Shown here: positions 1 through 35,994 of the stretch, piece after piece | Layout of the letters: every line of letters begins with the position of its first letter | Position numbering within the stretch: the first letter of the stretch is position 1 | Assembly (NCBI GenBank): GCA_903825465.1 | Contig: CAIKAR010000001.1 | Coordinates: 1-35,994 of the forward strand | Source of the DNA: an uncultured Hyphomicrobiales bacterium | Lineage (GTDB): Bacteria; Pseudomonadota; Alphaproteobacteria; Rhizobiales; Beijerinckiaceae | DNA: 35,994 bases | Reading direction: 5' to 3' | Made by a program: the position numbers and the translations under genes | The notes under the pieces: generated by a model | What the model saw: only the letters and a program-made list of their open reading frames with translations | Database searches by the model: none | What the model was told of the DNA's origin: nothing

Positions 1-459
1 GCGGCTTTGGCGTCTCGACCTTTTTGATCGGTTCCGGCTTGGGCGCTGGCGCTGGTTTTGGCTTTGGTTTTGGAATCGGCGCCGGCTTGGGAATCGGGGC
101 AACGGGCGGAATAATGTCTTCGACCGGCGATGGAGCGATATCCACCGGAGGCGGAGCTAAATCCACTGGCGGTGGAGTTGCGTCCATTGGCGGGGGAGCC
201 ACGTCCTGCTGCTCCTCCTGTGGCGGAGCCATATCCTGCGGCGGCGGGGCCGGGTCGGGCTCGGCCTGGGGCGGCGCCAAAGGTTCGGGCAAGGGCGCGA
301 ACTCGATCGCGATCTCCGGCAAAGGCGTGACCTGGATCGTCGTCGCGAGTTTCAGGAACACGAGCGCGTGCGCGGCGAGAATAACAACCAACATCGTGGC
401 TCGCGACCATCGCGGCAGCAGTGGCGCGGGCGCCGCCTCCATCGTCGCGCCGGCGAGGC

Positions 460-463
<4 letters not shown>
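1..463 (-). CDS. tonB: TonB energy transducer, N-terminal part (cut by window start)
   Basis: TonB links the ExbB/ExbD proton-driven motor to outer-membrane receptors. The visible 154 residues have the expected order: a short cytoplasmic N-terminus, one hydrophobic anchor (about residues 24-38, MLVVILAAHALVFLKL), then a long Pro-rich periplasmic linker. The linker holds about four heptads of the type PPPVDxA (positions 130-215) and ends in a Lys-Pro stretch (PIPKPKPKPAPAPKPEP). The receptor-contacting C-terminal domain lies outside the window. The ATG at 463 overlaps the exbD stop (ATGA), so the gene is translationally coupled as last of exbB-exbD-tonB. The family is clear from layout and neighbours, although the conserved C-terminal domain cannot be checked here. 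Confidence 0.9.
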
Positions 464-929
<466 letters not shown>

Positions 930-930
<1 letters not shown>

Positions 931-1559
931 CACGCGTCCTTGCCGGGCGTGGAATTGGCCGCGATTTCGACAGCCTCGCGTTCGATCATGCTCGACAGGA
1001 CGCGCCCGGAACGCGCCAATGTCGCGCCGATGCGGTTATAGCCGAACGACGCGGGGATGGCCGCGGCCAGACCATAGGCGGTCGCCGCGAGAGCCTCGGC
1101 GATGCCCGGCGCGACGACGGCGAGACTGGTGTCCTTGGCTTCGGCGATGCCCGCGAAACTTGTCATGATGCCCCAGACCGTGCCGAACAGCCCGACGAAG
1201 GGCGCGACCGAGGAAATGATCGCGAGGTTCGGCAGGCCGCCTTCGACCCGCGTCAGCAGCTCGCGTCCCCGGCGGTTCATCGCCTCCACGACCCGCTGGC
1301 GGCGCTCGCCAACGCCTTCCCCGGCGATCGCGAGGGCGGCAGCTTCACGACCCGCCGCGCGGATGGGGTCGACGAGCTTGTCCCGCGCGCCATTTGCGGC
1401 GCGTCGTATCGCGCCGCCCAATCGGGCGGTTGAAACGATCCCTTCCAGGATCAGTAGCCAGCACCAGACCGAGGCCAGCGCCAGCAGACCCATGACCCCC
1501 TTGCCGACCATGCCGGCGTGCTCGAACATCGCAAGGGGGGAAATCGATATGGCATCCAT
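930..1559 (-). CDS. exbB: MotA/TolQ/ExbB proton channel protein ExbB
   Basis: ExbB forms the pentameric inner-membrane proton channel that powers TonB. The 209-aa protein has a first helix (about residues 19-41, GVMGLLALASVWCWLLILEG), a cytoplasmic Arg/Glu-rich domain, and the family signature in helices 2 and 3: FVGLFGTVWGIMTSF (about 123-137) and GIAEALAATAYGLAAAIPA (about 152-170). The size fits ExbB/TolQ. Its stop overlaps the exbD start. Upstream, 107 bp including a strong hairpin separate it from the TonB-dependent receptor gene on the same strand, which suggests common control with reduced read-through. TolQ is the alternative, but the tonB neighbour favours ExbB. Confidence 0.95.
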
Positions 1560-1598
1560 GAATGGGTCTCGTTCAGCCTTGTGTTCGCGCCGCGAGGG

Positions 1599-1626
1599 AT
1601 GGCGCCGCCTCGCAGGACGGCGCCAT
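1599..1626 (-). terminator. Perfect 9-bp stem-loop between receptor gene and exbB
   Basis: ATGGCGCCG (1599-1607) pairs perfectly with CGGCGCCAT (1618-1626) around a 10-nt loop. It lies 41 bp past the receptor stop and 40 bp before exbB. No clear U-tract follows on the minus strand, so it may be a partial terminator or an mRNA-stabilising hairpin that sets the ratio of receptor to exbB. Confidence 0.5.
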
Positions 1627-1666
1627 TCGCGTCAGCGCGGGATGGGACGTTCAATCGCTGTCGTTG

Positions 1667-3955
1667 TCACCATCGCCCAAGCAGCGACAGCCTGACCGAC
1701 AATGGCTCGGCGGCGTGAAAGTGAACATCCGGCGCGGGAACCGCGGTCGGCGATGTCTGCGACAGGTAGTAATAGCCGACATCCTGCGCCCGCGTGTTCA
1801 GCGCGTTGTCGACATCGAGTTGCACCTTGACGTTCTCCGTGAGCTTGTAGCCGGCGCGCAGATTTAGAATGCTTGTCGCCGACGATCGAACGCTGTTGTC
1901 GTTGGTGAGCGGCCGGGAGCCGTAAAAGCGATATTGCAGGCCGCCGTACCACTTGTCGAGCCCGTCGATGATCTCGCCGAAATCGTCAACGGCGAGTCCG
2001 GCGCCCACGACGAGTTCGGGAGAACCATTGATATAACGCCCGACGCAGCAGGTGACGGTCTGACCGTCCTGACCCGCGACGGTGGTTCCATCATAAACGG
2101 GGTGATCGAACCGGGCGATCGAATAGGCGACGTCAACGTCGAGGATGACGCCGGGAAGAGGCGTGTAAAAATTGGCGAACTCGACGCCGGTTCTCGTCGT
2201 CGGGCCGCTCGGCTCGTCTTGCGCCGAATCGCCGGCGAACACCTGTTCCGAGTCTTCATGCAGTCGGAAAAACGCGAGGGATGTCTGCAAATGCGGAATG
2301 GCCGCGGATCGCACGCCGATCTCGTAGCCCAAGGCTCTTTCCAAAAGCGGATATTGCGCCGTCAGGAGCCCGGACGCTGGCCCCGCGGCGGTGAACGCGG
2401 CCCGCGCGGGATACGCCGACGCGCGCACGTCGTTGCTGTGCAATCCCTGTCCGGCGCTCACGTAGAATTCCGTGTCGAACCACGGGCCCAGGATGAGGCT
2501 GGCCTTCGGGCTGAGCGCCCCTTGCGAGAGCGAATTGTTGTGGAAGGGCGTTGTGTAGGGGCCGCCGTTCACAACCGTGTCGAGCGGATCATAGGCGCGG
2601 TCGTTGGCGTAGAAGAAGTCGCCGCGAAGGCCGAAAACGGTGCGCACCTTGTCGAGCCACTTTGTCTTGTTCTCGACATAGAGCGCGGCGTTGCCCTCGC
2701 CGATGGCGTCTGTGCGGTTTGTCGAAAGGTACTGCCGGTTGGCGGTGGTGTAGAGGCCGAGGTTTATCTGGTCCCAGCGCGTGGACGCGCCGATCGTGTT
2801 TTCCATGTCGAAGCCGCCGAGCTTGCCGTAGGCGGTGTAGCTGGCGTTCCCGCCTTCAACAACGCGGTCGTCGTGCTGGTGGAACTGATCGCCGTTGACC
2901 GGATCGGCCAGGAAAAAGGTGAAGTCGTTGTAGAGGTTCATGCGGCTTGCGATCGCGTAGAGGCTCACCTTGATTTGGCGGTCCTTGTCGGTGTCGATGT
3001 AGCGGCCGCTGACGCTGTAGCGTTGCATGTCGCCGCCATCGCTGGGATCCATCGTCCCGAACCGGCCGAGCTGTCCCGAGTTCACCAGCATGAGCGGTAT
3101 CTGGTTTGTCGCGGTCCATTTGCCGCTGTAGGCCATGCCGGTGAGCGTCCAGCCGCTTGTGTCCGTCCCCATGGCGTAGCGCAGCACGCCATTGAATTTG
3201 CGGAAGTTGTCCGGCGTCGTCCAGGGACCGTCGAGATGTTCGCCCTCGAAGGCCGCGATCACATTGCCGTTGGCGACGGGCCGGGACATCGCCGTCACGC
3301 CGCGAAGATATCCAAAGCTGCCGAAGGAAACCTCGGCCATGTCGTGGTCGAGCTTGTTGACATAATCCATCTGCACCGCGCCGGCCGCGGCGAAATCCCC
3401 CAGATTGGCGAAGTAGGGACCCTTCTCGTATTTCATGCCGCTCAGCAGTTCCGGGATCATGAAATTGAGATCGGCGTAGCCTTGGCCATGACCTTGCGAC
3501 GGCATGTTGACGGGCATGTCGTCGACGGAAATCGCGATGTCCGTGCCGTGGTCGAGGTTGAAGCCACGCAGATAATACTGGTTGGCCTTCCCCTCGCCGC
3601 TGTGCTGCGTGACGATCAATCCGGGCACGTTTTCCAGAAGCTCGCCGGCGCGGTAGGTCGGTCGCGAAGACAGCTGTTGTGGAAGCACAGTGCCCTGGGT
3701 CGCCGTGTCGGCCGATCCCGCCAGACCCGCGGCGGGTTTGTCAGCCGGTTTGTCGCCGTCGGCGACAACTTCGACCGTTGGCAGCTCAATTGTCTGGGTG
3801 CCGCCGGCGCGAAGCGGGCTGGTCAAGGCGACGCTAACAAGGGCCGCGGCGCCTCCGACAAGCCAGCGCGTCCGCCCGCTTGCCTCTGGATGTATTCGGG
3901 AACCCTCTTGACGCCAACGCGCGCGAATTCGACTGAACGCCACACCCTCAACCAT
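1667..3955 (-). CDS. TonB-dependent outer-membrane receptor
   Basis: This is a 762-aa TonB-gated outer-membrane transporter. A basic N-terminus and hydrophobic signal segment (about residues 33-50, VGGAAALVSVALTSPLRA) are followed by a TonB-box-like stretch (TIELPTVEVVAD). The plug domain comes next (LLENVPGLIVTQHSGEGK, YYLRGFNLDHGTDIAISVD), then a long aromatic-rich beta-barrel. The barrel ends in SVRLSLLGRW, with the terminal aromatic residue typical of outer-membrane proteins. The exbB-exbD-tonB genes downstream on the same strand are its likely energy source. The substrate cannot be read from sequence: siderophore, haem, cobalamin or metal chelate are all possible. The ATG at 3955 has only a weak ribosome binding site, and GTG at 3943 is an alternative start. 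Confidence 0.93.
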   Translation of the reverse strand: MVEGVAFSRIRARWRQEGSRIHPEASGRTRWLVGGAAALVSVALTSPLRAGGTQTIELPTVEVVADGDKPADKPAAGLAGSADTATQGTVLPQQLSSRPTYRAGELLENVPGLIVTQHSGEGKANQYYLRGFNLDHGTDIAISVDDMPVNMPSQGHGQGYADLNFMIPELLSGMKYEKGPYFANLGDFAAAGAVQMDYVNKLDHDMAEVSFGSFGYLRGVTAMSRPVANGNVIAAFEGEHLDGPWTTPDNFRKFNGVLRYAMGTDTSGWTLTGMAYSGKWTATNQIPLMLVNSGQLGRFGTMDPSDGGDMQRYSVSGRYIDTDKDRQIKVSLYAIASRMNLYNDFTFFLADPVNGDQFHQHDDRVVEGGNASYTAYGKLGGFDMENTIGASTRWDQINLGLYTTANRQYLSTNRTDAIGEGNAALYVENKTKWLDKVRTVFGLRGDFFYANDRAYDPLDTVVNGGPYTTPFHNNSLSQGALSPKASLILGPWFDTEFYVSAGQGLHSNDVRASAYPARAAFTAAGPASGLLTAQYPLLERALGYEIGVRSAAIPHLQTSLAFFRLHEDSEQVFAGDSAQDEPSGPTTRTGVEFANFYTPLPGVILDVDVAYSIARFDHPVYDGTTVAGQDGQTVTCCVGRYINGSPELVVGAGLAVDDFGEIIDGLDKWYGGLQYRFYGSRPLTNDNSVRSSATSILNLRAGYKLTENVKVQLDVDNALNTRAQDVGYYYLSQTSPTAVPAPDVHFHAAEPLSVRLSLLGRW

Positions 3956-3992
3956 GCCACGCCACCCCAGTATGATTTTTTTGATATTTTTT

Positions 3993-4021
3993 CATAAATC
4001 AGAAGGTCGTTATGAGATCAA
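3993..4021 (-). promoter_or_regulatory. Sigma-70-like promoter for the TonB-dependent receptor
   Basis: On the minus strand a TTGATC (4016-4021) and a TTTATG (3993-3998) are exactly 17 bp apart, about 38 bp upstream of the receptor ATG. They lie in a strongly AT-rich stretch (about 3965-4055) unlike the surrounding GC-rich DNA. The partial palindrome TATGA...TCATA at 3971-3996 overlaps the -10 and could bind a regulator. No canonical Fur, RirA or Irr box could be recognised. Confidence 0.45.
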
Positions 4022-4264
4022 GCCATATTTTTCATACAAATCAGTCCCCGTTTTTCGGTTGACGGCGCGCTGCGAAAGGATCACCGTCATACGGTTGGCG
4101 CCAAGCGCGTCGATATTCTCCATCCCTTGAAAGAGACATGGGCAGTAGCAACTCCGGCGACCGGATCGCGGCGATGGCCGTCCAGATGGCGTCGATTGAC
4201 ATAGCTGACGTCCGCGACCTCGGGGATCGCGTGGCAGGTTTCGCCAAGGCGTAGCCTCCGCCCG

Positions 4265-4295
4265 CTCACCTTCGGTCCAGGACCGAGGAGGTGAG
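4265..4295 (+). promoter_or_regulatory. Hairpin that sequesters the Shine-Dalgarno of a short ORF
   Basis: CTCACCT (4265-4271) pairs with AGGTGAG (4289-4295), and TCGGTCC (4272-4278) with GGACCGA (4280-4286), leaving a GG bulge. The 3' arm contains the strong ribosome binding site GAGGAGGTGAG for the ATG at 4298. Translation of that ORF should therefore depend on whether the hairpin opens. This is read directly from sequence; its effect is inferred. Confidence 0.55.
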
Positions 4296-4297
4296 CC

Positions 4298-4489
4298 ATG
4301 AACAAGCTCGTTTATTTCCGCGCGGCCTCGCGTCGCGCGCCGGTCGCTCCCGACATTTGTCGGGATACGCCGCTGACATGCGTTTGGACGCGCGATCCCG
4401 CTAGGGATCGCCTCGTTTGCCATTGGCGACCCGCCAGCTGCGGCCGCGACGCGGCGTCCGACCGCCCTCCCTCATGTCTCGCAGCCTGA
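4298..4489 (+). CDS. Short Cys/Trp/Arg-rich ORF, candidate leader peptide
   Basis: This is a 63-aa ORF with an excellent ribosome binding site (GAGGAGGTGAG, spacing 2-6 nt). It begins MNKLVYFRAASRR and contains the internal near-repeat LTCVW TRDPARDR LVCHW (residues 27-44), then a Cys- and Arg-rich tail. There is no signal peptide or membrane segment. Two perfect hairpins lie inside the coding region, and the start is inside a third. It is the first of a co-directional series: this ORF, a 39-aa ORF, the Nramp-related gene, and mgtC. I do not know a named family for it. It may be a leader peptide whose translation (Arg, Trp, Cys or Pro codons) couples to transporter expression, or a small protein of its own. 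Chance remains possible because GC-rich DNA opens many frames. Confidence 0.45.
   Translation: MNKLVYFRAASRRAPVAPDICRDTPLTCVWTRDPARDRLVCHWRPASCGRDAASDRPPSCLAA
4348..4365 (+). other. Perfect 8-bp inverted repeat inside the short ORF
   Basis: TCCCGACA (4348-4355) and TGTCGGGA (4358-4365) flank two T residues. As RNA this forms a compact hairpin inside the 63-aa ORF; as DNA it could be an operator. It belongs to the leader structure described around it. Confidence 0.5.
4392..4411 (+). other. Perfect 8-bp stem-loop inside the short ORF
   Basis: GCGATCCC (4392-4399) pairs with GGGATCGC (4404-4411) around the loop GCTA. The 5' arm can instead pair with 4223-4231, so this hairpin competes with a long-range helix that encloses the start of the short ORF. 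No U-tract follows, so it is not a standard intrinsic terminator. Confidence 0.55.
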
Positions 4490-4501
4490 AAGGAGCCTTC
4501 C

Positions 4502-4621
4502 ATGAACGACGGCCCCAGTAGGCTCGCCGGCCTCGGTAACGAGACGGCGGGCGTTCCCGAAACCCTTTCCCGATCCCCAAACACATCCCGCGTCCGCGAC
4601 AGGTGGAACTCAGGCTGCTGA
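4502..4621 (+). CDS. Second short ORF (39 aa) before the Nramp-related gene
   Basis: An ATG with a strong ribosome binding site (GAAAGGAGCC, about 5 nt upstream) opens a 39-aa frame, MNDGPSRLAGLGNETAG..., ending WNSGC. It is hydrophilic with no recognisable domain. Its TGA (4619-4621) directly abuts an in-frame TTG (4622) of the transporter frame, and the preferred transporter ATG follows 45 bp later with its own GGAAGGAG site. Three consecutive ATGs with near-ideal ribosome binding sites in about 370 bp (4298, 4502, 4667) argue for real translation in the leader. No function can be given. Confidence 0.35.
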   Translation: MNDGPSRLAGLGNETAGVPETLSRSPNTSRVRDRWNSGC

Positions 4622-4666
4622 TTGACAGCCGCAGGTTCGCCGCCGCGTGAGCGGAAGGAGCGAACC

Positions 4667-6295
4667 ATGACCTGTCACATCAAAACCGAAAAAACGCTCG
4701 GCGCTGTTCTCGATGAAGCCCATGTCGGTTCCATCAAGGGCGCGTTCGGAACCATTCATCATCACGACACCGGGCCGCGTCGCGACTGGAAGCACCGGCT
4801 TCGGACCCTGTTGGCCATCATCGGGCCAGGCCTGATCGTGATGGTGGGCGACAACGACGCCGGCGCCTTCGGCACTTACACGCAAGCCGGCCAGAACTAC
4901 GGCACCGCGCTCCTGTGGACGCTGTTGCCGCTTGTGCCGGTGCTCTACGTCAATCAGGAAATGGTGCTGCGGCTCGGCGCGGTGACCGGCGTCGGCCACG
5001 CGCGCCTGATATTCGAGCGCTTTGGCCGCTTCTGGGGGGCGTTCAGCGTCATCGACCTGTTCCTGCTCAACGCGCTGACAATCGTCACCGAATTCATCGG
5101 CATCGCCCTCGGACTCGACTACCTCGGCGTGCCAAGGGCGCTGGGCGTGGCGCTGTCGGCCGCGGCCATCATGGGCGCGGTTGGCACCGGCGATTTTCGC
5201 CGCTTCGAGCGTTTCGCGCTGGCGCTTGTCGCCGGCAGCCTGGTTCTCGCGCCGATCTTCGTGATGGTTCATCCGCCGATGGGCGAGATCGCGCGCGATT
5301 TCGTGATTCCCAGCATGCCCGACGGCAAACTCTCCGACATCATGCTGCTGATCATCGCCATCGTGGGCACAACGGTCGCGCCGTGGCAGTTGTTCTTCCA
5401 GCAGAGCTACGTCATCGACAAGCGCATCACGCCGCGTTTCATCCGGTACGAGCGGGCCGACCTGTGGTTCGGCATCGTTCTCGTCGTCGCGGGCGCCGTG
5501 GCGATGATGGCCTTCGCGGCGGCGGCCTTCGAGGGAACGGCGGGTTTCGGCGATTTCTCCGACGCGGGCGGGGTTGCGAAGGGACTTGAAGCCCATTCAG
5601 GCCATTTGACCGGCGTGCTGTTCGCCATCGCGCTGATCGACGCGAGTCTGATTGGCGCGGCGGCGGTGTCGCTCTCCACCGCCTACGCCATCGGCGACGT
5701 GTTCTCGATCCGCCATTCGCTGCATCGCAAGATCGGCGACGCGAAGGGATTCTACGCCATCTACGCCGGACTGATCGTCGTGTCGGCCGCGCTTGTGCTG
5801 ACCCCTGGGGCGCCGCTGGGCCTGCTAACCAACGCGGTTCAAACGCTCGCTGGCGTGCTGTTGCCGAGCGCGACCGTGTTTCTGCTGCTCTTGTGCAACG
5901 ATAAGGCGGTGCTGGGTCCGTGGGTCAACGCGCGCGGCATGAACCTGTTCACCGGCGCGGTCATCGCGGGGCTCGTGATCCTGTCGGTGATCCTGACAGC
6001 TTCCGTTCTGTTCCCCGATCAGACGGGCGAGACCGTGATTCTGTCGATCCTCGGCGGGGGCGCGGCGCTCGGGCTCGTGGCCGCCTTTGTTTCCGGCGCT
6101 TTCCGGCGCGGACCGGCGACAAAACGCCCGGAGGCGGCGATACGCGATGTGTGGCGCATGCCCGCGCTGTCGCAATTGCCGCCGGCCCAATTGTCCTTGT
6201 CGAGCCGTGTCTGGATGGGCGCGCTGCGGCTTTATCTCGTCGTCGCGGGCGGCATGGTGCTCTTCCGCATCATCGCCCTCGCCGTGGGCTCTTGA
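4667..6295 (+). CDS. Nramp-related divalent cation transporter (NRMT-like, probably Mg2+)
   Basis: This 542-aa multi-pass inner-membrane protein has the Nramp fold. Its metal-site residues differ from the Mn2+/Fe2+ type. Where helix 1 normally reads DPGN it has GDNDAGAFGTY (D62-Y71): the Asp is kept and the Asn replaced. Where helix 6 normally reads MPH it has VAPWQLFFQQS (A238 in place of the soft-metal-selective Met). Loss of that Met is known from Nramp-related magnesium transporters. Together with mgtC 36 bp downstream, a gene type tied to low Mg2+, this points to Mg2+ uptake (inferred). A His-containing N-terminus (HHHDTGPRRDW) precedes helix 1. The ATG at 4667 has a GGAAGGAG site; an in-frame TTG at 4622 is less likely. 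Confidence 0.88.
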   Translation: MTCHIKTEKTLGAVLDEAHVGSIKGAFGTIHHHDTGPRRDWKHRLRTLLAIIGPGLIVMVGDNDAGAFGTYTQAGQNYGTALLWTLLPLVPVLYVNQEMVLRLGAVTGVGHARLIFERFGRFWGAFSVIDLFLLNALTIVTEFIGIALGLDYLGVPRALGVALSAAAIMGAVGTGDFRRFERFALALVAGSLVLAPIFVMVHPPMGEIARDFVIPSMPDGKLSDIMLLIIAIVGTTVAPWQLFFQQSYVIDKRITPRFIRYERADLWFGIVLVVAGAVAMMAFAAAAFEGTAGFGDFSDAGGVAKGLEAHSGHLTGVLFAIALIDASLIGAAAVSLSTAYAIGDVFSIRHSLHRKIGDAKGFYAIYAGLIVVSAALVLTPGAPLGLLTNAVQTLAGVLLPSATVFLLLLCNDKAVLGPWVNARGMNLFTGAVIAGLVILSVILTASVLFPDQTGETVILSILGGGAALGLVAAFVSGAFRRGPATKRPEAAIRDVWRMPALSQLPPAQLSLSSRVWMGALRLYLVVAGGMVLFRIIALAVGS

Positions 6296-6331
6296 GTCAG
6301 TCTCAACAAGCAACGGGACGGGACCATCGCC

Positions 6332-7039
6332 ATGATGCATGTCGACCTGAAAGCCCTCGGCGACCTGGCCCTTGGGATTGCGATCGCCTTCGTGCTCGCG
6401 ACTCTCATCGGCGCGGAACGGCAATATCGACAGCGAAGCGCTGGATTGCGAACCAACGTTCTCGTCGCTGTCGGCGCGGCGGCGTTCGTGTCGCTCGGTT
6501 CGCGCCTCGCTGGCAACGCGGGAGCGGCGCAGATCGCCGCTTATGTGGTCTCCGGCATCGGCTTTCTCGGCGCGGGCGTCATCATGAAGGATGGCGGCAA
6601 AGTCTGGGGCCTGAACACGGCGGCGACGCTGTGGTGCTCGGCCGCGATCGGAGCCTTGTCCGGCCTCGGGCTGGCTGCTGAAGCGGCGGTCGTCGCGGTC
6701 GCGGTCCTCGCCTGCAACACCCTGTTGCGGCCCCTCGTCAACGCGATCAACCGCGCGCCGTTCGACGAACGTGTGTCTGAAGCCACCTACGAGGTGCATG
6801 TCCTGACCTCGCCCGAACATGTCGGCGCGGCGCGCGATCTCGTGGTGGAAGCGCTCGAAGCTGCCAGTTATCCAATCCGGGACATCGACGTTATGGAGAG
6901 ATCCGAGGAATTGACTGAAATCGCCACGACGCTGGTCAGCACGGCCGTCGAACCCTCCGAGCTCGACGCGGTCGCCGCGAAGCTCGAAAAATCACCGATG
7001 ATCTCGCACGCGAGCTGGTCGTCGAGCGCCGATGAATGA
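6332..7039 (+). CDS. mgtC: MgtC/SapB family membrane protein
   Basis: This is a 235-aa inner-membrane protein of the MgtC/SapB family. Family signatures are LIGAERQYRQRSAGLRTNVL (about residues 25-44), GIGFLGAGVI (about 76-85) and VWGLNTAATLWCSAAIG (about 91-107). The last of four or five helices is followed by a cytoplasmic domain of about 90 residues resembling the ACT-like MgtC C-terminus (YEVHVLTSPEHVGAARDLVV). In other bacteria MgtC proteins act under Mg2+ limitation and acid stress and can modulate ATP synthase; that role is not shown here. The gene follows the Nramp-related transporter by 36 bp, so both probably share the long leader upstream. Confidence 0.92.
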   Translation: MMHVDLKALGDLALGIAIAFVLATLIGAERQYRQRSAGLRTNVLVAVGAAAFVSLGSRLAGNAGAAQIAAYVVSGIGFLGAGVIMKDGGKVWGLNTAATLWCSAAIGALSGLGLAAEAAVVAVAVLACNTLLRPLVNAINRAPFDERVSEATYEVHVLTSPEHVGAARDLVVEALEAASYPIRDIDVMERSEELTEIATTLVSTAVEPSELDAVAAKLEKSPMISHASWSSSADE

Positions 7040-7156
7040 ACGCCAAAGGCCGCCTAATTTGTCCGGGCGGCGCTCCTCGCCGGGCGCCTCTTGCTCCGCC
7101 ATCCCCGCTCCCCTATCAGTTCCGACGAATTCACAGCTCAACACGGAACCCCAGAC

Positions 7157-8266
7157 ATGGCGACCCACAAGCTTCTCCTGCTGCCCGGCGACGGCATTGG
7201 CCCCGAGGTTTCGACCGAATTGCTCAAGGTCGTGGCGTTCATGGGCGAGGCGGGCGTCGCCCAATTCGAGATCGAGAAAGGCCTCGTCGGCGGCGTCGCC
7301 TACGACACCCATGGCCAGTCGATTTCCGAAGCCGACATGACGCTCGCGAAGGAGGCCGACGCGGTCATGTTCGGCGCCGTCGGCGGCCCGAAGTGGGACG
7401 CCGTGCCCTACGACGCGCGCCCCGAGGCGGGGCTGTTGCGCCTGCGCAAGGACCTCGACCTCTTCGCCAACCTGCGTCCGGCGATTTGCTATCCCGCGCT
7501 CGCCGACGCCTCGTCGCTGAAGCGCGAGATCGTCGAAGACCTCGACATCATGATCCTGCGCGAGCTCACCGGCGGCGTCTATTTCGGCGAGCCCAAGCAG
7601 ATCATCGATCTCGGCAACGGGCAGAAGCGCGGCATCGACACGCAGATCTACGACACCTTCGAGATCGAGCGCATCGGCCGCGTCGCCTTCGAGCTGGCGC
7701 GCAAGCGCCGCAACAAGGTGACCTCGTCGGAGAAGCGCAACGTCATGAAGTCGGGCGTCTTGTGGAACGAGGTCATCACGGCCCTGCACAAGCGCGAATA
7801 TCCCGATGTGACGCTCGAGCACCAGCTGGCGGACTCGCTCGGCATGCAGCTCGTGCGCTGGCCCAAGCAATTCGACGTCATCGTCACCGACAACCTGTTC
7901 GGCGACATGCTGTCGGATGTCGCGGCGATGCTGACGGGCTCGCTCGGCATGTTGCCGTCCGCCTCGCTCGGCGAAGTCAACGCGAAAACCGGCAAGCGCA
8001 AGGCGCTCTACGAGCCCGTGCACGGCTCGGCGCCCGACATCGCCGGCAAGGGCGTGGCGAACCCGATCGCCATGATCGGCTCGTTCGGCATGGCGCTGCG
8101 ATATTCGTTCGGCCTCGCCGACGCCGCGGACATGATCGAGAAGGCGATTTCGTCGGTGCTCGACCAGGGACTGCGCACGCCCGACATCAAGGGCGCGGCG
8201 ACATCGACTGTTTCGACGGTCGAGATGGGCGACGCGATCGTCGCGGCGCTGCGCAAAGGCGCGTGA
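7157..8266 (+). CDS. leuB: 3-isopropylmalate dehydrogenase
   Basis: LeuB oxidises and decarboxylates (2R,3S)-3-isopropylmalate with NAD+, the third dedicated step of leucine synthesis in the cytosol. The 369-aa protein has the expected motifs: [13 protein letters not shown] at the N-terminus, the substrate-contacting [16 protein letters not shown] (about residues 94-109), the metal/substrate region [20 protein letters not shown], and the NAD-binding region [20 protein letters not shown]. The start is the ATG before [12 protein letters not shown]; upstream in-frame starts would add a tail foreign to the family. It stands alone here, without leuC or leuD, and a strong hairpin follows it. Confidence 0.97.
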
Positions 8267-8282
8267 GGGCCGCGCCGCGCGC

Positions 8283-8313
8283 CCCGCGTTTTCGTGACAT
8301 CCGAAAACGCGGG
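8283..8313. terminator. Bidirectional terminator hairpin between leuB and the esterase gene
   Basis: A perfect 12-bp stem, CCCGCGTTTTCG (8283-8294) with CGAAAACGCGGG (8302-8313), encloses a 7-nt loop. It sits 16 bp after the leuB stop and 17 bp from the end of the convergent esterase gene, so it can serve both. The U residues are within the stem rather than after it. Confidence 0.7.
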
Positions 8314-8330
8314 ACAGACTTGGCGGCTCC

Positions 8331-9185
8331 CTACTTCGCCGCCGGCAATCCCTTCATCCAGGTGAATCCATCGGACACCCAGCGGCCGTCGAGCATGTGG
8401 TCGCCGCCGTGCAGGCACACCTCGATTTCATGGCCCGTGGCGCAGGTTTTGGCCGACCACACGCGGCAGGTCGCTCCGTCCTTTTCGTAGGTCCGGTCGG
8501 GCGCTTCTGGACATTCGTCGCGCGCCCGGAGCCGGCGCAGGCTTTCGTTCACATCGCCCTGCTTGTAGAGGCCGCCGCGCAACTCGCGGCCCGCCATCGG
8601 CACGGTGTGGTCGTTGGTGCCATGTGTGTGACGCAGCGACACCGGGCCGGCGGGGCAGGTTTCCGGCATCGGCTCCCAGAATGCGCCTGCGACTGGCGCG
8701 AAAGCGCGGAAGCGGCTCGCTTGCAGGCAGGCGAGATACCAGACCATCGAGCCGCCGACGGAAAAGCCGCTGGCGAGGATATTCGCCTTGTCCACGGGCA
8801 AGCGTCGCTCGACGTCGTCGAGCACGTTGTCGGTGTATTTGAAATCGTCGCGGGTGCCGCGCATCTTGCCGGGATAGGACCAGTTCTTGTTCTCGCCGTC
8901 GGCGAAAACCAGCAGCGCGCCGTTGTCGGCGGCCGCCTTTTTCAGTCCCTCGTCGCCCATGCTGTCGCGCGCGGTGTTGAACGCGCCGTGGAAGAACAGG
9001 ATGACCGGAAGCGGCGTTTTTCCGTCCCAGCCCGGGGGCGTCCGCATCAGATAATCGCCATTGGCGACAGGGCAGGGAACATCGGCGTCGCAGATTTCAG
9101 CCGCGCGCGCGCTGGCCATGGAGGCGCAAAGCGCGACCGCCGCCAGGCCGGCTGAAATCGTTTTAGGCAAGGCCATGCGTTCCAT
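8331..9185 (-). CDS. Secreted PHB-depolymerase-like esterase (LpqC family)
   Basis: This is a probable exported serine esterase of the PHB depolymerase/feruloyl esterase alpha/beta-hydrolase group. A signal peptide (about residues 5-29, SAGLAAVALCASMASARA) precedes the mature domain. The oxyanion region is VILFFHGAFNT, the nucleophile elbow is GFSVGGSM, the acid lies in HTHGTNDHTVP, and the histidine is in CLHGGDHM. Several Cys pairs fit a periplasmic or secreted enzyme. Whether it cleaves polyhydroxybutyrate or a plant ester cannot be told. Start choice is uncertain: ATG at 9185 or 9176, both giving the signal peptide; an upstream TTG at 9221 would overlap the preceding gene. It follows the YfhO-like gene by 25 bp. 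Confidence 0.85.
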   Translation of the reverse strand: MERMALPKTISAGLAAVALCASMASARAAEICDADVPCPVANGDYLMRTPPGWDGKTPLPVILFFHGAFNTARDSMGDEGLKKAAADNGALLVFADGENKNWSYPGKMRGTRDDFKYTDNVLDDVERRLPVDKANILASGFSVGGSMVWYLACLQASRFRAFAPVAGAFWEPMPETCPAGPVSLRHTHGTNDHTVPMAGRELRGGLYKQGDVNESLRRLRARDECPEAPDRTYEKDGATCRVWSAKTCATGHEIEVCLHGGDHMLDGRWVSDGFTWMKGLPAAK

Positions 9186-9210
9186 CCCAGCGTCAAAGCC
9201 CCGCGACACT

Positions 9211-11514
9211 CTATCCGCCAAACCAGTCCCGCCAAAGTCCCGCGAGGGGATGGAACGTGAAACGGACGACGTGCTTGCCCGGCGCCAGTTTGACCGCGCG
9301 AAACATCACGTTGGCGCGCAGGATCGGCGCCGGCGCGCCATCGACGCTGGCGCGCCACCAAGGGTGCCATACGTCGTTCAAGACAAGCCAGCCACCGTCG
9401 GCGGCGTCCGCGTCGATCAGGATGTCCGTGTTGTGGTAGGCGAGAATGCGCGCCGACGCGGGTTTCCCGGGCGCGGGCGCGGGCGCGAAGGCCGCGATGT
9501 CGGGCGCGTCCGGCGCGTCGCTCTTTCGCAAAAGCAGGTTGGCGCGATAGTCGATGTCGGGCATGCCGCCATCGGCGATCAGCTTGTCGAAGTCGGCGCT
9601 CCACGCGCGCGTCGCCAAAAGCACGCGGGGCAGGGCGCGGGGATTTTCCCACACGAACGCGTCCGCTGTGCGGGCGACGAAATTCAGGTCGCCCGGTTTG
9701 AGGCTCTTGTCGATTGATTGCGGCGGCGCCCCCGTCGCGATGACGCGCAGGCCCATCAGGTCCGCCATCGGCGAACGGTAGGACGGAAACAACGGAGAGA
9801 ACACACGTTGGTCCATCTCCGCCACCTGGTCGCCGACGCGCGTGACGTCGGCGTAAAGCTTTATGCGCACCGGATTGAAGCCGAGGTCGTGGTCCAAGTC
9901 CTGCACCATCCCGGCGTTCGGCCAATCATAGCCAATGCCGGCGAGTTCGACGCGGTCGCGGCGGTCGGGCGCGGCGTTTTGCGCGAGGCGGCTTTTGATC
10001 AGCGCGATGGTTTCGTTGCGCGTGTCGAAGCGCAGCGCGTCGTAGGCTTCCGGCGGAAGCGCGGTGGATTCGTTGGGCCTGTTGTTGACCGCGAGGTCGA
10101 GCGCCATCAACGCGGCCAGCGCGACAAGGACAAAAGCCGGACGTCGCGCGGCGACGCGGGGAAGGAAGGCCAGCGCGGCGAGCGCGAGGGACAAAAACAA
10201 CGCGCCGGTCAGCAGCGCCGGCGCCGCCTGTTCCAGACGTTCGCGGTCCGCGGCGAGAAAGAGGCAAACGCCGAACAGGCCGAAGACGGCCAACGGACCC
10301 GCCGGCGCGAGGCGTTTTGGTTCCGAGAACGCCCTGTGGACGCTGTAACCGGCGGCTATCGCCAGCATCGCGCCCAAGGGAAACGTCGCGTCCGCCGGGC
10401 GGCGGTAGAACGCGACGCCCGGCAGGTGAAACACCAGGCCGAAGAACGGCGTGAACCGCCCGAGCGCGTAGAGGCCCATCAGCAACAGCAGCGTCGTGAA
10501 CACCAGCGCGGACCGCTCGCGCAAAACGCCCCTTGCGACGCCGACGCAGGCGATCGCCGCCAGCGGCAACGCGCCGAAATAGACTTCCGCCATGTTGCGG
10601 GCGAGCGCGAGATCGGCGGGTCCCCACGTCAGCGCCGCCGGCGGGCCCCAGAACTGGTCGTTGGGGCCATCGACACCGAACAAATTGGCGACCACCGCGG
10701 TCAACAGCGCCAGCGGCGGAAGCGAACCGCGGCCCGCGCCGGCGAAATCGATCGCGGGGCGGTTGGAATCCATCGCTAAAGCCAAAGTCAGCGCGAAAGG
10801 CACAAGCGTTGTCGCCACGCCGACGAGCGCCCCGGCCGCGAGCGGCAAAAGAGATTTGCGAAGCCTTGGCCCGACGCCGGCCCCGTCGAGCGCGCGCCAA
10901 ATCGTGAAAATCGCGAGCGCGTAAGCGCAAAGCAAGCCGACTTGATCACGCCCGAGCGCCATGAACCCGGCGGCGAGCCCCGCCAGCGCGCCCCAAAACG
11001 CGGAACCGCGCTCCAACCCACGCGACAAACAGAGCAACGCGATGGCGAACCAGCACAGGCTCGACACCTGCCCGACGTGCTGCAACCGCCAAGCGTTGGA
11101 GGATCCGAACGAAAACGCGAAAGCCGCGACCAGCGCCCCTTCCGGCCGCCAGCCGCGGTCGCGGAAAAACAGCATCAGCGCCAGTCCGCCCGCGATCAAC
11201 ATGGCGAACACAACGCCGTCTTCCGCGACGAATGTCGGACGGGGGTCGAGCCACGCCATCAACAGGAACTGCGGCGAGAAAATCAGCGACTGCGGATCGG
11301 CGATCTGGGGGTGGCCGGTGAAAACATTCGGGGTCCAGAAAGGGCTGTCGCCTTCCGCCAGCGATCGCGCGAGAAAGGCGAAGTTTGGCCACGCCTCGGC
11401 CTTGGCGTCCCAGGGAATGGTGACGACGCCGAGCAGCCACGGCGCGGCGAGGAGCAGCGCGCCGGCGACGAAGAGCGCGGCGGCGAGAGAGTGGCCGGAA
11501 ACGGATCGATTCAT
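9211..11514 (-). CDS. Large multi-pass membrane protein, YfhO/GT-C-like
   Basis: This is a 767-aa inner-membrane protein with about 12 hydrophobic segments over residues 10-475, then a soluble, probably periplasmic, domain of about 290 residues ending RFTFHPLAGLWRDWFGG. The first outside loop has the pattern AEAWPNFAFLARSLAEGDSP and WTPNVFTGHPQIADPQS, typical of YfhO-like and GT-C glycosyltransferase-type proteins. YfhO relatives modify cell-wall or envelope polymers with lipid-linked sugars. The specific substrate is unknown. The C-terminal motif WLVLNDVWHPWWRASVDG is also common in this group. The esterase gene follows closely on the same strand. Confidence 0.75.
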   Translation of the reverse strand: MNRSVSGHSLAAALFVAGALLLAAPWLLGVVTIPWDAKAEAWPNFAFLARSLAEGDSPFWTPNVFTGHPQIADPQSLIFSPQFLLMAWLDPRPTFVAEDGVVFAMLIAGGLALMLFFRDRGWRPEGALVAAFAFSFGSSNAWRLQHVGQVSSLCWFAIALLCLSRGLERGSAFWGALAGLAAGFMALGRDQVGLLCAYALAIFTIWRALDGAGVGPRLRKSLLPLAAGALVGVATTLVPFALTLALAMDSNRPAIDFAGAGRGSLPPLALLTAVVANLFGVDGPNDQFWGPPAALTWGPADLALARNMAEVYFGALPLAAIACVGVARGVLRERSALVFTTLLLLMGLYALGRFTPFFGLVFHLPGVAFYRRPADATFPLGAMLAIAAGYSVHRAFSEPKRLAPAGPLAVFGLFGVCLFLAADRERLEQAAPALLTGALFLSLALAALAFLPRVAARRPAFVLVALAALMALDLAVNNRPNESTALPPEAYDALRFDTRNETIALIKSRLAQNAAPDRRDRVELAGIGYDWPNAGMVQDLDHDLGFNPVRIKLYADVTRVGDQVAEMDQRVFSPLFPSYRSPMADLMGLRVIATGAPPQSIDKSLKPGDLNFVARTADAFVWENPRALPRVLLATRAWSADFDKLIADGGMPDIDYRANLLLRKSDAPDAPDIAAFAPAPAPGKPASARILAYHNTDILIDADAADGGWLVLNDVWHPWWRASVDGAPAPILRANVMFRAVKLAPGKHVVRFTFHPLAGLWRDWFGG

Positions 11515-11586
11515 GTGAAGGAGTTTAGCGGGATTCGAGGCCAGTGGCGGGAAATCGAGCTATAAAATCCGCGCCCGCCGCGACCC

Positions 11587-12702
11587 TTACTCGCCCGCCA
11601 CCGGCGGAATAACGGCGTCGATCAGGTGGCCCGCGCGGTCGCGCTTGGCTTCGAGATAGCGAATATTATGATCGGTCTTGCGGCCGTGAATGCGCTCGTG
11701 GGAGACCACTTCGACGCCGCCAGCTTCAAGAGCGGCGATCTTGGCGGGATTGTTGGTCATCACACGCGCCCGCTTCACGCCCAATTGCTTGAGCATTTCG
11801 GCGGCGAAGCCGAAGCCCCGCTGGTCCTGGCCGAAGCCCAGCGTCTCGTCGGCGTCGTAAGTGTCGAATCCGCGCGACTGCAACTCATAGGCGCGTATCT
11901 TGTTGGAGAAGCCGTTGCCGCGCCCCTCTTGATCCAGATAGAGCAGCACGCCGCCTGTGTTTTCGGCCATGTGGCGGGCGGTGTAGCGAAGCTGGTCGCC
12001 GCAGTCGCACTTCAAACTGCCGAACAGATCTCCCGTCAGGCACGCCGAATGCAGCCGCACCGTCACGGGCTCCGAGAGGTCGGGTTTGCCGACGATGATG
12101 GCGACTTGATCCCGCAATCCCTCGCCGCCGCGGAAAACGACGAACTCGGTGTCGGGCGCCCCTTCCAGCGGCACGGGCGCGCGGCTGACGATGTGAATAT
12201 CCTGGGCTCGCAAGCCGCGGTATGCCTCGACGGCGCTCGCTTCGACCCGCGCGAGCCCGGCTCCTTCTATGGCGCGCGCCGACACGTTCGCGACCACGAC
12301 CGCGGGCAGCACCAGGGATAGCCGCGCGAGCTCGAGAGCGGCATGGTCGAGCTTGCCAAGCGCTGCCACGGGCGCGTCGATGCGCGCGCCGATTTCAAGC
12401 GCCAGCTTGGCGACCCGCCCCGAGTCGACGATGGGCAGGGCGATGGCGCCGGGGCGCGACCTGTCCATGCCGAGGCGCCGCAACCGCGGAGCCGGCAACA
12501 AAAGCCGTGAGCGCCGATTGGCAAGGCCGCCGATGATGTCGGCGCGCCGTTGGTCCAGCGCCTCGACGCCCTGGACAAGCAGCTGCGATCGCCCGGATTT
12601 CACTACAATGGGCCGGCCGGAACGCATTTCCGCTATCACGCGTTCCACCGCGATCCGGCTCAATCCGCCATCGAGTTCCAGAATGGTCTTGCCTTCGGTC
12701 AC
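11587..12702 (-). CDS. ribA: GTP cyclohydrolase II (RibA) with degenerate N-terminal half
   Basis: This enzyme opens GTP to 2,5-diamino-6-ribosylamino-4(3H)-pyrimidinone 5'-phosphate, the first step of riboflavin synthesis. The C-terminal half has the Zn2+ ligands in CLTGDLFGSLKCDCG, the catalytic LDQEGRGNGFSNKIRAYELQ region, and GFGQDQRGFGFAAEMLKQLG, TNNPAKIAALEAGGVEV. The N-terminal 170 residues resemble a DHBP-synthase-like domain without recognisable catalytic acids. The frame is open to an ATG at 12756, but I place the start at GTG 12702, which has GAGGAA 5 nt upstream. The ATG at 12756 lies inside a TATAAT, so it would be at or upstream of transcription start. It is divergent from the RibD-type reductase. 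Confidence 0.9.
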   Translation of the reverse strand: MTEGKTILELDGGLSRIAVERVIAEMRSGRPIVVKSGRSQLLVQGVEALDQRRADIIGGLANRRSRLLLPAPRLRRLGMDRSRPGAIALPIVDSGRVAKLALEIGARIDAPVAALGKLDHAALELARLSLVLPAVVVANVSARAIEGAGLARVEASAVEAYRGLRAQDIHIVSRAPVPLEGAPDTEFVVFRGGEGLRDQVAIIVGKPDLSEPVTVRLHSACLTGDLFGSLKCDCGDQLRYTARHMAENTGGVLLYLDQEGRGNGFSNKIRAYELQSRGFDTYDADETLGFGQDQRGFGFAAEMLKQLGVKRARVMTNNPAKIAALEAGGVEVVSHERIHGRKTDHNIRYLEAKRDRAGHLIDAVIPPVAGE

Positions 12703-12754
12703 GCGTTCCTCAACCTGCTCGACGCGGATGCGCCCACGCCCGGGTGCTATACGC

Positions 12755-12760
12755 ATTATA
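12755..12760 (-). promoter_or_regulatory. -10 element (TATAAT) of ribA
   Basis: A perfect TATAAT on the minus strand lies about 53 bp upstream of the GTG start with its GAGGAA site. No good -35 is seen 16-18 bp upstream. The short divergent region (12703-12792) must hold promoters for both riboflavin genes. I saw no FMN-riboswitch-like structure in it. Confidence 0.4.
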
Positions 12761-12792
12761 GGCGATATTGGTTCAATCTTCTAGGAGCGGAC

Positions 12793-13479
12793 ATGAACGA
12801 TTGGAAGCTCCTCCGCGACGCCCTCGCGCCGATACGGGAGGCGGGCGCGGACCGGCCATTCGTCGTGGCGCAACTCGGCCAGTCGCTTGATGGGCGCATC
12901 GCCACGGCGTCGGGCGAGTCGCGCTACATCAGCGGTGAACCCGCCATCGACCATCTGCACCGCCTGCGCGCCTGCGTCGACGCGGTGGTTGTCGGCGCGG
13001 GCACCATCGTCGCCGACGATCCCAGCCTGACTGTGCGACGCGTCGCCGGGCGCTCGCCCGCGCGCGTCGCGATCGATCCCAACGGAAGGCTGGGGCCGGA
13101 CGGCAAATGGCTGGCGCGGGACGGCGTCCGGCGCCTTCTCGTCAGCGCCGCGGGCCGCGCGCCGGGCGGGGCGGACCTCGTCCGCCTGCCTCTGCGGGAT
13201 GGCGTTCTCGCGCCGGCCGATATCATCGAGGCTTTGGCGCAACGGGGTTTTCGCAAAATTCTGATCGAGGGGGGAGCGCTGACGATCTCGAGATTCCTCG
13301 GCGCGGGCTGTCTCGACCGCCTGCACGTGCTGGTCGCGCCGGTGATCCTGGGCTCCGGCAAACCGGGCCTCGACCTAGCGCCCATCGCCTCGCTGGCGAA
13401 CGCGTTGCGGCCGGTTGTCGAGACGTACGACCTCGGCGGCGGCGAAATATTGTTCGATTGCGCGCTGCGGACAAACTGA
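12793..13479 (+). CDS. RibD C-terminal-type reductase
   Basis: This 228-aa protein matches the reductase (C-terminal) half of RibD, which reduces 5-amino-6-ribosylamino-uracil 5'-phosphate with NADPH. Motifs are VVAQLGQSLDGRIAT, SRYISGEPAIDHLHRLRACV, DAVVVGAGTIVADDPSLTVR, the glycine loop KILIEGGALTISRFL, and the terminal LVAPVILGSGKPG. The deaminase half of RibD is absent, so it is either a stand-alone reductase or a paralogue of this dihydrofolate-reductase-like fold. The ATG at 12793 follows TAGGAGCGG. The divergent ribA supports a flavin role. Confidence 0.88.
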   Translation: MNDWKLLRDALAPIREAGADRPFVVAQLGQSLDGRIATASGESRYISGEPAIDHLHRLRACVDAVVVGAGTIVADDPSLTVRRVAGRSPARVAIDPNGRLGPDGKWLARDGVRRLLVSAAGRAPGGADLVRLPLRDGVLAPADIIEALAQRGFRKILIEGGALTISRFLGAGCLDRLHVLVAPVILGSGKPGLDLAPIASLANALRPVVETYDLGGGEILFDCALRTN

Positions 13480-13498
13480 CCGGCGGGGCGGACGCGAG

Positions 13499-14050
13499 TC
13501 AGGCCAGCTTTCTCGAAAGCTCCCGAGTGGATGGCACGCGCCGGTCTCCGGCTTCCTGCGCCAATTCGTCCGCGGCGAGATTGTCGATCATCGTCAGCAG
13601 CGACGCGCGCGCCGCCGCCACGGCCCGGGGATCGACGCCCCGCACCGCGACAGCGTTGACCTCCTCGGCGAGCGGTACGAGCTTTTCCCGCAGCGCGCGG
13701 CCTTTTGGCGTGAGAAACACATAGACTTTCTTGCGGCTGTCGGGCTGCCGCCGCCGCTCGACATAGCCCAGCCGCTCCATCGCGAGCAGCGCGGAATAGG
13801 TTGTGGGTTCCATCAAGCCGGCGCGCTCGGAGAGATCGCGTTGCGTGATCCCCTCGCTCTCCCAAAGAATGCGCAGAAAGACCCAATGACCGAAGGACAC
13901 GTCGTGTTCAGCGAGGCGCGATTGCAGAGCCCGCGTCAACCCTCGGCCCGCGTCGCGCACGAGATGGGCGAGGCGGTCGTTCGGCACCGCTTCGCGCCAG
14001 TGCCGCGCGATGGCCTGGGTGGCGCGGCCGGAAGCGGGGGAGCTGCTCAC
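13499..14050 (-). CDS. MarR family transcriptional regulator
   Basis: This 183-aa winged-helix regulator belongs to the MarR family, whose members usually act as dimeric repressors released by phenolic or aromatic-acid ligands. The core is a helical N-terminus (RLAHLVRDAGRGLTRALQSR), HTH region GITQRDLSERAGLMEPTTYS, recognition helix and wing LLAMERLGYVERRRQPDSRK, then KVYVFLTPKGRALREKLVPL. The GTG start at 14050 overlaps the TGA of the dehydrogenase gene (GTGA), with GAGGG upstream. It is the last gene of the reductase-dehydrogenase-marR unit. The probable target is the palindrome at 16251-16268 in the divergent promoter. Confidence 0.92.
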   Translation of the reverse strand: MSSSPASGRATQAIARHWREAVPNDRLAHLVRDAGRGLTRALQSRLAEHDVSFGHWVFLRILWESEGITQRDLSERAGLMEPTTYSALLAMERLGYVERRRQPDSRKKVYVFLTPKGRALREKLVPLAEEVNAVAVRGVDPRAVAAARASLLTMIDNLAADELAQEAGDRRVPSTRELSRKLA

Positions 14051-15249
14051 GCGCCAGCCCTCGCGGAGCTTTGCCTCGACAACATGATCTCGCGCCCCGT
14101 CCGGGAGGAGTCGAGGATCGCGCGGCAGACCTCCATGGTCGCCATCGCCCATCGGCCGTCGTGCAAAGGCGGACGGCCATCGACGATTGCGGCGGTGAGT
14201 TCGTCGATCACTTCGGCGCGGTGGACCCGCGGGCGTGGCAAGGGCTCGAAAGTCCGCTCGCGATCGGCGTAGATCGTCAAACCGTCTGGCCGCGGGCGGA
14301 TGTCGGCGCGCTCGCAGGAGACCATCAGCATGCCGAAATGCTGGTGCCAGCGCGTCGCGGCGTCCTCATCGCGGTGCGGTGGAGAATATTTCGGGCCGCC
14401 GTAGTTCGTGGCCGCCTTGAGGCCGAGTTCGGCCTGTTCGTCCAAACCGGCGAGCGCGGCGCGGGTTCCGCCATATTTGCCCGCGTCCTTCGGCAGGCCG
14501 CTTTCGGCGATCCAGTCCTGCCACTCGTCACTGTCGAAATGGGCGTAGCCGCTGTAGGTCAATGTGGCGAAGGCGCTGTTCTCAAACGTCAGGAACGCGC
14601 TGTAGGCGCCCTCGGTTCGCCGCGATGGATCCCACGCGCCGACGGCGGCGCGCACGCTTTTGACAAGCCCTCCCGCGATCACCCGCACATTGTCGACCTG
14701 GTGCGGCGCCTGATTGAAGATCACGCCGCCGCCCTTCGAAGTGTCGAGCTCCTCCGGACGTCGCGGGCGGTAGAGGAAGTCCGTGAATTGCATGGCGTTG
14801 ATCATGCGGAGCGAGCCATAGGCGCCGCCGGCGGCGATCTCGCGGGTTCGGGCGATGGGCGCGTCGAAGCCGTGGCTGTGGCCAACGACCATGACGACCC
14901 CCGCCTTCTCCGCCGCCGCGATCATCGCTTCGCAATCATCGAGATCGAGCGCCATCGGCTTTTCGACCAACACATGCTTGCGCGCGCGCGCGGCGGCCTC
15001 CACATGCGGCCGATGAAATTGGTGCGGCGAGGCGATGTAGACGATATCCACCGCCGGATCTCCGCACATCGCCTCGACGGTCTCGTAGGTCCGCGCGTTG
15101 AAGTCGATGGCGAAGCGCGCGCGCGCCTCGGCGCGCGGGTCGGCGCCGGCGACGATTTTCAGGCGGGGATCGCCTGTGAGCGTCGGCAGCATCAGCGTGA
15201 AGGCGCGGCCAATGCCGGCGACGCCGACGCGCAATGCGGTTTCCGCCAT
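14047..15249 (-). CDS. Gfo/Idh/MocA oxidoreductase, phthalate-dihydrodiol-dehydrogenase-like
   Basis: This is a 400-aa NAD(P)-dependent dehydrogenase. The N-terminal Rossmann fold (LRVGVAGIGRAFTLMLPTL) is followed by the family motif HVLVEKPMALDLDDCEAMI (EKP with catalytic Lys) and the substrate domain with GGGVIFNQAPHQVDNVRVIA. Length and position beside a Rieske oxygenase and its reductase fit a phthalate 4,5-cis-dihydrodiol dehydrogenase type role: rearomatising the cis-diol made by the oxygenase. The ATG at 15249 lies 2 nt after the reductase stop; earlier in-frame starts would overlap that gene. The precise substrate is inferred from neighbours only. Confidence 0.85.
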   Translation of the reverse strand: MAETALRVGVAGIGRAFTLMLPTLTGDPRLKIVAGADPRAEARARFAIDFNARTYETVEAMCGDPAVDIVYIASPHQFHRPHVEAAARARKHVLVEKPMALDLDDCEAMIAAAEKAGVVMVVGHSHGFDAPIARTREIAAGGAYGSLRMINAMQFTDFLYRPRRPEELDTSKGGGVIFNQAPHQVDNVRVIAGGLVKSVRAAVGAWDPSRRTEGAYSAFLTFENSAFATLTYSGYAHFDSDEWQDWIAESGLPKDAGKYGGTRAALAGLDEQAELGLKAATNYGGPKYSPPHRDEDAATRWHQHFGMLMVSCERADIRPRPDGLTIYADRERTFEPLPRPRVHRAEVIDELTAAIVDGRPPLHDGRWAMATMEVCRAILDSSRTGREIMLSRQSSARAGA

Positions 15250-15251
15250 GG

Positions 15252-16199
15252 TCACAGGTCCAGCACGAGGTCGCCGCGCGCCGCGCGCGACACGCATATC
15301 ATGATATTGTCCGCCTTCTCGTGTCCGGCCAAAACGAGGTCGCGGTGATCGACGTCGCCCGAAATCAGCTTCGTCTTGCATGTGCCGCAGGTGCCGCTTT
15401 CGCACGAACTGGAGACCGCGAGGCCGTTCGCCCGCAACGCGTCGAGAATGGGAACGCTGGCCGGGACTTCGATCGTCCGTCCGGATTTCGCCAACGTGAC
15501 GTTGAAGGCGACATCATTGGCTTTTTCCGCCGGTTTCGACGCGCCGAAATCCTCGAAATGAACCGCGGCGCTCGACCAGTGACCGGACATGTCGCGCACC
15601 GCTTCCATCAACGGCCGCGGGCCGCAGCAATAGAGGTGCCGGCCCATGGGCTTTTCGAGCAACGGCCAGAGGTCGAGCGCCTCGTCGGGGTCGCCGCCAT
15701 CGTGGTGAATCGACACTTTACCGTTGAACGCGGGCGTTTTGAGTTCTTCGCGGAACGCCGTCGTCTCGGGCGCGCGCGTTAGATAATGTAGCTTGTAGCG
15801 CGCCGTCCCCAACGCGTTGAGGTGTCGCGCCATGGACAAAATAGGCGTGACGCCGATGCCGCCCGCGATGAACAGGAAATTCGAAATGTTGTTCGCGAGC
15901 GGGAAGTCGTTGCGCGGCGCCGACACAATCAGTTCCCCGCCTTCGGCGACATCGTCGCACACGCTTTTTGAGCCGCCCGCGCCGCCTTCCTCGCGCTTCA
16001 CCGCGATCTCGTAGCGGTGGCGTTCGGCGGGGTCGTTGCACAGCGAGTATTTGCGGGCGAGGCCGTTGGGCGCGGTCACCTCGACATGGGCGCCGGCGGT
16101 GAATTCCGGGAGTTCGCCGCCGTCCGCGCGCGCCAGGACGAAACGATGAATCCCCTGCGCGATTTCCGACTTGGAAAGAAGCCGCAACGGCGTCGCCAT
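15252..16199 (-). CDS. Phthalate-dioxygenase-reductase-type flavoprotein (FMN / NAD / 2Fe-2S)
   Basis: This 315-aa protein passes electrons from NAD(P)H to the Rieske oxygenase. Domain order is typical of phthalate dioxygenase reductase: an FMN-binding barrel with RKYSLCN (residues 49-55), a nucleotide-binding domain with FIAGGIGVTPILSMARHL (about 110-127) and YCCGPRPLMEAV (about 190-201), then a C-terminal plant-type ferredoxin with C266, C271, C274 and C302 (SSSCESGTCGTCK). All cluster ligands are present. It diverges from the oxygenase gene across a 102-bp promoter region and is followed 2 nt later by the dehydrogenase gene. Confidence 0.93.
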   Translation of the reverse strand: MATPLRLLSKSEIAQGIHRFVLARADGGELPEFTAGAHVEVTAPNGLARKYSLCNDPAERHRYEIAVKREEGGAGGSKSVCDDVAEGGELIVSAPRNDFPLANNISNFLFIAGGIGVTPILSMARHLNALGTARYKLHYLTRAPETTAFREELKTPAFNGKVSIHHDGGDPDEALDLWPLLEKPMGRHLYCCGPRPLMEAVRDMSGHWSSAAVHFEDFGASKPAEKANDVAFNVTLAKSGRTIEVPASVPILDALRANGLAVSSSCESGTCGTCKTKLISGDVDHRDLVLAGHEKADNIMICVSRAARGDLVLDL

Positions 16200-16240
16200 G
16201 AACTCATCCTCGCGGCCTCTCGACAGGCCGGCCCGATTGG

Positions 16241-16246
16241 TATAAT
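16241..16246 (+). promoter_or_regulatory. -10 element of the Rieske oxygenase gene
   Basis: A perfect TATAAT lies 56 bp upstream of the oxygenase ATG. The best -35 match (TCGACA, 16220-16225) is at a short 15-bp spacing, so the promoter may be weak or activator-assisted. The predicted start point falls inside the palindrome at 16251-16268. Confidence 0.5.
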
Positions 16247-16250
16247 CAAC

Positions 16251-16268
16251 ATCTTAGATCACTAAGAT
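16251..16268. promoter_or_regulatory. Palindromic operator, probable MarR site
   Basis: ATCTTAG (16251-16257) and CTAAGAT (16262-16268) are perfect inverted arms around ATCA. The AT-rich 18-bp palindrome has the size of MarR-family operators. It lies in the divergent promoter between reductase and oxygenase genes, just downstream of a TATAAT, so a bound regulator would block transcription start. The adjacent marR gene is the obvious candidate. Confidence 0.65.
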
Positions 16269-16301
16269 AAAGCGGCGCCCGGCGAAACGCAAGGAGCGAT
16301 C

Positions 16302-17612
16302 ATGCTGACCAAGGCTGAAAACGACCTGCTCTGCCGCGTCGAGGGCGACGCGCCCATGGGCGGAATCATGCGCCGCCATTGGCTGCCCGCGGTTTTGTCG
16401 GAACAACTGCCGGAGCGCGACGGCGATCCCGTCCGCGTGCGGCTGTTGGGCGAAAACCTTGTCGCCTTCCGCGACAGCGAGGGCCGGGTCGGCGTCGTCG
16501 ATGAAACCTGTCCGCACCGCAAGGCCTCGCTGTTTTACGCCCGCAACGAGGAATGCGGATTGCGCTGCCTGTACCACGGCTGGAAGTTCGACGTGGATGG
16601 CAATTGCGTGGACATGCCGAGCGAGCCCGCCGAAAGCCCGCTGCGCCAAAAGGTGAAAATCAAATCATACCCCACGCATGAGCAAGCGGGTTTTGTCTGG
16701 GTGTGGATGGGGCCGGCGAACGAGATGCCCGCGTTCGATCCGCCGGTGTTTCAGCCAACGCCCGACACGAAGATTTCGATCTCCAAGATGATCGTCGACT
16801 GCAACTGGGCGCAGATCCTCGAAGGCGCCATCGACAGCGCGCACTCCTCTTCGCTGCATTCCTCGGACATGGTGCCGGCGCGCGTCGAAGGCGCGCAGGC
16901 CAACGACGAGAACTGGCTGCGGCCCTCCACCGACAAGGCGCCCCGGTTGTTCGTGGACCGCGCGGAATTCGGCTTCCGTTATTCGGCGATCCGCCGGCCG
17001 ATCAAGGACGCCGCGACCAAGGACTATGTGCGCACCACGTTGTTCATCGCCCCCTACACGGTGCAGATACCCTCGAACAACTTGTACAACGTGGCGATTG
17101 TGCACGCGCCCGTGGACGACACGCGCACGGCGTTCCATTTCATCGCCTGGGGCGGCGCGACGACGCCCGACGTCGAAAGCTGGCGCAAGTTCCTGCATGG
17201 CCGCGTTGGCGTCGACGTGGACAAGAACTTCATCAAGATACGCACGCGCGCGAACGATTATTTGCAGGACCGGCAGGCGATGCGGCTCGGCGATTTCACG
17301 GGCGTTCCCGGCATTCCAAATCAGGATGTGGTGATGTGGGAAACCATCGGCGCCATCGCCGACCGCGCGGACGAAATATTGGGCGCGAGCGACCTGGCGA
17401 TCGTCGAGTTCCGCCGGCAGATGGTGGACGCCGCGCGAAAATTCGCCGCGACGGGCGAAGCCATAGGCGCCCACCAACCGCGCGTGCCACACGCCAGATT
17501 GCATTCGTTCGAAGGGGTGGTGGCGAAAGGCTACGACTGGCGCGCGCTGGGGGCGAGCAAGGAGGAACTGGCGTTCCGCGCGGCGCGGGCAAGCGCCGAG
17601 GCGGCGGAGTAA
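16302..17612 (+). CDS. Rieske aromatic-ring oxygenase, phthalate 4,5-dioxygenase / LigXa-like alpha subunit
   Basis: This 436-aa terminal oxygenase has an N-terminal Rieske 2Fe-2S domain with C70-x-H72 and C89-x2-H92 (TCPHRKASL, CLYHGWKF). A mononuclear-iron site in the catalytic domain is marked by D178, H181 and H186 (GAIDSAHSSSLHSSD). The layout matches the phthalate 4,5-dioxygenase and LigXa group, which act on carboxylated aromatics by dihydroxylation or O-demethylation. A strong AAGGAG site precedes the ATG. It is divergent from its likely reductase, dehydrogenase and MarR regulator. The substrate is not decided by sequence; the dehydrogenase partner favours cis-dihydroxylation. Confidence 0.9.
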   Translation: MLTKAENDLLCRVEGDAPMGGIMRRHWLPAVLSEQLPERDGDPVRVRLLGENLVAFRDSEGRVGVVDETCPHRKASLFYARNEECGLRCLYHGWKFDVDGNCVDMPSEPAESPLRQKVKIKSYPTHEQAGFVWVWMGPANEMPAFDPPVFQPTPDTKISISKMIVDCNWAQILEGAIDSAHSSSLHSSDMVPARVEGAQANDENWLRPSTDKAPRLFVDRAEFGFRYSAIRRPIKDAATKDYVRTTLFIAPYTVQIPSNNLYNVAIVHAPVDDTRTAFHFIAWGGATTPDVESWRKFLHGRVGVDVDKNFIKIRTRANDYLQDRQAMRLGDFTGVPGIPNQDVVMWETIGAIADRADEILGASDLAIVEFRRQMVDAARKFAATGEAIGAHQPRVPHARLHSFEGVVAKGYDWRALGASKEELAFRAARASAEAAE

Positions 17613-17633
17613 GCGATCCGATTTCGCGGTCGC

Positions 17634-18395
17634 CTAGTTGTGCGGGGAGTGGCCTTCCCCGCCATTCAACGCCGCGGTTCTCCCGCTTTCGCCAAGCACG
17701 GCGAATTCGCCTGGCTTGAGATCGTCCGGCAGCGTCAGCCCGCCCACCGACAAGCGACGCAGCGCGACAACATGGTTGCCGACCGCCGCGAACATGCGCC
17801 TCACCTGATGATAGCGCCCTTCTGTCAGCGTCACGACAACCTCGCGTTCGTCCACGATCTCCAGCGCCGCGGGCAGCAGCGGCGTTTTCTCGCTTTCAAG
17901 CGTCAACTCGCCCGAGGCGAAAACAGCGGCCTCGTCGCCGCGCAAAGGACGGTCAAGCGTGGCGGCGTAGCGTTTGGGGATATGCCGCCGGGGCGAGATG
18001 ATTTGATGCAAAAACGCGCCGTCGTCGGTCAGCAACAACAGGCCCGAGGTGTCCTTGTCGAGGCGCCCAATGGCTGAGATCGCTGGGTCGCGGCGTTGCC
18101 AGCGTTCCGGCAAAAGGCGAAAAACGAGGGGTCCGGCCTCCTTGTGCGAACACGTGACGCCCACCGGCTTGTGCAGCATCAGAAGCACGCCGGGCAGCGG
18201 ATCGACGGGCTCGCCGTCTATCGTGAGCCGGGCGGCTGTGTCGGCGTTCAGCGGCAGGCGCAGTTCGGCGTCGCGCAGCGCCGCGCCGTCGAGCCGCACG
18301 CGGCCGCGCGCCGCCATATTCGCGATCTCGCGGCGCGAGCCGTACCCGAGGTTGCCCAGCAAGCGGTCGAGGCGCAGCGTCGGGTGCTGGCTCAA
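17634..18395 (-). CDS. rsuA: 16S rRNA pseudouridine synthase RsuA
   Basis: RsuA makes pseudouridine 516 in 16S rRNA. The 253-aa protein has an N-terminal S4-like RNA-binding domain (RLDRLLGNLGYGSRREI), then the catalytic region AIGRLDKDTSGLLLLTDDGA, whose Asp after GRL is the nucleophile, and the conserved TEGRYHQVRRMFAAVGNHVV close to E. coli RsuA. No ATG exists at the expected place. The likely start is TTG 18395, which overlaps the stop of the rsmC-like gene (TTGA). This gives the normal N-terminus; longer versions would extend into that gene. The two form a small rRNA-modification unit. Confidence 0.88.
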   Translation of the reverse strand: MSQHPTLRLDRLLGNLGYGSRREIANMAARGRVRLDGAALRDAELRLPLNADTAARLTIDGEPVDPLPGVLLMLHKPVGVTCSHKEAGPLVFRLLPERWQRRDPAISAIGRLDKDTSGLLLLTDDGAFLHQIISPRRHIPKRYAATLDRPLRGDEAAVFASGELTLESEKTPLLPAALEIVDEREVVVTLTEGRYHQVRRMFAAVGNHVVALRRLSVGGLTLPDDLKPGEFAVLGESGRTAALNGGEGHSPHN

Positions 18396-19363
18396 GTCAT
18401 CGCCCGAAAAATCTTGAAGCCGTCCGCCTGCGCCACGGTTTCGACGGAGTGGAAGGATTTTCGCAAAACGGCCTCGTAGGGCAGATGGCGGTTCGCGGTC
18501 ATCCAAAGCGCGCCGCCCTTGCGCAGCATCGCCGCGGCCTTCTGGATGAAGGCCTGTCCAAGCGCGTGGTTTTCGACGCCGCCGTCGTGGAAGGGCGGAT
18601 TCATGACGATGAATTCAAGCCCCGCCGGCGCTGCGAACGCCCGGGCGTCCGCCCAATGAAACGCGGCGCGGGGATCGTCGATGTTGCGTTTCGCCATGTC
18701 GATGGCGCGCCGGTCGATGTCGATCAGGGTCAGGCGCGAGATTTTGGCGGAGGCGAGCGCGGCCATCGACAGCGCGCCATTTCCGCAGCCAAGATCGGCG
18801 CCGGCGCCGCTCAAGGCGGGTAAATGGGCGCGTAACAGCGCGCTGCCGGGATCGAGCCGGTCCCAACTGAAGACGCCGGGCTGCGACCACAGGCCCATGT
18901 CGGCGACCAGTCTGGGCTCGCCCGCGGCGATAGCGGCTTCAATCGCGCCGGCGTCGCCTGGGCCGCGCGCTTCGCAAATACGGTGGTGGCGGCGCGACGT
19001 TTCCTCGAAGCGGGCGCCCAGGAATCCAAGGTCGCCCGCAAGGCGCGATCCCCCTTTGTCCTTCGGCGCCATCGCCACCAGCCGCGCGTCGGGCGCTAGC
19101 GCGCGCATCGCCAGCGCCAGCGCGCGGCGGCGTTCAACCGCGCCCGGTGGCGCGAGCATGGCGATGCCGCTCAGCGAGCCCGGCGCCGCCGCCGAGAGAC
19201 GTTCCGCGCCGGGAGAGAGAGGCGAAAATTGCCGCGCGCCGACGTTGATGGACGCCAGTTCCACCGGTGGCGCGCCGTAAACGTTTTCGAAACCCAAGTC
19301 TTCCCGCTTTCTTCGCCCGCGATTATCAACGGACGATTTGCCCGATGTCCGCGCGTCTGACAA
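18392..19363 (-). CDS. RsmC-family class I SAM methyltransferase
   Basis: This 323-aa protein has the two-domain form of RsmC/RlmG rRNA guanine-N2 methyltransferases. A degenerate N-terminal methyltransferase-like half is followed by the catalytic half, with QPGVFSWDRLDPGSALL, the SAM loop ADLGCGNGALS, the acidic LTLIDIDRRAIDMAKRN, and the catalytic VMNPPFHDGG. RsmC in E. coli makes m2G1207 of 16S rRNA, and its overlap with rsuA supports a 16S role. The start is uncertain: TTG at 19363 is the longest, TTG at 19297 the next candidate, and no ATG is available. Confidence 0.82.
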   Translation of the reverse strand: MSDARTSGKSSVDNRGRRKREDLGFENVYGAPPVELASINVGARQFSPLSPGAERLSAAAPGSLSGIAMLAPPGAVERRRALALAMRALAPDARLVAMAPKDKGGSRLAGDLGFLGARFEETSRRHHRICEARGPGDAGAIEAAIAAGEPRLVADMGLWSQPGVFSWDRLDPGSALLRAHLPALSGAGADLGCGNGALSMAALASAKISRLTLIDIDRRAIDMAKRNIDDPRAAFHWADARAFAAPAGLEFIVMNPPFHDGGVENHALGQAFIQKAAAMLRKGGALWMTANRHLPYEAVLRKSFHSVETVAQADGFKIFRAMT

Positions 19364-19396
19364 ACTTCGCGATATTCACCCGCGCGAGGCCAGCGA

Positions 19397-19804
19397 ATGC
19401 CTATCGACCGACTCGACCATTATTCCGTCCGCACGCGCGATGTGAAGGCCACTCGGGATTTTTACGTCGATATCGTCGGCCTGAGCGATGGCTATCGCCC
19501 GGACTTCCCGTTTCCCGGCGCCTGGCTTTACGCGGGCGACCGCGCGGTGGTGCACCTTGTTGGCGTCGATCCCAGCGACTCCACGGGCTTGACCGACTAT
19601 CTTGGGGAGAAGGCCGACGCGGCGGAGTGCTCGGGAAACCTTGACCATGTCGCCTTCGTCGCCAGCGGTTTCGACGTCATGCGCGCGCGGTTCCAGGAAC
19701 TCGGCGCCAAGTTCCACGAGCGCGAAGTGCCGGGACTGAAGTTGAGGCAGGTTTTTCTCACCGATCCCAACGGCGTTGTCGTCGAGCTCAACTTTCCCGG
19801 CTGA
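19397..19804 (+). CDS. VOC (glyoxalase/bleomycin-resistance/dioxygenase) superfamily protein
   Basis: This is a 135-aa single-module VOC protein with paired beta-alpha-beta-beta-beta units. It has metal-ligand-like positions in LDHYSVRTRD, AVVHLVGV, NLDHVAFVA and VVELNFPG. Such proteins include glyoxalase I, fosfomycin or bleomycin resistance proteins, epimerases and extradiol dioxygenases. The sequence does not decide which. It stands alone, convergent with hemC (6 bp between stops) and divergent from the methyltransferase gene. Confidence 0.85.
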   Translation: MPIDRLDHYSVRTRDVKATRDFYVDIVGLSDGYRPDFPFPGAWLYAGDRAVVHLVGVDPSDSTGLTDYLGEKADAAECSGNLDHVAFVASGFDVMRARFQELGAKFHEREVPGLKLRQVFLTDPNGVVVELNFPG

Positions 19805-19810
19805 GGCGGT

Positions 19811-20734
19811 CTAAGCGGTCGTCATGAAATCCAAAGGCATTTTACCGCGCAAAGCCTCGCCGGCGCGTTGGCCCATCGCCGTCGCGGCGGACACGGAATC
19901 CTCGTCCGCGATTTCAAGGCAGTCGGATCCATCGGGCCTCAACACCATGCCGCGGAACTTCACGCGGCCGGCTTCGACGCGCGCGAGGCCCGCGATCGGC
20001 GTGCGGCACGAGCCGTCGAGCACGCGCAGGAAGGCGCGCTCGGCCTCCACCGCGTGTCCGGTGTCGGCGTCCAGAACAAGCGCCAACGCGGTCCGCGCGC
20101 GCGCGTCGTCGGCCCGCGCGGTGATCCCGACCGCGCCCTGTCCGACCGCCGGGAGGAAATCGTCGATATCGAGCACGGCCGCCGCGTGATGCGCGAGACC
20201 GAGGCGGCGCAGGCCCGCGAGCGCCAGAAGCGTCGCGTCGACAGCGCCTTCGTCGATCTTGCGCAAGCGCGTCTCGACATTGCCGCGCAGCAATTCGATC
20301 CGAAAGTCCGGCCGCAGCCGCTTTAGTTGGGCCGCGCGCCGCAACGAGGCCGTTCCAACGCGCGCGCGCTCGCGAAGGTCCGAGATCGCCAGCGCGTTGC
20401 GGCAGATAAGCGCGTCGCGCGGATCTTCGCGACGGGGATAGCCGGCGATGACGATCCCCGGCGGCAAAACGGTCGGCAAGTCCTTGGAGGAATGAACCGC
20501 GACATCGATGCGGCCCTCCAGCATCGCGATGTCGAGTTCCTTGGTGAACAGCCCTTTGCCGCCCGCTTCGGACAAGGCGCGGTCCTGGATGATGTCGCCG
20601 CTGGTTTTTATCGCGACGATTTCGATGTCGGTCTCCGCGACCCCGTTGGCGGCGGCGATCGCGCGCCTGACTTCGCCCGTTTGCGCCAGCGCGAGCGGGC
20701 TGCCGCGCGTGCCAATCCTCAACCAATGCGTCAT
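19811..20734 (-). CDS. hemC: Porphobilinogen deaminase (hydroxymethylbilane synthase)
   Basis: HemC joins four porphobilinogen units to hydroxymethylbilane in haem and cobalamin synthesis. The 307-aa protein begins LRIGTRGSPLALAQ and contains IKTSGDIIQDRALSEAGGKG, LFTKELDIAMLEGRIDVAVH, SSKDLPTVLPPG, and ELLRGNVETRLRKIDEG. The dipyrromethane cofactor Cys is in LRVLDGSCRTPIAGLA. The ATG at 20734 gives the standard N-terminus. No other haem genes are nearby. The split chromate-transporter genes lie upstream on the same strand, 95 bp away. Confidence 0.97.
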   Translation of the reverse strand: MTHWLRIGTRGSPLALAQTGEVRRAIAAANGVAETDIEIVAIKTSGDIIQDRALSEAGGKGLFTKELDIAMLEGRIDVAVHSSKDLPTVLPPGIVIAGYPRREDPRDALICRNALAISDLRERARVGTASLRRAAQLKRLRPDFRIELLRGNVETRLRKIDEGAVDATLLALAGLRRLGLAHHAAAVLDIDDFLPAVGQGAVGITARADDARARTALALVLDADTGHAVEAERAFLRVLDGSCRTPIAGLARVEAGRVKFRGMVLRPDGSDCLEIADEDSVSAATAMGQRAGEALRGKMPLDFMTTA

Positions 20735-20829
20735 GTCGCGACCTCGCGCCCCCCGCCTCGTCGGCGCGCCCCGCGCGGGAATAAACCCGCCACGTCGATT
20801 CGCCAAACACTTGTTTCCCGCCGCCGGTT

Positions 20830-21375
20830 TCAGACGGGCGGCATCAGCCCCAACCTGCCGGCGGCGATTCCAATCATCGCGCCCCCGGCGATAATCCAAA
20901 GAGGATTACGCTTGAACAGCGTCATAAAGGCCGCCGCGCCCACGGTCAGGGCGATACCCACCAGGTCGTGGTCCGCGGCGCGCGCGGTCACCATGGCGGA
21001 TGCGGTGGTGAGGGCGACGACGATGGGGGCGAGGCTGCTCTTCACCGCCTTCACCCAGGACGCGTCGCGCCGCCCCTCCATCAGGCGTCCAACGCCAAAC
21101 GATAGCAACGCCGTGGGGCCGATGATCGCCGAGGTCGACACCAGAAGGCCGGCGAAACCCGCGACTTGCCAGCCGATGAAGCTGATGAACAGCATGTTGG
21201 GGCCGGGCGCGAGCTGCGACAGCACGACGGAATGCACGAAGGCCTGATCGTCCATCAGGTGCAGCACGCCGACGATTTGCCGATGGTATTCCGGAATGAG
21301 GGCGCTCGGGCCGCCGATGGCGAAGACCGACACGGTGGAAAACACAACGAACAAAGTCCAGAGCACGCCGCTCAC
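20830..21375 (-). CDS. Chromate transporter, half-size CHR protein (second half)
   Basis: This 181-aa membrane protein has one CHR domain. Family features are VFAIGGPSALIPEYHRQI, then the proline motif QLAPGPNMLFISFIGWQVAG, followed by about five more hydrophobic segments ending GGAMIGIAAGRLGLMPPV. It pairs with the upstream half-size gene, whose stop its GTG start overlaps (GTGA). Paired short-chain CHR proteins act together as an inner-membrane chromate (or related oxyanion) transporter. Upstream in-frame extension of this reading frame has no CHR features and was not included. Confidence 0.85.
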   Translation of the reverse strand: MSGVLWTLFVVFSTVSVFAIGGPSALIPEYHRQIVGVLHLMDDQAFVHSVVLSQLAPGPNMLFISFIGWQVAGFAGLLVSTSAIIGPTALLSFGVGRLMEGRRDASWVKAVKSSLAPIVVALTTASAMVTARAADHDLVGIALTVGAAAFMTLFKRNPLWIIAGGAMIGIAAGRLGLMPPV

Positions 21376-21944
21376 GCGCGCCTCCCGCCGTACATGGTCC
21401 AACAGATCGCCAGCGGCGCGATTGTGGCGACGACAACCCAAATTGGCAGGCGCAACACGCCCACCACGAGAAAGGTCGCCAGGCCCGCCGCGATGGAAGC
21501 GATTGTCGGTTCGACGCCTTTGGCGAGCCGGGCGGCCGTGCCAAAAATCAATCCGGCGGCGACCGAAGCGCCGCCCGCCGTCGCCGAGCGGACATCGGGC
21601 AGGTAGGAAAACGTGTCGTAGGCGAGCGCGACGACAAGCAACAGGGCGAGGGGCGCCAACAGCAGCGACAACAGACAGACGAGCGAACCCAGTGGGCCAT
21701 GGTGCCGGTCGCCGAGCATTACCGAAGCGTTGATGATGTTGCCGCCCGGCAGGATCGCGCAGACGCCGAACAACTCCACGAACTCCTTGGGCGAAAGCCA
21801 TCTTCGCCGCTCCACCATGACATATTGGGCGCTTTGGGCGATGCCGCCAAAGCCTATCAAGCCGATCAGCAAAAAGCCGCTGGAGAGGTCGGAAAGCGAT
21901 GGCTTGCCGATGGCTGGGGGCGAAATCGATGGCGAGGGCGACAC
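21372..21944 (-). CDS. Chromate transporter, half-size CHR protein (first half)
   Basis: This 190-aa protein has one CHR domain: LIGLIGFGGIAQSAQYVMVE, then FGVCAILPGGNIINASVMLG, which matches the PGP/PGG motif of ChrA, and three or four further helices. It would be the N-terminal half of a full-length ChrA. I prefer GTG 21944 as start because GGAG lies 6 nt upstream; GTG 21965 is possible but lacks a ribosome binding site. The gene pair diverges from the urea operon across about 400 bp. Confidence 0.85.
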   Translation of the reverse strand: MSPSPSISPPAIGKPSLSDLSSGFLLIGLIGFGGIAQSAQYVMVERRRWLSPKEFVELFGVCAILPGGNIINASVMLGDRHHGPLGSLVCLLSLLLAPLALLLVVALAYDTFSYLPDVRSATAGGASVAAGLIFGTAARLAKGVEPTIASIAAGLATFLVVGVLRLPIWVVVATIAPLAICWTMYGGRRA

Positions 21945-21966
21945 AAGGGGCTCCGTGAAATTCACG

Positions 21967-21980
21967 CGGCGAATTCGCCG
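21967..21980. other. Perfect 14-bp palindrome upstream of the chromate transporter pair
   Basis: CGGCGAATTCGCCG is a perfect palindrome 22 bp upstream of the preferred start of the first CHR gene. It could be an operator for an unlinked regulator, or chance in GC-rich DNA. No chrB-like regulator is present in the window. Confidence 0.3.
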
Positions 21981-22168
21981 GATTGAAGGCGCTGTCTAAC
22001 CTTCGCCGGGCGCGAAGCAAAATAGAGCGCGCCGGCCAGCGGCCCGACGGAATTAGCCGATGCGTGGATGGCGCGGGAATAGGCGGGCCATGGACGCGCT
22101 GTATTTATGCGGCCGGTTTCGCCGTGTGCGAGCGAAAAAGAGACCAGAAAGCGTCCAATTGCCTAAAT

Positions 22169-22212
22169 ATTAGTCCATGTGTGATGAAAAACCGCGAACG
22201 CCTTGGACTAAT
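22169..22212. promoter_or_regulatory. Inverted repeat upstream of the sigma-54 promoter, candidate activator site
   Basis: ATTAGTCCA (22169-22177) and TGGACTAAT (22204-22212) are perfect 9-bp inverted arms, 35 bp centre to centre. They lie about 80-120 bp before the -24 element, the usual place for enhancer-binding proteins. The arms do not match the NtrC consensus, so the factor is unknown. A long-loop hairpin is also possible. Confidence 0.4.
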
Positions 22213-22290
22213 GGCACAGCCAAGCCGCTTACGCGTCAACTGCGGCATCCGAACCATCGAATGCGCCACTTTTACGAGTGCTGACGGGCT

Positions 22291-22306
22291 TGGCACGATG
22301 GTTGCC
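22291..22306 (+). promoter_or_regulatory. Sigma-54 (RpoN) promoter of the urt-ure operon
   Basis: TGGCACGATGGTTGCC matches the sigma-54 consensus (TGGCACG-N4-TTGC), with the essential GG at 22292-22293 and GC at 22304-22305. It lies 66 bp upstream of the urtA start. A sigma-54 promoter before a urea importer fits nitrogen-limitation control through NtrC-type activators. The rest of the 21966-22371 gap shows only the two inverted repeats listed separately. Confidence 0.85.
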
Positions 22307-22371
22307 TAACTCCTCGTGTCCAGGAGGACGACGACGCCCGCCCGGGCGAGCGAATGTGGAGGGGTCTGGCG

Positions 22372-23679
22372 ATGATGATTTCAAGAAGGGCGATGCTGCA
22401 AGCGACCGGCGCAGCCATTGGCGGCGCGGCGGTGCTGACGGCGTTCGAGGCGTCGGCGGCCGGCGAACCGATCAAGGTCGGCATTCTGCATTCGCTGTCA
22501 GGCACCATGGCGATCAGTGAAACCACGTTGAAGGACGTGATGCTGATGCTGATCGAGGACCAGAACAAAAAGGGCGGCGTCCTTGGGCGCAAGCTCGAAG
22601 CCGTGGTTGTCGATCCGGCGTCGGACTGGCCTTTGTTCGCCGAGAAGGCGCGTGAACTCATATCCAAGGACAAGGTCGCCGCGGTGTTCGGTTGCTGGAC
22701 CTCTGTGTCCCGCAAATCGGTGCTGCCCGTGTTCGAAGAGCTCAATTCGATCCTCTTCTACCCCGTGCAATACGAGGGAGAGGAATCCCAGCGGAACGTC
22801 TTCTACACGGGCGCGGCGCCAAATCAGCAGGCGATCCCCGCGGTCGACTACCTGATGAGCAAGGACGGCGGCTCGGTGAAGCGCTGGGTTCTCGCCGGCA
22901 CCGATTACGTCTATCCGCGCACCACGAACAAGATTCTCGAAGCCTATCTGAAGGCCAAGGGCGTCGATGACGCCGACATCATGATCAACTACACGCCGTT
23001 TGGCCATTCCGACTGGCAGACTATTGTCGCCGACATCAAAAAATTCGGCTCGGCGGGCAAGAAGACGGCGGTGGTCTCAACCATCAACGGCGACGCCAAC
23101 GTTCCATTCTACAAGCAACTTGGCAACGCCGGCATCAAGGCGACCGACATTCCAGTCGTCGCCTTCTCGGTCGGCGAGGAGGAACTCGCTGGTCTCGACA
23201 CCAAGCCGCTTGTCGGCCATCTCGCGGCCTGGAACTACTTCGAATCCGTCGACAATAAGGACAACAAGGCCTTCATCAAACGGTGGCACGACTTCACCAA
23301 GAATCCGAAGCGCACGACCAACGATCCCATGGAGGCGCACTACATCGGATTCAACATGTGGATCAAGGCGATCGAGAAAGCCGGCACGACGGACGCCGAC
23401 GCGGTGATCGACGCCATGATCGGCGTCGCCGCGCCCAACCTGACGGGCGGCGAGTCCACGATGATGCCGAACCACCACATCACGAAACCCGTGCTCATCG
23501 GCGAGATCCAGGCGAACGGTCAGATCAGCACAGTCTGGCAAACGCCCGGCACCGTCGTGGCGAACGAATGGTCCCCCTACCTCGAGGGGTCAAAGGATCT
23601 GATCGCCGATTGGCGCAAGCCGATGTCGTGCGGCAATTTCAACGTCAAGACCGGCAAGTGCGGCGGCAAGGGCGCGTGA
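22372..23679 (+). CDS. urtA: Urea ABC transporter substrate-binding protein UrtA
   Basis: UrtA is the periplasmic urea receptor of the UrtABCDE importer. The 435-aa protein starts with a twin-arginine-like signal (ISRRAMLQATGAAIGG), then the Leu/Ile/Val-binding-protein-like fold: IKVGILHSLSGTMAISETTL, GGVLGRKLEAVVVDPASDWP, and FGCWTSVSRKSVLPVFEELN. FYPVQYEGEESQRNVFYTGA and NHHITKPVLIGEIQANGQ are characteristic of the urea/amide type. The ATG at 22372 has GGAGGGG 7 nt upstream; an ATG at 22354 lies before that site and is less likely. It heads the operon behind the sigma-54 promoter, and a hairpin follows it. Confidence 0.95.
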   Translation: MMISRRAMLQATGAAIGGAAVLTAFEASAAGEPIKVGILHSLSGTMAISETTLKDVMLMLIEDQNKKGGVLGRKLEAVVVDPASDWPLFAEKARELISKDKVAAVFGCWTSVSRKSVLPVFEELNSILFYPVQYEGEESQRNVFYTGAAPNQQAIPAVDYLMSKDGGSVKRWVLAGTDYVYPRTTNKILEAYLKAKGVDDADIMINYTPFGHSDWQTIVADIKKFGSAGKKTAVVSTINGDANVPFYKQLGNAGIKATDIPVVAFSVGEEELAGLDTKPLVGHLAAWNYFESVDNKDNKAFIKRWHDFTKNPKRTTNDPMEAHYIGFNMWIKAIEKAGTTDADAVIDAMIGVAAPNLTGGESTMMPNHHITKPVLIGEIQANGQISTVWQTPGTVVANEWSPYLEGSKDLIADWRKPMSCGNFNVKTGKCGGKGA

Positions 23680-23690
23680 GAACAGGCCGG

Positions 23691-23714
23691 GGCGGGAGGT
23701 TTCGTCCTCCCGCC
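23691..23714 (+). terminator. Stem-loop after urtA (partial terminator or 3' stabiliser)
   Basis: GGCGGGAGG (23691-23699) pairs perfectly with CCTCCCGCC (23706-23714), and TCGTTTTC follows. It starts 12 bp after the urtA stop. Such hairpins after binding-protein genes commonly raise the binding protein's mRNA relative to the permease genes. Genes downstream are co-directional, so termination is likely incomplete. Confidence 0.6.
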
Positions 23715-23762
23715 TCGTTTTCGGCGATGAACAGGATCTCGCCAACATCGAAGGTGGACCGA

Positions 23763-23990
23763 ATGCGCGCTCAATCATTGCGTTTCGTGCGTAGCCACGA
23801 CCAGGCGTTTTTGGCGACGCGTTCGGGCGCGCGCGCCACGAAGCTCGCGGTTGAAGTCGCGGGTTTCACGCTGGGATTGGCGTTTTCCGCCGTCGTCGTC
23901 CTCATGGTCTCGGCTTTCACGAAAGCGCCGGCCTACGAATCATACAGCGTGGGAATCGCCGAGCTCTCCGGTTCCGGCGCGGGCGAATAA
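23763..23990 (+). CDS. Small single-helix membrane protein inside the urt operon, unknown
   Basis: This is a 75-aa ORF with a GAAGGTGGACC ribosome binding site before its ATG. A basic, Arg-rich N-terminus (MRAQSLRFVRSHDQAFLATR) leads to one strong hydrophobic helix (about residues 33-50, VAGFTLGLAFSAVVVLMV). A short polar tail (KAPAYESYSVGIAELSGSG) is probably periplasmic by the positive-inside rule. It lies between urtA and urtB, co-directional with both. I do not recognise a family. It could be an accessory subunit or regulator of urea transport. An in-frame ATG at 23727 exists but the site favours 23763. Confidence 0.6.
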   Translation: MRAQSLRFVRSHDQAFLATRSGARATKLAVEVAGFTLGLAFSAVVVLMVSAFTKAPAYESYSVGIAELSGSGAGE

Positions 23991-24082
23991 GCTCGGCCAT
24001 CGAACAACGCGACATCCGCGGGCGGGCCCCGCGATTCCGATCCCACGCGCGCGGCGCGGCGGGCCTCTTTGAAGCGGCGACG

Positions 24083-25753
24083 ATGCTTGAAAAAGTGAAC
24101 AAACGCGAAGCGCGAAACCGCGAAGGCATAAGCGTCCGGGCGCGGCGGATCGTCCTTCAACTGGCGTTTGCGTTATTCGCCGCGACCTTGCTCGCGTCAT
24201 TCGCTTCTTCCGCGCGCGCCGACGCCTTCGACGACGCGATGGCTGGGTTCGCCACGGACAAGTTCCCGGAAATCGAACAGGCCATCGGCGATCTCGTGGC
24301 GACTGGCGCGCCGTCGGCGCCGGCGATTCTCGACGCTCTCGCGGGCAATCGCCTGATGTTCGATCCGGACGAGGGCAAGGTCTATATCGCGAACGACAAC
24401 GACGAGTACTTCGATCCGCGCACCGGTGAAAAAGTGGCCGTCGAATCGCCCGACGACCTCAAGAAGGTGCGCCTCAACAACGCGGTGCGCGCGGCGCTGC
24501 AGGCGGCGCAGGGCGCGATGAGCCTGATGGCGCCGGATCCCGCGCGCCGGTTGTCGTCGGCGAATGAAATTTTCAAATCGCGCGACCCAGCGGCGTTGCC
24601 ACAACTCGACGCGGCGATCGCCGCCGAGAAGTCGCCCGGAGTGAAAAGGGCGCTTGGCGAGGCGCGCGCGGCGATCGTCGCCGGAGATTCCGCCACGCCC
24701 GAGGCGGAGCGCCTCGCGGCGGTGGAAACCTTGAAGTCGCGCGGCGATCAGGACTCGGCGGGGATTTTGACGAATATCGCGTCCTCCGCGACGGGTCGCG
24801 TCAAAGCGGCGGCGTCGGCCGCCTCGGGCGCGATTCAAGCGCGGCTCGCGTTGTGGAGCAATGTTCAAAACGTCTTTTACGGGCTGTCGCTGGGTTCGGT
24901 GTTGCTGCTCGCGGCCATCGGCCTCGCCATCACATTCGGCGTCATGGGCGTCATCAACATGGCGCACGGCGAGATGGTCATGCTGGGCGCCTACGTGACC
25001 TTCGCGACGCAGCAGGCTATCCGCGCCTGGGCGCCCGGGCTTTTCGACTACTCGCTGCTGATCGCGGTGCCGCTGGCGTTTGTCGCCACGGGCCTTGTCG
25101 GCGTCGCCATCGAACGCTCCATCATCCGCTTTCTTTACGGCAGGCCGCTCGAAACCCTGCTCGCGACGTTCGGCCTGTCGCTGCTGTTGCAACAAGCGGT
25201 GCGCACGGCGTTCGGCGCCAACAACCGCGAAGTTGGCGCGCCCGCCTTCATGGCGGGATCGTTCGATTTCGGCGGGGTTGCGATCACGTCGGGCCGCCTG
25301 TGGATCATCGTGTTCGCGCTCGCGGTGTTTTTCGCGCTGCAACTCGTGCTGCGCGCGACGCCGTTCGGCCTGCGAGTCCGCGCGGTGACGCAGAACCGGC
25401 GCATGGCCTCCGCCATGGGAATCGACACAAACCGCGTCGACGCCCTCGCTTTCGGCCTTGGCTCGGGCATCGCGGGCATGGCCGGCGTCGCGCTCTCGCA
25501 AATCGACAACGTTTCGCCCAATCTCGGCCAATCCTACATCATCGACAGCTTTCTCGTCGTGGTGTTCGGCGGCGTCGGCAATCTCTGGGGAACGTTGGTC
25601 GCTGCGTTGACCCTGGGAATCGCCAACAAATTGTTGGAGCCGCTGATAGGCGCGGTTCTCGGCAAGATCGCGATGCTCGTCTTCATCATCCTTTTCATCC
25701 AGAAGCGGCCGCGCGGCCTGTTCGCGCTCAAGGGCCGGGCCGTGGAGGCCTGA
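24083..25753 (+). CDS. urtB: Urea ABC transporter permease UrtB
   Basis: UrtB is one of two inner-membrane permeases for urea. The 556-aa protein has an N-terminal signal/anchor (about residues 26-46), then a periplasmic helical domain of about 200 residues (ALAGNRLMFDPDEGKVYIAN, YFDPRTGEKVAVESPDDLKK), seen in UrtB but not in LivH. A LivH-like permease domain follows: AIGLAITFGVMGVINMAHGE, VTQNRRMASAMGIDTNRVDA (the ATPase-contacting EAA-type loop) and SFLVVVFGGVGNLWGTLVAA. It is followed 1 bp later by urtC. The ATG at 24083 has no strong ribosome binding site; a start nearer the signal peptide is possible. Confidence 0.95.
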   Translation: MLEKVNKREARNREGISVRARRIVLQLAFALFAATLLASFASSARADAFDDAMAGFATDKFPEIEQAIGDLVATGAPSAPAILDALAGNRLMFDPDEGKVYIANDNDEYFDPRTGEKVAVESPDDLKKVRLNNAVRAALQAAQGAMSLMAPDPARRLSSANEIFKSRDPAALPQLDAAIAAEKSPGVKRALGEARAAIVAGDSATPEAERLAAVETLKSRGDQDSAGILTNIASSATGRVKAAASAASGAIQARLALWSNVQNVFYGLSLGSVLLLAAIGLAITFGVMGVINMAHGEMVMLGAYVTFATQQAIRAWAPGLFDYSLLIAVPLAFVATGLVGVAIERSIIRFLYGRPLETLLATFGLSLLLQQAVRTAFGANNREVGAPAFMAGSFDFGGVAITSGRLWIIVFALAVFFALQLVLRATPFGLRVRAVTQNRRMASAMGIDTNRVDALAFGLGSGIAGMAGVALSQIDNVSPNLGQSYIIDSFLVVVFGGVGNLWGTLVAALTLGIANKLLEPLIGAVLGKIAMLVFIILFIQKRPRGLFALKGRAVEA

Positions 25754-25754
25754 C

Positions 25755-26888
25755 GTGGGCGACGCGAAGCTGCTCGATTTCAAGGGACTCGTTTTCGTCG
25801 CCGTTCTCGCCGCGGCGGCGGCGATCGTGCCCGCGCTGACGCTGTTCACGCCAACTGCGTCGCCGCTGCATGTGCCGCCCTATCTCGTCGCGTTGTTCGG
25901 CAAATACCTGTGCTTCGCGCTGCTGGCCTTGGCGCTCGACCTGGTGTGGGGCTATTGCGGCATCCTCTCGCTCGGGCATGGCGCCTTCTTCGCCCTCGGC
26001 GGCTACGCGATGGGCATGTACCTCATGCGCCAAATTGGCTCGCGCGGCGTTTACGCCAATCCGGATCTGCCCGACTTCATGGTCTTTTTGAATTGGAAGG
26101 CCGTGCCCTTCACATGGTGGGGCTTTTCGTCGTTCCCCTACGCGCTGGCGATGGCGTTGCTGGTTCCCGGCGCCCTCGCTTTCGCTTTTGGCTGGCTGGC
26201 CTTTCGCTCGCGCGTCACCGGCGTCTACCTGTCGATCATCACCCAGGCGATGACCTACGCGCTGCAACTCGCCTTTTTCCGCAACGACATGGGGTTCGGC
26301 GGCAACAACGGATTAACGGATTTCAAGGATATCCTCGGCTTCAACGTCCAATCGGACGCGACGCGCGCCGCCTTGTTCTCGCTTTCGGCGATAGCGCTGA
26401 TCGGAGCCTATCTCGCCGCGCGCGCGATGACGGTGTCGAAGTTCGGCAAGGTTGTGATCGCCATCCGCGACGCCGAGTCGCGGGCGCGCTTCATCGGCTA
26501 CCGGGTCGAGAACTACAAAATCGCGGTGTTCGTCGTTTCGGCTGTCATGGCCGGCGTCGCGGGGGCCCTGTACGTGCCGCAGGTCGGCATTATCAATCCG
26601 GGCGAGTTCGCGCCGGCGAACTCAATCGAGGCGGTCATCTGGGTGTCGGTCGGCGGCCGCGGAACGCTTGTCGGCGCCGCGCTCGGCGCCATCCTCGTGA
26701 ATTTCGCCAAGACGTGGTTCACCGGCGCGTTGCCGGAGTTCTGGTTGTTCGCGCTTGGCTTGTTGTTCATCGTGGTGACGATTTTCATGCCCCGCGGATT
26801 GCTCGGCCTGTTTGACAGCCGCCGCGCCGCGCCGGCCAAGGCAGCGGCGCTCAAAAGCGCGCCAACCGCCGGGGAAGCCGCGCAATGA
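25755..26888 (+). CDS. urtC: Urea ABC transporter permease UrtC
   Basis: This 377-aa LivM-like inner-membrane permease is the partner of UrtB. Motifs are LDLVWGYCGILSLGHGAFFA and GGYAMGMYLMRQIG, with the ATPase-contacting loop VVIAIRDAESRARFIGYRVE and the conserved IEAVIWVSVGGRGTLVGAAL. MPRGLLGLFDSRRAAPAKA forms the cytoplasmic tail. It begins with GTG 1 bp after the urtB stop and ends overlapping the urtD ATG (ATGA), so translation is coupled on both sides. Confidence 0.95.
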   Translation: MGDAKLLDFKGLVFVAVLAAAAAIVPALTLFTPTASPLHVPPYLVALFGKYLCFALLALALDLVWGYCGILSLGHGAFFALGGYAMGMYLMRQIGSRGVYANPDLPDFMVFLNWKAVPFTWWGFSSFPYALAMALLVPGALAFAFGWLAFRSRVTGVYLSIITQAMTYALQLAFFRNDMGFGGNNGLTDFKDILGFNVQSDATRAALFSLSAIALIGAYLAARAMTVSKFGKVVIAIRDAESRARFIGYRVENYKIAVFVVSAVMAGVAGALYVPQVGIINPGEFAPANSIEAVIWVSVGGRGTLVGAALGAILVNFAKTWFTGALPEFWLFALGLLFIVVTIFMPRGLLGLFDSRRAAPAKAAALKSAPTAGEAAQ

Positions 26889-27652
26889 GCGTCGCCGCGG
26901 ACAATCCGGCCCTCACCTCGTCGCTCCTTTATCTTGACGGCGTCTGCGTCACGTTCGACGGCTACAGGGCGTTGCGCGGGCTGTCGCTGGTGCTCGCGCC
27001 AGGCGAAATGCGCGCCATTATCGGCCCCAACGGCGCCGGAAAAACCACGATGATGGACATCGTCACCGGCAAGACGCGCGCGGATTCCGGCGATGTCTAT
27101 TTCGGCGGCGGACACGACTTGTCGCGTCTCGACGAGGCCACGATCGCGGAACTCGGCGTTGGCCGCAAGTTTCAAAAGCCCACGGTTTTCGAGAGCCACA
27201 CGGTCGACGACAACATACTGCTGGCGTTGAAGGCGCCGCGAACGGCGGCGGCGACCTTGTTCGGCCGGCGCCCGCCGGCGGAGCGGGAGAGGATCGACCG
27301 CATCCTCGAAACCACCCGTTTGAAGGACCATCGCGCGCGCCGCGCCGCCGATCTCTCGCATGGGCAGAAGCAATGGCTCGAGATCGGCATGCTGCTGGCC
27401 CAGGATCCCAAGCTGTTGCTAGTGGACGAGCCGGTCGCCGGGATGACCGACGCGGAAACCGCGCAGACCGCCGAGTTGCTGCGGGAAATAGCGAAGGACC
27501 ATTCGGTCGTCGTCGTCGAACACGACATGGCTTTTGTGCGGGACCTCGGCGTCAAGGTCACCGTCCTGCACGAGGGCTCCGTGCTGGCCGAGGGCGCGCT
27601 GGACGATGTCAGCGCCGACCCGCGCGTCATCGAGGTCTATCTGGGACGATGA
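26885..27652 (+). CDS. urtD: Urea ABC transporter ATPase UrtD
   Basis: This 255-aa cytoplasmic ABC ATPase is of the LivG type. It has Walker A GPNGAGKTTMMDIVTG, the Q-loop region GRKFQKPTVFESHTV, signature DLSHGQKQWLEIGM (LSHGQ), Walker B KLLLVDEPVAGM, and the switch His in VVVVEHDMAFVRDLG. It works with UrtE to power urea import through UrtB/UrtC. It overlaps urtC by 4 bp and lies 1 bp before urtE. Confidence 0.97.
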   Translation: MSVAADNPALTSSLLYLDGVCVTFDGYRALRGLSLVLAPGEMRAIIGPNGAGKTTMMDIVTGKTRADSGDVYFGGGHDLSRLDEATIAELGVGRKFQKPTVFESHTVDDNILLALKAPRTAAATLFGRRPPAERERIDRILETTRLKDHRARRAADLSHGQKQWLEIGMLLAQDPKLLLVDEPVAGMTDAETAQTAELLREIAKDHSVVVVEHDMAFVRDLGVKVTVLHEGSVLAEGALDDVSADPRVIEVYLGR

Positions 27653-27653
27653 C

Positions 27654-28349
27654 ATGCTCGACGTGAAGGCCATCGATCTTTTCTACGGCGCGGCGCAGGC
27701 GCTGCGCGCCGTCTCGCTCGCCGCCACGCCGGGCAAGGTGACCTGCGTGCTCGGCCGCAACGGCGTCGGCAAGACGTCGCTCATGCGCGCCATCGTCGGC
27801 CACCAGAAGATCGCGGCCGGCGAAGTTGTTTGGCGAGGCGCGGACATCTCGAAACTTCCGCCTCACGCGCGCGCGTCGCGCGGCGTCGCGTATGTGCCGC
27901 AAGGGCGCGAGATATTTCCGCTGTTGAGCGTGAAGGAAAATCTGGAAACGGGATTCGCGGCGGCTCCGCGCGGCGAGAAATACGTTTCCAACGAAATCTT
28001 CGATCTTTTTCCCGTGCTGAAGGACATGCTGGGGCGCCGCGGCGGCGATCTCTCCGGCGGCCAGCAACAGCAACTCGCCATCGGCCGGGCGCTCGTGACA
28101 CGGCCGACATTGCTGGTGCTGGACGAGCCCACCGAGGGCATCCAGCCGTCGATCATCAAGGACATCGGCCGGGCGATCGACTACCTCCGCGGCAAGGGCG
28201 GCATGGCGATCGTGCTTGTTGAACAGTATTTCGAATTCGCGCGCGACCTCGCCGACACGTTCGTGGTCATGGACCGCGGCGCGGTCGTCATGGCGGGCGA
28301 CAGGGCCTCGATGGTGGAAGAAGATGTCCGCAAGCACATGTCCGTCTGA
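27654..28349 (+). CDS. urtE: Urea ABC transporter ATPase UrtE
   Basis: This 231-aa ABC ATPase is of the LivF type. It has Walker A GRNGVGKTSLMRAIVG, Q-loop YVPQGREIFPLL, signature GDLSGGQQQQLAIGRAL, Walker B LLVLDEPTEGIQPSI and switch His region replaced by VEQYFEFA, where Gln follows Glu as usual in LivF/UrtE. The ATG at 27654 gives the normal N-terminus (MLDVKAIDLFYG); longer in-frame starts overlap urtD. The 3' end overlaps ureD by 26 bp, tying transport to urease genes. Confidence 0.96.
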   Translation: MLDVKAIDLFYGAAQALRAVSLAATPGKVTCVLGRNGVGKTSLMRAIVGHQKIAAGEVVWRGADISKLPPHARASRGVAYVPQGREIFPLLSVKENLETGFAAAPRGEKYVSNEIFDLFPVLKDMLGRRGGDLSGGQQQQLAIGRALVTRPTLLVLDEPTEGIQPSIIKDIGRAIDYLRGKGGMAIVLVEQYFEFARDLADTFVVMDRGAVVMAGDRASMVEEDVRKHMSV

Positions 28350-29163
28350 CCGGCCCGGCCACGTGCCGCGCAACGCGCGGGCGAGGGGGGAATTGCGGCT
28401 GGAGTTCGCCGCGACCGGCGCGCGCACGGAGCTCTTCCGGGTTTTCGAAACCGGCGGTTTGCGTGTCCGCTGTCCCAACACCGCGCGCGGCTGCGAGGCC
28501 GTGATCGTCAATACGGGCGGCGGCATCGCCGGCGGCGACCACGCGAAAATCGACATCGTCGCGGGCGACGACGCGGACGCGACGATCACCACCGCCGCCG
28601 CGGAAAAAGTGTACCGCGCCCAGAACGCCGAGGCGTCGGTCGAAGTGTCGCTGCGCGCGGGCGCCCGCTCGCGCGTGGAATGGCTGCCTCAGGAGACAAT
28701 TCTCTTCGACGGCGCGCATTTGTCTCGGCGGCTGGACATAGACCTCGACTCGACCGCGTCGTTGACGCTGATGGAATGCGTCGTTTTCGGCCGCATGGCG
28801 ATGGGCGAATTGTCGATCGAGGGTTCGTTCCGCGACCGCTGGCGCGTGCGGCGCGACCGCCGACTGATCTTCGCCGAGGACGCGCGGATCGACGGCGACA
28901 TCACCGGCCTGCTTGACCGGCCCGCGATCGGCCGCAACGCCCGCGCCAGCGCGCTGTTTGTCCATGTCGCGCCCGACGCCGAAGCGCGCATCGACGCCAT
29001 TCGCGAGGCTCTCGAGCCAGTCGCGTGCGAATGGGGCGCGAGCGCCTGGAATGGCATGGCCGTGGTCCGCATGCTGTCGCCCTCGCCTGAATTGCTGCGG
29101 CTCGCTATTTTGGCGCTGCTGCGCGCCATGCGCGGCCGCGCGGCGCCGCGCGTCTGGCAATGA
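28324..29163 (+). CDS. ureD: Urease accessory protein UreD
   Basis: UreD is the scaffold that binds apo-urease and recruits UreF and UreG for nickel insertion. The 279-aa protein contains RVRCPNTARGCEAVIVNTGG, GIAGGDHAKIDIVAGDDADA, TITTAAAEKVYRAQNAEA, VEWLPQETILFDGAHLSRRL and LMECVVFGRMAMGE, which are the standard UreD motifs in order. The ATG at 28324 lies within the end of urtE and has GGTGGAAG upstream. A GTG at 28363 just after the urtE stop is the alternative start. Confidence 0.94.
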   Translation: MSASTCPSDRPGHVPRNARARGELRLEFAATGARTELFRVFETGGLRVRCPNTARGCEAVIVNTGGGIAGGDHAKIDIVAGDDADATITTAAAEKVYRAQNAEASVEVSLRAGARSRVEWLPQETILFDGAHLSRRLDIDLDSTASLTLMECVVFGRMAMGELSIEGSFRDRWRVRRDRRLIFAEDARIDGDITGLLDRPAIGRNARASALFVHVAPDAEARIDAIREALEPVACEWGASAWNGMAVVRMLSPSPELLRLAILALLRAMRGRAAPRVWQ

Positions 29164-29178
29164 ACCGGGCGGTTTCCG

Positions 29179-29799
29179 ATGAATCTAACGCCGCGTGAAA
29201 AAGACAAGCTGCTGATCGCCATGGCGGCGAACGTCGCGCGCCGCCGTCTCGAGCGCGGTGTGAAGCTCAACCATCCCGAAGCTATCGCGCTCATCACGGA
29301 CTTCGTTGTCGAGGGCGCGCGGGACGGCCGAACCGTCGCGGAGCTGATGGAAGCCGGCGCCCATGTCGTGAGCGCGGATCAGGTGATGCCGGGAATCGCC
29401 GAAATGATCCACGATGTCCAGGTCGAGGCGACGTTTCCCGACGGCACGAAGCTGGTCACCGTGCACAGCCCGGTGCGTGGTTCCGCGCGCGTCTTCTCGC
29501 CGGGCGAAGTGGTCGCGGCGGACGGCGACATCGTCATGAACGCCGGTCGCGCGACACTATCGCTTAGCGTGTCCAATTCCGGCGACAGGCCCATTCAGGT
29601 CGGTTCGCACTATCATTTCGCCGAAACCAACCCAGCGCTGAAATTCGACCGCGCCGCCGCGCGGGGGATGCGGCTGGACATCGCCGCCGGCGCCGCCGTG
29701 CGCTTCGAGCCAGGGCAGACGCGCGATGTCGCGCTCGTGGCGTTCGAGGGCGCGCGGGAGGTCTACGGGTTTCGGGGGGAAGTGATGGGGAAGTTGTAA
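29179..29799 (+). CDS. ureAB: Urease gamma-beta fusion subunit (UreA-UreB)
   Basis: This one 206-aa chain joins the two small urease subunits. Residues 1-100 are Ure[41 protein letters not shown], and [20 protein letters not shown]. The rest is Ure[41 protein letters not shown], and a terminal [10 protein letters not shown]. There is no internal stop or restart. Many alphaproteobacteria keep ureA and ureB separate; fusions are best known from Helicobacter UreA. It lies 15 bp after ureD and 41 bp before ureC. Confidence 0.96.
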
Positions 29800-29840
29800 G
29801 GTCCGCGCGAACCCCGCCTCATTCAGCTGAAAGGCTCCAG

Positions 29841-31553
29841 ATGCCCGCAACGCTCTCCCGCGCCGCCTACGCGGACATGTTTGGCCCGACGACCGGCGAC
29901 CGTGTGCGCCTCGCCGACACGGAGCTCTTCATCGAGATCGAGCGCGATTTCACCACCTATGGCGAAGAGGTGAAGTTCGGCGGCGGCAAGGTCATCCGCG
30001 ACGGCATGGGGCAGTCGCAGGTGTCGCGCGCGCTTGGCGCGATGGACACGGTGATCACCAACGTCGTCGTGCTCGACCACTGGGGCGTCGTGAAAGCGGA
30101 TGTGGGCCTGCGCGACGGGCGCGTCGCGGCCATCGGCAAGGCCGGCAATCCGGAAATTCAAAACGGCGTGGCGATCGTCATCGGCCCGGGAACGGAAATC
30201 ATCGCGGGCGAGGGCAAAATCCTCACCGCCGGCGGCTTCGACACGCATATCCATTTCATCTGCCCTCAACAGATCGAGGCGGCGCTGATGTCCGGCGTCA
30301 CATCGATGCTGGGTGGCGGCACCGGCCCCGCGACAGGGACGTTCGCGACGACATGCACGCCGGGCCCCTGGCACATCGCGCGCATGATAGAGGCGGCGGA
30401 CGCGTTTCCGATGAACCTCGGTTTCGCGGGCAAGGGAAACGCGGCGACGCCGGCGGGGCTTGTCGAACAGGTCGAGGCGGGCGCCTGCGCGCTCAAGCTG
30501 CACGAGGACTGGGGCACGACGCCCGCCGCCATCGACTGCTGCCTTTCGGTCGCCGACGACCACGATGTTCAGGTGATGCTGCATTCCGACACGTTGAACG
30601 AATCCGGGTTTGTCCAGGACACGGTGAAGGCGTTCAAGGGCCGCACCATTCACGCCTTCCACACGGAGGGCGCGGGCGGCGGCCACGCCCCCGACATTAT
30701 GTCGATCGCGGGCTTGCCGAACGTGCTGCCGTCGTCGACCAATCCGACGCGGCCGTTCACGCGCAACACGCTCGACGAGCATCTCGACATGCTGATGGTG
30801 TGCCACCATCTCGACGGCTCGATCCCCGAGGATCTCGCCTTCGCCGAAAGCCGCATCCGCAAGGAGACCATCGCGGCCGAGGACATTCTGCACGACCTGG
30901 GCGCGCTTTCGATGATGAGCTCGGACTCGCAGGCGATGGGCCGCGTCGGAGAGGTGATCATCCGCACGTGGCAGACAGCGGACAAGATGAAGCGCCAGCG
31001 CGGCGCGCTGCCCGGGGACACGGGCGGCAACGACAATTTCCGCGTCAAACGCTATGTGGCGAAGTACACGATCAATCCAGCCATCGCGCACGGCGTTTCG
31101 AAACACATCGGCTCCATCGAGCCCGGCAAGCTCGCCGACCTCGTGTTGTGGACGCCGGCCTTCTTCGGCGTGAAGCCCGATCTCGTCATCAAAGGCGGCA
31201 TGATCGCCGCCGCGCCGATGGGCGATCCCAACGCGTCGATCCCGACGCCCCAACCCGCGCACTACCGGCCGATGTTCGGCGCCTTTGGCCGCGCCGTCGC
31301 GGCGACGTCGCTGACATTCGTGTCGCGAACCTCGCTCGACAGGGGAATCGCCGCGGCGCTGCGCGTGTCGAAGCCGCTGGTGGCCGTGGAAAACACGCGC
31401 GGCGGCATCGGCAAGAAAAGCATGGTCCACAATTCCGCGACGCCAAAGATCGACATCGACCCGGAAACCTACGCCGTCAAGGCCGATGGCGTGTTGCTGA
31501 CGTGCCAACCGGCCGATGTTTTGCCGATGGCGCAGCGTTATTTCCTTTTCTGA
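29841..31553 (+). CDS. ureC: Urease alpha subunit UreC
   Basis: This is the catalytic subunit, hydrolysing urea to ammonia and carbamate at a dinickel centre. The 570-aa protein has all key residues: H136 and H138 ([10 protein letters not shown]), the carbamylated K219 ([12 protein letters not shown]), H248 ([11 protein letters not shown]), H274 ([15 protein letters not shown]), the flap Cys321-His322-His323 ([13 protein letters not shown]), and D362 ([12 protein letters not shown]). Length is standard. Its TGA overlaps the ureE start (TGATG). A fully functional enzyme is expected. Confidence 0.98.
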
Positions 31554-32020
31554 TGACGGGGGTGCGCCGAGCGACGCGGATATTTTCGCGCGGGACGTGG
31601 CGCGGCGAACCCGCCGATCAGGTGACGCTCGATTTCGACGCGCGTCATCGCAGGCGCATCGCGATGGACGGCGAAAAGGGCGCGCGCTTCCTGCTTGATC
31701 TACCTGAAGCGGTCGCTTTGCGCGGCGGCGACGCGCTGCTTCTCGACGACGGCGGGCTCGTCGAAGTCGTCGCGGCGCCGGAGCCGCTTTGCGAATTGCG
31801 CGCCGCGAGCCCGCGCGACTTCGCGCGGCTCGCGTGGCATCTCGGCAACCGCCATTTGCCTGTTCAATTCCTTGGCGAGGCGGCGCGGATACGGGTGGAC
31901 CGCGTCGTCGAGGAGATGGCCAGGGGCCTCGGCGCGACCGCCACGCGGTTCGAGGCGCCGTTTGACCCGGAGGCGGAGTCCACCTACCCCCACGCGCATG
32001 GGCGCACAAGAGGTGTTTGA
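31553..32020 (+). CDS. ureE: Urease accessory protein UreE (nickel metallochaperone)
   Basis: UreE delivers Ni2+ to the urease assembly complex. The 155-aa protein has the N-terminal strand domain ([40 protein letters not shown]) and the metal-binding domain with [20 protein letters not shown]. The tail ends [11 protein letters not shown] with only two His, so it lacks the His-rich nickel-storage tail of some UreE proteins. The ATG at 31553 overlaps the ureC stop; the gene overlaps ureF by 23 bp. Confidence 0.93.
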
Positions 32021-32711
32021 CGCGATCAACGACGGCTCCGCGGCTTCGCTGCCGCTGCTCGCCTGGTTGTCGCCGACGTTCCCGGTCGGCGCCTTCGCCT
32101 ACAGCCACGGGTTGGAGGCGGCGGTCGAGGCGGCCGACATCGTCGACGCGGACACGCTGCGGGAATGGCTGCGCGATCTCCTGCGACACGGAGCTGGGCG
32201 CAATGACTGCATTCTGCTCGCCGCCGCGTGGCGAGCCGCCAAAGCCGGTGAATTCGCCGGCCTCGCCGAACTTAACGGGCTGGCGTTGGCGTTGGCCCCG
32301 TCGCGCGAGCGGCTGCTGGAAACGCGGGCGCAGGGCGACGCGTTCGTCGCGGCGATCAGCGCCGCGTGGCCATGCGAAGAGATGACGGAATTCGCGGCCC
32401 GCGAGACCGCTGGCGCCGCCTACCCGATCGCGTTGGGGGTCGCGGCGGCGGGCCACGGCGTTCCATTGGAGTCGACGACGCGGGCGTTTCTCCTTGGCTT
32501 CGTTTCCAACCTCGTCTCGGCCGCGGTGCGGCTCGGCTCCATCGGCCAGACCGACGGGCAGAAAATCATCGCCGCGTCGATGCGCGACGTGGCGGCGATC
32601 GCCAGCGCCGCGCGCGTCGCGACGCCAGCCGACCTGGGGGGCGCCTCGATGCGCTCGGATATCGCTTCCATGCGCCATGAAGTCCAATACAGCAGGCTAT
32701 TCCGGTCCTGA
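31998..32711 (+). CDS. ureF: Urease accessory protein UreF
   Basis: UreF is an all-helical 237-aa protein that bridges UreD-urease and UreG and controls GTP-dependent activation. Recognisable motifs are [20 protein letters not shown] near the N-terminus, [35 protein letters not shown] and [18 protein letters not shown]. It ends [17 protein letters not shown], the usual UreF C-terminus. The ATG at 31998 lies in the end of ureE; the frame is open further upstream, but only this start gives the family N-terminus. Confidence 0.95.
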
Positions 32712-32734
32712 GCCCGCTTCCAAAGGAGCAGCGT

Positions 32735-33361
32735 ATGTCGAAATCGTCGCCAAATGGCCCGCTTCGAGTGGGTGTCGGCGGACCCGTCGGCTCGGGAAAA
32801 ACCGCGCTGATGGAACAATTATGCAAGCGCTTGCGCGACCGCTTCGAGCTCGCCGCCATCACCAACGACATCTACACAAAGGAGGACGCCCGCATTCTCG
32901 CCGAGGCGGGCGCGCTGCCCATCGAGCGCATCATTGGGGTCGAAACAGGCGGCTGCCCGCACACCGCGATCCGCGAGGACGCCTCGATCAATCTGGCCGC
33001 CATCGGCGAAATGAATAAACGCTTTCCCGACCTTGACTTGATTCTGGTGGAATCGGGCGGCGACAATCTCGCGGCGACCTTCTCTCCGGAGTTGGCCGAT
33101 CTCACCATCTACGTCATCGATGTTTCGGGCGGCGAGAAAATCCCGCGCAAAGGCGGCCCTGGCATCACACGCTCGGACCTTCTGGTGATCAACAAGATCG
33201 ATCTCGCGCCCCACGTCGGCGCGTCGCTCGATGTCATGGCTCGCGACGCGAAGCTTATGCGCAAGCAGCGCCCGTTCGTTTTCGCGAATATGAAAACCGG
33301 CGAAGGCGTGCCGGGGATCATCGACTTTCTGCTTGAATCGGGCGGCATGACGACGGCGTAA
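32735..33361 (+). CDS. ureG: Urease accessory GTPase UreG
   Basis: UreG is the GTPase driving nickel insertion. The 208-aa protein has P-loop [17 protein letters not shown], the nickel-binding [13 protein letters not shown] (Cys-Pro-His), [40 protein letters not shown] and the guanine-specific NKIDLAP. All expected residues are present. An AAAGGAG site precedes the ATG, 23 bp after ureF. It is the last gene of the operon; the next gene is convergent 43 bp away. Confidence 0.98.
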
Positions 33362-33404
33362 CGCCGCCTTGGGCCAATCCGGAGCGGTGGGGCGAGCGGC
33401 GCGG

Positions 33405-34415
33405 CTACTGAGCCGGCTTCATCGCCTTTTCCAAAATGGGCAACATTTTGGCCTGCTCGGACAGCGTGAAGACGGTCAACTCCGCCGGCGTCATGTAGTG
33501 GGTTTCGCCGCCGTTCGCCGCGAATTTCTCGTTCAGGCCAGGGTCGGCCTGGGCGATTTTGAGGTCCGCGTTGATTTTGGCGACAATGTCGTCTGGGGTT
33601 TTCGGCGGCGCGACCAAAACACCCCAGGCGAGGACGTCGAATCCGGGAATGGTTTCCGACACAGCGGGAATATCCGGGAACGCCGGCGAGCGCTTCAGGG
33701 ATGTCACGCCGAAGCCGTTGATAAGTCCGCCTCTGAACGCGGGGGCGAGGCCGGCGTAGGCTTCGAGCACCATTTCCACATTGCCCGACGTGAGGTCGCT
33801 CATCGCTTGCGCCGCGCCGCCGTTGTAGGAGACCATCTCGAATTTGGTGTTCGTCTTCGCCTGCAAAAGCTCCATCGCCAGATGCGTCAGGCGGCCGCGA
33901 CCCGTCGTCGCGAATGAAATCGATCCGGGCTTCTGCTTCGCCAAGGCCAGCATTTCGGCGATCGTCTTGAAGCGGGCCTTCGGCGACACGCCCATGAACA
34001 GGGGCTGCGAATTGACGAAGCCAACGGACTTGAAATCGCGCTCCATCACAATGGGCAGGTTGGGCGCGACATCGGGCGCGCCGGCGAGCGCGTAGTATTC
34101 CGACGTGACCGGCATGAACAGAGTGTAGCCGTCCGCCGGCGAAGTCGAGGCCATGCGCGCGGCGATGGCGCCGCCGGCGCCAGGCGCGTCGACGACCACA
34201 ACCTGCTGGTTCCAAATCGCGCCCAACCGCTCCGCGAGAACGCGCGCCGTGACGTCGTTGGCGCTGCCGGGCGCGGAATCGCAAATGAGTTTGACCGGCG
34301 CCGTGGGATGGAACGATTGCGCGGACGCGTTGGCGGCGAACGATGCCATCGCTATTGTGGCGATCGCCGCGATGGATGTTGCGCGTCCGAGGTTGATGGT
34401 TATGGGGAAGGACAT
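33405..34415 (-). CDS. Bug/TctC-family periplasmic solute-binding protein
   Basis: This 336-aa protein has a Sec signal peptide (about residues 12-32, ending ASFAANASAQS) and a Bug-family two-lobed binding fold. Features are VKLICDSAPGSANDVTARVL, VVVVDAPGAGGAIAARMAS, FATTGRGRLTHLAMELLQ, VSYNGGAAQAMSDLTSGNVE and LAWGVLVAPPKTPDDIVAKI. Bug proteins bind carboxylates such as citrate, terephthalate or aspartate for tripartite tricarboxylate transporters. No TctA or TctB partner is in the window. Ligand unknown. It ends convergent with ureG and starts divergent from a second Bug gene. Confidence 0.9.
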   Translation of the reverse strand: MSFPITINLGRATSIAAIATIAMASFAANASAQSFHPTAPVKLICDSAPGSANDVTARVLAERLGAIWNQQVVVVDAPGAGGAIAARMASTSPADGYTLFMPVTSEYYALAGAPDVAPNLPIVMERDFKSVGFVNSQPLFMGVSPKARFKTIAEMLALAKQKPGSISFATTGRGRLTHLAMELLQAKTNTKFEMVSYNGGAAQAMSDLTSGNVEMVLEAYAGLAPAFRGGLINGFGVTSLKRSPAFPDIPAVSETIPGFDVLAWGVLVAPPKTPDDIVAKINADLKIAQADPGLNEKFAANGGETHYMTPAELTVFTLSEQAKMLPILEKAMKPAQ

Positions 34416-34503
34416 CTGGGGTTCCCGATGATTGGCGGCGACGGCGGATTACCTCCGACGACATCGGAAATGTCAATCGCGCCCGGGTTCAAGCCGTCGG
34501 AAC

Positions 34504-34518
34504 CCGATAATCAATCGG
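34504..34518. other. Inverted repeat between the two Bug genes
   Basis: CCGAT (34504-34508) and ATCGG (34514-34518) flank AATCA in the 240-bp divergent region. The size fits a dimeric-regulator operator, but the arms are short and no regulator gene is adjacent. Confidence 0.25.
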
Positions 34519-34581
34519 CTTCACAGCGCGATGGCGGCCAGAGCGGCGCCGCAATAAACCGCGAACCCCGCCGCGCTCGAC

Positions 34582-34610
34582 TTGCGACTTAAGAGGCGAA
34601 ACGCGATAAC
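34582..34610 (+). promoter_or_regulatory. Possible sigma-70 promoter of the second Bug gene
   Basis: TTGCGA (34582-34587) and GATAAC (34605-34610) are separated by 17 bp and lie about 46 bp before the ATG at 34656. Each hexamer matches four of six consensus positions, so the call is tentative. Confidence 0.35.
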
Positions 34611-34655
34611 AGCGCGACAAATAGAGAACGTAGAAGATATTTGGGGGAGGCGCCT

Positions 34656-35678
34656 ATGTTGGAATCCACAAATCCGCCGCTCGCGGCCCGCTTGACGCGA
34701 CGCGGAGCGCTGGGGATGGCGGGCGCGGTTTTGGCGTCGACCGGCGCGCGGGGCGCGGATTTTTACGATGGCAAAACACTGGTCATCATTTGCGGCTACA
34801 ATCCCGGCGGCGGCGTCGATCTTGGCACGCGTCTGATCGCCGAACACATAGGCGCGTTCATTCCGGGACGTCCCAGCGTCGTCGTCCAGAACATGGAAGG
34901 CGCGGGAGGACTGATAGCGGCGAATTTCATCTACAACCGGGCGCCTCGCGACGGGTTGACGCTGGCCGCGCCCGGCCGCGACTGGATTCTGAAGCCATTG
35001 CTGGGCTTCAAGAACGCGCGCTTCGATCCGCTCAAGCTCGAATTCATCGGTTCGAGCGGCGCCAACAACGACATCGCGATGGTCCACCGCGACACCGGCG
35101 TGTACGACGGCGCGACATTGCGCGCGGCGAAAAAGCCCGTGTTGTTCGGAGGCCTGCCCGGCGTCACCATCAACATGGCGGTGCCGAAAGCCTTTGAAAT
35201 GCTGGGGTGGCCGGTGCGCGTCATCGCCGGATACGACAACACCGCGCGCATCGTGCAGGCCATGGAACAGCGCGAGGTCGACGCCATCTACACGGCGGGC
35301 GTCACCTTCGGGCGCCGGCACGACCTCACCGACACGGGTATCGTGAAGCCGGTGTTTCAAGCGGTGCCGGTGCTGCCCGGCGTCGCGACGGCGGAATCCC
35401 TCGTCGAGGAGAAGGACCGGCCGCTGATAGCGCTGGCGCATGGGCAATTGTCGCTTGGAATGCCCATCGTCGCGCCGCCCGAAGTCGCCCCCGAGCGGCT
35501 CGCGATATTGCGGCTGGCGTTCATGGCGATGGCGCGCGATCCCGCCTATATCGCGCACGCCGAATCGATCGACGAGCCCACCGGCGCCCCGCTGTCGGGC
35601 GAGGCCATCGCCGCCGGCGCGCGGGAGATTATCGCGAAAATCACGCCCGAAGCGGTCGCCGCCTACGCCAAGTTCTGA
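34656..35678 (+). CDS. Bug/TctC-like periplasmic binding protein with twin-arginine-like signal
   Basis: This 340-aa protein has an N-terminal LTRRGALGMAGAVLASTG that resembles a Tat signal, in contrast to the Sec signal of its divergent neighbour. The mature part has Bug-type features: LVIICGYNPGGGVDLGTRLI, VVVQNMEGAGGLIAANFIYN, LFGGLPGVTINMAVPKAFEM, and a C-terminal helical region with LAILRLAFMAMARDPAYIA. It diverges from typical TctC in the ligand loops. The ATG has a GGGGGAGG site 5 nt upstream; an in-frame TTG at 34641 lies before that site. Ligand and transport partner are unknown. Confidence 0.82.
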   Translation: MLESTNPPLAARLTRRGALGMAGAVLASTGARGADFYDGKTLVIICGYNPGGGVDLGTRLIAEHIGAFIPGRPSVVVQNMEGAGGLIAANFIYNRAPRDGLTLAAPGRDWILKPLLGFKNARFDPLKLEFIGSSGANNDIAMVHRDTGVYDGATLRAAKKPVLFGGLPGVTINMAVPKAFEMLGWPVRVIAGYDNTARIVQAMEQREVDAIYTAGVTFGRRHDLTDTGIVKPVFQAVPVLPGVATAESLVEEKDRPLIALAHGQLSLGMPIVAPPEVAPERLAILRLAFMAMARDPAYIAHAESIDEPTGAPLSGEAIAAGAREIIAKITPEAVAAYAKF

Positions 35679-35719
35679 TGACGCCAACTCCCGCGGTGGA
35701 TTTCATCGAAAAGCGACAT

Positions 35720-35760
35720 CCCCCGCGCGGGGGAGGGCGGCTACGTCCGCCCGCTGGATC
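35720..35760 (+). terminator. Tandem GC-rich hairpins after the second Bug gene
   Basis: A palindrome CCCCCGCGCGGGGG and, directly after, GGGCGG/CCGCCC around CTACGT form two short stems about 45 bp past the stop. No U-tract follows, so termination would be weak or Rho-dependent. Confidence 0.3.
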
Positions 35761-35816
35761 GCGTCGGCCCGACCTGTCATGAGGGCTCCTCGCCACCCGC
35801 CAGAGACCGCCCCAGG

Positions 35817-35994
35817 ATGTCAGACGCCCCCCTCGCCACAGCCGAGCTTCCGCCAGCCATCAATCCGCTGAACATCGCCGGCTGCCTCGCCGCGCTCGCC
35901 GTCATGGCGGCGGCGATCTGGTCGGGCAGCGTGTTCTTCCTCAACTTCGTTCACGTCATGGCCGGCGTCATGTGGACGGGCGCCGATCTGTACA
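35817..35994 (+). CDS. Predicted membrane protein, 5' fragment (cut by window end)
   Basis: An ATG opens a frame that continues to the window end (59 codons seen). A polar N-terminus (MSDAPLATAELPPAINPLN) leads to a hydrophobic helix (about residues 21-35, AGCLAALAVMAAAIWSG). NFVHVMAGVMWTGADLY follows. The His and Trp in this second helix resemble small membrane proteins of the CopD/DUF2269-like sort (VHVMAG-x-WTG), but too little is visible to assign a family. The ribosome binding site is weak (CCCAGG next to the ATG), so the start is uncertain. Confidence 0.55.
   Translation, partial: MSDAPLATAELPPAINPLNIAGCLAALAVMAAAIWSGSVFFLNFVHVMAGVMWTGADLY

Follow-up and report, generated by a model that had tools for sequence, protein, structure and literature searches.

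A leader RNA upstream of Nramp-related and mgtC genes: a candidate gene switch, probably linked to magnesium and not described before

The leader at nucleotides 4210–4300 of the window, by which we mean the whole 35,994-nucleotide stretch of DNA that was analyzed, has the appearance of a gene switch that has not been described before and that is probably linked to magnesium. On balance we judge it probable that this region is a bistable translational switch in the leader of an NRMT-mgtC mRNA, most likely one that follows Mg2+ status. Mg2+ status is the best-supported signal because the genes for NRMT, MgtE, MgtA and MgtC have related leaders. In our model, an anti-Shine-Dalgarno (anti-SD) sequence would be held by an upstream strand in state A (helices P1, P2 and P3), leaving the start of a small ORF, sORF1, open, and would be released onto the sORF1 SD region in state B, closing that start. 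Low Mg2+ would lead to the open state and to translation of sORF1. Ribosomes on sORF1 would then deny Rho access to the C-rich stretch that follows it, assist in opening a second hairpin over the NRMT start, or both, and the uptake genes would be expressed. High Mg2+ would lead to the closed state. We infer the signal, its direction and the coupling of sORF1 to the transporter by analogy with the translational M-box/uORF of Mycobacterium. The elements of the leader and operon are as follows.

4210–4213 (GTCC) and 4216–4219 (GACC), + strand: 5′ strand of P1 in the open state A, predicted by folding the window leader with its SD unpaired; homologs show covariation in helix 1
4222–4229, + strand: strand predicted to hold the anti-SD in state A (GGGGA..CG), from a constrained fold and homolog sequences; it overlaps 4223–4231, a segment highlighted by the first-pass annotation
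4231–4261, + strand: P2/P3 stem-loop of state A, from folds; helices 2–4 in alignment A7 and helices 2–3 in alignment A8
4264–4270, + strand: anti-SD, GCTCACC, the exact complement of the SD region; its helix with the SD covaries
4274–4283, + strand: 3′ strand of P1 in the open state A, from the SD-unpaired fold
4287–4296, + strand: sORF1 SD region (GGAGG at 4287–4291), in which GGTGAGC at 4290–4296 pairs with the anti-SD in the closed state B
4298–4489, + strand: sORF1, 63 amino acids plus stop, with its own SD; C28..W43 motif at 4379–4426
4392–4411, + strand: 8-bp hairpin of the first-pass annotation, inside the sORF1 coding sequence and not found in five homologs
4502–4621, + strand: sORF2 (MNDGPSR.., 39 amino acids plus stop), which opens with the conserved block TGAACGACGGCCCYAG
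4634–4640 (GGTTCGC) with 4660–4666 (GCGAACC), + strand: possible second gate around the SD of the Nramp-related gene, a 7-bp helix reached by 5% of shuffles
4667–6295, + strand: Nramp-related gene, NRMT-like (Mg2+ transporter type)
6332–7039, + strand: MgtC family gene (PF02308, 117 bits; PF21770, 39.6 bits; both above cut-off)

The alternative pairing of the anti-SD is the central feature of the model. GCTCACC at 4264–4270 and GGTGAGC at 4290–4296 were the sole match of that pattern in the window, and no match was obtained in 100 shuffles. RNA spanning 4215–4430 folded better than its shuffles (z −3.87; 0 of 200 as good). The anti-SD can pair either with the SD region at 4290–4296, giving the closed state, or with approximately 4222–4229 within a long P1-P2-P3 stem, giving the open state. 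In related leaders, state A leaves the SD free and consists of a closing P1, a P2 that is typically GTGAG:CTCAC and an apical P3 hairpin, while in state B the anti-SD pairs with the SD. Of 67 leaders, 39 carry GTGAG, which repeats a portion of the SD region, in their upstream part. The window leader is atypical in that its upstream part has no GTGAG, the same job being done by 4222–4229, and its closed state was predicted to lie 10.6 kcal/mol below its open state.

The first-pass annotation had described a hairpin that buries a ribosome binding site. That hairpin is exact at 4264–4270/4290–4296 and is conserved, but the buried site belongs to sORF1 rather than to the transporter gene. Its second proposal, mutually exclusive helices, was borne out for the leader as such, but the conserved choice is that of the anti-SD between the SD at 4290–4296 and the 5′ strand at about 4222–4229. 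The helices originally named were different. Segment 4223–4231 (GGGATCGCG) is indeed the exact reverse complement of 4391–4399, and the perfect 8-bp hairpin also exists, but with 4392–4399 as its 5′ arm (pairing with 4404–4411 around a loop at 4400–4403), one base from where it had been placed. In 1000 dinucleotide shuffles of 4200–4440, a 9-bp long-range complement occurred in 14.3% and an 8-bp hairpin in 4.2%, and an 8-bp hairpin whose 5′ arm was also complementary to an upstream segment occurred in 0.1%; the pairings tested in this way had been chosen after the fact. In a comparison that covered perfect helices, the longest leader-to-sORF complement in homologs L027, L028, L044, L032 and L018 was 7 nt, and none of the five had a perfect 8-bp hairpin in the sORF. 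Thus, the long-range helix and the 4392–4411 hairpin look private to this genome, and, as neither was found in these five homologs, the pair was rejected as the conserved switch. An attenuator in which 4223–4231/4391–4399 competes with 4392–4399/4404–4411 might still work in this one genome, given the exact complementarity and the rarity of the triple arrangement among shuffles, but the failure to find it in any of the five homologs and its position within the sORF1 coding sequence make this highly improbable.

The leader was modeled in its open state with three successive covariance models, R1 from seven sequences, R2 from 14 sequences and R3 from 30 rows. Leaders from the searches provided alignments in which the pairs of each state could be counted against versions slid out of register. 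In alignment A7, 81.5% of the cells of state A were paired and 18 of 22 pairs had two-sided changes, the slid versions reaching at most 47.6%. Corresponding values for alignment A8, which comprises 44 rows from 36 loci, nearly all outside the R3 seeds, were 80.2%, 20 of 22 and 48.0%; pair counts in alignment A6 were also far above those of the slid controls. A7 contains second copies at the NRMT start from L096 and L017, and A8 contains such copies from L138, L139, L141, L143, L145 and L148 as well as L132, the same locus as seed L066. For the SD helix of state B, 89.2% of cells were paired, against a maximum of 57.4% when slid, and three of seven pairs changed on both sides. Support for state B is weaker than for state A: the SD strand would be conserved for translation in any case, and two of five measures were weak against shuffles (two-sided pairs, 22 of 500; further types, 173 of 500). 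Shuffle counts overstate the covariation because the alignments were fitted to the model and the species are related. With these limits, both the state A and the state B structures are supported by covariation; a lack of covariation in homologous leaders would have refuted the first-pass proposal, and homologous leaders do covary. A local hairpin, H1 (CGCGG/CCGCG), was rejected as a companion of the closed state, as 63.4% of its cells were paired, no better than shuffles on A7, a test that leans against H1 because A7 was fitted to P1, which shares a strand with H1.

As in a riboswitch, the anti-SD is common to two exclusive helices, one of which covers the SD, as judged from sequence and covariation. 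No invariant unpaired ligand pocket was seen in the leaders. The predicted closed-minus-open energy averaged −2.0 kcal/mol with a standard deviation of 7.6, and the closed state was lower in 39 of 63 leaders; this set omits three chance hits and L110 (fewer than six anti-SD pairs) from the 67, and some of its values are rough because the best complement there is not the CTCAC element. Such a widely varying balance, together with the apparent lack of a pocket, would fit a fixed structure or an RNA thermometer that senses no ligand and merely tunes initiation at sORF1. We consider this quite unlikely, as a mere hairpin would not need the two exclusive helices that covariation supports.

The assertion that the leader matches no known class held up against Rfam. 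A search of Rfam 15 (4227 families) with the leader returned nothing beyond two weak matches to unrelated families (E 3.2 and 6.2), and the two Rfam matches in nine related loci were both away from the leader. The M-box (Magnesium riboswitch, RF00380) matched neither the window nor the leader, and it was found in 0 of 99 genomes of the same family under Infernal with stricter filters, settings at which a control was detected in 2 of 14. No published account of the leader was found in searches of one open-access library or in Rfam. Elsewhere, L132:1834-1980 (+ strand) had a sub-threshold match to the Brucella sRNA CI27 (37.5 versus 59.8 bits) that lies upstream of the leader, on the opposite strand, and the window carries a 5_ureB_sRNA match (108.9 bits) at 29996–30282 on the − strand.

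To follow the distribution of the leader, R1 was run over 91 sources and gave 26 matches: its seven seeds, 16 that ended on an ATG behind a GGAGG..GAGC signal and three at transporter starts. The window was one of the 16 non-seed matches (E 0.015). Two others of the 16 (L017 and L047) begin an ORF that has no motif of the kind described below, L047 having a motif peptide in another frame. The three matches at transporter starts (the second of L018, L019 and L030) lay at the NRMT start with weak scores and were not counted as leaders; later searches gave similar ones. No R1 match was obtained in the loci from beta- or gammaproteobacteria or actinobacteria among these sources. R2 found ten non-seed loci at E < 0.01 (L029, L086, L003, L072, L004, L047, L057, the window, L027 and L020). 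Genomes were then taken as even samples and scored with stricter filters. R2 matched 8 of 397 genomes of the order, which we take to be Hyphomicrobiales (E up to 0.02). R3 matched 13 of 149 genomes in the family to which G449 belongs (E up to 0.003), 34 of 199 of the window's family (E up to 0.005), which includes relatives of Rhodoblastus and Methylocapsa according to loci shared with such records, and, across the class, 2 of 385 (E up to 0.002), including the window itself. Cultured bacteria that carry the leader include Rhodoblastus acidophilus (L031/L032) and Bradyrhizobium sp. BTAi1 (L029/L069). A rigid DNA pattern of the leader was abandoned after it gave a single match over 397 genomes and missed the window itself.

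These gene-blind searches of sampled genomes of the window's class gave 59 distinct places where a leader ends on a start codon. The 59 include six matches taken as chance, as neither gene nor motif supports them (G567, G671, G097, G158, G274 and G669), and also two that may be chance, G613 and G101, the latter on a contig that ends 365 bases after the start. Conversely, thirteen NRMT loci given to R2 had no leader match at an upstream start (L015, L016, L021, L033, L036, L037, L055, L056, L060, L062, L070, L077 and L088; L022 ends too close to the gene and was left out), so an NRMT gene does not need the leader. At six loci a second, weaker match lay at the NRMT start (L141, L145 and L148, + strand, near 1934–2026; L138 and L139, − strand, 1089–1176; L143, + strand, 1970–2047), as if the switch occurred twice in tandem.

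Genes downstream of the 59 places were called with 12 reference proteins from the window and the leader matches, on the same strand and within 3.2 kb, or less where the sequence was shorter, and representatives were checked by Pfam/NCBIfam. The first recognized gene encoded NRMT in 29 places, an OprB porin in eight, MgtE in four, an ABC permease in four, MgtC in two, and MgtA and an RND adaptor in one each; no gene was recognized in ten. The NRMT count is partly inherited because all R2 seeds were fetched through NRMT; the MgtE, MgtC and MgtA cases are not, and the first MgtE cases (G233 and G282) were found by R2 itself. In G282 no sORF separates the leader from mgtE, which it abuts, and in G624 another ORF lies between the leader and the recognized gene. 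The MgtA gene was called from a frame of half length, truncated where the locus ends; NCBIfam Mg-ATPase models scored 494 and 437 bits, below their full-length cut-offs, versus 192 for the next type. G508 (L165, G508:C186:2000-10500) carries three leaders in tandem within 3.6 kb. The genes behind them encode an HMA_2-domain protein, NRMT and an OprB porin, the last with an MgtC-like gene after it; at one of the 29 NRMT places (G508, 3355), an HMA_2-domain ORF comes ahead of the NRMT gene. An ABC permease family lies under the leader at L172, L182, L186 and L187 and behind a leader-porin unit at L189; in several of these loci the next ORF resembles an ABC ATPase. This permease family is a candidate Mg2+ importer. 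At L185 (G586), a leader and an sORF1 motif peptide precede an RND-type adaptor and an AcrB-family pump.

The porin, ABC and RND cases (8, 4 and 1 of the 59) are not known Mg2+ genes. They raise the alternative that the switch senses something else, such as another divalent ion, pH, a polyanion or envelope stress, and that the Mg2+ genes are part of a wider transport regulon; the G508 cluster, with its HMA_2-domain protein and porin beside NRMT, would also suit such a regulon. We regard this as unlikely, since the leader is common to four unrelated Mg2+-linked families (NRMT, MgtE, MgtA and MgtC), and retain Mg2+ status as the probable signal.

The gene context of the window leader, an Nramp-related gene followed by mgtC, had been recognized in the first-pass annotation, and we agree that Mg2+ is the natural hypothesis. 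The Nramp-related protein scored 176 bits against the Mg2+ transporter EleNRMT (7qia) and 77 bits against the next Nramp structure, placing it closer to NRMT than to the Mn/Fe Nramps. Compared with the NRMT binding-site motif DxxG-TxxA/T, as given in PMC8806188, its helix 6 has TTVA (TxxA) and its helix 1 has NDAGA, with DxxA instead of DxxG. The general Nramp_1 model of NCBIfam was narrowly above its cut-off (53 versus 50 bits) and the MntH subfamily below (110 versus 430). Mg2+ is the likely substrate of this NRMT-like protein. The MgtC family protein was below the cut-off of the NCBIfam MgtC equivalog (161 versus 255 bits). The draft genome to which the window belongs has one leader, one sORF1 and no MgtE domain. 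No sigma-70-like promoter was found in 3900–4700 of the window, and a TonB-dependent receptor gene (Pfam; 1667–3955, − strand) reads away from the leader.

In relatives, sORF1 lies approximately 0.34 to 1.3 kb before the Nramp-type gene and has GGAGGTGAGCNATG or a near variant ahead of it. In four groups of close relatives dN/dS was 0.37, 0.48, 0.50 and 0.57, and the window compared with its nearest homolog gave 0.54. Translation of sORF1 is therefore probable, although constraint from RNA structure might lower the rate of change as well. Its proteins differ greatly outside a C-x-W..D..GRL-x-C-x-W core; W30, L39 and W43 were invariant in 17 aligned sequences and the Cys residues were not. A W-x(9-14)-W motif was present in the leader-started ORF at 41 of the 59 places and absent at 18; expressed per small ORF it was 41 of 54, versus a mean of 7.4 and a maximum of 15 after residue shuffling. 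The W-W distance was 13 in 32 of 41, with C two residues before the first W in 31 and before the second in 32. sORF1 matched no Pfam family. A single-sequence protein search found only sORF1 itself, and an early search gave ten matches, of which one was the window and only L003, L004 and perhaps L002 were sORF1-like. A profile search returned 616 database proteins at E up to 1; the best 120 of these included many hypothetical proteins of Bradyrhizobium or from metagenomes and none with a Pfam domain. L150 (G720) and L153 and L160 (G707) have sORF1 ends that are alike, and the W..GRL..W core is absent in G720; the two genomes provide a natural test of the need for that core.

Conservation of the peptide suggests another alternative, in which nascent sORF1 is a CruR-like sensor, metal or ribosome state altering translation of C-x-W..GRL-x-C-x-W while the RNA switch sets the rate of ribosome entry. 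Motif frequency, regular W and C spacing and dN/dS below 1 would be expected of such a sensor, and sORF1-like peptides occur without a leader model match at L021 and L036. We nevertheless find a peptide sensor improbable: 18 of 59 matches lack the motif, including G720 but not its relative G707, which bears the same genus label, the G282 leader stands directly on mgtE and the Cys residues vary.

How sORF1 would be coupled to the transporter may depend on the region behind it. C exceeded G in 78-nt windows from 4410 to 4637 (for example, 35:22). The block TGAACGACGGCCCYAG between sORF1 and NRMT forms the start of a further small frame in 16 loci (13 when each of three same-locus pairs is counted once) and was not found in Bradyrhizobium loci with up to two mismatches. 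The SD at the NRMT start is often pairable with an upstream strand whose letters vary by lineage (GCGAACC, AGGCGAGCC, CCAGGAG and GGAGGC). The longest helix there averaged 6.1 bp versus 4.4 bp in shuffled sequences (n = 26). Only nine of the 26 attained 7 bp, and for only six was the length equaled in no more than 5% of shuffles of the same sequence.

Among the described systems compared, the one whose mode of action comes nearest is the translational M-box/uORF of the M. tuberculosis pe20 operon, in which the same anti-SD logic is carried by another RNA (PMC12810186). There too, an RNA upstream of a Mg2+-linked operon masks the SD of a conserved small ORF with an anti-SD that an upstream anti-anti-SD can remove, and the role of the uORF is likewise unclear; the window differs in having no M-box match and a different small protein. 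Rho termination and reporter tests are reported for pe20. M-boxes before NrmT genes, described mostly from Clostridia and Deltaproteobacteria, are likewise Mg2+-linked RNAs before Nramp-related Mg2+ transporters, but they are another RNA, and most M-boxes act via an intrinsic terminator (PMC4072509). The Salmonella mgtCBR leader (mgtM/mgtP; PMC3641672) and intergenic mgtQ (PMC8092293) are alike in placing small ORFs ahead of mgtC or a gene for a Mg2+ transporter, in forming alternative stem-loops and in hiding a ribosome binding site; by their descriptions they are set apart by proline codons or acidic residues, in contrast to the W..GRL..W peptide found here. The mgtE motif of Thioalkalivibrio has likewise been put forward as a possible riboswitch, and its model takes in both the SD and the AUG of a gene called mgtE; compared by description, it is reported only from its genus and lies on the gene's own AUG (PMC11109978). 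The copper uORF CruR (DUF2946) is similar in that a small ORF heads metal-homeostasis operons, but it has CXXC and C-terminal RAPP motifs, and its mRNA did not itself sense copper in vitro (PMC9426467). sORF1 (P0001) has neither a Pfam family nor a CXXC, and membership in CruR/DUF2946 was not found.

Few types of RNA are known to control Mg2+ genes. The covarying leader described here is absent from Rfam and precedes four unrelated Mg2+-linked gene families, in a bacterial family in which 99 sampled genomes gave no M-box match. Tentatively, it may be a new class of Mg2+-sensing RNA that takes the place of the M-box in Hyphomicrobiales, controlling a conserved small W-GRL-W protein and thereby whole Mg2+ uptake clusters (NRMT, MgtE, MgtA, MgtC, the porin and an unassigned ABC importer). 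If so, the ABC importer would be a new route of Mg2+ uptake, and a proven Mg2+-binding fold would make the leader a new riboswitch class. The finding draws attention to a conserved small protein that lacks annotation, suggests that a porin and an ABC transporter may take part in Mg2+ uptake, and makes the way in which these bacteria follow Mg2+ directly testable.
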